Assembly (NCBI RefSeq): GCF_013114825.1
Contig: NZ_JAAVLX010000003.1
Location: forward strand, 434,001 to 498,000
Direction: 5' to 3'
Source of the DNA: Bradyrhizobium australiense
GTDB lineage: Bacteria; Pseudomonadota; Alphaproteobacteria; Rhizobiales; Xanthobacteraceae
DNA length: 64,000 bases
The notes beneath the pieces were generated by a model. It did no database searches. It saw only the letters and a program-made list of their open reading frames with translations, and had not been told where the DNA came from. Shown here one piece after another: positions 1 through 64,000 of the stretch. The position numbers and the translations under genes are program-made. How positions within the stretch are numbered: position 1 is the stretch's first letter; the number at the start of each line of letters is the position of its first letter.

Positions 1-913
1 TGCGCTCCGCGACGAAGCGCGCCGCCGCGCGAAGCACGTCGCCCTTAGCTCCGAAGATCGACAACGCCGAATCGGCGCGCGCCAAGAGATCGCGCACGCG
101 CTGCTTGGCGCCGTCGATGCCGAGCTGGGTAACGAAGGTGGTCTTGCCGAGCGCCGCATCCTGTCCGGTCTGCTTGCCGAGCGCCACCGCGTCGCCCTCG
201 ACATCGAGCAAATCGTCGGCAATCTGGAAGGCTTCGCCGAGCGCGCGGCCGTAATCGTCGAGCGCCTGGTATTCCTTTTGCGTGGACTGGCCGAGGATCG
301 CGCCGGCGATGCAGCCATAGCGCAATAGCGCGCCGGTCTTCATCTGCTGCAGCCGCGCCACGTCGACCGGTTCCCGATCGCCGAACCGCCCTTCGCCGGC
401 GAGGTCGAGGATCTGGCCGCCGACCATGCCACCGACGCCGGAGGCGCGCGCCAGCGCCCGCGTCAGGAGCAGGCGCACATTGGCGTCCTCGTGGATCTCG
501 TCGCGGGTGACAATGTCGAACGCCAGCGTCAATAGCCCGTCGCCGGCAAGGATCGCGGTGGCATCGTCGGTCTTCTTGTGCAGCGTCGGCCGGCCGCGGC
601 GCAAATCGCTGTTATCCATTGCCGGCAAATCGTCATGGATCAGGGAATAGCAATGGATGCATTCGAGCGCCGCGCCGACCAGAAGGGCAGCCTCGCGCGG
701 GACACCGAACACGGCGGAACTTTCCACCACCAGAAAGGGCCGGAGCCGCTTTCCGCCGTTAAGGCTGGAATAGCGCATCGCCTCCATCAGCCGCTTCGGC
801 CGCGCGATCTCGTCGGGCAGCAGCGTATCGGACAACAGCTTTGCCAGCAGCGCTTCGGTATCCTCCGCGGTCTGGTCCAGTCGTTTGGCAAAATCGGCAG
901 TGGCGGTCGTCAT
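1..913 (-). CDS. ispA: Farnesyl diphosphate synthase (polyprenyl synthetase), 3' end cut by window
   Basis: The reading frame starts at an ATG on the minus strand (911-913) and stays open to the window edge, about 304 residues. It condenses IPP with DMAPP and geranyl-PP to make farnesyl-PP for quinones, hopanoids and undecaprenyl carrier lipid. The first aspartate-rich motif is visible as IHDDLPAMD (D94, D95, D100), followed by LRRGRPTLH. The second motif, DDLLDVEGD, lies near the C-terminus. IspA proteins are about 300 residues, so only a few C-terminal residues are missing. The gene is divergent from mtgA. The specific product (FPP rather than GGPP) is inferred from the overall resemblance. 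Confidence 0.93.
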   Translation of the reverse strand, partial: MTTATADFAKRLDQTAEDTEALLAKLLSDTLLPDEIARPKRLMEAMRYSSLNGGKRLRPFLVVESSAVFGVPREAALLVGAALECIHCYSLIHDDLPAMDNSDLRRGRPTLHKKTDDATAILAGDGLLTLAFDIVTRDEIHEDANVRLLLTRALARASGVGGMVGGQILDLAGEGRFGDREPVDVARLQQMKTGALLRYGCIAGAILGQSTQKEYQALDDYGRALGEAFQIADDLLDVEGDAVALGKQTGQDAALGKTTFVTQLGIDGAKQRVRDLLARADSALSIFGAKGDVLRAAARFVAER

Positions 914-1035
914 TAAGAATAGCTCCAGATCAATTTGGCCCGGACAATCGTTGATGGCAGGGGCTTCGTCAATTCCATGACGCAGGTCACAAAACCGCTG
1001 GAAAACTCTCGAAATATCATGGAGATGTCACTTGG

Positions 1036-1767
1036 GTGGGGCCTGTTCACCGGTCCCGGACGGCTTGGGCTGAACCGGAAGCATCCAATTTGCGCGTTGT
1101 CCGAATTCTAGTGCTGATCCTGTTGGCAGTGCTGTTGCTGCCCTATCTGGTGACGCCGTTCTACCGCACCGGGCATCCGATCTCGGCGCTGATGGCGTGG
1201 CGATGGCTCAAGGGCGCGCCGGTGTCGCGCCAATGGATCGATTTCAATGCGATTTCGCCCTACCTGCCGCGCTCGGTGGTCGGCTCCGAGGACGCCAAAT
1301 TCTGCAGCCATCGCGGGGTGGATTGGGGGGCATTGCAGGATGCCATCGACGATGCCGAGGACGGTGAGCCCGCCCGCGGCGGATCGACGATTACCCAGCA
1401 GGTGGCGAAGAACCTGTTCCTGTGGCCGGGCCGCAGCGTGGTCCGCAAGGCGCTGGAACTGCCACTCGCAATGTGGATCGACCTGGTGCTGCCCAAGCAG
1501 CGCATCCTGGAAATCTACCTCAACATCGCCGAACTAGGCCCGTCCGGGCAGTTCGGAGCCGAGGCCGGATCAATGTACGCGTTCGGCCATTCGGCCGCGA
1601 CGCTTTCCGCGCGTGAGGCGGCCTTGCTGGCGGCGATCTTGCCCAATCCGGTGCGACGGATCGCCCGCAATCCCGGCCCCGGGGTGCGCCGTCTGGCCGC
1701 CACCTACATGGCGCGGGCCAATGCCGCGGCGCTGCAGCGCTGCTGGAGCGAGAATCGCGCTCTTTGA
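1036..1767 (+). CDS. mtgA: Monofunctional biosynthetic peptidoglycan transglycosylase
   Basis: This is a family GT51 enzyme that polymerises lipid II into glycan strands at the cytoplasmic membrane. An N-terminal membrane anchor spans about residues 21-41. The GT51 signatures follow: [13 protein letters not shown] with the catalytic Glu at 85, then [15 protein letters not shown] at 115-129. It has no transpeptidase domain, and the 243-residue length fits the monofunctional type. I chose the GTG at 1036, with GGAG 11 bases upstream. A TTG at 1090, giving a shorter head just before the anchor, is a real alternative. Confidence 0.93.
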
Positions 1768-1920
1768 GCCAATTTTCGGCCGTTTTTACCGCGGCGTGCC
1801 CTAGCTTTACGCCAGCCCATCCTCTATAAGCGCGGCCTTATCGGCATCGCAGCCCGTGCGCAAAGCGCTGGGCGGTCTGGTTTCGGACGGATGCCTCCGA
1901 CAACACCCTAGAGGACCGTT

Positions 1921-2103
1921 ATGGCCGTTCCCAGAAGAAAAACATCGCCCTCGCGGCGTGGCATGCGCCGCTCGGCGGATGCGCTGAAGAAGCCGACCTA
2001 CGCCGAGGACAAGGATTCCGGCGAGCTGCGCCGTCCGCACCACCTCGACCTGAAGACCGGCATGTACAAAGGCCGGCAGGTGCTGAAAAAGAAGGAATCC
2101 TGA
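1921..2103 (+). CDS. rpmF: 50S ribosomal protein L32
   Basis: This 60-residue basic protein begins [18 protein letters not shown], the standard L32 N-terminus, and keeps the RRPHHLD segment in the middle. It is a structural component of the large ribosomal subunit. It lacks the four zinc-binding cysteines found in some L32 forms, as is usual in alphaproteobacteria. It lies downstream of mtgA in the same direction with a gap of about 150 bases, so it probably has its own promoter. Confidence 0.97.
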
Positions 2104-2238
2104 TCCGGATAGGGGATAAGGCGCCGCTTCCAGCGGCGTCTGCCCGAATTTGGCCAACGAGTGAGCCAACGGTTCCACAAGGCGAAGCGATGCTTTGCCG
2201 GGGGACATTTCCGGTTTTGCTAGCAAGGCGCGATACCC

Positions 2239-2940
2239 ATGGTTGGTTTTCCGCTGCTTCTGATTCCGCTCGCGATCTACAACATCATCGTCTTCCTGAT
2301 GCCGGAGGTATCATTCACCGATCCGCTGGTGAAGCTGACGCTGATGTCGGGTGCGGAATGGACGGTGACGCTGAGCGACGTGCTGCTCACGCTCGGCATC
2401 TTGCTGCTGCTGGCCGAGGTCATCAAAGGCGCGCGTCCCGGCGCGAAATATCTCACCGACCATCTGCTGTCGCTGATCGTGTTCGGCGCGGCGGCGGCTG
2501 AATTCGTGCTGTGGCCGAAGTTCGGCACCTCGACCTATTTCCTGATGACGGCGCTGTCGCTGGTGGATTTCGTCTCCGGCCTCGCATTGCGGACGCGACG
2601 CCGTGCCGTTCCGGCGGCGGCGCCTCCGTCAAAAAGCGCCGAAAAAGTTGAGGTACCGGCAGCAGCCGAGCCCCAATTCGAGCCCGCGACAGCACCGGCA
2701 CCCTCGCCCGCTGCGCCATCGGTCTCGCCGGCAGCCTCTGTTGCCGAAGCCGTGTTGAAGGATCACCCCGAACCGAAACCGGTGCAGCCCGCCGCCGCGC
2801 CTGAGGCGGCCTCGCCCGCAGCGCCGTCATCGGGAGTGCCTGCACCAGAAGCCGCTTCGCCTGAAATACCGTCGCCGGGATTGCAGCCGGGCTCAGGCTC
2901 TCCGCCACCGCCGGATAAGCCTGATACGCCTCAGCGCTGA
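2239..2940 (+). CDS. Uncharacterised membrane protein with Pro/Ala-rich tail
   Basis: I do not recognise a named family. The first ~120 residues contain about four hydrophobic segments (near residues 3-22, 45-62, 76-92 and 97-115), separated by short polar loops. From residue 125 to the end at 233 the sequence is low-complexity, made almost entirely of Ala, Pro, Ser and Glu, and is probably disordered. The layout suggests a small integral membrane domain with a long flexible tail, whose side of the membrane I cannot tell. It converges with the small minus-strand gene ending at 2942, leaving a one-base gap. Confidence 0.75.
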   Translation: MVGFPLLLIPLAIYNIIVFLMPEVSFTDPLVKLTLMSGAEWTVTLSDVLLTLGILLLLAEVIKGARPGAKYLTDHLLSLIVFGAAAAEFVLWPKFGTSTYFLMTALSLVDFVSGLALRTRRRAVPAAAPPSKSAEKVEVPAAAEPQFEPATAPAPSPAAPSVSPAASVAEAVLKDHPEPKPVQPAAAPEAASPAAPSSGVPAPEAASPEIPSPGLQPGSGSPPPPDKPDTPQR

Positions 2941-2941
2941 T

Positions 2942-3229
2942 CTAGATGATTTGCCGTGTCCGGAAGCCGGTTTTGCAACGCCGGATTTGACTGGCGCCAT
3001 AGGCTGTTTGCGCATCCGCCAGCGAGGCCCGCCTCAGGCCGCGGGTTTGCGGTGTCTGATCGGCGGTCGCGATCAACTGCGCGAGGAAGGTCGGATCGGG
3101 TCGCGGCGTCGCCGCTCGCCGTGACCAGTGCAGGGACTGGGTCACCGGCACCAGCTCGACGCAGGCCGGCTCGTCGAGGTTGACGAACTCGCCGTCCAAA
3201 ATTTCCTCTGATCGATCAATATCCAGCAT
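2942..3229 (-). CDS. Small conserved hypothetical protein
   Basis: This is a 95-residue soluble protein of unknown function. The middle FLAQLIATADQTPQTRGLRR followed by A-x-x-A-x-x-AY resembles short rhizobial hypothetical proteins that carry an FVAQLIAT-type segment, as far as I recall. No signal peptide, membrane segment or metal motif is visible. The reading frame has ordinary high-GC third positions. It ends one base from the end of the convergent membrane-protein gene. Confidence 0.6.
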   Translation of the reverse strand: MLDIDRSEEILDGEFVNLDEPACVELVPVTQSLHWSRRAATPRPDPTFLAQLIATADQTPQTRGLRRASLADAQTAYGASQIRRCKTGFRTRQII

Positions 3230-3462
3230 CGCGCACCGTAGCCGGCTAAACTGTCACGTTTCGGGACGAAACGCCCCACCGCGATCTGACCTCGCAAGGC
3301 CTATGCCGCTCCCTTCCGGTTCGTTCCCGGCTGGCGCGGAAAGTCTGTGAAACATGGTTTCCGGATTATTTATCAACTTTGCCTAGCCTCTCGTTCGAAA
3401 CAGCCACTACCCTTAAGGATAGTGGGAATCACCCGGCCGGTGTCCCGAATCGAGGCGATCTG

Positions 3463-5151
3463 ATGCCCCCTGTCCCGGAAGCCTCCAGCATTCTCGCCTC
3501 GCTAGGCCAGGCGGCTTTCGTCTGGGACCTGATAGCGGACACCATCGCCTGGAGCGACAATGCCGGCGCGGTTTTCACCGACATTCCGGCGGAGGCGCTG
3601 GCGAGTGGCGCCGGGTTCGCCAGGCTGATCGAGCCCTCCCGATCGATCCGGACGGACGCCCTCGCTCAATCGGTGCCGCCGCGGGCCGGCGAAGGCGTCG
3701 CCTACCGGGTCGAATATGGCGTGCGAGCCTCAAGCTCCGCGCCGGTACTCTGGATCGAGGAAACCGGTTGCTGGTTTGCAGGGTCCGACGGCAAGCCAGT
3801 GCGTGCGCAAGGCATTGTCCGCATCAACAATGAGCGCCGTGCCCGCGACGAGCAATTGCTGAAGCTCTCGAGGCACGATCCGTTGACCGGTGAACTCAAT
3901 CGCACGCATCTCGTCGCCTCGCTGGCGGAAGCGATCGAGGAAGCCATGCGTCTCCGATCGACTTGTGCCTTCATGCTGATCGGCATCGATCATTTGGCGC
4001 GCGTCAACGACGCCTTCGGCTTCGACGTCGCGGACGCCGTGATTGCCGAAATCGGAAAACGCATCCGCGCCAAGCTGCGCGGCGGCGACGTGCTCGGGCG
4101 GTTCTCCGGCAACAAGTTCGGGCTGATCCTGAGGAACTGCACCGTCGACGACACCAATATCGCGGCCGAACGCTTCCTGGCCGGGATCCGCGACGAGGTA
4201 ATCCCGACCAAATCCGGCCCCGTCTCGGTGACGGCATCGATCGGCGCGATCAGCATCCCCCGTTACGCCCGCAATGCCGATGAGGCCGTCAACCGCGCCC
4301 AGGAAACGCTAGATGCCGCCAAGCGCCGCCGCGCCGGATCGTTCTCACTGTGGAAGCCGAACGTCGAGCGCGACGCCCAGCGCCGCGTCAACATCCGCGT
4401 CACCGACGAGATCGTCACTGCGCTGAACGAGCGCCGCATCGTCACCGCCTTCGAGCCCGTGGTCGAAGCGCGCTCGCGGCAGCCGGCATTCTATGAATGC
4501 TTGGTGCGGATGGAGCAGGAGGACGGGCAGGCGCTGCTGGCGCCCGATATCGTTCCGGTCGCCGAGCGATTGGGCCTGATCCGGCTGGTCGATCACCGCG
4601 TGCTCGAACTCGCGGTCGCCGAACTCGCGGCGTCGCCGAACGTGCGGCTCAGCCTCAACATCTCGCCCGACACCACCATGGACCCGGATTGGTGGACCGG
4701 AATCGAATCGCTGATGCACGCCCATCCCGGCGCCGGCGAGCGGCTGATTGTCGAGATCACCGAGACGGTTGCGATCCAGGATATTGACGATATCAGGGGC
4801 TTCATCACACGACTTAAAAATTTCGGCAGCCAGATCGCGATTGACGATTTCGGCGCTGGCTACACCTCATTTCGAAACCTGCGCAAGCTCGGCGTCGATA
4901 TCGTGAAGATCGACGGCGCGTTCGTGCAGAACATCGCGCGCTCCGCAGACGATCGCGCTTTCGTGCATACGCTGATCGATCTGGCGAACCGCCTGCAGAT
5001 CAAGACGGTGGCGGAATGGGTGCAGGACGAGGAAGCCGCCGTGATGCTGCGCGAATGGGGCTGCGATTACATCCAGGGTCGCCTGATCGGGCTGGCGTCG
5101 CCGCAACGGCCATGGGCGGTGCCGGATAGCGCGTTGCCCGCGGCGGGCTAG
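3463..5151 (+). CDS. GGDEF-EAL protein with degenerate GGDEF; probable c-di-GMP phosphodiesterase
   Basis: Three regions are visible in the 562-residue product: an N-terminal PAS-like sensory part (about 1-130), a GGDEF domain (about 140-300) and an EAL domain (about 315-555). The GGDEF signature reads SGNKF, so cyclase activity is unlikely. In the EAL domain the motif is ECL, keeping the metal-binding Glu. SLNIS, EITE, IDDFGAGYTS, KIDG, the Glu of VAEW and the Gln of IQGR are also present, so most residues needed for c-di-GMP hydrolysis are kept. I chose the ATG at 3463. An in-frame TTG at 3379 would add 28 residues that look non-domain. No membrane segment is seen, so it should be cytosolic. 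Confidence 0.9.
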   Translation: MPPVPEASSILASLGQAAFVWDLIADTIAWSDNAGAVFTDIPAEALASGAGFARLIEPSRSIRTDALAQSVPPRAGEGVAYRVEYGVRASSSAPVLWIEETGCWFAGSDGKPVRAQGIVRINNERRARDEQLLKLSRHDPLTGELNRTHLVASLAEAIEEAMRLRSTCAFMLIGIDHLARVNDAFGFDVADAVIAEIGKRIRAKLRGGDVLGRFSGNKFGLILRNCTVDDTNIAAERFLAGIRDEVIPTKSGPVSVTASIGAISIPRYARNADEAVNRAQETLDAAKRRRAGSFSLWKPNVERDAQRRVNIRVTDEIVTALNERRIVTAFEPVVEARSRQPAFYECLVRMEQEDGQALLAPDIVPVAERLGLIRLVDHRVLELAVAELAASPNVRLSLNISPDTTMDPDWWTGIESLMHAHPGAGERLIVEITETVAIQDIDDIRGFITRLKNFGSQIAIDDFGAGYTSFRNLRKLGVDIVKIDGAFVQNIARSADDRAFVHTLIDLANRLQIKTVAEWVQDEEAAVMLREWGCDYIQGRLIGLASPQRPWAVPDSALPAAG

Positions 5152-5152
5152 C

Positions 5153-5273
5153 CGTCGTCCCCGCGAACGCGGGGACCCATATGCCGCGGCCCTGCAATGG
5201 TGCAATCGGGTAGACGGCTTCGCTAAACAATCAACAATAGTGGTTATGGGTCGCTGCGCTCGCAGGGACGACG
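5153..5273. repeat. Repeat family A, copy A1 (REPIN-like doublet)
   Basis: Two small GC-rich hairpins face each other across about 80 bases. The left is GTCCCCGCGAACGCGGGGAC and the right ends CGCAGGGACGACG. It starts two bases after the stop codon of the GGDEF-EAL gene. Confidence 0.85.
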
Positions 5274-5290
5274 TGTGGAGAGAGTCGCGT

Positions 5291-5374
5291 AGCCCGGATG
5301 GAGCGAAGCGCAATCCGGGGAAACTCAATCCATCTGCGCGGTGGTCCCGGATTTCGCTTCGCTCCATCCGGGCT
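5291..5374. repeat. Repeat family C, copy C1 (long imperfect palindrome)
   Basis: The left arm AGCCCGGATGGAGCGAAGCG is repeated in inverted form at the right end (CGCTTCGCTCCATCCGGGCT), with about 45 bases between. It lies just downstream of phaR, whose stop is at 5398. Together with A1 it fills the gap between two convergent genes. Confidence 0.85.
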
Positions 5375-5397
5375 GCGAGACTACGAGGCTCGAAGCC

Positions 5398-5997
5398 TTA
5401 CTCTTCCTTCTTCGGTTCTTTCGACATGCGCTCGAGGCGTTCCTGCATGTCCTTCATCTGACGGCGAAGATCGTCGATATTGTCTTCTTCGGGCGCCGGC
5501 TCCGGCACCTTCTCGGATTCGGTCGTGGTCGATCCGGCGCGCGGCGGCACGAACGGCTTGAACATCGAGAACGTCTGCTGAAATAATTCCATGTTGCGGC
5601 GGACGTGTTCTTCGAGCGGCGCAAACGGCGTGCCGCTGAACGTGTTGGTGAGCTGCTTGCGGAATTTTTCCTGCTCGCGCGTCAGCGTATCGATCGACTG
5701 TTCGAGATATTTCGGCACCACCAGCTGCATGCTGTCGCCGTAGAAGCGGATCAACTGCCGCAGGAAAGTGGTGGGCAACAGATTTTGTCCGGCCTTGTTT
5801 TCCTGTTCGAAGATGATCTGCGCCAGCACCTGGCGCGTAATGTCGTCGCCGGTCTTGGCGTCGTAGACGAGAAAATCCTCGCCTTCCTTCACCATCGCGG
5901 CGAGATCCTCGAGCGTCACATAGGTGCTGGTGCCGGTATTATAGAGCCGCCGGTTGGCGTACTTCTTGATGGTCGTAGGTTGGTCTGACTTTGCCAT
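5398..5997 (-). CDS. phaR: Polyhydroxyalkanoate synthesis repressor PhaR
   Basis: The N-terminus carries the PHB/PHA accumulation regulator DNA-binding domain, seen as TIKKYANRRLYNT through LEDLAAMV and DFLVYDAKTGDDITR (residues about 9-70). The PHB_acc repeat with FLRQLIRFYGDSMQ follows at about 85-110. The C-terminal 50 residues are acidic, Pro-rich and helical. PhaR binds PHB granules and represses phasin and related genes until polymer appears. I chose the ATG at 5997 (199 residues), because an in-frame start at 6060 adds 21 non-conserved residues. It is divergent from phaA, so the shared intergenic region could be regulated by it. Confidence 0.94.
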   Translation of the reverse strand: MAKSDQPTTIKKYANRRLYNTGTSTYVTLEDLAAMVKEGEDFLVYDAKTGDDITRQVLAQIIFEQENKAGQNLLPTTFLRQLIRFYGDSMQLVVPKYLEQSIDTLTREQEKFRKQLTNTFSGTPFAPLEEHVRRNMELFQQTFSMFKPFVPPRAGSTTTESEKVPEPAPEEDNIDDLRRQMKDMQERLERMSKEPKKEE

Positions 5998-7496
<1,499 letters not shown>

Positions 7497-7562
7497 ACCA
7501 AAGGCAGAGTGATCGGTTGAATGATGAAAAGATCATCTCGCAACCGCGGCTCGAATTGGTAA

Positions 7563-7598
7563 AGATGAAATGCCCGGTCTCGCGCCGGGCATTTTCAT
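7563..7598. terminator. Hairpin between phaA and phaB
   Basis: A GC-rich stem ATGCCCGG with loop TCTCG and CCGGGCAT is extended by flanking GATGAAA/TTTTCATC and followed by a T-rich stretch. It would act as a terminator or attenuator after phaA, leaving phaB either on read-through or on its own promoter. Confidence 0.7.
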
Positions 7599-7702
7599 CT
7601 CCGTAAGCGTTTTCAAGAACGCTTCAAACCTGAAGATTGAGCGTCGTCAAAAGACCGGGACAATTCCGGCGTACTAAGAAGATTACCAAGGAGGACTACG
7701 AC

Positions 7703-8428
7703 ATGGCACGTGTTGCATTGGTTACGGGGGGTACGAGGGGCATTGGTGCTGCAATCAGCAAGGCGCTGAAAGCTGCGGGCTACAAGGTTGCGGCGAGCTA
7801 CGCCGGCAATGATGCCGCCGCCGAGAAGTTCAAGGCCGAGACCGGCATCCCCGTCTACAAATGGGACGTCAGCTCGTTCGACGCCTGCGCCGAGGGCGTC
7901 AAAAAGGTCGAGGCCGATCTCGGGCCGATCGACGTGCTCGTCAACAATGCCGGCATTACCAAGGACGGGGCCTTCCACAAGATGACGCTCGATCAATGGA
8001 ACGCGGTGATCAACACCAATCTTGGCTCGCTGTTCAACATGACGCGCCCGGTGATCGAGGGCATGCGCGCCCGCAAATTCGGCCGCATCATCAACATCTC
8101 CTCGATCAATGGCCAGAAGGGACAGTTCGGCCAGGTCAACTATTCCGCCGCCAAGGCCGGCGACATCGGCTTCACCAAGGCGCTCGCGCTGGAGAACGCC
8201 AAAGGCGGCGTCACCGTGAACGCGATCTGCCCCGGCTACGTCAACACCGAGATGGTGCAGGCGGTGCCGAAGGAGGTGCTCGAGAAGAGCATTCTGCCGC
8301 TGATCCCGGTCAACCGCCTCGGCGAGCCCGAGGAAATCGCCCGCGCGGTGGTGTTCCTCGCCGCCGATGAGGCCGGCGGCATCACCGGCTCGACCATGAC
8401 GATCAACGGCGGGCAGTACATGGTGTGA
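7703..8428 (+). CDS. phaB: Acetoacetyl-CoA reductase
   Basis: This is a short-chain dehydrogenase of 241 residues that reduces acetoacetyl-CoA to (R)-3-hydroxybutyryl-CoA with NADPH, supplying the PHA synthase. The Rossmann motif TGGTRGIG is at residues 8-15, NNAG follows near 85, and the catalytic Ser, Tyr and Lys are in ISSINGQ and NYSAAKAG. The C-terminus GSTMTINGGQYMV is typical of PhaB. The start at 7703 has a strong AAGGAGG about 10 bases upstream. It follows phaA in the usual order, and no PHA synthase gene is in the window. Confidence 0.95.
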   Translation: MARVALVTGGTRGIGAAISKALKAAGYKVAASYAGNDAAAEKFKAETGIPVYKWDVSSFDACAEGVKKVEADLGPIDVLVNNAGITKDGAFHKMTLDQWNAVINTNLGSLFNMTRPVIEGMRARKFGRIINISSINGQKGQFGQVNYSAAKAGDIGFTKALALENAKGGVTVNAICPGYVNTEMVQAVPKEVLEKSILPLIPVNRLGEPEEIARAVVFLAADEAGGITGSTMTINGGQYMV

Positions 8429-8436
8429 TGTTCTCT

Positions 8437-8525
8437 CGTCATTGCGAGGAGCGATAGCGACGAGGCAATCCATCTTGGCTATACAGGCAAGAAGGATGGA
8501 TTGCTTCGCTTCGCTCGCAATGACG
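8437..8525. repeat. Repeat family B, copy B1
   Basis: The ends are complementary: CGTCATTGCGAGGAGCG on the left and CGCTCGCAATGACG on the right, each joined to an AAGCAATCC-type inner arm. It lies between phaB and the exporter gene and overlaps the false N-terminal extension of the exporter frame. Confidence 0.85.
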
Positions 8526-8531
8526 AAACTC

Positions 8532-9401
8532 ATGCCCCCCCGCACCGCCACGCTGATCGGACTGACCGCGATCCTGATGTGGTCGCTGCTCTCGGTCCTT
8601 ACGGTCGCGACCGGCAAGATCCCGGCTTTCCAGCTCGCGGCGATGACGTTTGCGATCGGTGCCCTGGTTGCCTTTGCCAGCTTCCTGTTCCGGCCCGCCG
8701 CCTTTGGCGCCATGAAGCAGCCGCCAGTCGCCTGGGTCGTCGGCGTCGGCGGATTGTTCGGCTATCACGCGCTGTATTTTCTCGCATTGCGCTACGCGCC
8801 GCCGGCGGAAGCCGGCCTGCTGAACTATCTCTGGCCGCTCCTGATCGTGCTGTTCTCGTCTCTGTTGCCGGGCGAGCGGCTGGCGCCACATCACATCATC
8901 GGTGCGCTGCTCGGGCTTGCCGGCACGGTGCTGCTGTTCGCCGGCAATGGCGCGAGCTTTGCGCCCGGCCAGATCCCGGGGCTGGCGGCGGCCTTCGTCG
9001 CCGCGTTCGTGTGGGCCGCCTATTCGGTGATGTCGCGCAAGCTCAAAGCGGTGCCGACCGACGCGGTGGCCGGCTTCTGCCTTGTCACCGCGCTGCTGGC
9101 GGCACTGGTCCATGGCATGGTGGAGAAGACGGTCTGGCCGGAAACGGCCGGGCAGTGGCTTTCCGTCATGGCGCTCGGCGTCGGCCCGGTCGGCGCCGCG
9201 TTCTTTGTCTGGGACATCGGCATGAAGCGCGGCGACATCCGCGTGCTCGGAGCCGCGTCCTACGCAACGCCTTTGCTATCGACGTTGTTTCTGATCCTCG
9301 CCGGCTTTGCGCAGCCGACCGCCACGATCGCCATTGCCGCGATCCTGATCGCCGGCGGCGGCCTGATCGCGGCGAAGGACATGGTGTGGAAGAAGACGTA
9401 G
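8532..9401 (+). CDS. DMT superfamily exporter (EamA family, YddG-like)
   Basis: The 289-residue protein has about ten hydrophobic segments in two similar halves, the fold of EamA/RhaT-type drug/metabolite transporters. The segment YAPPAEAGLLNYLWPLLIVLFS resembles the YddG aromatic amino-acid exporter subgroup, but the substrate is not proven. The frame is open upstream to 8442, but those residues are encoded by palindromic repeat B1. I therefore prefer the ATG at 8532, with 8520 possible. Location: cytoplasmic membrane. Confidence 0.85.
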   Translation: MPPRTATLIGLTAILMWSLLSVLTVATGKIPAFQLAAMTFAIGALVAFASFLFRPAAFGAMKQPPVAWVVGVGGLFGYHALYFLALRYAPPAEAGLLNYLWPLLIVLFSSLLPGERLAPHHIIGALLGLAGTVLLFAGNGASFAPGQIPGLAAAFVAAFVWAAYSVMSRKLKAVPTDAVAGFCLVTALLAALVHGMVEKTVWPETAGQWLSVMALGVGPVGAAFFVWDIGMKRGDIRVLGAASYATPLLSTLFLILAGFAQPTATIAIAAILIAGGGLIAAKDMVWKKT

Positions 9402-9484
9402 GATGGGTAGAGCGGGAAGCGAAACCCATCACTTTTCACGAGGCGGCGATTGATGGGTATCGCTTCCGCTCCACCCATCCTACG
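9399..9484. repeat. Repeat family D (long palindrome)
   Basis: The left arm GTAGGATGGGTAGAGCGGGA and the right arm, ending GCTCCACCCATCCTAC, are near-perfect inverted copies. The element sits exactly between the ends of two convergent genes and may serve as a bidirectional terminator. Confidence 0.8.
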
Positions 9485-9914
9485 AAGATGGCGACCAGCC
9501 CGGTTCGGCGAGCTCAAATTTCGCAAACTCGAACCCGGGCGCGACGGTGCATCCGACCAGCGTCCAATCGCCGTTGCTTGCAGCGGACTGCCAGGCGTGC
9601 GGAGGCACAACAGCTTGCGGAACTTCGCCGTCAGCCAGATCTGGCCCAAGTCTGACGCTGCGTCGGCCGCTGTCGTCGGCGATCTGCAGCATCAGGGACG
9701 CGCCCGCGTAGTAGTGCCAGGTCTCGACCGCATCGATGCGATGCCAGTGCGAGCGTTCGCCGCGCGCCAACAAAAAATAGATCGCGGTCGATCGCGATCG
9801 CCCGGCGGCGTCGACGCTTTCATCGCGAAACGTCTCGCGATAATGCCCGCCTTCGGGATGCGGCTTCAGGTCGAGCCGCGCGATGATCTCGGCGGCTTGT
9901 TTCGGCAGCGCCAT
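9480..9914 (-). CDS. DUF985 cupin-domain protein
   Basis: The 144-residue protein is a single cupin domain of the DUF985/Cupin_5 type. HPEGGHYRETFR lies near the N-terminus, TAIYFLLARGERSHWHRIDAVETWHYYAG follows, and VPPHAWQSA lies in the second half. These give the His/Glu cluster expected to hold a metal. The substrate is unknown. Its start codon overlaps the gloB stop (TGATG), so the two genes are probably translationally coupled. The end overlaps repeat D by a few bases. Confidence 0.85.
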   Translation of the reverse strand: MALPKQAAEIIARLDLKPHPEGGHYRETFRDESVDAAGRSRSTAIYFLLARGERSHWHRIDAVETWHYYAGASLMLQIADDSGRRSVRLGPDLADGEVPQAVVPPHAWQSAASNGDWTLVGCTVAPGFEFAKFELAEPGWSPSS

Positions 9915-10681
9915 CAGGACTTGTTCTTGCGCTCGCGCAATTCGCCGAAAACTTCGGCGGCGCCGGCGCCCTTCATGTGCAGCTTGGCCGCCACCGACGG
10001 TTCGTCGGCGCGCAGGAACACGTTGGCCTTTTTCTCCTCGCCCAGCAGCACCGGGATCGTCGGCTTGTTGTCCGCGCGCAGCCGCGTTACTTCCTCGGCG
10101 CGCGCCCGCAGCGCCGGATTGTCGCCGTCGACCGTGAGCGCGAACTTGACGTTTGCGGCGGTATATTCATGGCCGCAATAGAGATTGAAATCGTCCGGCA
10201 GCGCACGGAGCTTCAACAGCGAATCCCACATCATCGGATAATTGCCCTCGAACACTCGGCCGCAGCCGATCGAGAACAGCGTGTCGGCGGCGAACACCGC
10301 CTTTTCCGCGTCGAATACGTATGAGATATGGTCAAGCGTATGGCCGGGCGTTTCCAGCACCCGCGCCAGCAGACTTCCCACCTTGATCACGTCGCCATGG
10401 GCCGCGCGCAGGTCGACATTGGCAATCTTGGTGGACTTGTCATGCGGAGCAACAACGCGGCAATCATATTTCTGCTTCAGCTCGGCGATGCCGCCGACAT
10501 GGTCGTGATGGTGATGAGTGACGAGAATATCCGTCAGCGTCCAGCCTTCGCGCTCCAGTGCCTTGATGATCGGGCCGGCTTCCGGCGCGTCGATCGATGC
10601 GGTGGCCTTGGTCGCGGGATCGTGGATCAAATAGCCGAAATTGTCGTTGAGACAGGTGAAGGTGCGAATTTCCGCGGCCAT
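9914..10681 (-). CDS. gloB: Hydroxyacylglutathione hydrolase (glyoxalase II)
   Basis: This metallo-beta-lactamase-fold enzyme hydrolyses S-D-lactoylglutathione to lactate and glutathione in methylglyoxal detoxification. The dinuclear metal motif THHHHDHVGG is near residue 56. ETPGHTLDHISY and the C-terminal CGHEYTAANVKFAL are both glyoxalase II signatures. The length, 255 residues, is normal. The start at 10681 (MAAEIRTFTCLNDNFGYLI) matches the family. A longer in-frame start upstream at 11110 would run through the divergent methyltransferase gene and is rejected. Confidence 0.95.
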   Translation of the reverse strand: MAAEIRTFTCLNDNFGYLIHDPATKATASIDAPEAGPIIKALEREGWTLTDILVTHHHHDHVGGIAELKQKYDCRVVAPHDKSTKIANVDLRAAHGDVIKVGSLLARVLETPGHTLDHISYVFDAEKAVFAADTLFSIGCGRVFEGNYPMMWDSLLKLRALPDDFNLYCGHEYTAANVKFALTVDGDNPALRARAEEVTRLRADNKPTIPVLLGEEKKANVFLRADEPSVAAKLHMKGAGAAEVFGELRERKNKS

Positions 10682-10801
10682 GACAGCTCCTGATTTCAGG
10701 CTTTCAGCCCCATCAATCCGAAAGAAATATGGCGTTAACGCTCGCGCGGCAATGCCATTTTCGGCGCGCCGCAATGAAACACGGTGTGGTAGATTGCGCT
10801 C

Positions 10802-11548
10802 ATGACCATCGACGTCATCGATCTCCGCGACTTCTATTCGCAGCGCCTCGGTATCGTGGCACGGCAGTTGATCAACCGCGGCATCCGGGCGCGCTGGCCC
10901 GATGCAGCGGGGCAGCGGGTGCTGGGCCTCGGCTATCCGACGCCCTATCTCGGCCTGTTTCGCGAAGATTCTGAACGCTGCATCGCTTTCATGCCGGCGG
11001 CACAGGGCGTCCTGAAATGGCCGACGGGGCGGCCGGCGCTGGCTACCCTGATCGATGAATTTTCGATGCCGCTGCCGGACGCCGCGGTGGATCGGATCCT
11101 GCTGGTTCACGCACTGGAAATGTCCGATGATCCGGAGCGCTTGCTACGCGAGGTGTGGCGTGTGCTGGCGCCCTCCGGCCGCCTGATTGCCGTGATCCCG
11201 AATCGGCGCGGCGTGTGGACGCGCACCGACAATACGCCGTTCGGTCACGGCCGGCCCTATTCGCGCGCGCAGATCACGCAATTGCTGCGGCAGACCTGGT
11301 TCACGCCGGCATCGTGGGGCGAGGCGCTATTCCTTCCGCCGCTCGGCAATAGCTGGTTTCTGCGTTCGGCGATGGCGTGGGAGCGTGTCGGCGCCGCGCT
11401 GTCGCTGCCGTTCGCCGGCGTCCATATCGTGGAAGCGACCAAACAGGTCTATCGCGCGATCCCCGCGGGCCGCGAACGCGCGCGATTGATTCCGTCGCTG
11501 GAGCCGGTGCTGGTGCCGTCATCGACGGCAACGCGGGACAAGGCGTAA
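10802..11548 (+). CDS. SAM-dependent methyltransferase (type 11 family)
   Basis: The 248-residue protein shows a class I methyltransferase core in divergent form: VLGLGYPTPYLG as motif I, VDRILLVHALEMSDDPERLLREVWRVLAPSGRLIAVIPNRRG as motifs II-III. It resembles Methyltransf_11 proteins found beside gloB in rhizobia, but the substrate is unknown. Motif I is not the classical GxGxG, having GLGYPT, which is common in this subgroup. It is divergently transcribed from gloB with 120 bases between, suggesting a shared promoter region. Confidence 0.8.
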   Translation: MTIDVIDLRDFYSQRLGIVARQLINRGIRARWPDAAGQRVLGLGYPTPYLGLFREDSERCIAFMPAAQGVLKWPTGRPALATLIDEFSMPLPDAAVDRILLVHALEMSDDPERLLREVWRVLAPSGRLIAVIPNRRGVWTRTDNTPFGHGRPYSRAQITQLLRQTWFTPASWGEALFLPPLGNSWFLRSAMAWERVGAALSLPFAGVHIVEATKQVYRAIPAGRERARLIPSLEPVLVPSSTATRDKA

Positions 11549-11557
11549 TCTCGAGCT

Positions 11558-11677
11558 GTCGTCCCTGCGAACGCAGGGACCCATAACCACAATTGGCATT
11601 TGTCTGAAAAGATCGTCCGCTCGCGTGCATTAAACAAAGGCCGCGGCGTATGGGTCCCTGCGTTCGCAGGGACGACG
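11558..11677. repeat. Repeat family A, copy A2
   Basis: The left hairpin is GTCCCTGCGAACGCAGGGAC and the right half GGTCCCTGCGTTCGCAGGGA, in inverted orientation, with a variable centre of about 70 bases. It separates two convergent genes. Confidence 0.9.
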
Positions 11678-11693
11678 ATTGTGGGTGAACTAC

Positions 11694-12431
11694 TTACTCA
11701 TTCCCCGGATTGAAATCTTCGCTCGGGGCGGCAGGCGCGGCCATGCTGTCGGGACGCGGGCCATGCGGCCGGCGCCGCCGCCGCGGGAAGCGCTCGCCGC
11801 GGCCCTCTTCATACCCGCCGGGCGCGCCGTTCACCTGCGGCTGCGGGCCGGTGATGAAGGAGGGCAGGCGATCGACGCCGCCGGTATCGGCAATCACCGG
11901 CTGCGGCTGGGGTTGCGGCTGATATTGCGGCTGCGCACGATGCTCGCGCTCGCGATGGTGTTCGCGCGGCTGCTGATCGCGCTGGTGAGGCTGATTGTCG
12001 CCACGCTGTTCACGCGGATTGTTGTCGCGGATGTAGGGCTGCGGCTGCTGCGGGACGAAGCCCGGCTCCTGGCCGAAATGCGAGAAGCTCTCGCCATCAT
12101 CGTCGCCGTCTTCCGCCGGCTGCATTTCGGTGTCAATGCGTGGCTGCGGCTGGTTCTGCCGGAACTGCTCCTGCGCGGCGGCGATCAGGCGGAAGTAATG
12201 TTCGGCGTGCTGGTAGTAATTCTCGGCCGCGACCGGATCGCCGGAAGAGCGCGCGTCGCGCGCCAGCTGCACGTATTTTTCGGCGACATGCGAAGCGGTG
12301 CCGCGGATCTTGATGTCCGGGCCGTTCGATTCGAACACCCGGGTCATCGGGTTCTGACCGCGCCGGCCATCGTTCCGGTTACTGCCTTGATTCCGGTTAC
12401 GCATCCGCTTGTTGTTTTGACCGTTTCTCAT
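11694..12431 (-). CDS. DUF4167 domain-containing protein
   Basis: The N-terminal domain (about residues 28-100) matches DUF4167: TRVFESNGPDIKIRGTA followed by EKYVQLARDARSSGDPVAAENYYQHAEHYFRLI. The start is Asn/Arg-rich (NRNQGSNRND), and the rest of the 245 residues is Gln/Pro/Arg-rich, low-complexity and probably disordered. The basic, Arg-rich ends suggest RNA or ribosome contact, which is an inference. It lies last in the prfA-prmC gene run, a conserved position in Rhizobiales. Confidence 0.88.
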   Translation of the reverse strand: MRNGQNNKRMRNRNQGSNRNDGRRGQNPMTRVFESNGPDIKIRGTASHVAEKYVQLARDARSSGDPVAAENYYQHAEHYFRLIAAAQEQFRQNQPQPRIDTEMQPAEDGDDDGESFSHFGQEPGFVPQQPQPYIRDNNPREQRGDNQPHQRDQQPREHHREREHRAQPQYQPQPQPQPVIADTGGVDRLPSFITGPQPQVNGAPGGYEEGRGERFPRRRRRPHGPRPDSMAAPAAPSEDFNPGNE

Positions 12432-12921
12432 GTCTCGCCTTTATTCCAGCCCTGAAGTTATGCAGTTACCGTCGTAGCCTGATCCGATCCGGCGCGCGCT
12501 TAGGCGCACCGAATCACGATGCCGTTCAAATTCATGTCGTCGATTTCGCCAACCATCGCGTTCAGCAAAGACGCGTTCCCCACTCGGCGGCGTACATTCG
12601 CGCGCCGGATCAAATCATTCAGCCTGCCAAAACCAGCCTAATCGTCTTGCGTGACGGCTTCGCGTGACTGGCTGTTGCGTAAGTCTTCAATCGCAATATC
12701 AGGCTTTCGTTCGCTTGGCGGTCGAGAGCAGCACAGCTCCAGCTATTGCGCTCAATTCGACCTGCGTTTTGGAACCTTTCACCCGGCGGGCTCTCGTTTC
12801 GAGAACTCTGGCCTCACCCGTACGATCTTACGGGGCCAGCAACCCTGGACCGATGTTGTGAGCGGAACGTAGTCGCTCCGGGGGAATATTCCAAGGGGTT
12901 TTTTTGCGTTCCAAAGGGACT
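12432..12921. other. 490-base gene-free region with hairpins
   Basis: No convincing gene is seen. Small open frames here lack family features. The part near DUF4167 must hold its promoter. The part at 12790-12905 carries several hairpins and ends in seven T residues on the plus strand; see the separate RNA entry. Confidence 0.5.
12706..12905 (+). ncRNA. Possible structured RNA (unassigned)
   Basis: Within a gene-free gap the plus strand holds TCTCG-TTT-CGAGA (12792-12804), then a ten-pair stem TGGC/GCCA plus CCCGTA/TACGGG (12809-12838), then CCAG-N5-CTGG. CGTTCGCT near 12706 can pair with AGCGGAACG near 12861. A T7 run ends the stretch at 12899-12905 after the palindrome GGAATATTCC. I recognise no RNA family, and the ends are guesses. 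Confidence 0.25.
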
Positions 12922-13803
12922 TTATCGGGCCATTTTGTGGCCCGCGACCGCCCTCGGAATGCCCGCCAGATCGGCCTTGGGGGCCGTTGCAGGCGTTAAC
13001 CCTGCGGCCGCCATCAGGGCCCGAATCTGGCTGCTTTGACCTTGACCAGCCTCCACGACCAAAGGTGCGCCCGGGGCGAGGAGGCCAGCCGCCTGTGGAA
13101 TCAACCCGCGGTAGGCCTCCAGCCCGTCGCAGCCACCATCGAGTGCGACGAGCGGATCGTATTTCCTGACCTCCGCGGCGAGGCCGCCAATGTCCGCTGT
13201 GCGGATATAGGGTGGATTCGAGACGATCAGATCGAACGGGCCCGACAGTCCGCTGGCGTAGTCGCAGGCGACGAACGTCGCGCGCGCCGAGAGGCCAGCG
13301 CGTGCCGCGTTGGCCGAGGCGGTCTGCAAGGCGGCCTCCGAAATATCGGTCCCGAATCCTTGCGCCGCCGGCAATTCCGACAATAGCGCGAGCAGGATCG
13401 CGCCGGAGCCGGTGCCGAGATCGGCGATGCGCAACGCGCGATCAAGGTTCCCCCCGGCGCGCAACAATTCCAGCGAAAGTTCGACCACTGTCTCGGTATC
13501 GGGCCGCGGCACGAGCGTTGCGGACGAGAGTTGTAAGGGCAGCCCCCAGAATTCCTTATGCCCGAGAATGCGGGCGACCGGTTCTCCCGCGAGGCGACGG
13601 CAGGCGAACTCCTCAAGGCGTGCCGATTCATCCGAGGTGAGCTCGCGCTGTGCGGCCGATATCAAGCCGGTCAGGTCCAGGCCAAGTGCATGGCCTGTCA
13701 GAATCCGCGCGTCGAGTTCGGCGGATTCGATGGCTGCGGTTTTGAGTCTCACTGCGAGCGCGCGCCGCGCGGCCTCGACGGTTTGGCTGGCGAAGGAGCT
13801 CAT
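12922..13803 (-). CDS. prmC: Peptide chain release factor N5-glutamine methyltransferase
   Basis: PrmC methylates the Gln of the GGQ motif in release factors RF1 and RF2. The 293-residue product has the N-terminal helical domain (1-80) and a methyltransferase core with ADLGTGSGAILLALL and the catalytic SNPPYIRT. The start ATG at 13803 gives MSSFASQTVEAARRAL. A longer frame from 13830 is possible but runs into repeat A3. It follows prfA, which encodes its substrate, but repeat A3 now separates the two. Confidence 0.95.
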   Translation of the reverse strand: MSSFASQTVEAARRALAVRLKTAAIESAELDARILTGHALGLDLTGLISAAQRELTSDESARLEEFACRRLAGEPVARILGHKEFWGLPLQLSSATLVPRPDTETVVELSLELLRAGGNLDRALRIADLGTGSGAILLALLSELPAAQGFGTDISEAALQTASANAARAGLSARATFVACDYASGLSGPFDLIVSNPPYIRTADIGGLAAEVRKYDPLVALDGGCDGLEAYRGLIPQAAGLLAPGAPLVVEAGQGQSSQIRALMAAAGLTPATAPKADLAGIPRAVAGHKMAR

Positions 13804-13833
13804 GCGGCGTTCTCGCGCAAATCCCTCCACGCA

Positions 13834-13953
13834 TCGTCCCTGCGCACGCAGGGACCCATATGCCGCGGCCTATCGATTAAGGCGGTGCGGGTTAATGGCT
13901 TGGGCAACAACGAAGCGCTGTGGTTATGGGTCCCTGCGTTCGCAGGGACGACG
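13834..13953. repeat. Repeat family A, copy A3, between prfA and prmC
   Basis: The left hairpin is TCCCTGCGCACGCAGGGA and the right GTCCCTGCGTTCGCAGGGAC. It occupies most of the 163-base gap between two codirectional genes whose products work together, so it sits in the middle of a likely operon. Confidence 0.9.
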
Positions 13954-13966
13954 GCGAAGTTGTCAC

Positions 13967-15046
13967 TCACGCCGCCGCGCCTTGCGCGGCGAGCTGCGCG
14001 GCCTGGTGCTCGGTCGTCAGCGCGTCGATCAATTCGCCCAGCGCTTCGCCCGAAATCACCTGCGGCAATTTATAGAGCGTCAGATTGATGCGGTGATCGG
14101 TGACGCGGCCTTGCGGGAAATTATAGGTGCGGATGCGCTCGCTTCGGTCGCCGGAGCCGACCTTCTCCTTGCGGTCGGCGGAGCGCGCCGCGTCGACGCG
14201 CTGGCGCTCGGCGTCGTAGATGCGCGAGCGCAGGATATTCATGGCGGAGGCGCGATTCTTGTGCTGCGAGCGGCTGTCCTGCATCATCACCACGATGCCC
14301 GTCGGAATATGGGTAATGCGGATCGCCGATTCGGTCTTGTTGACGTGCTGGCCGCCGGCGCCTTGCGCACGCATGGTCTCGATGCGCAGATCCTCGTTCT
14401 TGATATCGACATCGACGTCCTCGACCTCTGGCAGCACCGCGACGGTAGCGGCGGAAGTGTGAATCCGTCCTTGCGTCTCGGTGTCGGGCACGCGCTGCAC
14501 GCGGTGCACGCCGGATTCGAACTTCAGCTTGGCGAACGCGCCGCGGCCCTGCACCTCGGCGATGATTTCCTTGAAGCCGCCCATGGTGCCTTCCGAGGCC
14601 GAGATCACCTCGACCTTCCAGCCCTGCAAGGCGGCAAACCGCTCATACATCCGGAACAGATCCCCGGCGAACAACGAGGCCTCGTCGCCGCCGGTGCCGG
14701 CGCGGATTTCCAGCATCACGTTGCGGTCGTCCATGGCGTCCTTGGGCAATAACGCCACGCGAATCTTCTGCTCGAGGTCAGCGATGCGGGCCTGCAGCGT
14801 TTCGAGCTCGGCTTCGGCCATGCTGCGCATTTCGGGATCGGTGCCGGCGTCAGCCAGGAGCGATTCGGCGCCCGCAATCTCGGCCCGCGCCGTGCGATAG
14901 GACTTGACCGCATCGATCAGCGGATTGAGCTCGGCGAGCTCGCGCGTGATCTGGACGTATTTTTCGGAATTCACCTGACCCAGCAGCTCAGCCTCTAGCG
15001 AGGCATGATGGGCAAGCAGGATATCGAGTTTGGCTTCGGGCAACAT
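13967..15046 (-). CDS. prfA: Peptide chain release factor 1
   Basis: RF1 reads UAA and UAG stop codons and triggers peptide release. The 359-residue protein shows the PCRF domain with [21 protein letters not shown], the catalytic [18 protein letters not shown], and the C-terminal [17 protein letters not shown], all RF1 features. The start at 15046 ([21 protein letters not shown]) fits the family. An in-frame extension to 15334 overlaps ptsP and is rejected. It lies 56 bases after the ptsP stop, in the same direction. Confidence 0.97.
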
Positions 15047-15102
15047 GGCGTATTTCTCAGGCGGCGGATGCGGAGAGGTGGCGTTGTCGGGACAGAGCCT
15101 CG

Positions 15103-17370
15103 CTACAACGACAATCCCTCGGCTTCTGCGAATTCCGTCAGTTTCTGCCGGATCGAGACGCTGCCGGCCGGCGCGTCGAGCAGCGGCATCATGACAGCCT
15201 CGGCCTTTTTGGCGTCGAGATCGAGGATCATCGCCTTCACCGGGCCATGCCCGGTGGCGGACAGCGACAGCGAGCGATAGCCAAGCGCAATCAGCGCCAG
15301 CGCGCCAAGCGGCTTTGAGGCCATCTCGCCGCATAACGAGGCCGTTTTCTTCGCCGCCTGTGCCTTGCGCACGATGTCGCGCAGCGCGCGCAGGATCGGC
15401 GCGGACATGGTGTCGAACCGATCGGAAACCTTTGCGTTGCCGCGGTCGACCGCGAACATGAACTGGAATAGGTCGTTCGATCCGACCGAGACGAAATCGA
15501 CCTTCTTCAAGAGTTCGTCGAGTTGATAGAGCAGCGCCGGCACTTCCACCATGGTGCCGACGTCGATACGTTCGGGCAGCGCATGGCCATGCTGGCGCAG
15601 ATAGGTCAGCTCGCGCTCGACGATGGCCTTGGCCTGGTCGAACTCGGCGACATCGGAAATCATCGGGAACATGATCTTCAGCGCACGGCCGCCGCCGGCC
15701 CGCAGCAGGGCGCGAATTTGGCCGCGCAGCAGTCCCGGCCGGTCGAGCCCGAGCCTGATCGCGCGCCAGCCGAGCGCCGGGTTTTCCTCGATCACACTCT
15801 CCATATAGGGCAACGCCTTGTCGCCGCCAATGTCGAGGGTGCGGAACGTGACCGGCTTGGTGCCGGCGGCGTCCAGCACGGTGCGATAGAGGGCGAGCTG
15901 ATCGGAAGAGCGCGGCAGGCTCTGGCCGACCATGAACTGCAACTCGGTGCGGAACAGCCCGATGCCGGCGCTGCCGGTGTCGTCGATATGTGGCAGGTCG
16001 ATGACGAGGCCGGCATTGATCATCAGTTCGACCGGCTGGCCGTCCTTGGTGACGCAGGGCTTGTCGCGCAGCGCGGCATACTGCGCCTGCCGCCGCGCAC
16101 GAAACCGCACCCGCTCGGCATAGGCCGATTCGATCTCGGCCGAGGGGCGGACATAGATCGAGCCCGAGGTGCCGTCGACGATGATGGCGTCGCCGGGATC
16201 GGCGATGCCGGGCGCGTTCGGGATTTCGCCGACCGCAGGGATTCCGAGCGCGCGCGCCACGATCGAGACGTGGGAGTTGGCGGTGCCTTCCTCCAGCACC
16301 AGGCCGCGCAGCCGCTTGCGGTCGTAGTCGAGCAGCGCCGCCGGTCCCATCGCGCGCGCGATCAGGATGGCATTCTCGGGAAGCTGCTCGCGCGAGGGCG
16401 CGTGATCCTGCCCGACCAGTTGCCGCATCAGGCGATGGCCGAGATCTTCCAGGTCGTGCAGGCGGTCGCGCAAATAAGGATCGGTCGAGCGCAGCATCCG
16501 CGCGCGGGTATCGGACTGCACGCGCTCGACGGCGGCTTCTGCCGTGAGGCCGGTGGCGACCGCCTCATGCAGTTTGTGCGACCAGCCGTGATCGTTTGCA
16601 AACATCCGGTAGGCTTCCAGCACGTCCCGGTGTTCGCCGCTGTCGGCGACGTCGCCGCGCTCCAGCATGCGGTCGAGATCGGCACGCAGCTTTGTCAGCG
16701 CCGCGTCCAGTTTCTTGATTTCCTTCGGAAGGTCTTCGGCGATGTAGTTGGTGATGACGACGCGCGGCTCGTGCAGCACGACATGGCCGAGCGCGATGCC
16801 GTCGGAGAGGATCGCGCCGGTCTTGTGCAGGGAATGCCGCGCCGCCGGTTCCGCGCCCGGTTGCGCCAGCGCCGCCAGTTCGCCCGAAGCGATCATCTCC
16901 GCCAGCACCATGGCGGTGGTCTGCAGCGCCTCGACCTCTTCCTCGACATAGGTGCGCTTGGCGCGGTTCTGCACGACCAGCACGCCGAGCGTGTTGCCGG
17001 CGCGCAGGATCGGCACGCCGAGGAACGAATGGTAGATCTCTTCGCCGGTTTCCGGGCGGAACGAGAACGCCGGATGGCTCTGCGCGTCCGAGAGGTTGAG
17101 GGGGCTCGCTTCACTGGCGACCAGACCGACGAGGCCCTCATGCGCGTTCAGCACCGTGCGGTGCACCGCGTCGCGGTTCAGACCCTCAGTGGCATAGAGT
17201 TCGAGCGTGTTATCGATGCGCAGCACGTAACAGGAGCAGACCTCGGCCACCATGTTGGCCGCGATCAGCACCACGATCTTGTCCAGGCGTTCCTGCGCCG
17301 AGACCTTCTCCGCCATGGTTTCGCGGAGCCGTCTCAACAAGACGCGGGGACCTCCCGACGTGCTCCGCAT
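15103..17370 (-). CDS. ptsP: PTS-Ntr enzyme I (PEP-protein phosphotransferase with GAF domain)
   Basis: This starts the nitrogen phosphotransferase relay by taking phosphate from PEP and passing it to NPr. Domains in order: GAF (about 20-165), PEP-utilising N-domain (about 185-310), the swivelling domain with the phosphorylated His in [12 protein letters not shown] (H367), and the PEP-binding TIM barrel with [14 protein letters not shown] and SLCGEMAS near the C-terminus. The length, 755 residues, is normal for EI-Ntr. The ATG at 17370 is chosen. Upstream in-frame codons to 17664 look non-coding. It is cytosolic and codirectional with lysC and prfA. Confidence 0.96.
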
Positions 17371-17688
17371 GTGCTGGTATCCTCCCCCGTGAGGCCAGCC
17401 GCCGGGTGGCCGGTAGCTGGCGTGAAACGCACGAAAAACAACAATTTTATTCATTCGGCGCTGCCGCAGGCACGGGATCCCGGCCGAATCGAGATCGCCA
17501 AACCGTGGCGCAGTTTGCAGCAACCACCTCACAGGCCGTATAGCCAATCGAGGCTTGCTTTGCCAAGCAAAACGCCTGCCAGAAGCAATAACGTGTGTGT
17601 CAGGGCAATGCTGCGCCAGCGAAGCGTGATCTGCCAAACCAGGCCGGTTAGGCGATCCGGCCATGCTAAAATTTAACAGAAAATAGTT
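17371..17688. other. Intergenic lysC-ptsP gap (318 bases)
   Basis: No gene is evident. It contains a short hairpin TTGCTT-TGCC-AAGCAA near 17551 without a T-run, and an AT-rich stretch near the lysC stop. It probably carries a ptsP promoter, but I see no clear boxes. Confidence 0.4.
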
Positions 17689-18942
17689 CTAAGCTTGGTC
17701 GAGTCCGTAGAGCGTGTGCAGCGTGCGCACCGCGAGTTCGGTATAGGCGGCGTCGATCAGCACCGAAAACTTGATTTCCGAGGTGGTGATGGCGCGGATA
17801 TTGATGTTGCGTTCCGACAGTGCCTTGAACGCCTTTGCCGCGACACCGGCATGGCTGCGCATGCCGCTGCCGATCACCGAGACCTTCGACACGTCGGTGG
17901 CGCTGTCGAGCCGGGCGTAGCCGATCTTGCCTTTCGACGAGGTGATGGTGTCGCGCGCGCGGTTATAGTCGGAGGCCGGAACGGTGAAGGTGAGGTCGGT
18001 GGTCTTGCCGTCCTCCGAGACGTTCTGCACGATCATATCGACATTGATGTTGGCGTCGGCCAGCGGACCGAAGATCGCGGCGGCGACGCCCGGCTTGTCC
18101 TCGATCTGGCGGAGCGAAATCTGGGCTTCGTCCTTGGAGAAGGCGATGCCGGTGACGACGTGGCTTTCCATGATTTCCTCCTCGCTGCAGATCAGCGTGC
18201 CCGGCGGCGTGCCGTGCGGGTCGATATCCTCGGGCTTGTCGAAGCTGGAACGGACGAACACGGGCACGTTGTGCACCATGCCGAGTTCCACCGAGCGCAC
18301 CTGCAGGACCTTGGCGCCCAGCGAGGCCAGTTCCAGCATGTCCTCGAAGGCGATCTTGTCGAGCCGCCGAGCCTTGGGAACCACCCGCGGATCGGTGGTG
18401 TAGACGCCGTCAACATCGGTATAGATATCGCAGCGGTCGGCGTGGATGGCGGCGGCGATGGCCACCGCCGAGGTATCCGAACCGCCGCGCCCGAGCGTGG
18501 TGATGCGGTTGGTCTGCGGATTGATCCCCTGGAAGCCGGCAATGACGGCGACTTCCTTGCGATCCTTGAAGCGGGTGGTGATCTCGCTGCCGTCGATCTC
18601 AAGGATCCGCGCCGAGGCGTGGGCGTCGGAGGTCCGGATCGGGATCTGCCAGCCCTGCCAGGAGCGGGCCTGGATGCCCATGCCCTGCAGCACGATCGCG
18701 AGCAGGCCCGAGGTCACCTGCTCGCCGGATGCCACCACGGCGTCATATTCGCGCGCATCATGCAGCGGCGAGGCGTCGCCGCACCAGTCCACCAGCTCGT
18801 TGGTCTTGCCGGCCATGGCCGACACGACGACAGCGACGTCGTGCCCGGCATCGACTTCGCGCTTGACGTGACGCGCGACGTTGCGGATTCGGTCGATGTT
18901 GGCGACGGAGGTACCGCCGAATTTCATCACGAGGCGGCCCAT
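17689..18942 (-). CDS. lysC: Aspartate kinase
   Basis: Aspartate kinase phosphorylates L-aspartate at the entry to lysine, threonine, methionine and diaminopimelate synthesis. The 417-residue product starts MGRLVMKFGGTSVAN, the ATP-binding signature. GRGGSDTSAVAIAAA and YTDVDGVYTTDPR follow. Two ACT domains occupy about 265-417 (SLRQIEDKPGVAAAIFGPLADANINVDMI and SVIGSGMRSHAGVAAKAF), the sites of feedback inhibition. Length and layout match the monofunctional lysine/threonine-sensitive type. It is first in the ptsP-prfA-prmC run and divergent from the PH-domain gene. Confidence 0.97.
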   Translation of the reverse strand: MGRLVMKFGGTSVANIDRIRNVARHVKREVDAGHDVAVVVSAMAGKTNELVDWCGDASPLHDAREYDAVVASGEQVTSGLLAIVLQGMGIQARSWQGWQIPIRTSDAHASARILEIDGSEITTRFKDRKEVAVIAGFQGINPQTNRITTLGRGGSDTSAVAIAAAIHADRCDIYTDVDGVYTTDPRVVPKARRLDKIAFEDMLELASLGAKVLQVRSVELGMVHNVPVFVRSSFDKPEDIDPHGTPPGTLICSEEEIMESHVVTGIAFSKDEAQISLRQIEDKPGVAAAIFGPLADANINVDMIVQNVSEDGKTTDLTFTVPASDYNRARDTITSSKGKIGYARLDSATDVSKVSVIGSGMRSHAGVAAKAFKALSERNINIRAITTSEIKFSVLIDAAYTELAVRTLHTLYGLDQA

Positions 18943-19118
18943 GACGTCGTGTGCATTCCCTGTGAGGATAAGTAAGGTGACCCGCACGGAAAGTGGAGCG
19001 CCCGGGCCGAAAGCGGCGTATACATAGCGGCGCGGTCCGGGGCAAGCACCCCCGGTTCCGTTTTCGACCCAAAAATGGCGCAAATTGCTGTGGTCGCGGG
19101 TTAATTCAGGACGAGCGT

Positions 19119-19598
19119 ATGGGGCGTTACATCGATGAAATCCTGCAGCCCGGGGAAAGGGTGCTGTATTCGACCAACGCGCACTGGATGTTCTATCTGC
19201 CGGCGATCGGAGCCTGGATCGTGGCGATCGTGTTTCTGGTGCTGGCCCGCATCGTCACTCCCGACGCGCTGATGCTGCTTTGCCTGGCTGTCGCCGCCAT
19301 CGCCGGGCTTGCAGCGTTGTATTTAACCGCGAAAGCCTGGTTCCATCGCTGGACCACCGAGACCGACGTCACCAATATGCGGATCGTCCACAAGACCGGA
19401 TTCATCACGCGCAAGACGTTCGAGATGAGCCTCGACAAGGTCGAGAGCGTGGACGTCGACCAGAGCATTCTCGGTCGTATTCTCAACTACGGCAACGTCA
19501 CGGTTCACGGCGTCGGCGAAGGCGAAGAGACCATTTCCACCATTTCGTCGCCGCTGGCGTTTCGCAATGCCATCACGACACGACCGGTCGGCACCTGA
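19119..19598 (+). CDS. Membrane protein with bacterial PH (bPH_2) domain
   Basis: The 159-residue product has two hydrophobic segments (about 26-45 and 49-68). A bacterial pleckstrin-like domain follows, with TDVTNMRIVHKTGFITRKTFEMSLDKVESVDVDQSILGRILNYGNVTVHGVGEG. This is the DUF304/YdbS-like pattern. The function is unknown, though proteins of this type are membrane-anchored. The start at 19119 is preferred, and the longer frame from 18993 overlaps the lysC upstream region. Its stop is three bases before the ubiG start, so the two are probably one transcript. Confidence 0.85.
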   Translation: MGRYIDEILQPGERVLYSTNAHWMFYLPAIGAWIVAIVFLVLARIVTPDALMLLCLAVAAIAGLAALYLTAKAWFHRWTTETDVTNMRIVHKTGFITRKTFEMSLDKVESVDVDQSILGRILNYGNVTVHGVGEGEETISTISSPLAFRNAITTRPVGT

Positions 19599-19601
19599 AC
19601 C

Positions 19602-20369
19602 ATGGCCATCCAGCAGAATTCTCCCGCCGGTTTGTCGGGCAAGGGATCTACCGTCGACCCCGCCGAGGTCGCGAAATTTTCGAAATTGTCGGACGAATGG
19701 TGGGACCCCAAGGGCAAGATGGCCCCACTGCACAAGATCAACCCGCTGCGGCTCGCCTATATCAGGGACGCCGCCTGCCGCAAGTTTGAGCGTAACGCCA
19801 GAAGTTTGAGTTGCCTCTCGGGCTTGCGGATCCTCGATATCGGTTGCGGCGCCGGCTTGTTGTGCGAGCCGTTGACGCGGCTGGGCGCGCAGGTGATCGG
19901 GATCGACCCGTCGGCGACCAACATTGCGGCCGCCAGGCTGCACGCCGACAAGGGCCATCTATCTATCGATTATCGCTGCACTACCGTCGAGGAGATAGAC
20001 CACCACGAGCGGTTCGACATCGTGCTGGCGATGGAAGTGATCGAGCATGTCACCGATGTCGGCGCGTTCCTCGCCCGCTGCGCGGCCATGGTCAAGCCGG
20101 GCGGGATGATGGTGGTCTCGACGCTGAACCGTAACTGGAAGAGCTTTGCGCTCGCGATCGTCGGTGCCGAATATGTGCTGCGTTGGCTGCCGCGCGGCAC
20201 CCACCAATGGGACAAGTTCGTCACCCCCGACGAGCTCGCCCAGCACCTCGCCAATAACCGCCTCACCATCACCGAGCAGGCCGGCGTGGTCTACAACCCG
20301 CTCGCCGACCGATGGAGCATCTCGTCCGACATGGACGTGAATTACATGGTGGTGGCGGAAGGGATGTAG
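19602..20369 (+). CDS. ubiG: Ubiquinone biosynthesis O-methyltransferase
   Basis: UbiG performs both O-methylations of the ubiquinone ring. The 255-residue protein shows VDPAEVAKFSKLSDEWWDPKGKMAPLHKINPLRL, the diagnostic UbiG N-terminus. Motif I is LDIGCGAGLLCEPL, followed by EVIEHVTD and the late THQWDKFVTPDEL segment characteristic of UbiG. It follows the PH-domain gene with a three-base gap and is on the opposite strand to lysC, an order typical of Rhizobiales. Confidence 0.97.
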   Translation: MAIQQNSPAGLSGKGSTVDPAEVAKFSKLSDEWWDPKGKMAPLHKINPLRLAYIRDAACRKFERNARSLSCLSGLRILDIGCGAGLLCEPLTRLGAQVIGIDPSATNIAAARLHADKGHLSIDYRCTTVEEIDHHERFDIVLAMEVIEHVTDVGAFLARCAAMVKPGGMMVVSTLNRNWKSFALAIVGAEYVLRWLPRGTHQWDKFVTPDELAQHLANNRLTITEQAGVVYNPLADRWSISSDMDVNYMVVAEGM

Positions 20370-20380
20370 GCTACTCCTTA

Positions 20381-20503
20381 TCGTCCTCGCTGCGAACGCA
20401 GGGACCCATAACCACGTGTGCTCGTTGTCGCGCGAAAGCCGTCGATCAGCGCAATTTGATTGAGAAGCCTCGGCGTATGGATCCCTGCGTTCGCAGGGAC
20501 GAC
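20381..20503. repeat. Repeat family A, copy A4
   Basis: The left hairpin is an imperfect CGCTGCGAACGCAGGGAC, and the right is TCCCTGCGTTCGCAGGGA ending GACGACGG. It lies 11 bases after the ubiG stop. Confidence 0.88.
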
Positions 20504-20604
20504 GGCAGGTTTGTGGCCCGAGCGCAATCCTGTCATGACGCCGCTCCCGTTGACCTAGCCCATCTCGCCCGGCACGGTGCGGCAGCTTCCTGCCGGTATC
20601 CTCC

Positions 20605-21504
20605 ATGTTTTCCGTCGCCACGCTCTGGATTCCCTTCACTATCATCGCTGCGCTCGGGCAGGTCGCGCGCAACGCGATGCAGCGGTCGTTGACGGGGCCG
20701 CTCGGGACTTGGGGCGCCACCAACATCCGCTTTCTGTTCGGCTTTCCGTTCTCTCTGGTGTTCTTCGCGCTCGTGGTGGCGTTGACCGGCGACGCCGTTC
20801 CGTGGCCGACGGCTGTGTTCTGGCCATGGCTGCTGCTGGGTGCACTGAGCCAAATCGTCGGCACAGGCATGATGCTCCTTGCGATGAACGACCGTTCCTT
20901 CGTAGTGACGACGGCTTATTTGAAGACCGAGGCAATCCAGACTGCGATCTTCGGATTCATCTTTCTCAGCGACCATTTGACGGTGCTGAAGGTGATCGCG
21001 ATCCTGATCGCAACCGCCGGCGTGGTCATCGCCGCGCTGCGACCCGGCTCCGAGAAGGGCTTTGCGGATTTGAAGCCGACGCTGCTGGGCCTCGCCGCCG
21101 CCGCGGCATTCGCGCTGTCGGCTGTCGGCTTTCGCGGCGCAGTCATCGTCGTGCCTGGCGTCTCCTTCGTCACCGCGGCGTCCTACACGCTGGTGCTCGG
21201 CCTGTTCGTGCAAACGCTGGTGCTGACGATCTATCTGCTCGCCCGCGCGCCTGATGTGCTGATGAAGATTTTCGGTCTGTGGCGGCCCTCGATGCTCGCC
21301 GGCTTCATGGGCGCGTTCGCCTCGCAATTCTGGTTTTTGGCGTTTGCGTTGACGGCGGCCGCAAACGTGCGCACGCTGGCGCTGGTTGAGGTGCTGTTCG
21401 CGCAGGCCGTGTCGTATTATTCGTTCAAGCAGCCGCTATCGGCGCGTGAACTGTCGGGCATAGTGCTGATCGTGATCGGCGTGGCGCTGCTGGTGGCGGT
21501 TTGA
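20605..21504 (+). CDS. DMT superfamily (EamA) transporter
   Basis: The 299-residue product consists of about ten transmembrane segments in two repeated halves, as in EamA-type exporters. A signature-like segment near the end, ALVEVLFAQAVSYYSFKQPLSARELSGIVLIVIGVALLV, matches the second EamA repeat. The substrate is unknown. It is codirectional with ubiG but separated by repeat A4 and about 100 further bases. It converges on the DUF1178 gene, with palindromic element E in between. Confidence 0.85.
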   Translation: MFSVATLWIPFTIIAALGQVARNAMQRSLTGPLGTWGATNIRFLFGFPFSLVFFALVVALTGDAVPWPTAVFWPWLLLGALSQIVGTGMMLLAMNDRSFVVTTAYLKTEAIQTAIFGFIFLSDHLTVLKVIAILIATAGVVIAALRPGSEKGFADLKPTLLGLAAAAAFALSAVGFRGAVIVVPGVSFVTAASYTLVLGLFVQTLVLTIYLLARAPDVLMKIFGLWRPSMLAGFMGAFASQFWFLAFALTAAANVRTLALVEVLFAQAVSYYSFKQPLSARELSGIVLIVIGVALLVAV

Positions 21505-21513
21505 TTCGGGAAT

Positions 21514-21606
21514 CGTAGGGGTGGGCAAAGGCGCATTGCGCCGTGCCCACTAATCTCAATTCGCGCGAGATAATGGTGGCACGCTGTCGCTTTGCCCACC
21601 CTACAC
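21514..21606. repeat. Repeat family E (long palindrome)
   Basis: The left arm CGTAGGGGTGGGCAAAGGCG and the right arm CGCTTTGCCCACCCTACACG are inverted copies around a variable centre of about 50 bases. It lies between two convergent genes and could act as a bidirectional terminator. Confidence 0.82.
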
Positions 21607-21615
21607 GATAGAACA

Positions 21616-22086
21616 TCAATTCCTGTCGTCCGGCAGCACCGGCAGCGGCGAAACTTCGACCCCTTCATCGATCAGCGCGCGCGCCTCATCCGGCGAGGCT
21701 TCGCCGTAGATCGGGCGATGCTCGATGTCGCCGTAATGCATCTTGCGCGCTTCGTTGGGGAAGCGCTCGCCGACATTGTCGGCATTTTTCACGATGTGGT
21801 CGCGCAATTCCTTCAGCTTGGCGCGCAGCTCGCGCTCCTGTGCCATCAACAGCGGCGTCGATTCCGATCCGGTTACTTCCGCAGGCGCGGCCGGCGTGGG
21901 CGCGGCTTGCTCGCGGCCCTTCTTGCTGACGATCTGCGGAGCCATGATGGCGCGCTCGACCTTCACCGAGCCGCAATTCGGGCAGCTCACCAGCCTGCGC
22001 TTTTCCTGGCTCTCATAGGCCGCGGAGCTTTGAAACCAGCTTTCGAAAGCATGGCCCTTCTCGCAGCGAAGGTTGTAGCGGATCAT
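21616..22086 (-). CDS. DUF1178 family protein
   Basis: The 156-residue protein begins MIRYNLRCEKGHAFESWFQSS, then CPNCGS at about residues 35-40. This is the Cys pair arrangement of DUF1178, a likely small zinc ribbon. The remainder is helical and acidic, ending EEARALIDEG-like (DEARALIDEGVEVSPLPVLP). Its function is unknown. Its ATG overlaps the stop of the nitrilase gene by four bases (ATGA), so translation is probably coupled. Confidence 0.9.
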   Translation of the reverse strand: MIRYNLRCEKGHAFESWFQSSAAYESQEKRRLVSCPNCGSVKVERAIMAPQIVSKKGREQAAPTPAAPAEVTGSESTPLLMAQERELRAKLKELRDHIVKNADNVGERFPNEARKMHYGDIEHRPIYGEASPDEARALIDEGVEVSPLPVLPDDRN

Positions 22087-22961
22087 GCCGAGCCCCGGAC
22101 GACGTGCAGATGCTCGGGGCCGGCCTTGGGATCGGCAATGCCGAAGCGCCTGCCATGCTGCAGCGACGGCACGGCTCGCCGAGCAGTCTCGACTTTGGAT
22201 GTATCGATCTCGGCAAGGAACACGCCGGGCTCGATGCCGCCCTCGGCGAGAATTTCGCCCCAGGGCGCGACGATCAGCGAATGGCCGTAGGTCTCGCGCT
22301 TGTTCTCGTGCATGCCGGCCTGCGCGGCTGCGAACACGAAGCAGCCGTTCTCGATGGCGCGGGCGCGCAACAGCGTGTGCCAATGCGCCTCGCCGGTCTT
22401 CCTGGTAAAGGCCGACGGGACCGTGAGGAATGACGCGCCGGCTTCGGCCAGCGCCCGATAGAGCGCGGGGAAGCGTACGTCGTAGCAGATCGTCAGCCCG
22501 ATCCGGCCCCATGGCAGGTCCGAGATCACGGCAGTCTCGCCCGGCTGGTAGTTGGCGGATTCGCGATAGCTCTCGCCGCCGGGCAGATCGATATCGAACA
22601 TATGGATCTTGTCGTAGCTGGCCAGCAGATTGCCGTCAGGCCCGATCAGAAACGAGCGGTTGACGGCGCGTTCCGGCGAGAAGCGCAGCGCCAGCGAGCC
22701 GATATGGAGATGGATCTTCAATTCCGCCGCCAGCGCGCGATAGGCCTTCAGCGAGAGATCGTCTTCTTCCGAGGCGAGATGTTCGAACAGCGCCTTGCGG
22801 TTCAGTTGCATCATGTTGCTCACCTCGGGCGTGAGCACGTAGTCAGCGCCTTGTGCGGCGGCCTCGCGAATCAGTCTGACGCCCTGCTCGAGGCTCGGTT
22901 CGGGCAGCAACCCGGTGCGCATCTGCACCATGGCAGCGGTGAAGGTGGAACCAGCGCTCAT
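22083..22961 (-). CDS. Carbon-nitrogen hydrolase (nitrilase family, Nit-like amidase)
   Basis: This 292-residue nitrilase-superfamily protein has the Glu-Lys-Cys triad: the Glu in LTPEVSNMM, the Lys in YDKIHMFDID and the Cys in LTICYDVRFPALYRAL. DLPGGESYRES and the length place it near the Nit1/Nit2 group, whose members repair deaminated glutathione or omega-amides. The exact substrate is not proven. Both ends overlap neighbours by four bases (grxC upstream, DUF1178 downstream). Its pairing with glutaredoxin fits a glutathione-related role, which is an inference. Confidence 0.9.
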   Translation of the reverse strand: MSAGSTFTAAMVQMRTGLLPEPSLEQGVRLIREAAAQGADYVLTPEVSNMMQLNRKALFEHLASEEDDLSLKAYRALAAELKIHLHIGSLALRFSPERAVNRSFLIGPDGNLLASYDKIHMFDIDLPGGESYRESANYQPGETAVISDLPWGRIGLTICYDVRFPALYRALAEAGASFLTVPSAFTRKTGEAHWHTLLRARAIENGCFVFAAAQAGMHENKRETYGHSLIVAPWGEILAEGGIEPGVFLAEIDTSKVETARRAVPSLQHGRRFGIADPKAGPEHLHVVRGSA

Positions 22962-23230
22962 GAAGGGGCCTTTTCTCCCGCCAGCAACGTGTCGAGCTTG
23001 CCCGCGCGGTCGAGTGCATAAAGCTCGTCACAGCCGCCGACATGGGTTGTGCCGATGAAGATCTGCGGAAAGGTCGAGCCGTGCCCGGCGCGCTCGTACA
23101 TCTGCTCGCGATAGGCCGGGTCGGCGGCGACGTTCAGTTCCGTGAACGCGGCGTTCTTGCGCGCCAGCAGCGATTTGGCGGCGGTACAGTAGCCGCAGCC
23201 CGGGCGGGTATAGATTTCAATGGCAGTCAT
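22958..23230 (-). CDS. grxC: Glutaredoxin 3
   Basis: This 90-residue dithiol glutaredoxin has active site RPGCGYCTAAKSLL near residues 9-22, with CGYC instead of the commoner CPYC. The glutathione-binding TFPQIFIGTTHVGGCDEL is in the second half. It reduces protein disulfides and glutathione mixed disulfides in the cytosol. The start at 23230 fits the family. It overlaps the next gene by ATGA and lies 30 bases from the comF stop, so comF, grxC, the amidase and DUF1178 look like one operon. Confidence 0.95.
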   Translation of the reverse strand: MTAIEIYTRPGCGYCTAAKSLLARKNAAFTELNVAADPAYREQMYERAGHGSTFPQIFIGTTHVGGCDELYALDRAGKLDTLLAGEKAPS

Positions 23231-23259
23231 GGCGCGCTCTGATTTGGCAAGTCTTTGAA

Positions 23260-24069
23260 TTATATGGGAGCCCGGTGGCTGTCCACAACCCGCGCGAATA
23301 CCAGCACGTCGACCTGCGCGGCCTTGGCGCGCAGTAGCGCACGAGCGCAAGCGTCGGTCGTGGCGCCTGACGTCAGCACGTCGTCGATCAGGATGACGCG
23401 GCGGCCCTGGATGTCGGCCGCGCGGTCGGCGGCAACCTTGAAGGCGCCCTGCACATTGTTGGCACGCTGCGGCCGGGATAACCCGATCTGCTGCTCGGTC
23501 GCGCGAATGCGGCGAAGCGCCTCGGAGGCCAGTTTGACGCCGGTTTGCTGCGAAATCACCCGCGCCAGCGCGCCGGACTGGTTGTAGCGGCGGCTCCAGC
23601 CGCGCCGCCAGTGCAGGGGAACTGGGACCAACACGTCGGCCTCATCAAGCAATTCCTTGCCCGCCCGGGCCATCCAGCGGCCCATGGACGGCGCCAGATC
23701 GGTGCGGTCCTGGTACTTCAGCGCATGAACCAGCGTCCGGGCGACGTCGTCATAGCGCACCACGGCGCGGGCGCGCTGGTAGGCTGGCGGGTTGGCGATC
23801 GCCTCCATCGACAGCAATTCGGGACCGGGGTCGTAGACGAAGGGGATGCCGAGCCGCGGACAGAATGGTGGTGCGATGAACGACAGTTTCGCCCAGCATG
23901 CCGCGCAAACGCCATCGCCATCGACCGGCTCGCGGCAGGAAACGCACAGCGTCGGCAGCGCGATGTCGAGCGCGAGCCGCGGCAGATGCGCGAATGCCTC
24001 GCAGCAGGCGCTCAACGCGCCGCGCAGATGGCTGGAAATGGAGCGTGGTGGTGATGCCTCGGCGTCCAT
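23260..24069 (-). CDS. comF: ComF family protein (phosphoribosyltransferase fold)
   Basis: The 269-residue protein has an N-terminal zinc-ribbon-like part with CVSCREPVDGDGVCAACW. A phosphoribosyltransferase domain follows, whose PRPP loop is RRVILIDDVLTSGATTDAC. ComF homologues assist DNA uptake in naturally competent bacteria; in alphaproteobacteria the role is unclear, so the name marks the family only. It heads the likely comF-grxC-amidase-DUF1178 operon and is divergent from the methyltransferase at 24147. Confidence 0.93.
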   Translation of the reverse strand: MDAEASPPRSISSHLRGALSACCEAFAHLPRLALDIALPTLCVSCREPVDGDGVCAACWAKLSFIAPPFCPRLGIPFVYDPGPELLSMEAIANPPAYQRARAVVRYDDVARTLVHALKYQDRTDLAPSMGRWMARAGKELLDEADVLVPVPLHWRRGWSRRYNQSGALARVISQQTGVKLASEALRRIRATEQQIGLSRPQRANNVQGAFKVAADRAADIQGRRVILIDDVLTSGATTDACARALLRAKAAQVDVLVFARVVDSHRAPI

Positions 24070-24146
24070 GGAGTGAGGCTAGCGGTGTCCCGCGTGCGGC
24101 TCAAGCACGGCATTGCCAGAGATAGGCAGCCAGCGTACCAACCGGC

Positions 24147-24992
24147 ATGGCTTCGAACCCGGCCAGCGCGCCTATCCTGTTCGACCGTGCGCTGCTGCGT
24201 GCACGGATCGAGCGCGCGCGGCGCGGCGGGCCGGTGACGTTCCTGCTTGATCGCGTTAGGGAAGACTTTGAAGAGCGGCTGCAGACGGTGATGCGAAGTT
24301 TTGCCGACGTGGCTGACATCTGGACGCCGGGTGAACTCCTGCAAAAACCTTTGGCCGATCGCTTTGCGTCCATTACCGGAGTCGATGTCGATCGATCGGA
24401 GACCCTGCGCTTGCCGCCGCAATCGCTCGATCTCGTTGTTTCCGCTCTGGCTTTTCAGTTCGTCAACGATCTGCCCGGCGTGCTGGCGCAGATCCGCCGC
24501 GCGTTGAAGCCAGACGGGCTGTTGCTCGCCGCAATGATCGGCGGCGATACGCTCACCGAACTCAGGCAATCTTTTGCCGCCGCGGAAGCCGAATGCGAGG
24601 GCGGGGCGTCGCCGCGCGTCGCGCCGTTTGCCGATTTGCGCGATATCGGCGCGCTGCTGCAGCGCGCAGGGCTCGCGCTGCCGGTCACCGATGTCGATCG
24701 CGTCGTGGTGCGCTACGACAGCGCGTTTGCGCTGATGGTCGATCTCAGGCGGATGGGTGCGACCAATATTCTGATCGAGCGGCGGCGCACGCCCACCCGC
24801 CGCGCCACCATGCTGCGGATGGCGCAGATTTACAGCGAGCGTTTTGCCGATGCGGACGGCCGTGTCCGCGCGACTTTCGATGTGATCTGGCTGTCAGGCT
24901 GGGCGCCACATGAAAGCCAGCCGAAGCCGTTGCGGCCGGGATCGGCGAAAGCAAGCCTGGAAGCGGCGGTGAAGAAAACTGCTCCCAAATAG
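24147..24992 (+). CDS. SAM-dependent methyltransferase, NDUFAF5/BioC-like
   Basis: The 281-residue product starts with FDRALLRARIERARRGGPVTFLLDRVREDFEERLQ, which resembles the N-terminus of NDUFAF5-type proteins and their alphaproteobacterial homologues. The methyltransferase core continues with LDLVVSALAFQFVNDLPGVLAQIRRALKPDGLLLAAMIGGDTL. In mitochondria NDUFAF5 hydroxylates an arginine in complex I; the bacterial role is not established. BioC is an alternative label. Motif I (usually GxGxG) is very weak here. It is divergent from comF. Confidence 0.82.
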   Translation: MASNPASAPILFDRALLRARIERARRGGPVTFLLDRVREDFEERLQTVMRSFADVADIWTPGELLQKPLADRFASITGVDVDRSETLRLPPQSLDLVVSALAFQFVNDLPGVLAQIRRALKPDGLLLAAMIGGDTLTELRQSFAAAEAECEGGASPRVAPFADLRDIGALLQRAGLALPVTDVDRVVVRYDSAFALMVDLRRMGATNILIERRRTPTRRATMLRMAQIYSERFADADGRVRATFDVIWLSGWAPHESQPKPLRPGSAKASLEAAVKKTAPK

Positions 24993-25187
24993 ACAACCTA
25001 AAGCGGGATGAGATTAGGTTGGGCCGTGACGACGGACCATTTTTCGTCTCGTGCCCCGGACGCAAGCAGCACGAGTGCTGCGAGCCGGCCCCATTCCTAC
25101 TGTGCATGGGGTTGTTTTCGCGATTTTGTGTTTGGGCTCTGCGTGCCGCCGAAGAGGCGCTGCGCTGGAAGACTCTTTGAAGTTGAT

Positions 25188-25213
25188 AGATGCCCGGATC
25201 AAGTCCGGGCATG
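25188..25213. terminator. Hairpin between convergent genes
   Basis: TGCCCGGA-TCAAG-TCCGGGCA forms an eight-pair stem in the 239-base gap between two convergent genes. No T-run follows, so termination is plausible but unproven. A similar hairpin occurs at 27039. Confidence 0.5.
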
Positions 25214-25231
25214 ACAGTGGTATGCGCCACC

Positions 25232-25642
25232 TCACATCAGCAAATCGATCAGATGCGGGATCAGCGGAATGTCCGCGGGCGGCATCGGGTAATCGCGCAG
25301 TTTGTTGGCGCGGACCCAGGCCAGCTGCTGGCCTTCGCGCGCCATCACCATGCCTTCCCAGCGCCGGCAGATGTAGAGCGCCATCAACAGATGAAAGCTG
25401 TCATAGGCGTAGCTCGCAAACGTCAGCGGCGCCAGACAGGGTTCGCTGACGTCGATCCCGATCTCCTCATGCAGTTCGCGGATCAAGGTCTGCTCCGGCC
25501 GCTCGCCGGGTTCGACCTTGCCGCCGGGAAATTCCCAGAGTCCTGCAAGCGCCTTGCCCTGCGGGCGCTGCGCGATCAGCACGCGCTTGTCGGTATCGAC
25601 GAGGGCGCAGGCGACGACGAGAGTAAGCTTGATGTCAGCCAT
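25232..25642 (-). CDS. mutT: MutT-like Nudix hydrolase (8-oxo-dGTP diphosphatase)
   Basis: This 136-residue Nudix protein has a complete Nudix box GKVEPGERPEQTLIRELHEEIGI (residues about 41-63). It begins with VVACALVDTDKRVLIAQRP and continues with LAGLWEFPGGK, as in MutT/(d)NTP pyrophosphohydrolases. These remove oxidised nucleotides such as 8-oxo-dGTP. It starts 16 bases after the argJ stop and is probably cotranscribed with it, a usual arrangement in alphaproteobacteria. Confidence 0.92.
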   Translation of the reverse strand: MADIKLTLVVACALVDTDKRVLIAQRPQGKALAGLWEFPGGKVEPGERPEQTLIRELHEEIGIDVSEPCLAPLTFASYAYDSFHLLMALYICRRWEGMVMAREGQQLAWVRANKLRDYPMPPADIPLIPHLIDLLM

Positions 25643-25657
25643 GCGCCGCTGTCTCGA

Positions 25658-26896
25658 TCACGACCGATAGTCGCCGTTGATCGCGACATATTCCTTGGTG
25701 AGGTCGCAGGTGAGCACGCGGTCGCGGCTCTTGCCGAGCCCGAGGGCGACCTTGATCTGGATCTTCGGGTTCTTCATCACCTCGGAAACTTCCGCCTCGT
25801 TGTAGGACGGATCGCGCGCGCCGCTCTTGGCGACGCGAATGCCGTTGAACGAGATCGAAAGCTTGTCGCGGTTGGCGGGCTCGCCGGCCTTGCCGACCGC
25901 CATTACCACGCGGCCCCAATTGGCGTCCTCGCCCGCGATCGCCGTCTTCACCAGCGGCGAATTCGCGATCGACATGGCGATCTTGCGCGCGGAGTTCTTG
26001 GTGGTCGCGCCTTCGACGATCACTTCGACCAGCTTGCGCGCGCCTTCGCCGTCGCGGGCCACCTGTTCGGCAAGATTGGCCAGCACCTCGTTGAAGGCCT
26101 TGGCGAAAGCCTTCAGCCGCGGATCGCTGGCACGGCTGATCTTTGGCGCTCCGTCGGCCGCGGCCGCGCCGGTGGCGAAGGCCAAGAGCGTATCCGATGT
26201 CGAGGTGTCGCTATCGATGGTAATGGCGTTGAAGGTGTCCTCGACGCCGCTCTTCAGCAGCGACTGCAGCACGGCGGACGACAGCGGCGCGTCGGTGAAC
26301 ACGAACGACAGCATGGTCGCCATATCAGGGGCGATCATGCCGGCGCCCTTGGCCATGCCGTTGATCGTGACTTTGGACTTGCCGAGCTTCGCCGTGGCGG
26401 TTGCGACCTTCGGGAAAGTATCGGTGGTCATGATGGCCTTGGCCGCGGCCATCCATTCATCCGGCGCAGCTTGCTCGGCGAGTGTGCCAAGCACGCCGTT
26501 GAACTTGGTGGCATCAAGGGGCTCGCCGATCACGCCGGTAGACGCAAGAAACACCTCGTTGGCGCTGCAGCCCACCGCTTTTGCAGCGATCGAGGCCGTC
26601 AGTGCCGTCGCCTGTCGGCCGGTCTTGCCGGTGAATGCATTGGCGTTGCCGGAATTGACCACCAGCGCGCGGGCGCCGCGGCCGAGTTTGGCGCGGCACC
26701 ATTCCACCGGCGCGGATGGGCATTTCGATTTGGTGAACACGCCGGCGACCGTGGTGCCCTTGTCCATCACCGCGAGCAGCACGTCAGTACGCCCCTTGTA
26801 GCGGATGCCGGCCGCAGCGGTGGCGAGCTTCACGCCCGCGATGGGGGGCATGTCGGGGACATCGGTCGGGGCGAGGGGGGAGACGGTAGTGGACAT
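25658..26896 (-). CDS. argJ: Bifunctional glutamate N-acetyltransferase / ornithine acetyltransferase
   Basis: ArgJ moves the acetyl group from N-acetylornithine to glutamate, closing the arginine acetyl cycle, and in bifunctional forms also makes N-acetylglutamate from acetyl-CoA. The autocleavage region is [16 protein letters not shown], the Thr of MATML being the new N-terminus and nucleophile. [11 protein letters not shown] and the C-terminal [12 protein letters not shown] also match. I chose the ATG at 26896 (412 residues). An in-frame start at 26935 adds 13 residues. It lies between the parvulin gene and mutT. Confidence 0.95.
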
Positions 26897-27038
26897 GGGC
26901 CAGAATCCGAGCGTGGGCATCAATTCGATCGTCATAGCCGGGCACAGTAATCTGCTTTGCGCAGACTACGTACACTTGTCTGCGCTCCCGGCCATCCACG
27001 TCCTCAGCAGCCGTCAATAAAGCCCCTTAAGACGTGGA

Positions 27039-27063
27039 TGCCCGGCACAAGGCCGGGCATGAC
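27039..27063. terminator. Hairpin upstream of argJ and after the parvulin gene
   Basis: GCCCGGC-ACAAG-GCCGGGC forms a strong seven-pair stem between the parvulin stop (27097) and the argJ start (26896), with the same layout as the hairpin at 25188. It probably ends the parvulin transcript. Confidence 0.5.
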
Positions 27064-27096
27064 GTCTCATTACTGAACTCTGAGTGCGAAGTCGAT

Positions 27097-28017
27097 TTAC
27101 TTCTTCGCCGGCGCCATCTTGGAATCTGCGGGCTTCGCGGCATCCGGCTTGGCGTCAGTCTTGGCGGCTTCGGCCGGCTTGTCCATGCGCTCGACCTTGG
27201 CGGCCTCGCGCAGCTTGGCGACGTATTCGGCCTGCGCCTTGCGCGTCACATAGGTCTCGATCTGGGCCTTGACCTGCTCGAACTCGGGCGCCTTGCGGGC
27301 GCGCTTTTCCTCGACCTTGATGAGGTGCCAGCCGAATTGCGACTTGACGGGATCGGAGATCTTGCCGGGTTCGAGCGTGAAGGCGACCGCGGAGAATTCC
27401 GGCACCATCTGCTCCTTGGTGAAGAAGCCGAGATCGCCGCCATCGGAGGCGCCGGGGTCCTTGGACTTCTTCTTCGCCAGTTCGGCGAAGTCTCCGCCCT
27501 TCTTCAACTCTTCCGCGATTGCCTTGGCCTCATCCTCGGTCTCGACCAGGATGTGCCGGGCGTGGACTTCCATTTCCCCGGTGATCTGCTTGGCGGCCTC
27601 CTCATAGACCTTCTTCATGGCCTCATCGGTCGTCGCAGCCTTGCCCTCGGTGGCGAGCAGGCTGTCCATCAGCAGGCGGCTGCGCGTGAACGCCAGGCGC
27701 TTCTTGAAGTCTTCGGAATTCTCGACCTTCTTGTCCTCGGCGGCTTTTGCGACGATTTTCAGGTCGATCAGGAAGGCCAGCACGTTGTCCTTCTTGGTCG
27801 CCGGGTCCATTTGCGCGAGGCTGGGGCCGAGTTCCTCTTCCGCGAGCGCGACGTCGCTCTGGCGGATCTCCGCACCGTTAACCTTGGCGAGAACGGGGTT
27901 GTCCTGGGCGCGAACCGGCAGACCGGCGGCAAGAACCGCAGCCAGACAGGCCGTTACGGCCAGGGTGGCCGTGCCGAAGCGCAGGCCGGTTTTCGTTTCC
28001 GGGAACGAGGTGGTCAT
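27097..28017 (-). CDS. Periplasmic parvulin-type peptidyl-prolyl isomerase
   Basis: The 306-residue product has a signal peptide (about residues 1-37, hydrophobic core ATLAVTACLAAVLAAG, cleavage after PVRA). It then has a SurA-like N-domain and a parvulin domain: VHARHILVETEDEAKAIAEELKKGGDFAELAKKKSKDPGASDGGDLGFFTKEQMVPEFSAVAF and FGWHLIKVEE. The tail is Lys/Ala/Pro-rich. It should help fold exported and outer-membrane proteins in the periplasm. It is divergent from secA, which moves its substrates. PrsA/SurA-type names are possible, but orthology is not shown. Confidence 0.92.
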   Translation of the reverse strand: MTTSFPETKTGLRFGTATLAVTACLAAVLAAGLPVRAQDNPVLAKVNGAEIRQSDVALAEEELGPSLAQMDPATKKDNVLAFLIDLKIVAKAAEDKKVENSEDFKKRLAFTRSRLLMDSLLATEGKAATTDEAMKKVYEEAAKQITGEMEVHARHILVETEDEAKAIAEELKKGGDFAELAKKKSKDPGASDGGDLGFFTKEQMVPEFSAVAFTLEPGKISDPVKSQFGWHLIKVEEKRARKAPEFEQVKAQIETYVTRKAQAEYVAKLREAAKVERMDKPAEAAKTDAKPDAAKPADSKMAPAKK

Positions 28018-28363
28018 GGAAAATCCTTGTCTTGAAGAGGGGCGCCAAAGGCGGCGGGACACTCGCCCAATCATGCAGCCTTGGCAACGCGAAAAGTCTG
28101 TCAAAATGATGAATTCCTTGACATATGGACCCACGTTGACAAGGCCCGAACCCAGCCATATCTGTGCCGGATCGTACGGCGGCGATAGCGCTTATTTTGC
28201 TGCGTTTTTTGCCGCTGAACCTTGGATTGCTTAATTCCCACTCATTAGGCGGATGATGCCCCGGAACGGGCTATTTGCCGCCGTGCGTCACGGTGAGTTG
28301 ATAGGCAACTTGGTGGACCACATCACGGCTGCAACGCAAGTAACGGCAAAGGCAGGAATTGGC
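28018..28363. promoter_or_regulatory. Divergent parvulin-secA region with candidate secA promoter
   Basis: The 346-base gap has no gene. A plus-strand promoter candidate has -35 TTGACA at 28136-28141, a 17-base spacer and -10 TATCTG at 28159-28164, about 200 bases upstream of secA. A second TTGACA begins at 28118. An in-frame ATG-led extension of secA at 28253 is possible but not family-like. Confidence 0.45.
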
Positions 28364-31201
28364 ATGATCGGCGCGCTCGCCCGCAAATTTTTCGGCTCCG
28401 CCAACGACCGGCGGGTGAAGGGATATCAGTCCCGCGTCAACGCCATCAATGAGCTTGAGCCTGAGCTTGCGAAGCTCTCGGATGAGGCGCTGAAGGCCCG
28501 CACCATCGAATTCCGCCAGCAGCTCGCCGACGGCAAGACGCTCGACGACATCCTGGTTCCAGCCTTCGCCACCGTGCGCGAGGCCGCCAAGCGCACCCTC
28601 GGCCAGCGCCATTTCGACGTCCAGCTGATCGGCGGCATGGTGCTGCATGAGGGCGACATCGCCGAGATGAAGACCGGCGAAGGCAAGACGCTGGTGGCGA
28701 CGCTCGCGGTCTATCTCAACGCGCTCGCCGGCAAGGGCGTTCACGTCGTCACCGTCAACGACTACCTCGCCCGCCGCGATAGCGAATGGATGGGCCAGAT
28801 CTACAAATTCCTCGGGCTCACCGTCGGCGTGATCGTCCATGGCCTCGACGACGCCGAGCGCAAAGACGCCTATTCGCGCGACATCACTTACGGCACCAAC
28901 AACGAATACGGTTTCGATTATCTACGCGACAACATGAAGTACCGGCTGGAGGATATGGTCCAGCGCGGTCATTTCTACGCCATCGTTGACGAAGTCGACT
29001 CGATCCTGATCGACGAGGCGCGTACGCCGCTGATCATCTCCGGTCCGCTCGACGACCGCTCGGAATTCTACAACACCATCGACACCTTCTTCCCCAAGCT
29101 CGACAAGACCGATTACGAGGTCGACGAGAAGCAGCGCACGGTGACGCTGACCGAAGCCGGCATGGAGAAGATCGAGACGCTGCTGCGCGATGCCGGCCAG
29201 CTTAAGGGCGAGTCGCTCTACGACGTCGAGAACGTCTCGGTCGTGCACCACATCAACCAGGCGCTGCGGGCGCACTCGCTGTTCACCCGCGACAAGGACT
29301 ACATCGTCCGCGACGGCGAAGTCATCATCATCGACGAGTTCACCGGCCGCATGATGCCGGGACGGCGCTATTCGGAAGGTTTGCACCAGGCGCTCGAAGC
29401 CAAGGAGCACGTCCAGGTCCAGCCGGAAAACCAGACGCTGGCCTCGATCACCTTCCAGAACTATTTCCGGATGTACGAAAAGCTTGCGGGCATGACCGGT
29501 ACGGCCGCGACCGAAGCCGACGAATTGTTCGACATCTACAAGCTCGAGGTCGTGGAAATCCCGACCAACCTGCCGGTCGCGCGGCTCGACGAGGACGACG
29601 AGGTCTACCGCACCCAGACCGAGAAATACGCCGCGATCCTGGCCGAGATCGAGCGCGCCAATGCGCGGCTGCAGCCGGTGCTGGTCGGCACCGCCTCGAT
29701 CGAAAAGTCGGAAGTGCTGGCTGAATATCTGAAGAAGCACGGCTACAAGCAGATCGACTTCGGCAATGACGCCGCGCTGGAGAAGCTCTATGCCGCGGCG
29801 CGCGCCGGCAAGCCGGCAAAACTGTTTGCAGTGCTGAACGCGCGCTTCCACGAGCAGGAAGCCTATATCGTCGCCGAGGCCGGCGTGCCCGGCGCGATCA
29901 CGATCGCGACCAACATGGCCGGCCGCGGTACCGACATCAAGCTCGGCGGCTCGCTCGAGATGCGGATCCTTCAGGAGACCGCTGACATCACCGACGAGGC
30001 CGAGAAGGCCAAAAAGATCGAACAGATCAAGGCCGACATCGAGCGCTTCCGCGAGCTCGTGCTGAAGGCCGAGGAAGTGGTGGAGCTCGAGCCTGCCAAG
30101 GGCTCAAAGCCGGCCAAGACCGTGACCAAGCCCGGCGGGCTCTACATCATGGGCTCGGAGCGCCATGAATCCCGGCGCATCGACAACCAGCTCCGCGGCC
30201 GCTCTGGCCGCCAGGGCGACCCCGGACGCTCGAAATTCTTCCTGTCGCTGGAAGACGATCTGATGCGGATCTTCGGTTCCGACCGGCTCGACACCATGCT
30301 GCAGCGGCTTGGCCTGAAAGAGGGCGAGGCCATCATCCATCCCTGGATCAACAAGGCGCTGGAGAAGGCGCAGCAGAAGGTCGAGGCGCGCAACTTCGAT
30401 ATCCGCAAGAACCTGCTCAAGTTCGACAACGTCCAGAACGACCAGCGCAAGGTGATCTTCGACCAGCGCGTGGAGCTGATGAGGAGCGACAGCGTGGCCG
30501 AAATGGTCACGGACATGCGTCATGACTTCATCGACGACATCGTCGCCAAGCACGTGCCCGAGCACGCCTATGCCGAGCAGTGGGACGTCGCCGGCCTCAA
30601 GGAGGAATTGAAGCGAGTGCTTGACGTCGACCTGCCGGTTGATGAATGGGCCAAGGAAGAAGGCATTGCCGACGAGGAACTGCTGACGCGGATCGAGCAG
30701 CGCGTCGACGAGCACATGGCGGCCAAGGTCGCGCAATGGGGTCCCGACGTGATGCGCTACGTCGAAAAGACCATCCTGTTGCAGACGCTGGATCACCTCT
30801 GGCGCGAGCATCTGATCATGCTCGACCATCTGCGTCAGGTGATCGGTCTGCGCGGCTATGGCCAGCGCGATCCCTTGCAGGAATACAAGTCGGAAGCCTT
30901 CGGCCTGTATGAGGCAATGACCGCGCATCTGCGCGAGGCGGTGACGGCGCAATTGATGCGCGTCGAGATCGTGCCGCCGGAAGAGCAGCAGCCGGTGTTG
31001 CCGGCGATGGAGGCGCACAAGTTCGATCCCAACACAGGCGAGGATGAATTGGCCTTCGCTAACGCCTCGCTGGTGCCCCAGGCCCCGGCCGCCGATCGAG
31101 ATCCCAAGAATCCCGCAAGCTGGGGCAAGGTCGGCCGCAACGAGGATTGTCCCTGCGGAAGCGGCAAGAAGTACAAGCACTGCCATGGCAAGTATGCCTG
31201 A
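28364..31201 (+). CDS. secA: Preprotein translocase ATPase SecA
   Basis: SecA drives proteins through SecYEG with ATP. The 945-residue protein has Walker [13 protein letters not shown] (about 101-112), the [23 protein letters not shown]-like segment, the [14 protein letters not shown] and [10 protein letters not shown] motifs of the second ATPase half, and a C-terminal zinc motif [14 protein letters not shown] that binds SecB. The start at 28364 ([21 protein letters not shown]) fits the family. It is divergent from the parvulin foldase gene. Confidence 0.98.
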
Positions 31202-31806
31202 GCGAAAGTGCAGGCAATTGGGTCATCATCCGCGAAAGCGGATAGGCGGGGGTAGGCATAGCGTGCTTTCGTGCATGTCTACCGGATCGCTGCACAATCT
31301 TGCTCGCTGGAGACTCGCTTTGCTCGGCTCTCCCTGCGATCTTGATCGCGTCTCTCGATTACCATTCCGTTAGCGGACAGTGTTGTAGGTCCAAAGCCGT
31401 GCAAGGTGCTTGCGGTTGTTATGGATCAGTTCGCAATTTCCCATCCTTGGCTTTCTTTCTGGGAGGCTTAGCCCTTTGTGCCCTGCCCGGGTTGGTCGCG
31501 GCCGGGGGAGGTGCAGGGCCTTGGATGGGGTGCGCCGTGGTTGCTAGCGGTCTATCGCTTTTGCTTTTTGTGGTGCTTTATCAGCCGGGGATACTCACCG
31601 GCTAAGAGTTTTACCCGTCAGTTTGGGGACCCGTGCTCTTGGTCGTCTGCCTGAGTTGGTTATTCACCTGGGCATCCATTCGGGAACGGCGTCGACGAAT
31701 GTAACGCCGCCGGACGCGAGGAGAAAAATCGTTCGGCCCGCGACAACATTGATGCGTGGTGTGCCTCGCATGATCCAGGCTGCGTTTCCTGGCTTTTCGA
31801 AGTGTC
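31202..31806. other. 605-base gap after secA
   Basis: Only one weak small frame (31300-31605) is seen. Base composition is mixed and lower in GC than neighbours in places. I see no repeat family member or clear terminator. Confidence 0.4.
31300..31605 (+). CDS. Doubtful small membrane protein
   Basis: This open frame ends in two hydrophobic stretches, LAFFLGGLALCALPGLVAA and VVASGLSLLLFVVLYQPGI, that look like a pair of membrane helices with a Gly-rich turn. The first ~45 residues look random. The only starts are TTG at 31300 or GTG at 31399. Codon third positions are not strongly GC. It is listed because the hydrophobic half looks like real protein, but it may be chance. Confidence 0.25.
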   Translation: MLAGDSLCSALPAILIASLDYHSVSGQCCRSKAVQGACGCYGSVRNFPSLAFFLGGLALCALPGLVAAGGGAGPWMGCAVVASGLSLLLFVVLYQPGILTG

Positions 31807-33288
31807 TTACTTCACCGCCCCGAAGCGGCTGTCGAACGAATTCGTGGACATGATCGGTGCGGAGCCTGCGACCTGATTGTCCTTGGCGGCAGGGGTCGGA
31901 CTATCCGACACCGAGGGTTTCAGCGGCGGGCGGCTGGCGGCCGCGTGTTTGGCGTCGGGTTTCGCTGCCGTCGTCTTCGGCGCAGTGGCTTCGGGACGTG
32001 GTGGGTCGCTCCGCTTGGCCTCGCCCGCCTTCGGCTTGGACGGCGGCGTGCTGGCGGTCGCGTCGGCGGCGCCGCCGAGACCGACCTTGCGGGCGAGATT
32101 GGAGAAGAAGCCGTCATTCTGGGCGGTCGGCGCCGCATTGGCGACCCGCGTCGGTGCTGCGGCGGGGGCAGGGGCAGCAGCCGGCGCTGCGGCCAGCTTC
32201 GGCTGCTCGGGCGGACCCATCAGCAGGTTTTCGGACGGAGCTTTCGGCGGATTGACATGGGAGGGAATGGTGCCGGGGGCGCGCGCCATCAGCGACAGGC
32301 TTGAGCCGTCGCCGGCCTCCGAAAGGCCGGTGCTGCCTTCGGGCACGCGGGCGGCGAACACCTTGTGCATGCCGCCGTCGATGCCGGTGTTGATTCGGGC
32401 GACGGGAGTCCCCTTCGCGATCAGTTTGGCGGTTTCGGCAAGGTCGGTCGCCTGCTTCTCGCGCACGGCGTCCGCGATTTCATCTGATATCACATAGGCG
32501 GGGCATTTGGCCGACGCGTCGAACACCGGGTCCTTGGTCGCGTTCGGCGGTTTGACCGCGTCGAACACGTATTTCTTTTCGCAGAAATCGACCTTCGGCT
32601 CCTGCCGCGTCACTTCGAAATGATCATTGCCTTCCTTGATCATTTTCCAGAACGGCATGTTCGGATTGTTGCGGTGCTTGGCCATGTTGGCCGGCGTCAT
32701 CCGGAACGGATAGGCCTGCAACTGGAACGACTTCTGGCCGCCGAAGAAGGATTCGCGGCCCAGCGAATAGATTTCCGCGATCTGCTCGTCGGTCATCGCG
32801 TAGCAGCCGCGCGAGGAGCAGTCGCCATGCACCATCAACTGCGAGCCGGTACGTCCCAGCGCCTTATCGAACGCGTTGGGATAGCCGGTGTTGAAAGAGA
32901 GATAATAGGCGGATTGCGGGTTCATCTGCGCCGGCGAGATCGAGTAGAAGCCTTCCGGCGCCTGGCGATCGCCTTCGCGGATCTTGGGGCCGAGATCGCC
33001 CGACCAGCGGCAGATCGGATAGGTCTTCAAGAGCGCGAAGCGGCCGGAGCGATCCTGCTTCCAGATTTCCAGTTCGGCTTCCTGCTTGAACAGGCGGACC
33101 AGGATCGGCGACTGCAGATCCATGTCTTTCGCCGTCATGTCGGCGATCAGCTTTGGCGGGACCGGTTGATTGGCTTTGGCGTTGTTGGCCAGTGAAATAT
33201 CGTCGCTGTTGCAGCCGGCCATCAATACGCCGGCGCCCGCAAGGACAGCCGACGTGACGAGCGCGCGAACCAGCGAGCGGTTAATCAA
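31807..33288 (-). CDS. L,D-transpeptidase-family lipoprotein (YkuD/YafK-like)
   Basis: The 493-residue product has a lipoprotein signal (VLMAGC, lipidated Cys near residue 26). A YkuD-type catalytic domain has MVHGDCSSRGCYAMTDEQIAEIY (about 153-175), with the His and the Cys of the SxGC motif. This resembles murein L,D-transpeptidases or the related DpaA/YafK hydrolase. The last ~190 residues are Ala/Pro/Lys-rich, low-complexity and probably span periplasm or cell wall. Reaction direction is not certain. It lies downstream of accA on the same strand. Confidence 0.88.
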   Translation of the reverse strand: MINRSLVRALVTSAVLAGAGVLMAGCNSDDISLANNAKANQPVPPKLIADMTAKDMDLQSPILVRLFKQEAELEIWKQDRSGRFALLKTYPICRWSGDLGPKIREGDRQAPEGFYSISPAQMNPQSAYYLSFNTGYPNAFDKALGRTGSQLMVHGDCSSRGCYAMTDEQIAEIYSLGRESFFGGQKSFQLQAYPFRMTPANMAKHRNNPNMPFWKMIKEGNDHFEVTRQEPKVDFCEKKYVFDAVKPPNATKDPVFDASAKCPAYVISDEIADAVREKQATDLAETAKLIAKGTPVARINTGIDGGMHKVFAARVPEGSTGLSEAGDGSSLSLMARAPGTIPSHVNPPKAPSENLLMGPPEQPKLAAAPAAAPAPAAAPTRVANAAPTAQNDGFFSNLARKVGLGGAADATASTPPSKPKAGEAKRSDPPRPEATAPKTTAAKPDAKHAAASRPPLKPSVSDSPTPAAKDNQVAGSAPIMSTNSFDSRFGAVK

Positions 33289-33576
33289 AGGCTAAGCTCC
33301 ACACCCACCGGGCATTTTCGCACCCCAAATCACAGCGTCATGCCCTGAAGCCGTTGTCTAAAATCTTACCCATTGCCCCCCTGCGCCGCAACCCGAATGA
33401 GGCCGTCCAGCGGCTGCTGCGGCAGGCATGGTCAACAGAAACTAAAGACCGGGCTCGGGGCCTAATTGCGGCCGAATCAAGCGGCTCGCGAAAATAATGG
33501 CAGTTTAGAGGTCGTTAATGATTGTGGCGGGCAGGCCCGGGCGACCGCTCAAACGAGATCAGATACGGCGACGAAA

Positions 33577-34539
33577 TCAGCCGAGCTTGCGGCCGATATC
33601 GAGGAATTTCTGCCGCCGGTGCCGCCGGATGGCATCCGCATCGAGGTTGCGAAGGTCGTTGAAGGCCTCCGCAACGGCATCGCCCGTGGCCGAGATCATG
33701 GCGGCCGGATCGCGGTGGGCCCCGCCGGCAGGCTCTTTCAGGATCTGATCGATCACGCCGAAGCGCAGCATGTCCTGCGCGGTGATCTTCATGCTGGTGG
33801 CGGCTTCCTGCGCCTTGGTGCCGTCGCGCCACAGGATCGAGGAGGCCGCTTCCGGCGAGATCACGCTGTAGATCGCGTGTTCGAACATCAAAACCTTGTT
33901 CGCGGTGGTGATGGCGATGGCGCCGCCCGACATGCCTTCGCCGGTGATGATCGCGACATTGGGCACGCCGAGCGACAGGCAGGCATCGGTGGAGCGTGCG
34001 ATCGCTTCCGCCTGGCCGCGTTCCTCGGCGCCGATCCCGGGATAGGCGCCGGCGGAATCGACGATGGACAGCACGGGAATGCCGAAGCGATCGGCCATTT
34101 CCATCAGCCGGACGGCCTTGCGGTAACCTTCGGGACGCGCCATGCCGAAATTGTGCTTAATGCGGCCCTCGGTCGAGGCGCCCTTTTCCTGGCCGACCAC
34201 GCAGATGCTCTCGCCGCGGAAACGGCCGAAGCCACCCACCAGCGCCTCGTCCTCGGCGAATTTGCGGTCGCCCGCCATCGGCGTGAATTCTGATATCAGC
34301 GCGGTGACGAAGTCGGTGAAGTGCGGGCGCTGCGGATGGCGCGCCACCAGCGTCTTCTGCCACGGCGTCAAATTGGCGTAGAGGTCGGCCAGCGCCTGCT
34401 GCGCCTTGTCCTCGATGCGCGAAATCTCATCGCCGATGTCGCTGCCGGACGCCGCCAGCGCGCGCAATTCATCGACCTTGGCCTCGAGTTCGGCGACGGG
34501 TTTTTCAAAGTCGAGATAGCTGCGCATCTGATCCGGCAT
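33577..34539 (-). CDS. accA: Acetyl-CoA carboxylase carboxyltransferase subunit alpha
   Basis: AccA with AccD moves carboxyl from biotin to acetyl-CoA, making malonyl-CoA for fatty acid synthesis. The 320-residue protein shows SYLDFEKPVAELEAKVDELR, VGQEKGASTEGRIKHNFGMARPEGYRKAVRLM, DSAGAYPGIGAEERGQAEAIARS and EGMSGGAIAI, all strong AccA motifs. I prefer the ATG at 34539 over the adjacent TTG at 34542. A hairpin lies 20 bases upstream. It is codirectional with xerD, but repeat A5 lies between them. Confidence 0.97.
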   Translation of the reverse strand: MPDQMRSYLDFEKPVAELEAKVDELRALAASGSDIGDEISRIEDKAQQALADLYANLTPWQKTLVARHPQRPHFTDFVTALISEFTPMAGDRKFAEDEALVGGFGRFRGESICVVGQEKGASTEGRIKHNFGMARPEGYRKAVRLMEMADRFGIPVLSIVDSAGAYPGIGAEERGQAEAIARSTDACLSLGVPNVAIITGEGMSGGAIAITTANKVLMFEHAIYSVISPEAASSILWRDGTKAQEAATSMKITAQDMLRFGVIDQILKEPAGGAHRDPAAMISATGDAVAEAFNDLRNLDADAIRRHRRQKFLDIGRKLG

Positions 34540-34558
34540 CAAGGCAATATAGGTAACA

Positions 34559-34605
34559 ACGTGCTTTGTGGCGAAGCGGTTTCGATTCGCTCCAGGAAAG
34601 CACGT
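34559..34605 (-). promoter_or_regulatory. Hairpin in the accA leader
   Basis: Arms ACGTGCTTT (34559-34567) and AAAGCACGT (34597-34605) are perfect inverted copies, with inner GCGAA (34571-34575) and TTCGC (34586-34590) also complementary. It ends 20 bases before the accA ATG. It could be an operator dyad or an mRNA structure; the role is not known. Confidence 0.5.
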
Positions 34606-34738
34606 AGCTTCAATGATTTAGCGCGCATCTCGGTCCGGATGACCCGGTTTGCCGAAAGCGCGCCAAACAAGGCCGCGGGCGGGAAACGGCTCTTTCGGGG
34701 CAGATGGCGCGGAAGTCAAGGCGGCAAGTTCATCCAGC

Positions 34739-34860
34739 CGTCGTCCCCACGCACACGGGGACCCATAACCATGGGTATTTATGGTTAGAGAACGCTGGGG
34801 CTCCAGCGTATCTCATCTGGCTGGTCGGTGGTTATGGGTCCCTGCGTTCGCAGGGACGAC
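34739..34860. repeat. Repeat family A, copy A5
   Basis: The left hairpin GTCCCCACGCACACGGGGAC and the right GTCCCTGCGTTCGCAGGGAC face each other over a variable centre. It ends 10 bases before the xerD stop codon (xerD is on the minus strand). Confidence 0.88.
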
Positions 34861-34870
34861 AAGAGGATCC

Positions 34871-35845
34871 TTACTTCTCTGCCAGCGGATGCAGGTCGCG
34901 CACCAGGCTCTTCAGCCGCTCCTCGACCACATGGGTATAGATTTGCGTGGTCGAGATGTCGGTGTGGCCGAGCAGGGTCTGCACGATGCGCAGGTCGGCG
35001 CCATTGTGCAGCAGGTGGCTGGCAAAGGCGTGCCGCAGCACGTGCGGGGAGACCAGCCGCGGCGCGAGGCCTGATGCAGCCGCCAGTTCCTTCAAGTCGC
35101 GCGCAAAATGCTGCCGCGTCAGATGGCCGCTCTCGCCGAAGGAGGGAAACAACCACTTTGATGGGGCAGCGTTTTTCTTCTTCTCGGGCTTGAGCGCATC
35201 CATCGCGGCGAGATAATCGGCCATCGCCTGCCTTGAGGCTTCGTTGAGCGGCACCAGCCGCTCCTTGTTGCCCTTGCCGCGCACCATGATCATGCGGGCA
35301 TCGCGCCGCGCGGCCGACAGCGGCAAGGCCACCAGCTCGGAGACGCGCAGGCCCGTGGCGTAGAGCACTTCCAAAAGGCAATACAGCCGCATCGCGCGCA
35401 GCCGCTGCTGCGGCGAAGCGTTCTCGGCCGCGGTCAATTCCTTGGCCCGCGTCAGCATGCGGTCGACGTCCGCGATCGACAGCACTTTCGGCAGCCCGCG
35501 GCCACGTTTTGGACCTGATAGGATCGCGGCCGGATCGTCGATACGGATGCGCTCGTTGAGGAGGAAGCGGAACAGGTGCCGCATCGCCGACAGCCGCCGC
35601 GCCACGCTGGAGGATTTGAAGCCGCGGGTGTCGAGATCGGCGAGGTAGTCGCGCAGCACGTCGGTCCCGGCACGGGTAAAGTTCTGGCCGGCCTGCCCAA
35701 GAAATTCGGAAAAATCCGTAAGGTCGCGGCGATAGGCGTCGAGCGTATTGTTGCCCGCCCCCTGTTCCGCCGCGAGCATGTCGAGGAACAGATTGATCAG
35801 CTTCGTATCGGAGTTCGACTTGCTGGAACGCATTGAGCTCGACAT
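34871..35845 (-). CDS. xerD: Site-specific tyrosine recombinase XerD
   Basis: XerD with XerC resolves chromosome dimers at dif during division. The 324-residue protein has the SAM-like N-domain (about 12-100) and catalytic residues in order: Arg in ATGLRVSELVALP, Lys in RGKGNKERLVPL, His-x-x-Arg in HVLRHAFASHLL, His in LLGHTDISTTQIYTHV and the Tyr nucleophile there. Two starts, 35845 and 35833, are possible. The first lies inside a perfect inverted repeat. No phage or island genes accompany it, so it is the housekeeping enzyme. Confidence 0.93.
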   Translation of the reverse strand: MSSSMRSSKSNSDTKLINLFLDMLAAEQGAGNNTLDAYRRDLTDFSEFLGQAGQNFTRAGTDVLRDYLADLDTRGFKSSSVARRLSAMRHLFRFLLNERIRIDDPAAILSGPKRGRGLPKVLSIADVDRMLTRAKELTAAENASPQQRLRAMRLYCLLEVLYATGLRVSELVALPLSAARRDARMIMVRGKGNKERLVPLNEASRQAMADYLAAMDALKPEKKKNAAPSKWLFPSFGESGHLTRQHFARDLKELAAASGLAPRLVSPHVLRHAFASHLLHNGADLRIVQTLLGHTDISTTQIYTHVVEERLKSLVRDLHPLAEK

Positions 35846-35865
35846 CTCTTTAAAAGGGAGATGTC
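35841..35865 (-). promoter_or_regulatory. Inverted repeat over the xerD start
   Basis: GACATCTC (35841-35848) and GAGATGTC (35858-35865) are perfect eight-base inverted copies with nine bases between. The arm nearest the gene contains the ATG at 35843-35845, so an mRNA hairpin would hide that start. Confidence 0.45.
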
Positions 35866-35903
35866 TCCCGAATTCGCCTCATCCACAAATCAGACGATAG
35901 CGG

Positions 35904-36050
35904 CTATTTCTTGAGAAATCTGTCTGCGGGAATCGTAACCGTCATTTCACGGGGCTTCGGGTTGACGAAATTCGCCAGCGCGAAAATCACGCCATAGATC
36001 ACCCCGGCGATCACGCCGACGACGGTCAGAAAGCGGAACAAACTGGGCAT
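35904..36050 (-). CDS. Small single-pass membrane protein (48 residues)
   Basis: The frame from ATG at 36048-36050 to TAG at 35904-35906 encodes MPSLFRFLTVVGVIAGVIYG and a further 28 residues ending in a basic FLKK. One hydrophobic helix covers about residues 5-28, followed by a polar part with NPKPREMTVTIPADRF. Codon use is strongly GC at third positions, which supports real coding. It lies between xerD and aroK, on the xerD strand. I recall similar small hypothetical proteins in rhizobia at this site, but function is unknown. Confidence 0.75.
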   Translation of the reverse strand: MPSLFRFLTVVGVIAGVIYGVIFALANFVNPKPREMTVTIPADRFLKK

Positions 36051-36192
36051 ACGGGGCTCAAGGCGGCGAATTAACCAATGAAATCATCCAACATGTTCCC
36101 ATCCCCGTGGCAAGAGTCTCTGGCAACGGCGTCAGCCGGGGTAGTATAGGTGTCGCGGAGCGGTGGAAATCCGCGAAACCACAGGGTTTTTT

Positions 36193-36825
36193 ATGTCCGA
36201 GACCGTCGCACCGGCCCAGGCGAGCGCCCCTCAGGAGGCCGGCATCACGTCGGCGCTGGGAAGGCGTTCGGTCGTGCTGGTCGGGATGATGGGGGCCGGC
36301 AAGTCCACCATCGGCCGCCGGCTGGCGGCGCGGCTGGGCCTGCCGTTTCTCGACGCCGATATTGAGATAGAAGCGGCGGCCGGGATGTCGATCCCGGATA
36401 TTTTCGAAGCCCATGGCGAGCCGCATTTCCGGGACGGCGAGGCGCGGGTCATTGCGCGGCTGCTCGACAGCGGCCCGGCCGTGATCGCGACCGGCGGCGG
36501 CGCCTTCATGCGCGAGGAGACCCGCAACCGTATCCGCGACAAGGCGGTCTCGATCTGGCTCAAGGCGGATGTTGACATCATCATGAAGCGGGTGAAGCGC
36601 CGCGCCGACCGGCCGCTGCTGCAGACCGAGGATCCGGCCGCGACCGTCAGCCGTCTGCTCGAAGCGCGCGAGCCGGTCTATCGGACGGCCGACCTGACCA
36701 TCTTGTCTCGCGACGTGCCGCATGACCGCATTGTCGACGAATGTATCGAGGCCCTGCGCGCCCGGCTGTGTGCTGGCGCCGCAGCCGCCCAGCCAACAAC
36801 CGACGGGATGAACGTCACGCCATGA
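36193..36825 (+). CDS. aroK: Shikimate kinase
   Basis: AroK phosphorylates shikimate at O3 with ATP. The 210-residue product has an N-terminal extension of about 25 residues, then Walker A GMMGAGKSTIGRRLA. The shikimate-binding LPFLDADIEIEAAAGMSIPDIF and ATGGGAFMREETR and the lid region RRADRPLLQT follow. The start at 36193 is preferred, and the frame from 36163 adds ten residues without support. The stop overlaps the aroB start (ATGA), so translation is coupled. Confidence 0.96.
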   Translation: MSETVAPAQASAPQEAGITSALGRRSVVLVGMMGAGKSTIGRRLAARLGLPFLDADIEIEAAAGMSIPDIFEAHGEPHFRDGEARVIARLLDSGPAVIATGGGAFMREETRNRIRDKAVSIWLKADVDIIMKRVKRRADRPLLQTEDPAATVSRLLEAREPVYRTADLTILSRDVPHDRIVDECIEALRARLCAGAAAAQPTTDGMNVTP

Positions 36826-37964
36826 CCGCGCCGCTGAAACATTCCGCCGACATCACGGTCGACGTCGCCCTCGGTGACCGCGCCTATAACATCGTGATCG
36901 GCCGCGGCGTGCTTGATACGCTCGGCGCGCGCGTCGCTGCGCTGCGCCCCGGCGTGCGAACCGCCATCGTCACCGACCGCACCGTCGCAAAGCATTGGCT
37001 GGAGCAGACCGAGCGTTCGCTGGCGGAAGCCGGCATTCCGATCTCGCGCGTCATCGTCGAGGAGGGCGAGGGATCGAAAACCTATGCCGGTCTCGAAAAG
37101 GTCTCTGAAGCGCTGATCGCGGCGAAGATCGAGCGCAACGATCTGGTGATCGCGCTCGGCGGCGGCGTGGTCGGCGATCTCGCCGGCTTTGCGGCCGCGA
37201 TCCTGCGCCGCGGCGTCGATTTCGTGCAGGTGCCGACCTCGCTTTTGGCGCAGGTGGATTCCTCGGTCGGCGGCAAGACCGGCATCAATTCGCCGCAGGG
37301 CAAGAATCTGCTTGGCGCGTTTCATCAGCCGGTGCTGGTGATCGCCGATACGTCGGTATTGGATACGCTGTCGCCGCGCCAGTTCCGCGCCGGCTACGCC
37401 GAAGTCGCCAAATATGGCGTGCTCGGCGATGAAGCCTTTTTCACCTGGCTCGAAGCCAACCATGCCGACATCTTCTCCGGCGGCGCGGCGCGCGAGCACG
37501 CGATTGCAACTTCCTGCCGCGCCAAGGCCGCGATCGTCTCGCGCGACGAGCGCGAAAACGGCGAGCGCGCGTTGCTCAACCTCGGCCACACTTTCGGCCA
37601 TGCGCTGGAGACCGCGACCGGCTTTTCCGATCGCCTGTTCCACGGTGAAGGCGTTTCCATCGGCATGGTGCTGGCGGCGGAGTTTTCAGCGAAACTCGGC
37701 ATGATCTCCGAGGCCGACGCCAGCCGGGTCGAGCGCCATCTTGCTTCCGTCGGGCTCCCGACCCATTTGCAGGACATCGCGGGCTTTGCCCAGGAAGGGC
37801 TGGCCGATGCCGACGCCCTGATGGCGCTGATGGCGCAGGACAAGAAGGTCAAGCGCGGCAAGCTCACTTTCATCCTGCTGCAGGCGATCGGCCGCGCGGT
37901 GGTTGCAAACGACCTCGAGCCGGCGCTGGTTCGCGATTTCCTGCAACAGAAGTTGTCTGGATGA
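36822..37964 (+). CDS. aroB: 3-dehydroquinate synthase
   Basis: AroB converts DAHP to 3-dehydroquinate using NAD and a divalent metal. The 380-residue protein has EGEGSKTYAGLEKV, LGGGVVGDLAGFAAAILRRGVDFVQVPTSLLAQVDSSVGGKTGINSPQGKNLLGAFHQP, the metal ligand region RAGYAEVAKYG, and the His pair in LNLGHTFGHALE and FHGEGVSIGM. The start overlaps the end of aroK by four bases. Confidence 0.97.
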   Translation: MTAPLKHSADITVDVALGDRAYNIVIGRGVLDTLGARVAALRPGVRTAIVTDRTVAKHWLEQTERSLAEAGIPISRVIVEEGEGSKTYAGLEKVSEALIAAKIERNDLVIALGGGVVGDLAGFAAAILRRGVDFVQVPTSLLAQVDSSVGGKTGINSPQGKNLLGAFHQPVLVIADTSVLDTLSPRQFRAGYAEVAKYGVLGDEAFFTWLEANHADIFSGGAAREHAIATSCRAKAAIVSRDERENGERALLNLGHTFGHALETATGFSDRLFHGEGVSIGMVLAAEFSAKLGMISEADASRVERHLASVGLPTHLQDIAGFAQEGLADADALMALMAQDKKVKRGKLTFILLQAIGRAVVANDLEPALVRDFLQQKLSG

Positions 37965-38031
37965 GAACGGAATTGTCGGGGCGCGGCTTGACGCAAGCGT
38001 CGCGTGGGGCCGGGGCCGTCACGAGGAATAT

Positions 38032-39384
38032 ATGAGTTCGACCGCGTACAATCTGCTGCTCGCGATCTTGCTGCTCGCCGCCAACGCGTTTTACGTGGCC
38101 GCCGAGTTTGCGCTGGTCAAGAGCCGCGGGTTTCGCATCAGGGCGATGGTCGAGCAGGACCGGTTCGGCGCCCACCTGCTGCACGGCATGATGGGCAATA
38201 TCGAGGCCTATCTCGCCTGCTGCCAACTCGGCATCACCATGGCCTCGCTCGGCCTCGGCTGGGTCGGCGAACCCACGGTTTCGGCGCTGCTCGAGCCGCT
38301 GCTTATCCCGCTCGGAATGTCGGAACGCACGCTGCACTTTGTCTCGTTCCTGGCGGGCTTTTTGGTGTTCTCCTCGTTGCACATCGTCGTCGGCGAGCAG
38401 GTGCCGAAGACGCTCGCGATCCGCCAGCCGATGCCGGTCTCGCAGTGGATCGCCTATCCGCTCCATCTGTCCTATCTGGTCTTCTATCCGCTGAACTGGC
38501 TGCTCAACACCGCGTCGCGCGGGATCTTGCGCATGCTCGGCGTGAAGGAATCCTCGCAGCACGAAATCCTCACCGATTCCGAGATCGAGGGGCTGGTGGA
38601 GGAATCGGCCGTGCACGGCGGTATCGAAAGCGGCGAGGCCGAGTACATCCACAACGTCTTCCGCTTCGGCGATCTCGCGGTATCCGACGTCATGGTCCAT
38701 CGCACCGCGATGGTGATGATCAACGCGGACCTGCCGCCGGACGAACTGGTGCGCGAGGTGCTGGCGACCGAGTACACCCGGATTCCCTTGTGGCGCGACA
38801 AGCCGGAAAACATCATAGGCGTGCTGCACGCCAAGGATCTGCTGCGCGCGATCCGCGCTTCCGAAGGCGACACTTCGCGCATCGACGTTTCGGCGATCAT
38901 GCTGCCGCCCTGGTTCGTGCCGGAGATGCGGCCCCTGTCCGAACAGTTGAAGGCGTTCCGCCGCCGCAAAACCCACTTCGCGCTCGTCGTCGACGAATAT
39001 GGCGAGGTCGAAGGCATGGTGACGCTGGAAGACGTCCTGGAAGAGATCGTCGGCGACATTTCCGACGAGCACGACGTCGTGGTTGCCGGCGTCCGCGTCC
39101 AGGCCGACGGCTCCGTCGTGGTGGACGGTTCAGTGCCGATCCGCGATCTCAATCGCGCCATGAATTGGCACCTGCCCGACGAGGAGGCGACCACCGTTGC
39201 AGGCCTCGTGATTCACGAAGCGCGCTCGATCCCGGAACGCGGCCAGAGCTTCACCTTCCACGGCTGCCGCTTCCGCGTGCTGCGGCGGGAGCGCAACCGC
39301 ATCACCGCGCTGAAGATCACACCGCTGCCGCGCGATACCGAGGCGGAGGATCCGAAGCCGAAGCGGGCGGGAACGGCGTTTTAG
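38032..39384 (+). CDS. CNNM/CBS domain protein (hemolysin/CorC-like family)
   Basis: The 450-residue membrane protein has a DUF21/CNNM domain with three or four helices (about 1-190). Two CBS repeats follow at about 205-335 (VSDVMVHRTAMVMI and the later RRRKTHFALVVDEYGEVEGMVTLEDVLEEIVGDI), then a C-terminal CorC_HlyC transporter-associated domain. Such proteins are thought to handle Mg2+ or Co2+. The old name hemolysin is historical. The start at 38032 has GAGGA upstream. It follows aroB after 67 bases. Confidence 0.93.
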   Translation: MSSTAYNLLLAILLLAANAFYVAAEFALVKSRGFRIRAMVEQDRFGAHLLHGMMGNIEAYLACCQLGITMASLGLGWVGEPTVSALLEPLLIPLGMSERTLHFVSFLAGFLVFSSLHIVVGEQVPKTLAIRQPMPVSQWIAYPLHLSYLVFYPLNWLLNTASRGILRMLGVKESSQHEILTDSEIEGLVEESAVHGGIESGEAEYIHNVFRFGDLAVSDVMVHRTAMVMINADLPPDELVREVLATEYTRIPLWRDKPENIIGVLHAKDLLRAIRASEGDTSRIDVSAIMLPPWFVPEMRPLSEQLKAFRRRKTHFALVVDEYGEVEGMVTLEDVLEEIVGDISDEHDVVVAGVRVQADGSVVVDGSVPIRDLNRAMNWHLPDEEATTVAGLVIHEARSIPERGQSFTFHGCRFRVLRRERNRITALKITPLPRDTEAEDPKPKRAGTAF

Positions 39385-39406
39385 GAGGACTGGACTGCGG
39401 TCTTAC

Positions 39407-39543
39407 CGTCACCCTGAGGAGCCGCGAAGCGGCGTCTCGAAGGGCGACGGCCCGGCCGGTGGCCGCTCATTCGTCGAGGCTCGCGGAGCCTGTCATCGGG
39501 CCGCGCTTCGCGCGGACCCGTTGGCTCGCGCCTCAGGATGATT
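39407..39543. repeat. Repeat family F (CCTGAGGAGC ... CTCAGGATG type)
   Basis: This element has internal inverted arms such as GCGAAGCGGC/GCCGCGCTTCGCG and ends in CACCCTGAGGA and CCTCAGGATG. It fills the gap between two convergent genes and resembles intergenic elements common in this group. Confidence 0.65.
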
Positions 39544-39994
39544 ATTCAATATCGATGGCGACGCCGCTGAGCTTCCACTGGCCGTCAGAGGGAATGAAGC
39601 CGAGCTGGTACTTCACCTTTTTCGGCGTGGTGTCGAAGCGGCCCTTCAGGCGCAGCACACCCTTGTCGTCGATCCTGGCGTCCTCCTCCGGAATGACCGG
39701 GCTGGCGACGATGGCATCGAACACGGCGTGCTTCTCGACCAGGTCCTTGAAGACGGCCCGCAGCTTGTCGGGTGGAAACTGGTCACGGAACGGCTTTGAA
39801 ATCTTGGCGTGCAGAATCGTGAAATTGTCCGATGCCACCGCGTCGTTGAGCGTCACGAGAATGCTCTTGATCAGCACCTCCTGGACAAAGGGGCTCGGCA
39901 TGTCCAACGCCTGCGCCCGGATTGAGGAGACCGCAACCAGCAGTGCTGCGGCGGCACATCTGAAGCGTGCCCAATATCGCATCGGACGACCCAT
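39542..39994 (-). CDS. Exported protein of unknown function
   Basis: The 150-residue product has an N-terminal signal peptide (about residues 5-30, hydrophobic AAAALLVAVSSIRAQA). The mature part has VQEVLIKSILVTLNDAVASDNFTILHAKISKPFRDQFPPDKLRAVFKDL and a C-terminal beta-rich half ending LGFIPSDGQWKLSGVAIDIE. That pattern recalls the NTF2-like fold, but I am not sure. ATG choices are 39994 or 39982, the latter giving a more standard signal peptide. The substrate is unknown. Confidence 0.75.
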   Translation of the reverse strand: MGRPMRYWARFRCAAAALLVAVSSIRAQALDMPSPFVQEVLIKSILVTLNDAVASDNFTILHAKISKPFRDQFPPDKLRAVFKDLVEKHAVFDAIVASPVIPEEDARIDDKGVLRLKGRFDTTPKKVKYQLGFIPSDGQWKLSGVAIDIE

Positions 39995-40192
39995 CGAGCT
40001 GCGATGGCATCAGGCTGAGCCGCGTTCAAATGGAACCTGATCCACCGCCTCAGTGATTGTCTCACAGTTGCGAAAACGGTTCTACCGGCCCGGCCGATCT
40101 TCACAGGAAGCTGGCGGATCGCCCCATGTCAGGCTGCCGATGGCTTCCGCGAGCAACCCGTTCGGGTGAGTGCGCCGACATATCCAGCCAAA

Positions 40193-40471
40193 CTACCGGC
40201 CGGCGGTTTCTCCCGGCGCCTGCGCCTTGATGGCGAGCGCATGGACGGAGCCCTGGAGTTCCGCTGCAAGCGTCGCATTTACCATGCGGTGACGTTCGAT
40301 CCGGCTCTTCCCTTCGAAGGCCGGAGATACGATATAGACCCTGAAATGCGTTTCGCCGCCCGGCCTGTGGCCGGCATGGCCTTCATGCAGATGCGATTCG
40401 TCGGCGACATCGAGGCTTTCCGGCAAGAAAGCTTCACGCAACTTGTTTATGATAGTGTCCTTGGTGCTCAT
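40193..40471 (-). CDS. bolA: BolA family protein
   Basis: The 92-residue product has the BolA signature: INKLREAF near the start, ESHLHEGHAGHRPGGETHFRVYIVSPAFEGKSRIERHRMVNATLAAELQGSVHALAIKA through the core. The segment FEGKSRIERHRMV with its conserved Arg and His matches the helix-turn-helix-like region. BolA proteins work with monothiol glutaredoxins on Fe-S and iron handling. It is divergent from the J-domain gene, a common pairing in rhizobia. Confidence 0.95.
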   Translation of the reverse strand: MSTKDTIINKLREAFLPESLDVADESHLHEGHAGHRPGGETHFRVYIVSPAFEGKSRIERHRMVNATLAAELQGSVHALAIKAQAPGETAGR

Positions 40472-40580
40472 GATGGCGGCAGATAATTCTGTATCTGCTT
40501 TCCGTCAATGATGCATCCGAACGGAGGTATTCGCAATGTCAAGACTTGAAGCTTTGGGCATTGCGTAGTCAAAGTCAGCC

Positions 40581-41228
40581 ATGGCGATTGATTCATCCAA
40601 GTTTTTCGATTCCATTCGCATCAAGCCCAACAAGCTGAGTGCGAAGCAGCAGGCGCAGGCGCGCGAGGAAGCCGCCATGTGCGAATGGGCGGGCTGCCAG
40701 AACAAGGGGCCGCATCGCGCGCCCAAGGGCCGGGAGAATTCCCGCGAGTATTGGCACTTCTGTCTCAACCACGTGCGTGAATACAACCAGTCCTACAATT
40801 TCTTTCAGGGCATGAACGCCGATGCCGTCGCGCGCTACCAAAAGGATGCGCTGACCGGCCATCGCCCGACCTGGAAGATGGGCGCCAACACCGCCGGCAA
40901 GAAGGGCAAGCAACCCAGCGCCGAGGACTTTGATGGCGCCGCCGATCCGTTCAGCATGTTCTCGGAGCTCAACGGCCGCGGCCGCTGGCGTCCCGGTCCA
41001 GGCGCACAGGCCAAGACCGAGACGCGCAAGGTGATGAACGCCGAACGCAAGGCGCTGCAGGTGATGGGGCTTTCCGCCGAAGCAACGCTCGAGGACGTCA
41101 AGGCCAAGTACAAGGCGCTGGTCAAGCAGCACCATCCCGACGCCAATGGCGGCGACCGCTCCACCGAGGACCGCCTGATCGAGATCATCAAGGCGTATAA
41201 TTATTTGAAGACGGTGGTGCGGGCGTAG
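40581..41228 (+). CDS. J-domain protein with C-terminal DnaJ domain
   Basis: The 215-residue product puts the J domain at its C-terminus (about 150-215): LQVMGLSAEATLEDVKAKYKALVKQHHPDANGGD, with the HPD that stimulates Hsp70. The N-terminal 80 residues have CEWAGCQNKGPHRAPKG and YWHFCLNHVREYNQSYNFF. The four cysteine/histidine sites could bind zinc, which is an inference. The arrangement differs from classic DnaJ, where J is N-terminal and a zinc-finger domain follows. It is divergent from bolA. Confidence 0.9.
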   Translation: MAIDSSKFFDSIRIKPNKLSAKQQAQAREEAAMCEWAGCQNKGPHRAPKGRENSREYWHFCLNHVREYNQSYNFFQGMNADAVARYQKDALTGHRPTWKMGANTAGKKGKQPSAEDFDGAADPFSMFSELNGRGRWRPGPGAQAKTETRKVMNAERKALQVMGLSAEATLEDVKAKYKALVKQHHPDANGGDRSTEDRLIEIIKAYNYLKTVVRA

Positions 41229-41236
41229 TCAGCCCT

Positions 41237-41360
41237 GTAGCGCGGATGGAGCCAACGGGTCGCGCGAATGCGCGCCCGACGACAGGCTCCGCGCAATCCG
41301 GGGTTCTCTCATCCGCTGATACACTGGTCCCGGATTACGCTGGCGCTCCATCCGGGCTAC
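41237..41360. repeat. Repeat family C, copy C2
   Basis: The left arm GCGGATGGAGCCAACGG and right GCGCTCCATCCGGGCTACG mirror the ends of copy C1, with an inner GCGCAATCCGG/CCGGATTACGC pair. It lies between the J-domain gene and the convergent citrate synthase-type gene. Confidence 0.8.
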
Positions 41361-41378
41361 GTTTGCTACGATTTTTGC

Positions 41379-42470
41379 TCACCCCGGCATCGATCCAACA
41401 TAAGCCGAACTCGGCCGGATCAGCCGGCCGCCACGCTGCTGCTCCCGGGCATGCGCGGTCCAGCCCGCCGCGCGGGCCACGGCAAAGATCGGCGTAAATG
41501 CCTGGCGCGGAATTTTCAGCGCGTCGAGCAGGATTGCGGTGAAGAACTCCACATTGGTGTCGAGCGGGCGATCGGGATTTTTCCGCCGCAGCGCGTCGCG
41601 TATGTAGGCTTCGACCTCACCTGCGAACGCCAGATCGGTGCCGCCTCCTGCAAGCCGCTCGATCGCGCCCTTGAGCACATCGGCACGAGGATCGCGGACG
41701 CGATAGACGCGGTGACCGAAACCCATCAGCCGCTCGCCGCGGGCCAGCGCACTGTCGACCCACGGCTTGATCCGCTCGGTCGAGCCGATCGCATCCAGCA
41801 TCTCCAGCACCGGTTCAGGGGCGCCGCCATGCAATGGCCCGGTCAGGGCGCAATAGCCGGCGGTGACGGCTGCGAATAAATCCGCCTGCGTCGAGGCCAC
41901 CACGCGCGTCGTGAAGGTCGACGCGTTCATGCCGTGATCGCAGACCGTGACGAAATAGGTGTCCAGCGCAGTGATCTCGGGCGTTTCGGCCTTGCGGCCG
42001 CGCAGCATCGACAGTGTGTCGGCAGCATGGCCAAGGGTCGGATCGGGCGCGATCGGATCATCGCCTTTGGCCCGTTGCAGCAGCGCGCCGGCAATCACAG
42101 GCAACGCGCCGAGGATGGTTGCCTCATGCTCAAGTCCGTTCTCCCCGCGCAAGCCGGCGACGGCAGCGCGAAAGCCGTCGATAATCGACAAGCCACGCGT
42201 TGCCGGCAGCAATTCGGGTAGTCGTGCGAATGCGCGTTCCCGCGCAGCGCCGAGCCTTGAGCGCACATTGGCTTCGCTGAGGGAGATTCCCATTGCCGAG
42301 TTCCACAGGCGCGCGGTCACGCCTTCGAAACTCGATTTTCCCGCGAAGTCGCCGATCCGCTCGCCGGTGATAATTAGTTCGCCGCCCTCGCCGTCGACAT
42401 GGCTGAGCGCGGTTTCGGCGGCCGGAATGCCGTCGAGGCCGATCGGGGTCTTCGAAATCTGCATGTTCAT
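41379..42470 (-). CDS. Citrate synthase-type protein (CitA-like)
   Basis: The 363-residue product has the citrate synthase folds. GPLHGGAPEPVLEML holds the first catalytic His, FGHRVYRVRDPRADVLK the second and the Arg region, and NVEFFTAILLDALKIP the third site, where the usual Asp is Glu. The end has AHAREQQRGGRLIRPSSAYVG. It should join acetyl-CoA to a keto acid such as oxaloacetate or propionyl-type substrate, so citrate versus methylcitrate is open. The start at 42470 has AAGGAGAG seven bases before. It is divergent from a second synthase with an HTH domain. Confidence 0.88.
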   Translation of the reverse strand: MNMQISKTPIGLDGIPAAETALSHVDGEGGELIITGERIGDFAGKSSFEGVTARLWNSAMGISLSEANVRSRLGAARERAFARLPELLPATRGLSIIDGFRAAVAGLRGENGLEHEATILGALPVIAGALLQRAKGDDPIAPDPTLGHAADTLSMLRGRKAETPEITALDTYFVTVCDHGMNASTFTTRVVASTQADLFAAVTAGYCALTGPLHGGAPEPVLEMLDAIGSTERIKPWVDSALARGERLMGFGHRVYRVRDPRADVLKGAIERLAGGGTDLAFAGEVEAYIRDALRRKNPDRPLDTNVEFFTAILLDALKIPRQAFTPIFAVARAAGWTAHAREQQRGGRLIRPSSAYVGSMPG

Positions 42471-42542
42471 GGGGCTCTCCTTTGCTTGCGGCAAAGGTCG
42501 GGCCTCTCGACAGATTGATCAATCTTGATTACGTAAATCAAT
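42471..42542. promoter_or_regulatory. Divergent operator region of the citrate synthase pair
   Basis: In 72 bases I see three dyads: CCTTTGC-N5-GCAAAGG (42479-42497), which overlaps the Shine-Dalgarno of the minus-strand gene; the perfect 12-base palindrome GATTGATCAATC (42513-42524); and TTGATT-N5-AATCAA (42525-42541), which ends one base before the plus-strand ATG. The latter two share TTGAT half-sites. No Shine-Dalgarno precedes the plus-strand ATG. Confidence 0.6.
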
Positions 42543-43760
42543 ATGAAAAAATCCGCCGGACTTTACCTCTCGGCGCGCGAGGCCTCCGCCGAACTCGCTA
42601 TCTCCCAAGCGACGCTTTATGCCTATGTCAGCCGTGGCTTGATCCGCTCGGAGCCGTCTGACGATTCTCGCAGCCACCGCTACCGGGCCGAGGACGTCCG
42701 CACGCTAAAAGAGCGCCGCGCGCCGTCGCCGGAGCCGCGCGGCCTGCGCAGTTTCGACGCCGATCTGCCGGTGATGGATTCCGCCGTCGGAACCATCACC
42801 GAGGACGGCGCGATCTATCGCGGCGTCAACTGCATCGATCTCGCCGAGCGCGACACGCTCGAACATGCCGCGACGCTGCTGTGGGACGTGACCGGCGTCG
42901 ATCCCTTCGATCAGAACAATTGCCCCGTTGTGTCAGACGAAATGCGCGCAGTGGCCGAGGCCGCACGTGGAGCTAATGCGATCGATCGCGCCATCGCAGT
43001 GCTGGCGCTCGCCGCCAGGGCTGACCCAAGGGCCTTCACCCGCGCCGACGAAGAGCGCGCGATGCTAGGTGGCCGCATCATGCGCCTCGTAGTCGCGACC
43101 ATGCTGAACACCAAACCCTCGGCAAAGCCGCTTCACGTGCAGATCGCACGCGTCTGGGCGCCAGAGCACAAGCAAGCGGCCGATTTGATCCGCCGCGCGC
43201 TGGTGCTGCTGGCGGATCATGAGCTGAATGCCTCGACCTTCACCGTGCGCTGCGCGGCCTCGACCGGGCTAAATCTCTACGATGCCATGATCGCCGGTCT
43301 CGTCGCGCTGAAAGGCCCGAAGCATGGCGGCGCCGGCGTGCTGGCGGCGCAGCTCCTGAAGACGCTCGCAGATGGCGAGGTCGCCCCTCTGATCCGCGAG
43401 CGCGTCGCGCTCGGCGAACACTTTGCCGGCTTTGGCCATGGAGTCTACAAGCATGGCGATCCCCGCGCGCGGGCGCTTCTGGAGGCGCTGGCGCGCTCGG
43501 GCGCTGACCGCAAGCTCACCCACGAAATCCCGGAGCGGATCGCCGAAGCGACCGGCGAGTTCGTCAATATCGATTATGCCCTTGCGGTGCTGGTGCACAC
43601 GCTCGGCCTGCCGCCCGGCCATGAACTGGTGCTGTTTTCCATGGCGCGAACCGTGGGATGGATCGCGCATGCCTGCGAGCAATTGCGCCATGGCCGGCTG
43701 ATCCGGCCCCGCGCGCGCTATGTTGGTCCCGCACCGGGACGGAGCCCGGTCCGGGCCTGA
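42543..43760 (+). CDS. Citrate synthase-type protein with N-terminal HTH domain
   Basis: Residues about 7-55 form a MerR/excisionase-like helix-turn-helix: YLSAREASAELAISQATLYAYVSRGLIRSEPSDDSRSHRYRAEDV. The rest of the 405 residues is a citrate synthase fold with GPKHGGAGVLAAQLL (His), FGHGVYKHGDPRARALLE (second His) and VNIDYALAVLVHTLGLP with the third-site Asp kept. The fusion suggests that enzyme, ligand and DNA binding may be linked. The neighbouring palindromes would be natural targets. It is divergent from the other synthase. The end overlaps dedA by 43 bases. Confidence 0.88.
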   Translation: MKKSAGLYLSAREASAELAISQATLYAYVSRGLIRSEPSDDSRSHRYRAEDVRTLKERRAPSPEPRGLRSFDADLPVMDSAVGTITEDGAIYRGVNCIDLAERDTLEHAATLLWDVTGVDPFDQNNCPVVSDEMRAVAEAARGANAIDRAIAVLALAARADPRAFTRADEERAMLGGRIMRLVVATMLNTKPSAKPLHVQIARVWAPEHKQAADLIRRALVLLADHELNASTFTVRCAASTGLNLYDAMIAGLVALKGPKHGGAGVLAAQLLKTLADGEVAPLIRERVALGEHFAGFGHGVYKHGDPRARALLEALARSGADRKLTHEIPERIAEATGEFVNIDYALAVLVHTLGLPPGHELVLFSMARTVGWIAHACEQLRHGRLIRPRARYVGPAPGRSPVRA

Positions 43761-44401
43761 TCCGAAGGAGTCTTTCCGATCCGCCGGCGGCGCAGCGCCC
43801 AGACGCCGAGCGCGATGATCGCTGCCGCGAACACGGCTAGAATCCACACGTGCTTGCCGGCGCCCTGGTGATGCGGCACGCCGGCATATTTATGCAATGC
43901 GGAGACCGCGAGCACGCCCGGCAGCACATGCGCCAACGCCCAGGCGAGTACCGCGGGAATATTGACGCCGAAGAAGAGCGCTGGCGACATTCCGAGCGCG
44001 CCCGCCGTGACCGGTACGAACGCGCGGATCGGCGGCACAAAGCGCGCAAACAATACAGCCAGCGTTCCCCAGCGCTGGAAGAAAGCTTCGCTCTGCGCCA
44101 TCACGCCTGGATAGCGGGACATCGGCCGGGCGTTGAGAATTTCGCGTTGCGAGCGATGGCCGACCCAGAATGCCGAGCCGTCGCCGAGCACGGCGCCGGC
44201 GATCGCGGCCGCCAGCACGCCTCCCAGCTTCAGTTCGCCGCCGGGCACCAGGGCACTCAGGGCAAGGATGATGGTCGAGCCCGGCACCAGCGCGCCTGCA
44301 ACCGGGATCGCTTCCAACAGGGCAGCGAGAAATAGCGTCAGGTAAGCCAGCCACGGATGGGCAGATACGAATGCAATCACGGGATCGAGGAATGAAGTCA
44401 C
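43718..44401 (-). CDS. DedA family membrane protein
   Basis: This 227-residue protein has about five or six hydrophobic segments, with LEAIPVAGALVPGSTIILALSAL, GAVLGDGSAFWVGHRSQ and VLFARFVPPIRAFVPVTAGALGMSP. The last of these is the conserved DedA/VTT signature with its Arg and Pro. DedA proteins are lipid scramblase-like carriers for undecaprenyl phosphate or phospholipids, and the specific role here is not shown. The 3' end overlaps the convergent synthase gene by 43 bases, with both stops plausible. Confidence 0.92.
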   Translation of the reverse strand: MTSFLDPVIAFVSAHPWLAYLTLFLAALLEAIPVAGALVPGSTIILALSALVPGGELKLGGVLAAAIAGAVLGDGSAFWVGHRSQREILNARPMSRYPGVMAQSEAFFQRWGTLAVLFARFVPPIRAFVPVTAGALGMSPALFFGVNIPAVLAWALAHVLPGVLAVSALHKYAGVPHHQGAGKHVWILAVFAAAIIALGVWALRRRRIGKTPSDQARTGLRPGAGPT

Positions 44402-44703
44402 AACTGCCGTCCAGTGGGTGGGCCGCCTGCACCAGAGCTACCAAGCCCGGGCAGGGGCCGAAAGTGCCGGCAGACCTCCGGTTTTGCCCCGGCAAAGTGA
44501 CCAGGGCGGCAAAAGTACGGCGTGATTCGCAGAGCAGCCCTCCAAAAACCTGATACGCGTCCTATCTTAATGATAAGGCAATGGAACTTTGATTGCGCCG
44601 CGGGCTTCTGCCGGCCCTTGCTCTCTGCTAGGTTCACGTTAGCCCCCATCCGCAGCCATTCAACAGATCTGGTTTCGGGAACGCCCGGGACCTCGGAGGA
44701 TTG
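44402..44703. promoter_or_regulatory. Divergent dedA-cobS region (302 bases)
   Basis: No gene is seen. A Shine-Dalgarno GGAGGA (44695-44700) precedes the cobS ATG at 44704. I looked for a cobalamin riboswitch and did not find its conserved core. Confidence 0.4.
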
Positions 44704-45702
44704 ATGACGACCGCCGCCATGAGCAAAGTTTCGGAGCCCGTCGGATTGCCCGACATGAAGGTGTCGGTCCGGCAGGTCTTCGGTATCGACAGCGACCTCG
44801 AAGTGCCGGCCTATTCCGAAGTCGACCCGCATGTGCCGGAGGTCGATTCGGACTACCGCTTCGACCGTGCCACCACGCTCGCGATTCTCGCCGGCTTCGC
44901 CAAGAACCGCCGCGTCATGGTCACCGGCTATCACGGCACCGGCAAATCGACCCATATCGAGCAGGTCGCGGCGCGCCTGAACTGGCCCTGCGTGCGCGTC
45001 AACCTGGACAGCCACATCAGCCGTATCGACCTGGTCGGCAAGGACTCGATTGTCATCAAGGACGGCAAGCAGGTCACGGAATTCCGCGATGGCATCCTGC
45101 CGTGGGCGCTGCAGCACAACATTGCGCTGGTGTTCGATGAATACGACGCCGGCCGCCCCGACGTGATGTTCGTGATCCAGCGCGTGCTGGAAGTTTCCGG
45201 CCGCCTGACGCTGTTGGACCAGAACAAGGTCATCAAGCCGCACCCGGCGTTCCGCCTTTTTTCGACTGCGAACACGGTGGGGCTCGGCGACACCTCGGGC
45301 CTCTATCACGGCACCCAGCAGATCAACCAGGGCCAGATGGACCGCTGGTCGATCGTCACCACGCTGAACTATCTGGCGCATGACGAGGAAGTCGAAATCG
45401 TGCTGGCCAAGGCGCATCACTACCGCACCCAGGAAGGCCGCGATATCGTCAACAAGATGGTGCGCCTTGCCGATCTCACCCGCAATGCCTTCGCCAACGG
45501 CGATCTATCGACGGTAATGAGCCCGCGCACGGTGATTACCTGGGCCGAGAACTCCGACATCTTCGGCGATATCGGCTTCGCGTTCCGCGTCACCTTCCTC
45601 AACAAGTGTGACGAACTGGAGCGGCCGCTGGTGGCCGAATTCTATCAGCGCTGCTTCAACCAGGAGCTGCCTGAGAGTTCGGTGAACGTGGCGCTCTCAT
45701 AG
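44704..45702 (+). CDS. cobS: Cobaltochelatase subunit CobS
   Basis: CobS is the AAA+ motor of the aerobic CobN-CobS-CobT chelatase that inserts cobalt into hydrogenobyrinic acid diamide. The 332-residue protein has Walker [11 protein letters not shown] (about 81-90), Walker [15 protein letters not shown] and the sensor [12 protein letters not shown]. The start at 44704 follows GGAGGA. cobT follows after repeat A6. CobN must be encoded elsewhere. Confidence 0.96.
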
Positions 45703-45703
45703 T

Positions 45704-45822
45704 CGTCGTCCCTGCGCAAGCAAGGACCCATACGCCGTGACGTCTCAATAGTGCGACGGAGCCAGAGTTTGAAGACAATGATCGCCGGTGGTTATGGGTC
45801 CCTGCTTTCGCAGGGACGACGG
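45704..45822. repeat. Repeat family A, copy A6, between cobS and cobT
   Basis: The left half GTCCCTGCGCAAGCAAGGAC and right half GTCCCTGCTTTCGCAGGGAC are imperfect hairpins in opposite orientation. It starts at the cobS stop and ends 14 bases before the cobT start, so it fills the whole gap between two genes of one complex. Confidence 0.9.
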
Positions 45823-45835
45823 CGGTGAGGTGGTA

Positions 45836-47740
45836 ATGACGACGTCGAACTCGAAATTCCGCACCGGATCCAAGGAAGCACCGACCGAGCCGTTCAAGCG
45901 CGCGGTGACCTCGTGCCTGCGCGCGATTGCGAAGGCGCCGGAGCTGGACGTGACGTTCGCGGCCGAACGTCCCGGTCTCGCGCCTGGCAAGGCGCGGCTG
46001 CCGGAGCCCGCCCGCAAGATGACCAAGCGGGATGCGGCGATCGTGCGCGGCCATGCCGATTCGATCGCGCTGAAGCTCGCCTGTCACGATCCCAAGGTGC
46101 ATCGCAAGCTGATGCCGGGAAATCCGCAGGCGCGCGGCGTGTTCGAGGCGGTGGAGCAGGCGCGCGTCGAAGCCATCGGCTCGCGACGAATGGCAGGCGT
46201 TGCCAAAAATCTTACCGCGATGCTCGACGATCATTTCCATCGCGGCAAATACGACGAGATCACCGACCGTGCCGACGCGCCGCTGTCGGATGCGCTGGCG
46301 ATGCTGGTGCGCGAACGGCTGACGGGACTTGCGCCGCCGACGGCTGCTAAAAAAATGGTCGATCTCTGGCGCCCAGTGCTGGAAAACAAGATCGGAGCCC
46401 GGCTCGACAAGCTCAGCCGCGTCACCGAGGACCAGGCCAAGTTCGGCGATCTCGTGCACGACTTGCTGTCGGCGCTCGACCTCGGCGATGACCGCGATGC
46501 GGACGCCGATGACGACGAAAACGATGATGAGAATCAGGACGGCGAGAGCGATCAGTCCGGCGCCGAGGGCTCGCCCGATTCCGATGCCGCGCAGGAAATG
46601 AGCGCCGACCAGGCGCAGGCTTCCACCGACGAGATGTCGGAAAGCGCGATGGAGAGCGCGCAGGCCTCCACGTCAGATACGTTCGACGACGGCGAACTCG
46701 GCGACGACGAGACGCCGGGGGAAGCGACGCGGCCGAATACGCGCGGCGCCAACGAGCCGCGCGGGCCGGAATATCACGCCTTTGCACCGAAATTCGACGA
46801 GGTCATCGCGGCCGAAGATCTCTGCGACCATGACGAGCTGGAGCGGTTGCGCTCGTATCTCGACAAGCAGCTCGCGCACCTGCAGGGCATCGTGGCGCGG
46901 CTGGCCAACCGGCTGCAACGCCGCCTGATGGCGCAGCAGAACCGCGCCTGGGAGTTCGACCTTGAGGAAGGCATCCTCGATCCGGCGCGGCTGTCGCGCG
47001 TGGTCACCGATCCCTATCACCCGCTGTCCTTTATGCATGAAAAGGAAGCGACCTTCCGCGATACCGTGGTGACGCTGCTGCTCGACAATTCCGGTTCGAT
47101 GCGCGGCCGCCCGATCACGGTGGCGGCGACCTGCGCCGACATTCTCGCGCGCACGCTGGAGCGTTGCGGCGTCAAGGTCGAGATTCTGGGCTTCACCACC
47201 CGCGCCTGGAAGGGCGGCCAGTCCCGCGAGGCGTGGCTTGCGGCCGGCAAGCCGGCCAATCCCGGCCGCCTCAACGACCTGCGCCACATCATCTACAAAT
47301 CCGCCGACGCGCCCTGGCGGCGTTCGCGCAAGAATCTCGGCCTGATGATGCGCGAGGGGCTGTTGAAGGAGAACATCGACGGCGAGGCGCTGGACTGGGC
47401 GCACAAGCGACTGCTCGGTCGCGCCGAGCAGCGCAAGATCCTGATGATGATTTCGGACGGCGCGCCGGTCGACGATTCTACGCTGTCCGTCAATCCCGGC
47501 AATTACCTCGAGCGGCATCTGCGCCACATCATCGAGGAGATCGAGACCCGTTCGCCGGTCGAACTGATCGCGATCGGCATCGGTCACGACGTCACGCGCT
47601 ATTATCGGCGCGCGGTCACCATCGTCGATGCCGAGGAGCTCGGCGGCGCCATCACTGAAAAGCTCGCCGAGCTGTTCAGCGAGACCCAGGGCGCCGCGCC
47701 CACCACGGGCCACCACCGGCCGCGCCGCCTGCACTCGTGA
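45836..47740 (+). CDS. cobT: Cobaltochelatase subunit CobT
   Basis: CobT pairs with CobS in the ATP-driven part of cobaltochelatase. The 634-residue product has an N-terminal helical part, a central acidic stretch (about 220-300, rich in Asp, Glu and Ser) and a C-terminal VWA domain with the MIDAS motif [11 protein letters not shown] and later [14 protein letters not shown]. Those match CobT. The ATG at 45836 is chosen. Upstream in-frame codons from 45788 are made by repeat A6 and are not part of the protein. Confidence 0.95.
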
Positions 47741-47744
47741 GAGC

Positions 47745-48812
47745 ATGCGCCCGCTCATAGGCCGCCGCCGCCTTTTGAAATATGCAGCGGCGGGGCTTTC
47801 GGTTGCGGCCGTGCCGGGAGCCGCGCTGGCGCAAACGGCGGTTCAGCGGCCGCCGAAGCAGACCGTTCCCGACGAATTCTCGGTCAGTGCGCCGGTATCG
47901 ATCGAGGTCAATGCCCGGCCGCTGCCCTCCTTCGACACCCGCGACCGGTCGCGGGTGCGGTTCGGCGAACTCGAATATCGCAGTGGCCTCATTCTCACCT
48001 CGCGGTTTCGCGGCTTCGGCGGGTTGTCGGGCCTGCGGCTGGATGCCAAGGGCGAGCGCTTCATCGCCATCAGCGACAAGGCCGGCTGGTTCACCGGGCG
48101 TATCGTCTACAAGGGCCGCGAGATGACCGGGCTCGACGATGTCGAGGCTTCGCCGATGCTCGGGCCTGACGGCAAGCCGATCACTTCGCGCGGCTGGTTC
48201 GATACAGAGGCGATCGCGCTCGACGGCTCGCTGGTCTATGTCGGCCTCGAGCGCGTCAATCAGATACTGCGCTTCGACTTCGCCAAGGGATTTACCCGCG
48301 CGCATGGCGAATTGATTCAGTTGCCGCTGGGCGTGCGCAAGCTGCCCTATAACAAGGGAATCGAGGCGCTTGTCGTGGTGCCGAAAGGCTTGCCGCTGGC
48401 GGGAACGCTGATCGCGATCTCCGAACGCGGGCTCGACGCGCATGGCAACATCACAGCCTTCCTGATCGGTAGGACGCTGGGGCTGTTCAGCATCCGCCGC
48501 AGCGACAATTTCGATATCAGCGACGCGGTGCTGCTGCCGTCCGGCGGGCTGCTGCTGCTGGAACGAAAATTCTCCTGGCTCGGCGGGATCGGCATTCGTA
48601 TCCGCCGCGTCGCGCTTGCTTCCATCGCGCCCGGGGCCGTGATCGACGGTCCCGCGATCTTCGAGGCCGATCTCGGCAACGAAATCGACAACATGGAAGG
48701 CATCGACGCCCACGTCACGCCGGAGGGCGAAACGGTCCTGACGCTCGTCTCGGACGACAATTTCTCGCTGATCCAGCGCAATCTGCTGCTGCAATTCGCG
48801 CTGGTGGAGTAG
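47745..48812 (+). CDS. Tat-exported esterase-like phytase-family protein
   Basis: The 355-residue product begins MRPLIGRRRLLKYAAAGLSVAAVP, a twin-arginine signal, with cleavage near AALAQ. The mature protein has RFRGFGGLSGLRLDAKGERFIAISDKAGWFTGRI and FDTEAIALDGSLVYVGLERVNQILRFDF. These match the phytase-like/esterase-like beta-propeller family, which includes periplasmic phosphatase-like proteins. The activity is not known here. It starts four bases after the cobT stop, so it may be read from the cobT transcript. Confidence 0.88.
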   Translation: MRPLIGRRRLLKYAAAGLSVAAVPGAALAQTAVQRPPKQTVPDEFSVSAPVSIEVNARPLPSFDTRDRSRVRFGELEYRSGLILTSRFRGFGGLSGLRLDAKGERFIAISDKAGWFTGRIVYKGREMTGLDDVEASPMLGPDGKPITSRGWFDTEAIALDGSLVYVGLERVNQILRFDFAKGFTRAHGELIQLPLGVRKLPYNKGIEALVVVPKGLPLAGTLIAISERGLDAHGNITAFLIGRTLGLFSIRRSDNFDISDAVLLPSGGLLLLERKFSWLGGIGIRIRRVALASIAPGAVIDGPAIFEADLGNEIDNMEGIDAHVTPEGETVLTLVSDDNFSLIQRNLLLQFALVE

Positions 48813-48932
48813 CGCCGCTCGTTCTCCCCCGTATATTCGCCCGGCAGGGTTGAGCCAGGCGCGGTTGAGCGGCGGGCGCGGCCTCGTTACACAATAGGGC
48901 TTGCTTTCCTCCCGGTCCGGATCCCTTCGCCC

Positions 48933-50045
48933 ATGAGCGCTTTGTTTACCCCGATCAAACTGCGCGGCCTGACGCTCGCCAATCGCATCATGGTGGCGCC
49001 GATGTGCCAGTATTCCGCTGATAATGGCGAGGCCAATGACTGGCACTTCACCCACATCAATTCGCTGGCGCTGTCGGGCGCTGCGGTCTTCTGCATCGAG
49101 GCGACGGCGGTGGAGCCCACGGGCCGCATCACACCCGGCTGCCTCGGCCTCTATAACGACGCCACCGAAGCCGCGCTGAAGCCGATCCTTGGCTCCGTGC
49201 GCAAGCGTTCGAAGGCCGCCGTGATGATGCAGCTCGCGCACGCCGGCCGCAAGGCATCGAGCCACACGCCGTGGGATGGCGGGCAACTGATCCCGGTAGC
49301 CGAAGGCGGCTGGCGGCCGGAGGGGCCGTCGGCGATCCCGCACAAGGAAGGCGAGCCGCCGCCTGTCGCCCTCGATGCCACGGGCCTGGCGCGCGTGCGC
49401 GACGCGTTCGTGGCGACTGCGAAGCGCGCCGAGCGGCTTGGGATCGATGCGATCGAGGTGCATTCGGCGCACGGCTATCTGCTGCATCAGTTTCTGTCGC
49501 CGATCGCCAACCGTCGCACCGATCAGTATGGCGGCTCGTTGCAGAATCGCATGCGCTTCCCGCTCGAAGTGTTCGACGCGGTGCGCGCGGCGTTCCCGCA
49601 CGACAAGCCGGTGGGATTGCGCGTCTCCTGCACCGACTGGGTGGAAGGCGGCTGGGATCTTTCGCAGACCATCGAGTTCGCGCAGGAGCTGAAAAAACGC
49701 GGCGTCGACTGGATCGACGCGTCCTCCGGCGGCGTCTCGCCGCTGCAAAAAATTCCGCTCGGCCCCGGGTATCAGGTGCCCTTCGCGCAAGCGATCCGCG
49801 AGGCTACGGGGCTGACCACGATTGCCGTCGGGCTGATTACGGAGCCGAAGCAGGCCGAGGAGATTGTGGCCTCGGGCAAGGCCGACATGGTCGCGCTCGC
49901 CCGCGCCATGCTCTACGACCCGCGCTGGGGCTGGCACGCCGCAGCCGAACTCGGCGGCGAGGTGTTCGCGCCGCCACAATACTGGCGTTCGCAGCCCTCG
50001 ACGCAAAAGGCACTGTTCGGCGCCACGACGTTCGGGACGCGGTAG
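48933..50045 (+). CDS. NADH:flavin oxidoreductase (Old Yellow Enzyme, YqjM-like)
   Basis: The 370-residue TIM-barrel protein has VAPMCQYSADNGEANDWHFTHINSLALSG, with the YqjM-type Cys near residue 25. The substrate-binding HSAHGYLLHQFLSPIANRRTDQYGGSLQNRMRFPLEV and FMN-binding ALARAMLYDPRW follow. Enzymes of this type reduce activated C=C bonds with NADPH. The physiological substrate is unknown. The next gene encodes another flavin enzyme, but repeat B2 lies between. Confidence 0.93.
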   Translation: MSALFTPIKLRGLTLANRIMVAPMCQYSADNGEANDWHFTHINSLALSGAAVFCIEATAVEPTGRITPGCLGLYNDATEAALKPILGSVRKRSKAAVMMQLAHAGRKASSHTPWDGGQLIPVAEGGWRPEGPSAIPHKEGEPPPVALDATGLARVRDAFVATAKRAERLGIDAIEVHSAHGYLLHQFLSPIANRRTDQYGGSLQNRMRFPLEVFDAVRAAFPHDKPVGLRVSCTDWVEGGWDLSQTIEFAQELKKRGVDWIDASSGGVSPLQKIPLGPGYQVPFAQAIREATGLTTIAVGLITEPKQAEEIVASGKADMVALARAMLYDPRWGWHAAAELGGEVFAPPQYWRSQPSTQKALFGATTFGTR

Positions 50046-50102
50046 CCTCTTTCTTTCTTCTCCCCTTGCGGGCGAAGGGAAGTAAGCGCTCCGCTCTTTC
50101 CC

Positions 50103-50186
50103 CGTCATTGCGAGCGAGGCGAAGCAATCCATCCTTTCGTCACGCGGCGATATGGATGCTTCTTTGCTTCGCGCCTCGCAATGACG
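50103..50186. repeat. Repeat family B, copy B2
   Basis: CGTCATTGCGAGCGAGGCGA at the left pairs with CGCGCCTCGCAATGACG at the right. It lies between two codirectional flavin-enzyme genes. A short CTTCTCCCCTTGCGG-type stretch precedes it. Confidence 0.85.
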
Positions 50187-50308
50187 ATCTCGAAACCGAA
50201 CGCCTGCCCATCCGTTTCGTCATATCTCGGCCATACGTCCGGCGTGCTATGCTTTCGCGTGCGCGCGATAGACGCGTTTTCAATAACAACATACCGCGAG
50301 GACACCCC

Positions 50309-51409
50309 ATGGAGATCGGATATTTCACGATGCCGTCGCATCCGCCGGAGTGCGGATTGAAAGAGGGTCACGACTGGGACCTGCAGACGCTGCGCTGGCT
50401 CGATGAACTCGGCTATCAGGAAGCCTGGATCGGCGAGCACCACACCGCGCCCTGGGAACCGCATCCCTCGCCCGATCTCATTCTCGCGCAGGCGTTCTTG
50501 CAGACCAAGAACATCCGCCTCGGTCCCGGCGGTTTCCTGTTGCCCTATCATCATCCGGCGGAATTGGCGAACCGCGTCGCGATGCTCGATCATCTCTCCG
50601 GCGGACGGCTGAACTTCGGCGTCGCGGCAAGCGGCCTGCCGAGCGACTGGGCGATGTTCAACGTCGACGGCATGTCCGGCCAGAACCGCGACATGACCCG
50701 CGAGGCGCTGGAGATCATCCTGAAAATGTGGACCGAGGACGCACCCTGGACCCACACCGGCAAGTTCTGGACCGTGAGCAAGCCCGACACCATGTTCGAC
50801 TTCCTCAAGCCGCACCTCAAGCCGTTGCAGGCGCCGCATCCGCCGATCGGCGTCGCCGGTCTCTCCAAGGGCTCGGATACGCTCAAGCTCGCCGGCGAGC
50901 GCGGCTACATCCCGATGAGCCTCAACCTCAACCCGGCCTATGTCGGGAGCCACTGGGAATCGGTCGAGATCGGGGCTGCGAAAACCGGACGCAAGCCGAA
51001 GCGCAGCGACTGGCGGCTGGTGCGCGAGGTGTTCATCGCCGACACCGACGAGGAGGCGTGGCGGCTTTCGGTCGGCGACATGATGGGCCGCATGATGGGC
51101 GAATATTTTTTGCCCTTGCTCGGCCATTTCGGGTTCAAGGACTACCTCAAGGCCGCGCCCGATGTCGCCGACTCCGACGTCACCGTCGAGTATTGCGCCC
51201 GCAACAACTGGATCGTTGGCTCGCCGTCGACGGTCACCGAGAAGATCGAAAAGATCTACCACGAGGTCGGCGGCTTCGGCACGCTGCTGGTGTTCGGCTT
51301 CGACTACAAGCACAAGCCGGAGGCGTGGTACAATTCGCTGCGCCTGTTGAAGCAGGAGGTGATGCCGCGGCTGGAGCATCTCGACGCTGGTCTCACCAAG
51401 GCGGCGTGA
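50309..51409 (+). CDS. LLM class flavin-dependent oxidoreductase (luciferase-like)
   Basis: The 366-residue product has the bacterial luciferase-like TIM barrel: MEIGYFTMPSHPPECGL, ELGYQEAWIGEHHTAPWEPHPSPDLILAQAFLQTKNIRLGPGGFLLPYHHPAELANRVAMLDHLSGGRLNFGVAASG. A C-terminal segment has DVTVEYCARNNWIVGSPSTVTEKIEKIYHEVGGFGTLLVFGFD. These enzymes use reduced FMN and O2. The substrate is unknown. The start at 50309 is preferred; the frame is open far upstream because of shadow coding in the OYE gene. Confidence 0.93.
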   Translation: MEIGYFTMPSHPPECGLKEGHDWDLQTLRWLDELGYQEAWIGEHHTAPWEPHPSPDLILAQAFLQTKNIRLGPGGFLLPYHHPAELANRVAMLDHLSGGRLNFGVAASGLPSDWAMFNVDGMSGQNRDMTREALEIILKMWTEDAPWTHTGKFWTVSKPDTMFDFLKPHLKPLQAPHPPIGVAGLSKGSDTLKLAGERGYIPMSLNLNPAYVGSHWESVEIGAAKTGRKPKRSDWRLVREVFIADTDEEAWRLSVGDMMGRMMGEYFLPLLGHFGFKDYLKAAPDVADSDVTVEYCARNNWIVGSPSTVTEKIEKIYHEVGGFGTLLVFGFDYKHKPEAWYNSLRLLKQEVMPRLEHLDAGLTKAA

Positions 51410-51463
51410 CGGCTCTTCCTTTCTCTACAAGGGGAGAGGGGAGCGAGCGCTCCGCTGTTTCCG

Positions 51464-51549
51464 CGTCATTGCGAGCGTAGCGAAGCAATCCATTCTTTCG
51501 TGATGCGGAGAGATGGATTGCTTCGTCGCTATCGCTCCTCGCAATGACG
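51464..51549. repeat. Repeat family B, copy B3
   Basis: GCGTCATTGCGAGCGTAGCG on the left and CGCTCCTCGCAATGACGG on the right are complementary ends. It sits between convergent genes. Confidence 0.85.
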
Positions 51550-51570
51550 GCGGATGCCATCACAAATCGC

Positions 51571-52692
51571 TCAATTCGTCTTCGCCGCGTCGGCGGCGCG
51601 AACCTGCCAGAAGCGCAGCAGGCGGCGGGCGTTCTCGACCGTCAGCTTGGCGTATTGCTCCCTTGCTTTCGCCAGCTCATGCCGGCCCATCGAGCCCGCG
51701 ACGAAGCGGCTGTCGAGTACGGCGGCCACCGTTTCCCAGTTCAGTCCGGCGACGCGGCAGGGGATCAGCACGCCCTCGTCGCGCAGGCTCTGCATCACCG
51801 GGCGGATCACCTCGACGCTCGAGCCGGAGAGCTCGGCGAGCGCTGCGACCGTCTCGGCATATTTCCGTTCTCTCGCAAACGCCAACAGCGCCGGCTCGTT
51901 CAGCTTGCCGTGCCTGGCGAGCGCGGTGACGAAGCGGCGCGCGGCGGCGAAATCGCGCGTGCGCGACATTTCGCGGCCGGCGCCGTTGGCCGCAGCCGCG
52001 ATCGCGTTGCGAATTTCCTCGAACAGATGCGGCGGCGCGCGAGATAGCAGCCGCGTGCGTACGACGTCGGTCGCGTTCTGCAGCAATTGCCGGCGCTGCT
52101 CGGCCGGCAGGTCGACGCGGATGCCGGTCTCGACCGCCAGATCGGGATCGCTCTCCGCCTGCTTCAGCACGATCGCGTAGCCGCTCGCCGACATCCGCGC
52201 GCCGGGATTGCTGACGAGGCGCCGGCTGACGGAGGGATAATGCCGTTTCAAGAGCGCATCGGTGACGATCTCGGTCAGCCACCAACGTCCTGAGATCGCC
52301 AGCAGATGCTGCTCGCCCTTGGTCTCTGCCAATTCGACCAGATCCTCTGCCGTCAGCCGCGCCGATTCGGTCAGCACCGGACGGGCGATCGCAATCTCAT
52401 CATTGTGGGCGAGCCTTCGGATCACGCGAGGCGGCGCCTGCTTGATCGAAGCGAGCTGCGTGCTCAGTTCGGCGAGCGCGATGCGCGCGGACACATCGGC
52501 CAGCGCGCGCAGCTCGATGGTCCGGATCAGCCGTTCCAGCACGTCGCCGAAAAGCTCGATCTGCTCGCCGGAATAGCCGTCGGCGGACAGCAGAAGCAGG
52601 TCGGTGACCTGCCTAAGCGCATCCAGATGTTTTTCCGCCGAGCCGGCCTGGATGGCCGCCTCGACCTCCTCAGTGATCGATCGTTCCAACAT
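51571..52692 (-). CDS. DUF2336 domain-containing protein
   Basis: The 373-residue protein is almost all helical, with repeated short helices such as LEHSITEEVEA-like N-terminus (MLERSITEEVEAAIQAGSAEK), IRRLAHNDEIAIARPVLTESARLTAEDLVELAETKGEQHLLAI and ISGRWWLTEIVTDALLKRHYPSVSRRLVSNPGARMS. This is the DUF2336 family found mainly in alphaproteobacteria, sometimes with a sensory role; function is unknown. The ATG at 52692 is chosen over 52773. Confidence 0.87.
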   Translation of the reverse strand: MLERSITEEVEAAIQAGSAEKHLDALRQVTDLLLLSADGYSGEQIELFGDVLERLIRTIELRALADVSARIALAELSTQLASIKQAPPRVIRRLAHNDEIAIARPVLTESARLTAEDLVELAETKGEQHLLAISGRWWLTEIVTDALLKRHYPSVSRRLVSNPGARMSASGYAIVLKQAESDPDLAVETGIRVDLPAEQRRQLLQNATDVVRTRLLSRAPPHLFEEIRNAIAAAANGAGREMSRTRDFAAARRFVTALARHGKLNEPALLAFARERKYAETVAALAELSGSSVEVIRPVMQSLRDEGVLIPCRVAGLNWETVAAVLDSRFVAGSMGRHELAKAREQYAKLTVENARRLLRFWQVRAADAAKTN

Positions 52693-52990
52693 CGCTCGTC
52701 CTGAGCGTTTCAAGCCGGTTCTGGCAGCAGATGGATGAGAATAGGCAGCAGAGTTGAACGATTCGTAAACCATTTGGGTTCCGCGGCGGCAGGAATGCGG
52801 CTGTGGGATTGCGGGGTGCTAGGCCAGTGGCCCAGTGACGCGGCGGCCTTCTCCCTCTCCCGCGTGCGGGGGAAGACGAGCAGAGCTCGCTCTGAGAGGG
52901 CCGGGGTGGGGGTGCCTCCGCATAACGAGCTCGTAGTGTGGCTAAGTGGGGAGGGAGCCGACCGCCCGTGTGGCGATAATATGCTGAGCT

Positions 52991-53039
52991 GTCATACCCC
53001 GCGCATGCGGGGTATCCAGTACGCTGCGGCCTATCGATA
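52991..53039. repeat. Repeat family G (GTCATACCCCGC type)
   Basis: The hairpin CCCCGC-GCAT-GCGGGG (52997-53012) begins this partial element, followed by a GTATCCAGTACGC-type tail. Only the left half appears to be present. Confidence 0.6.
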
Positions 53040-53076
53040 GTGGTGACGGTATGCGCATGTGCGCAAACTCTCTCCC

Positions 53077-53161
53077 CGTTATTGCGAGGAGCAACGCGAC
53101 GAAGCAATCCATAGCGCCACGCGCCGAGGCATGGATTGCTTCGCTTCGTTCGCAATGACGG
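53077..53161. repeat. Repeat family B, copy B4
   Basis: CGTTATTGCGAGGAGCAACG on the left and CGTTCGCAATGACGGGG on the right bracket AAGCAATCC/GGATTGCTT inner arms. It ends just before the DUF2235 gene stop. Confidence 0.85.
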
Positions 53162-53171
53162 GGAGAGGCCA

Positions 53172-54458
53172 TCAATCCGCCGCGACGTCCTCCGCGCTCG
53201 CATGCGCCGGCGGCACCGGCATTGGGAATTTCTCGTACTGCTTCGGCAGGTTGACCGGGCGGTAGCTCGGCATCGCATCCATGCGCGCCAGCACCGACTC
53301 GTGGATCACAGCGCCGTCGGGAATGAAGCGCGGCTCGGCGTCGGGGATGTAATAGCCGAGATAACTCTGCCGCGCCGGCCATTCCTTGTACGTCGCACTC
53401 TTCGGCAGATATTCGAGCAGCCACCACGCGCCGCGCAGCGACTCGTGCAGCTCGCCGCGCACGTCAGGCGCGACATAGGAGAACGGGCTGCCCTTGCGCT
53501 GGATGCCCCAGGCGAGCTGGTTGACGGTGGCCTGGTTGACGCGGAGCCCGCATTTGACCGCCTCGTCGATCATCCAGAGCAGCGGATATTTTGAAAGCCC
53601 GCTTTGCTTTTCCGGATAGCCGCCGCCGATATCGGCATGGACGCCTGAGAACCACACCTGCAGAATATCCTGCGGCTCGGCGTTGATGTCGTTGAAGCGG
53701 TTGTGCCGGAAGGTCTGTGGATCGTCCCACTTCTTGAGGCGGAACATGCAGCGCCGCTCGTCGATCGAGATCGCCTGCCGGAACGCCTGCACGCTCGGAT
53801 TCGCAATCGTGAACGCCAGCTCCTCCAGGCTCGGCCAATAGAAGCGATCGGCCCGCGGCACGATCACGCTCGCGACCGTATCCCAGACGCCGACGAAGCG
53901 GATCGTCGGCCAGCGCGCCGAGGTGATGCGCGCGAACTGCGCGGCGTTGTCGAACGCCGTCTGCGGCAGCGGCCCTCCCGCGTCGCCGGCATCGCCGAGC
54001 AGCTTCATCTCGCGGCGCAGCTTCGGCGCCTCGTCGGAGGAGAACTGCTTGTAGGCGATCAGCCCGCTTCCTGCGAGATTGACCTGCTCGGGCGTGATCA
54101 ATCCAATCTTGTGCACCAGCCCCGCCAGCACCCGCACGGTATAGGCGCCGCGGGAAAAGCCGAACAGATAGATCTGGTCGCCTTCGCGATAATGCTGGAC
54201 CAGGAAGCCATAGGCCGCGAGCACGTTGTCATCGAGCCCATAGCCGGTGGCAAGCCCCAGGATGGCGTTGAAATCCTGCTTCAGTCTGTGCCACGGGTCC
54301 GGCCGCTCCAGCGTGCCGACGCCGGGATCGTAAAACACCATCTGCCGCGGCTCGGTCTTCTCCGTCTTGCGCAGGCAGCGATACAGCTTGAGCACGTTGG
54401 AGATGTTCTCGGAAATCTCGTTGCCGGTGCCGTCGCAGCAGATGATGATGTTGCGCAT
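53172..54458 (-). CDS. DUF2235 alpha/beta hydrolase (Tle1-like fold)
   Basis: The 428-residue protein has IIICCDGTGNEI at the start, YDPGVGT near 45, and the nucleophile elbow LFGFSRGAYTVR (about 100) giving a GxSxG site. SGVHADIGGGYPEKQSGLS near 290 follows, a second-site Asp/His region. DUF2235 includes type VI phospholipase effectors (Tle1) and standalone hydrolases. No type VI genes are in the window, and I see no signal peptide, so a cytosolic or granule role is open. It lies between DUF2336 and an HTH gene. Confidence 0.87.
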   Translation of the reverse strand: MRNIIICCDGTGNEISENISNVLKLYRCLRKTEKTEPRQMVFYDPGVGTLERPDPWHRLKQDFNAILGLATGYGLDDNVLAAYGFLVQHYREGDQIYLFGFSRGAYTVRVLAGLVHKIGLITPEQVNLAGSGLIAYKQFSSDEAPKLRREMKLLGDAGDAGGPLPQTAFDNAAQFARITSARWPTIRFVGVWDTVASVIVPRADRFYWPSLEELAFTIANPSVQAFRQAISIDERRCMFRLKKWDDPQTFRHNRFNDINAEPQDILQVWFSGVHADIGGGYPEKQSGLSKYPLLWMIDEAVKCGLRVNQATVNQLAWGIQRKGSPFSYVAPDVRGELHESLRGAWWLLEYLPKSATYKEWPARQSYLGYYIPDAEPRFIPDGAVIHESVLARMDAMPSYRPVNLPKQYEKFPMPVPPAHASAEDVAAD

Positions 54459-54571
54459 GATGACGTTCCCCCGGTGCTACCGGAGCGAGTATAGCGGAAT
54501 TTGGGGATTTTGGATGACGCTGCGGGAAGTGGCCATATCTCGTCCACGTCTTCCTTGCGCAAGGCCCCGCA

Positions 54572-54898
54572 TCAGACCGCTTCGGTGACCGCGCGAATCT
54601 TCAGGTGCACGCCGGTTTCTTCCTGCAGCGCGCCGATGACGCCAAGCAGGTTTTCAGCCGTAGGATTGCCCTCCGGCCCGAACATCCGCATCAGGCTCTT
54701 CGGCGAGCGCCCGAGCACCTCGCCCAGCCGGTCGAATCCGACCGTTGCGTTGATATAGGCCCGCAAAGCGGCGCGGCCGTGATCGGTCTCGCCCTGCAGC
54801 AGGGCCTGCACCGCCTCCTGAAACAGCGCCCGGCGAAAGGTAGGCTCTCGCTCCGCCCGCGCCCGCACGGTGTCGCGAAAATTCAGGGTCAGTGGCAT
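54572..54898 (-). CDS. HTH protein resembling HigA/HI1420-type antitoxins
   Basis: The 108-residue product has TFRRALFQEAVQALLQGETDHGRAALRAYINATVGFDRLGEVLGRSPKSLMRMFGPEGNPTAENLLGVIGALQEETGVHLKI. The first half resembles the helical part of addiction-module antidotes. The second half has the LGRSPKSLMRMFGPEGNP HTH of that class. I see no adjacent toxin. The ATG at 54898 is preferred; the frame from 55033 extends into AT-richer flanking DNA. It marks one edge of the KAP insert. Confidence 0.72.
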   Translation of the reverse strand: MPLTLNFRDTVRARAEREPTFRRALFQEAVQALLQGETDHGRAALRAYINATVGFDRLGEVLGRSPKSLMRMFGPEGNPTAENLLGVIGALQEETGVHLKIRAVTEAV

Positions 54899-54909
54899 GG
54901 CCTCATCCT

Positions 54910-54969
54910 TCACGCTTTCGCTTCTTGTAATCGCGCCAGCGGCAGCGCGGCCTCGATGCCGTTCTGCGG
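54910..54969 (-). pseudogene. Possible remnant of an upstream gene tail
   Basis: In the frame ending at TGA (54910-54912) the codons spell an Asn-Gly-Ile-Glu-Ala-Ala-Leu-Pro-Leu-Ala-Arg-Leu-Gln type tail, then Glu-Ala-Lys-Ala and stop, closed upstream by another stop. The stop lies 12 bases from the antitoxin-like ATG, the spacing expected of a toxin gene. It may be only chance. Confidence 0.25.
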
Positions 54970-55008
54970 TCAATTTTAGTTGCTTCGCCGGATTTGTCCT
55001 TCTCTTGG

Positions 55009-56727
55009 TTAGTTCTTTGGTGATGCTTGCCAAGCCCCTAGTAACTCCTTCGCTTTTATCGAATGCGAACCGAGTTCTGCTGCAGTGGCCAATTGCTTAA
55101 GGCGTTCGAGCACCTTGTCAGGATCAGTAAGAACACGAACGTATTGCTCGTATAGTGGATAATGAACGCCGCGGTCAGAGCTGTTTGCCCAACCTCGAAG
55201 TGCTTCGAGTGCCCACAGAAATCTCCCGTCCTTAATCGTTGCTTCCGAAAATCGCCTCCTAACATCATCAGCATCGCCCAACTGTACCCAACAAAAAAGT
55301 ACGTCCGTCGGACTCGGAAGAGCGAAGATCTTCCGCATTCCGAGAGACTCAAAGCGCTTGATGATTGTGCTGAGACATTCGTCGAATTCCTCTCGATCAA
55401 GCCAAGCATTTTGCGGGTAAGATCGATGCCCCTCTGGCAAGCCTAATGCAAATCCCTGGTCGCGCATAACGAACGCGAGCCAGTTGATGCTCTTTCCTTC
55501 GCGCACGGCAGCGAGAAAATTCCCTGGAGAGTTCTTGCGTAAGAGAAGCCGAGTTCGATCCCAAGTCTCACTGTGCCCAAGTACGGCTATTTGATCAGTG
55601 CGTCGCGCAAAATCATCCATAGTTTCGGCGAAGGCTGCTAGCATTCCTGAACGCGCGGTCGGTCCTTCGATGTCTGCCGGCCCATCAACGAGACGATCAA
55701 GCAAGAAGTCCAGGAAATGACCTTTACGCTCATGAGCGCGCTCGAAGAGCGATATCAGGATTTCAACCGCCTTCGCGGGGTCGTCTTCGACCGCGCTTCT
55801 GAACGCTGAGATGTCAGCATCGCGGACTGCATAGGAAGGCATGTCGAATGCGAAATAGCCCCTCCAATGGCTCGGGCTGCCCAACCGTTTGCCGTGCTCA
55901 AAGACTTCTAGTTCGCCTCGCTCAAACTTAAAGACTTGAGGACCCTTATCGGAGGACAATGATAGCGAGTTGAGGCCCGGCAATATTCGATCAAGCCCGG
56001 ACATATAGGCCTCCTCGCTCCAACCGCGATTTTTTAGTAGGTCAAGGAGCTTTTGAGCCGCCGCCGCCCGTTCAGTGTCGTTGACACTTCCGCGATCACG
56101 ATAGCTTCCAACATTCTGCAGATAGTCGCGTGTCCAAGAGTAGAGTTCAGGCCACTTTGTTTTCAGGAGCTGAAGCCAAACGAAGTCGAAGAAATCGAGT
56201 TCGCCAGGAACATAAGGCCAAGCAAGCTCTATCGATTGATGCAATCGAACAACGTCCCGTGGTGTGTTCAATAGTAGTCCGCACCATCGATCGAACAATG
56301 ATTCTCGTCTGAATTGGACTTCGTGATCTTTGGCGCCACCTTCCATCTGAAAAGGAAAGGACTTCTTCAAAAGCCTCTGGAAATACCTCCGCAAAGCAAA
56401 TGGCTCTTGGGGAGGAACGTGGACGATGTCTTGGAAGATTTTATCGATGTATAGGCGACCATCCTGTATTCCAAGCCCGTGGTTGACCTGCTGAGACAAG
56501 ACGTTCGCATCAAAGCAAAAGACATACGTAACAAATGGGAAGTCCGCAACTTTTCTGGCTAGCCGAAGAAGTTCTAACGCTTCGTACGCTTCTAGGCGGT
56601 CAGTATCATCGATGATAACTGTGAAACGAACGTTTGGAAGCAGCTTGCCGACAGCATTCAGCCCCGCCACGATTTCCGCCTTCAGTTGATCAAGAGAAGG
56701 AGCCTCCCGAAAAGCTTGGCAAATCCG
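55009..56727 (-). pseudogene. KAP P-loop NTPase, C-terminal part (frame interrupted)
   Basis: Reading on from about residue 190, this frame holds the KAP Walker B VRFTVIIDDTDRLEAYEALELLRLARKVADFPFVTYVFCFDANVLSQQV and HVPPQEPFALRRYFQRLL. A long helical C-terminal part of about 450 residues follows. An AUG/GUG-led frame begins at GTG 56670 (553 residues), preceded by AAGGCGG. But the open frame runs upstream to a TAG at 56728-56730 and continues the KAP fold, so a single-base change between 56685 and 56727 seems likely. Base composition is lower in GC than the neighbours. Confidence 0.65.
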
Positions 56728-57251
56728 CTAGCAGTCTTGAGGCCCGTCGCAGCTAGAGCAGTTGCGCCTGTCGGATCGACAGCAACCGCGCTACCAACAG
56801 GAACGGCCAGGGCGCTCATGTATTCGCCGTATCGTCGCATTCTCGTAGATAGTCGCCTGGCGGCTCTTCCAAGCAGCCATCTGGAGGGATGCCAGTAGCT
56901 TCGCCGTCGTTGAACGACTTCTATTTGTTGCGCCAATTGGCCGAAGAATGCTGCGATAAGTGCGTTCTTCTCGCCAATCAGCCAAGGTTCGAATCGAATG
57001 ACGACGTGTTCGTCATATTGGGTGAGTTGCTCCGCAACAAAATTGGCTAGCGTTGATTTCCCGCTTCCCCAAGTACCCTCCAATCCTAAAACGTATCCAT
57101 CGGCCGATATCCGTGTTGCGAGAATTTGAGATAGGCTGCGCGAAATCTCAGCAAGGCCAAACTCGTCATCCTTTATCGCCTTCAGGGGAGCGTCACCCTT
57201 CAGCTTTTTCTCGTCCGTCACGCCCAAGTCAACGCTGCTCGTTTCTGCCAT
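56682..57251 (-). CDS. KAP P-loop NTPase, N-terminal part
   Basis: The 189-residue frame has Walker A LGLEGTWGSGKSTLANF (about 55-71), VVIRFEPWLIGEKNALIAAFFGQLAQQI and a weak hydrophobic part (about 145-175), where KAP proteins often have membrane helices. It ends FAKLFGRLLLLIN, where the other frame would continue with a REAPSLDQLKAEI type KAP sequence. It may be half of one broken gene or one of two coupled proteins. KAP NTPases occur in some antiviral systems, for example QatA of QatABCD, but none of those partners is seen here. Confidence 0.72.
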   Translation of the reverse strand: MAETSSVDLGVTDEKKLKGDAPLKAIKDDEFGLAEISRSLSQILATRISADGYVLGLEGTWGSGKSTLANFVAEQLTQYDEHVVIRFEPWLIGEKNALIAAFFGQLAQQIEVVQRRRSYWHPSRWLLGRAARRLSTRMRRYGEYMSALAVPVGSAVAVDPTGATALAATGLKTASGFAKLFGRLLLLIN

Positions 57252-57342
57252 AGGTCATGCCATGCGCAATAGAGGGGTCTCAATCTTACATAGAAGATCG
57301 ATCGGCGTCCTCGTACGGTTGTATGAGCTTGAGAAACAAAAA

Positions 57343-57366
57343 CGGCCGGGTCTTCCGACCCGGCCG
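57343..57366 (-). terminator. Rho-independent terminator of rpmB
   Basis: On the minus strand a ten-pair stem CGGCCGGGTC with loop GGAA and GACCCGGCCG is followed by TTTTTG-type U-rich tail, 35 bases after the rpmB stop. The inverted arms lie at 57343-57352 and 57357-57366. Confidence 0.88.
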
Positions 57367-57401
57367 CTCCAAACTTCGATCCGCCGATTGTAACTTAAAT
57401 C

Positions 57402-57710
57402 TCAGCTCGCCTTCTTCACGAACGCGGGCTTGCCGACCTTCTTCTCGATCGCGCGCTTCAGTTCGAGCGCGCGGGGGGAGAGGACGTCGGCCTTGGCCTT
57501 GAGGAGGTAGGCGTCGAGGCCGCCATTGTGGTCGACGCTCTTGAGCGCATTGGTCGAGACGCGCAGGCGCACGTTGCGGCCGAGCGCGTCCGAGATGAAG
57601 GTGACGTTGGCCAGGTTCGGCAGGAAGCGCCGCTTGGTCTTGATGTTGGAGTGGCTCACCTTGTGGCCCACCTGGGGGCCCTTGGCCGTCAGTTCGCAGC
57701 GCCGGGACAT
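57402..57710 (-). CDS. rpmB: 50S ribosomal protein L28
   Basis: The 102-residue protein begins [38 protein letters not shown], standard for L28. [28 protein letters not shown] follows, and it ends with the [10 protein letters not shown] alphaproteobacterial tail. The start at 57710 matches the family. Its terminator at 57343 is strong. It lies divergent from the DUF3108 gene and downstream of the KAP insert. Confidence 0.97.
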
Positions 57711-58047
57711 CTTGCAAAATCCTCTTCCATCCCCGACAGGGCCAAGCCGCTTCTCGCGGGCGCCGCGGGGGTCCAAAATCGCGTCCATTTCCAGGAACCG
57801 CGGACGTATAGGGGGAGACGGCCACGCGGTCAAGGTTCTTGCGCTGGCCGCGACCGCTGAATTAGCGGGTTTGTAAGGGGTTCCAGCCACTTAAGCCATC
57901 ATATAAAGGGCGCAATCCGCGCCGACATCATGGGTTTAGCACAAAACGACCTTGGCCCTCCCGCGAGCGGCGGGCGGCGATGAAAGGTCCATCAAAAGGC
58001 GTGGTTTCGCGAAAAACACGCGTTGTTTGCCGGATATTTCTGCCTAA
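57711..58047. promoter_or_regulatory. rpmB-DUF3108 divergent region (337 bases)
   Basis: No gene is seen. The rpmB side must hold a strong promoter, but I cannot name clear boxes. The DUF3108 start at 58048 has no good Shine-Dalgarno. Confidence 0.35.
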
Positions 58048-58953
58048 ATGAACATCAGCTCGCGCCGTTCCCGGGATTTTTCATTCGTGACCGCCAGATG
58101 CGCCGTTTCGCGCCAACCCCTCTCCGCAAGCCTCGGCCTCGTCGTCGGCCTGTGTGCCGCCGCGTTTGCATCGCTCGCGCCACAGCCGGCTGCCGCGCAA
58201 GGGCGGCTGGATGCGCATTATGAGGCGACGCTGGCGGGCATCCCCGTCGGCAAGGGAAGCTGGACCATCGAAATCGGCGATGATGCGTTTTCGGCCTCCG
58301 CGCAAGGCGGCACGGCCGGGCTGCTCAAGGCGTTTTCCGGCGGCACCGGTTCCGGCGCCAGCCAAGGCCGCATCGTGAACGGCGCGCTGGTCGCGAACGC
58401 CTATACCGCGACCACCACCACGCAGAAGAAATCCGAAACCATCCGCCTCGTGCTGGCAGGCGGCAACGTGAAGGACTTTTCGATCGACCCGACGCCGCCG
58501 GTCGATCCGGACCGTATCGTCGTTACCGAGGCGCACCGGAAAAACGTGCTCGATCCCATGACCGGCTCGATGCTGCGCGTGCCTGGTAATGGCGAGGTGC
58601 TGGCGCCGGATTCCTGCCGCACCGGCGCGGGGATCTTTGACGGACGCCTGCGCTACGACCTCAAGCTCGACTACAAGCGCATGGAAACGGTGAAGGCCGA
58701 AAAGGGCTATCACGGGCCGGCGCTGGTCTGCGCGATCTACTTTACGCCGGTTGCCGGCTACATTCCCGATCGCCCCGTCATCAAATATCTCGCCGGCGAA
58801 CGGCGGATCGAAATCACGTTTGTGCCGATCGCCGGCACGCGCGTCCTGGTTCCCTTCCGCATGACGATCCCGACGCCGTTTGGCCTGGCGATGCTGGAAG
58901 CGACGTCTTTCGTGACGTCAGCGATGCCGCCACGGGTGGCGAAGACGAATTGA
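58048..58953 (+). CDS. DUF3108 domain-containing exported protein
   Basis: The 301-residue product has a signal peptide (about residues 22-50, SLGLVVGLCAAAFASLAPQPAAAQ). The mature protein, about 250 residues, starts GRLDAHYEATLAGIPVGKGSWTIEI and has MTGSMLRV, CRTGAGIFDGRLRYDLKLDYKRMETV and VCAIYFTPVAGY, as in DUF3108 proteins. The function is unknown. The family is often next to rpmB in rhizobia. The first 20 residues are not signal-like, so an internal start at 58099 (MRRFAP... in another frame) is not usable. Confidence 0.85.
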   Translation: MNISSRRSRDFSFVTARCAVSRQPLSASLGLVVGLCAAAFASLAPQPAAAQGRLDAHYEATLAGIPVGKGSWTIEIGDDAFSASAQGGTAGLLKAFSGGTGSGASQGRIVNGALVANAYTATTTTQKKSETIRLVLAGGNVKDFSIDPTPPVDPDRIVVTEAHRKNVLDPMTGSMLRVPGNGEVLAPDSCRTGAGIFDGRLRYDLKLDYKRMETVKAEKGYHGPALVCAIYFTPVAGYIPDRPVIKYLAGERRIEITFVPIAGTRVLVPFRMTIPTPFGLAMLEATSFVTSAMPPRVAKTN

Positions 58954-58966
58954 GCTCATAGTTTGC

Positions 58967-59089
58967 CGTCGTCCCTGCGAACGCAGGGACCCATAACCAC
59001 AGGCGATCATTGTTGCGGGCGCTCGTAATTCCCATCGCCCGTAATTGTACGGCCGCGGCGTATGGGTCCCTGCGTCGCAGGGACGACGG
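58967..59089. repeat. Repeat family A, copy A7
   Basis: The left hairpin GTCCCTGCGAACGCAGGGAC and the right, slightly shorter GTCCCTGCGTCGCAGGGAC, lie in inverted orientation around a variable centre. It lies just after the DUF3108 stop. Confidence 0.9.
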
Positions 59090-59349
59090 GGAAGCTGAAT
59101 CCACCTTGACTCTTCCCCACTTCTGATTCGACTCCGCTGCCTCGATCTTTTTAAGAAATCAGTCCCAAAACCGTCGCTTGTGGAGCCGCTGTAAACTTGA
59201 TCTAGTGCCACCCCGAGCGCTTCAGCGCGAGATGTTGCGGTGAACGTATCGGGTCTCGGTAGGAGTCAGCGATTCGGACGCGATTCGTTCCAGACTCGTT
59301 CCAGAGCTTAAGCCGCGACAGCATCACCGTCGCAAAGTGAAACAGTTTC

Positions 59350-59432
59350 CGTCATTGCGAGCGAAGCGAAGCAATCCATCGGGCCGCAAAGAAAGAATGG
59401 ATTGCGTCGTCGCGTTGCTCCTCGCAATGACG
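59350..59432. repeat. Repeat family B, copy B5
   Basis: CGTCATTGCGAGCGAAGCGA on the left and GCTCCTCGCAATGACG on the right form the usual ends. It adds non-native residues to the frame upstream of the helicase. Confidence 0.85.
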
Positions 59433-59470
59433 ATGGAAGCGCCGGAATTTTAAAGAAACACCTGCACAGA

Positions 59471-62893
<3,423 letters not shown>

Positions 62894-62905
62894 TCGAGCA
62901 AATAT

Positions 62906-63175
62906 TTGGAGCGGCAGCGTCTCGACAAATGGCTGTGGCATGCGCGGGTGGTGAAGGCCCGCACCTCGGCTGCCGCCCTCGTCGAGGCCGGTCATGTCCG
63001 CATCAACGGCGTGCGCGAAATGGCGCCGGGACATTCGGTGAAGGTCGGCGACGTCTTGACGATCGGGCTCGATCGCACCGTACGCATCCTCAAAGTCGTG
63101 GGTTTTTCCGAGCGGCGCGGGGATGCTGCGGCCGCGCGCGTGCTCTACGACGATTTGCAGATTGGCAAACAATAA
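62906..63175 (+). CDS. S4-domain RNA-binding protein (HslR-like)
   Basis: The 89-residue protein has the S4 fold signature RLDKWLWHARVVKARTSAAALVEAGHVRINGVREMAPGHSVKVGDVLTI. It is like E. coli HslR (Hsp15), which binds stalled 50S subunits carrying peptidyl-tRNA. The start is a TTG at 62906, the only family-like choice. It lies 12 bases from the helicase stop, so it is probably cotranscribed. Function here is inferred from family and neighbour. Confidence 0.92.
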   Translation: MERQRLDKWLWHARVVKARTSAAALVEAGHVRINGVREMAPGHSVKVGDVLTIGLDRTVRILKVVGFSERRGDAAAARVLYDDLQIGKQ

Positions 63176-63299
63176 CTATCTGCGCAGGGCACGCAGGGAC
63201 GCCTGAAAAACGGCCGCTAAGGGCCCGCTGCTTCCCTTGCAGCAGCGCACCGCATGCGCTACGCAAACCCCGGAAAACTGATCCGTTTCGGAGCGTTGG

Positions 63300-63638
63300 A
63301 TGACTTACGTCGTCACTGAAGCCTGCATCAAGTGCAAGTATACCGACTGCGTTGAGGTCTGCCCCGTAGACTGCTTCTACGAGGGCGAGAACATGCTGGT
63401 CATCCATCCCGACGAATGCATCGACTGTGGCGTCTGCGAACCCGAGTGTCCTGCGGATGCCATCAAGCCCGACACCGAGCCCGGCCTGGAGAAGTGGCTC
63501 GAGGTCAACACCGAATACGCCAAGAGTTGGCCCAACATCACCCAGAAGAAGGATGCCCCGCCGGACGCGAAAGAATTCGAAGGTGTCGAGGGCAAGTTCG
63601 AGAAATATTTTTCCAAGGAGCCCGGTAGCGGCGATTAA
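63300..63638 (+). CDS. fdxA: Seven-iron ferredoxin (FdxA family)
   Basis: The 112-residue product starts [55 protein letters not shown]. The cysteines fit one 3Fe-4S and one 4Fe-4S cluster, as in Azotobacter FdI-type proteins. It should be an electron carrier. The tail [16 protein letters not shown] and [12 protein letters not shown] is typical of the alphaproteobacterial form. It lies between the S4 gene and the CarD-like gene. Confidence 0.96.
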
Positions 63639-63899
63639 GCCTGTGGATAAATTGAGGGCTGTGAGCCTGATTTTGGCCCCAATCTGAACCGAACGCGCTT
63701 GTCGGATTTAACCCTGTTAGCGGACTTATGCCGGAAACCGCCCCGTAAGGGCCCGGAACCCGGCGTAAATCATTGATTTTTGCGGAAAATGTGCTATATT
63801 GAGCACATTACAAGCCGATCCCGGCCATGCGTATCCTGTGGCCCCGGTGGGTTTCTGTAAAAACATCGAACAGGGGCGTGGCAGTTCCGCGCGCAGGCT
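63639..63899. promoter_or_regulatory. fdxA to CarD-like intergenic region
   Basis: A promoter candidate has TTGATT at 63773-63778, 16 bases, then TATATT at 63795-63800. A perfect inverted repeat AATGTGCT-N6-AGCACATT (63788-63809) overlaps the -10 box. About 100 bases separate it from the next start. Confidence 0.6.
63788..63809. promoter_or_regulatory. Inverted repeat over -10 box (candidate operator)
   Basis: Eight-base arms AATGTGCT and AGCACATT, with ATATTG between, enclose the putative -10 of the CarD-like gene. The symmetry is perfect. Which regulator binds is unknown. Confidence 0.55.
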
Positions 63900-64000
63900 G
63901 TGTCACAGAAAACGCGTAAAAAGAGTGCTTCCAAGACGACGAAAAAAGCCGCTCCGGCCAGCCGCAGCGCAACCAAAGGCCGTGCCAAGGCGCCCGTAAA
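63900..64000 (+). CDS. Start of a CarD-like transcriptional regulator (cut by window)
   Basis: Only the first 33 residues are in the window: VSQKTRKKSASKTTKK followed by an Ala/Ser/Arg/Lys-rich stretch, from a GTG start at 63900. This Lys/Ala-rich head precedes the CarD domain in alphaproteobacterial proteins that follow fdxA. The body is outside the window, so the call rests on position and composition. CarD-like proteins bind RNA polymerase and stabilise open complexes. Confidence 0.5.
   Translation, partial: MSQKTRKKSASKTTKKAAPASRSATKGRAKAPV

Follow-up and report, generated by a model that had tools for sequence, protein, structure and literature searches.

The window analysed here (64,000 nucleotides, G000:C13:434001-498000, from a 7.4 Mb genome whose nearest named loci are those of Bradyrhizobium) encodes a citrate synthase-like protein with a predicted N-terminal MerR-type helix-turn-helix, hereafter HTH-CS, which, judging from sequence comparison, is likely a one-component regulator that senses through its (methyl)citrate synthase domain and represses both its own gene and a divergent gene of acyl-CoA or tricarboxylate metabolism. 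Comparison across genomes shows the fusion itself, a conserved operator, a tight tie between this operator and the HTH-CS gene, divergent partners that change and a conserved catalytic triad. Since the same short site is found before the HTH-CS gene in distantly related bacteria, and often beside genes of citrate, CoA or propionate metabolism, HTH-CS is very probably a gene switch.

The site lies in a gap of 72 bases (42471-42542), read directly from the sequence, between two diverging genes whose products both match PF00285, in agreement with the initial annotation, which had called them citrate synthase-type genes. That annotation had also described three dyads in the gap, and all three are indeed present where it had placed them, as perfect inverted repeats, the third one ending one base short of the ATG at 42543 as it had noted (Table 1). 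When inverted repeats are counted as perfect ones with arms of at least 6 bases and loops of at most 8, the gap never reaches three in 3000 dinucleotide shuffles (mean of 0.09 per shuffle), and of 5000 stretches of 72 bases drawn at random from the window, those overlapping the gap left in, 14 contain at least three. The three dyads are, however, not equivalent. Indeed, comparison of orthologous gaps allowed us to pinpoint one constant unit of 23 bases upstream of HTH-CS genes, TCAATnTTGAT-N7-ATCAA, made of the third dyad and the right half of the second one and referred to below as the operator.

Table 1. Features of the divergent citrate synthase locus, with positions counted from the first base of the window.
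Feature	Position	Strand	Basis
Divergent CitA-like citrate synthase lacking an HTH; probable co-target	41379..42470	-	PF00285, PRK12350
First dyad, CCTTTGC-N5-GCAAAGG (5-base loop)	42479-42485 / 42491-42497	.	
Putative -35 of HTH-CS, TCGACA	42507..42512	+	from sequence; stretch conserved in Bradyrhizobium-type loci
Second dyad extended, AGATTGATCAATCT, 7 bp per side	42512-42525	.	
Second dyad, palindrome GATTGATCAATC	42513-42524	.	direct read
Putative -35 of divergent synthase, TTGATC, overlapping the TCAAT arm of the operator	42517..42522	-	inferred
Candidate operator, TCAAT-n-TTGAT-N7-ATCAA (here TCAATCTTGATTACGTAAATCAA)	42519..42541	+	upstream conservation, genome counts
Inverted repeat TTGAT-N7-ATCAA, conserved core of the operator, containing the third dyad	42525..42541	+	spacer conservation
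Third dyad, TTGATT-N5-AATCAA	42525-42530 / 42536-42541	.	direct read
Putative -10 of HTH-CS, TACGTA, inside the operator	42530..42535	+	inferred
HTH-CS, 405 aa, citrate synthase-like with predicted N-terminal MerR-type helix-turn-helix; proposed regulator	42543..43760	+	PF00285, model
Predicted DNA-binding domain of HTH-CS, residues 1-60	42543..42722	+	conservation, fold matches
His261, catalytic residue 1	43323..43325	+	His in 99% of 94
His299, catalytic residue 2	43437..43439	+	96% of 94
Asp344, catalytic residue 3	43572..43574	+	98% of 94

Residues 74-390 of HTH-CS match PF00285 with 211.7 bits for a cut-off of 27, and the head scores below the cut-offs of the Pfam models HTH_17 (24.1 bits for 27), MerR_1 (20.6 for 21.6) and MerR (14.9 for 28.2). 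None of the NCBIfam cut-offs for synthases of the CitA, CitZ and PrpC types is exceeded by HTH-CS, the best score being obtained with TIGR01800 (163.8 for 421.3) and that with PRK12350 amounting to 153 bits for a cut-off of 332. The divergent synthase reaches 435.2 with PRK12350 and 324.6 bits with PF00285, and matches no second Pfam family. In the head, the segment TLYAYVSRG (residues 24-32) has each of its residues conserved at 88-100% among 94 non-redundant proteins. The full model of HTH-CS shows two domains connected by a low-confidence linker (residues 61-77). Modelled alone (mean pLDDT of 78.5), the head matches Pukovnik Xis, BldC, RacA, SoxR and HiNmlR, with Foldseek E values of at least 0.03 and Z scores that do not exceed 7.7, all of them thus below 8 and some unrelated proteins being found at similar Z. 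PrpC enzymes (2-methylcitrate synthase) head the list of PDB matches obtained with the full model, other citrate synthases following close behind; among the best 60 of the 75 matched sequences, no solved structure spans the head, the matched stretches beginning at residue 54 at the earliest.

The catalytic residues His261, His299 and Asp344 occupy positions that we take to be those of His274, His320 and Asp375 of pig citrate synthase. As the complete His-His-Asp triad is kept in 89 of the 94 non-redundant proteins, that of the window included, these proteins may be working enzymes. Among the best 30 of 64 plasmid records, such proteins are named, where annotated, "citrate synthase family protein", "citrate/2-methylcitrate synthase" or "citrate synthase".

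Conservation of the operator was assessed upstream of the 94 non-redundant genes, which derive from 173 proteins longer than 300 residues thinned at 85% identity (L001-L004 and L177-L188 excluded); the loci sampled comprise 100 stretches from the genome samples and 43 named loci, with start codons projected from homology and proteins cut at stops. Over its 15 fixed positions, the operator is exact at 64 of the 94 loci and has at most one mismatch at 84, as expected of a trigger enzyme or autoregulator, whose own promoter region should hold such a conserved site; with up to two and up to three mismatches, the numbers rise to 87 and 91, respectively. When no more than one mismatch was allowed, the count was zero for 200 permuted motifs, for 20 shuffles of the upstream regions and for three windows placed inside the genes. 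When two mismatches were tolerated, a single one of the 200 permutations, presumably a near-copy of the operator motif, reached 65 of 94, and with three the maximum was 85. Furthermore, the 7-base spacer is the sole best one at 85 of the 94 loci.

In the 37 Bradyrhizobium-type loci, window included, the operator is exact in 34 and has one mismatch in 3. The second dyad combines a lineage-specific left half with a right half that is part of the operator: its left half, TTGATCAA, is found in 36 of these 37 loci versus 41 of the 94 non-redundant ones. The alignment of orthologous gaps that had been suggested along with the dyads gave a mixed answer, the TTGAT sites being kept whereas the CCTTTGC dyad is exact in 3 of the 37 Bradyrhizobium-type loci and in 1 of the 94 overall. 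The distance from the operator to the ATG, measured for sites with at most one mismatch, is 1 base in the window and in many Bradyrhizobium and up to 45 bases elsewhere, and since the distance to the projected start varies, the operator is not a start signal.

Searches at E <= 1e-60 recovered HTH-CS from 128 of the 146 genus genomes. At E <= 1e-45, the family sample gave 27 out of 248 genomes and the order sample 63 out of 297, and at E <= 1e-40 the class and phylum samples gave 34 out of 337 and 46 out of 398, respectively; these samples overlap, and the search scores top candidates only, so that absences are upper limits. In the genome of the window, the exact operator motif occurs once. Within the genus, the exact operator is present in 124 of the 128 genomes with HTH-CS versus none of the 18 without a found HTH-CS, several of which are incomplete, and within the order in 49 of the 63 HTH-CS genomes versus 5 of the 234 others (E 1e-45); kinship inflates both sets of counts, for which reason the figure from the 94 non-redundant loci is the fairer one. 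Listings compared by eye place 125 of 127 genus sites at 5 bases or fewer from the HTH-CS match, and 48 of 55 exact sites of the order sample next to HTH-CS. One genus genome has two HTH-CS copies and two sites, and the reversed pattern, used as a control, has no match in the 146 genus genomes. HTH-CS without an exact site is seen in four genus genomes (G014, G033, G050 and G135); in G014 it is a gene fragment only, and G033 and G050 are represented among the loci by L053 and L052, respectively, whose operators have one mismatch. The initial annotation had proposed that the fused synthase acts on its own promoter region. This is strongly supported by comparison, as the site accompanies HTH-CS throughout the phylum sample and does not occur in any of the 18 genus genomes in which no HTH-CS was found, and we predict with high confidence that HTH-CS binds the operator.

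Three of the 94 loci, L071, L134 and L171, are devoid of the operator (6-7 mismatches), and all three have broken triads. In L071 (Stutzerimonas), the triad is replaced by Ile-His-Ile and VSRGL by VGRKN, a changed recognition segment, and the triads of L134 and L171 read His-Leu-Asn and His-Gln-Asp, respectively. Their branch lengths in a quick tree are 1.59 for L071, the sole one flagged as long, 1.03 for L134 and 0.73 for L171 (not unusual). L098 and L099 carry a His-Asn-Asp triad, with Asn for the second His, and yet have an exact operator, so that operator and triad are not strictly tied. As a side observation, the upstream regions of L071, L072, L074 and L176, three of them named Pseudomonas or Stutzerimonas and the triad, as read in L071, being broken, have no operator but a common sequence, TAAATCTGTAC; perhaps the regulator of these loci has been re-specified.

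Exact sites were also found away from HTH-CS genes. The genome of L134 (G601) has one at L223:4903-4925, about 57 bases before an MmgE/PrpD ORF and about 9 kb from its operator-less, broken-triad HTH-CS, and G592, a genome with HTH-CS, has a second one at L224:3332-3354, 10 bases before an ORF of the AbrB family (PF05145), ORF starts being uncurated in both cases. The AbrB-family ORF is possibly a second target of HTH-CS, and both sites are leads only for a wider regulon. The extra exact sites of the Bradyrhizobium genomes G122 and G017 were considered as regulon members and are taken as chance, no convincing target having been recognised among the nearby ORFs.

A CitA-like synthase stands divergent to HTH-CS at 67 of the 94 loci, and 23 of the 27 loci without it keep the operator; four loci with a divergent CitA (L070, L076, L143 and L151) have 3 mismatches in it. 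Neighbours were assigned by tblastn in 29 larger stretches, of which 26 had been selected for the lack of a recognised divergent CitA and 3, plasmid records, by name. The divergent gene encodes a CoA-transferase of family III in 11 of them (five tested, all confirmed by Pfam), PrpB in 4 (two tested, above the NCBIfam cut-off), AcnD in 1 (1774.8 for 1419.85 bits), a DUF2332 protein in 3 (two tested, confirmed by Pfam), a 2-hydroxyacid dehydrogenase in 3 (two at 36% identity to the first), a methyltransferase in 1, an HMGL-like (homocitrate synthase-like) protein in 1 (Deinococcus plasmid, L221:5950-6000) and a CitA-like synthase in 1 (Agrobacterium fabrum C58 plasmid), and tblastn identified no divergent neighbour in 4. 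A TctA tricarboxylate transporter follows the 2-hydroxyacid dehydrogenase in L199, and all four prpB loci have a citrate synthase-family gene further along (PrpC in the two tested), two of them also having an acnD relative (85-86% identical). In the DUF2332 (PF10094) loci L193, L195 and L218, the operator is located between the DUF2332 and HTH-CS genes. The operator version of the Deinococcus plasmid reads as one with a 6-base spacer, and the presence of HTH-CS on this plasmid means that the family is not confined to Pseudomonadota.

In the quick tree, for which stops were masked as X, the 94 HTH-CS rows split from 6 CitA-like and 2 PrpC rows with a branch support of 99. Nine labels, covering the partners and both outgroups, need 16 changes on this tree for a minimum of 8, and the CoA-transferase label alone needs 4. 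The five prp/acnD rows form a single clade and hence count as one event. As the operator is constant while the neighbour changes, the site stays with HTH-CS. In all likelihood the divergent gene is also a target of HTH-CS, a prediction that the initial annotation had not made.

Regarding promoter elements, the putative -10 of HTH-CS reads TATGTA, TATATA or TACATA in many relatives, and if TCGACA and TACGTA are used, the HTH-CS transcript would be nearly leaderless, with a start on the ATG or immediately ahead of it. When 87 sites are taken together, the highest-scoring match to TATAAT on the HTH-CS strand falls at operator positions 14-19 (3.9-4.0 of 6), a peak located 3 bases to the right of TACGTA and partly made of the operator's own letters; with a -35 added, at a spacer of 17 bases only, four -10 positions score alike (5.3-5.8 of 12). 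On the divergent strand, where the TCAAT arm reads TTGA and could serve as the -35, the best TATAAT is weak (2.2-2.4 of 6) and stands at the normal 17-base spacer, with or without CitA.

We propose that an HTH-CS dimer, joined via its citrate synthase domain, would bind the operator through its predicted MerR/Xis-type winged helices, with one head per arm of TTGAT-N7-ATCAA and the centres of the arms 12 bases apart. The operator would cover the HTH-CS promoter region as well as the presumed -35 of the divergent CitA-like synthase, and because it lies over both promoter regions, binding would most likely repress both genes; if TTGATC is the divergent -35, repression is favoured over activation. 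Net repression by HTH-CS thus appears probable. It is known that the cleft of citrate synthase closes on oxaloacetate. With the synthase domain as a sensor, oxaloacetate, acetyl- or propionyl-CoA, or citrate or 2-methylcitrate would close the active-site cleft, and this closure would shift the way in which the two heads are held, leading to release of the DNA. The ligand is rather likely to be a compound that (methyl)citrate synthase consumes or forms. CoA-ester sensing, which the initial annotation had raised as a possibility, gains in likelihood from the divergent CoA-transferase, prpB and acnD genes of other lineages, the prp/acnD ones being a single clade. An inverted-repeat model accounts for TTGAT-N7-ATCAA and leaves the extra TCAAT arm unexplained. 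For the family as a whole, we lean towards an intact (2-methyl)citrate synthase site that would be used as a direct sensor of oxaloacetate and acyl-CoA, or of the product of their condensation, with a fixed operator of 15 positions rewired to varied divergent acyl-CoA or tricarboxylate genes.

HTH-CS could instead be an activator in the manner of MerR, which, once bound to its ligand, would twist the DNA so that RNA polymerase uses the divergent promoter. The matches of the head model with SoxR, HiNmlR and BldC and the position of the operator among candidate promoter elements would fit this behaviour. MerR activation, however, uses an over-long promoter spacer of 19-20 bases, whereas the best divergent-strand TATAAT, though weak, has a normal one, and we regard activation as unlikely. 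A reading that comes closer to repression by a sensing synthase domain, and that is compatible with it rather than exclusive, is that of a bifunctional trigger enzyme, namely a working (methyl)citrate synthase that represses its operon at low substrate, as PutA does. We consider it a possible, less favoured option: the triad kept in most HTH-CS proteins and the PrpC enzymes heading the structural matches argue for it, and the two prp clusters tested, which have a prpC of their own, argue against it. A further point against it may come from Caulobacter crescentus, whose two extra synthase genes, CitB and CitC, have consecutive tags (CCNA_03757/03758) in PMC7083601; in that study, an E. coli gltA mutant was complemented by CitB but not by CitC (CCNA_03758). 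As a lead only, CitB and CitC look like a pair of a CitA-like synthase and an HTH-CS, and the failure of CitC to complement would be expected if it were an HTH-CS. A term search of the main text of PMC7083601 gave no helix-turn-helix or HTH, nor a DNA-binding domain in CitC.

Two other explanations were weighed. That another transcription factor binds the conserved site, the synthase HTH having another role or none, is very unlikely, as the site tracks HTH-CS whatever the neighbour, is nearly unique in each genome and does not occur in the 18 genomes of the genus for which HTH-CS was not found. Likewise, it is highly improbable that the repeats amount to no more than promoter elements, or to an RNA hairpin covering the ribosome site of the divergent synthase. 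One arm of the first dyad does overlap the Shine-Dalgarno sequence (AAAGGAG) of that synthase, and a stem of at least 6 over it (42477-42500) is present in 25 out of 50 leaders of the Bradyrhizobium type, shuffling giving a mean of 1.1. These 50 leaders are nevertheless close relatives, 2 of the 7 present in the non-redundant set have the stem, and RNAalifold, run over 22 leaders, gave four other pairs and no covariation; the varying distance between operator and projected start further speaks against a start signal. The hairpin on the divergent leader was for these reasons, namely conservation in close relatives only and lack of covariation, rejected as the main feature, and it may exist as a local one.

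The preferred reading, a repressor that senses through its synthase domain, has parallels in known systems. PutA carries a ribbon-helix-helix and a proline dehydrogenase on one chain and represses its operon at low substrate (proline). HTH-CS resembles trigger enzymes of this type in having a catabolic-enzyme fold, an N-terminal DNA-binding domain and a site in a shared divergent promoter region, and differs in its parts, as it combines a citrate synthase fold with a predicted head of the MerR/Xis type. With SoxR, BmrR, HiNmlR and BldC of the MerR superfamily it shares an inverted-repeat operator and, as its model suggests, may share a similar N-terminal winged helix, but its sensor is a whole citrate synthase domain and, as far as the putative promoters of the divergent strand tell, no over-long spacer is seen. 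PRK12350 (CitA-like) proteins and PrpC have the same PF00285 fold and catalytic positions, whereas HTH-CS stands apart from the rows of both in the tree and has the extra head. Finally, PrpR-type propionate regulators, of an unrelated architecture (sigma54 activator or other), are akin to HTH-CS in function, since the latter probably controls the 2-methylcitrate cycle in the one prpB/acnD clade. HTH-CS may thus be viewed as an enzyme-derived one-component regulator of the PutA kind whose parts are newly combined. The literature searched gave no account of a citrate synthase with a fused HTH acting as a regulator, and since this literature is mostly open-access, a prior description is possible; term searches in the main texts of PMC4344238, PMC10888616, PMC3973600 and PMC12542777 returned none, and the main text of PMC5343134 mentions neither PrpR, PrpQ nor citrate synthase.

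Trigger enzymes are a known concept, and a phylum-wide operator for an annotated citrate synthase would surprise specialists. If these proteins are regulators, many enzyme annotations and metabolic models are wrong. The proposed function would mean that a fold of central metabolism has come to serve as a sensor whose operator is both defined and portable, and would hint at how several lineages control genes of acyl-CoA, tricarboxylate and 2-methylcitrate metabolism. It would also give a functional lead for the uncharacterised DUF2332 in acyl-CoA or tricarboxylate metabolism, and provide an off-the-shelf biosensor with which levels of acyl-CoA or citrate could be followed.
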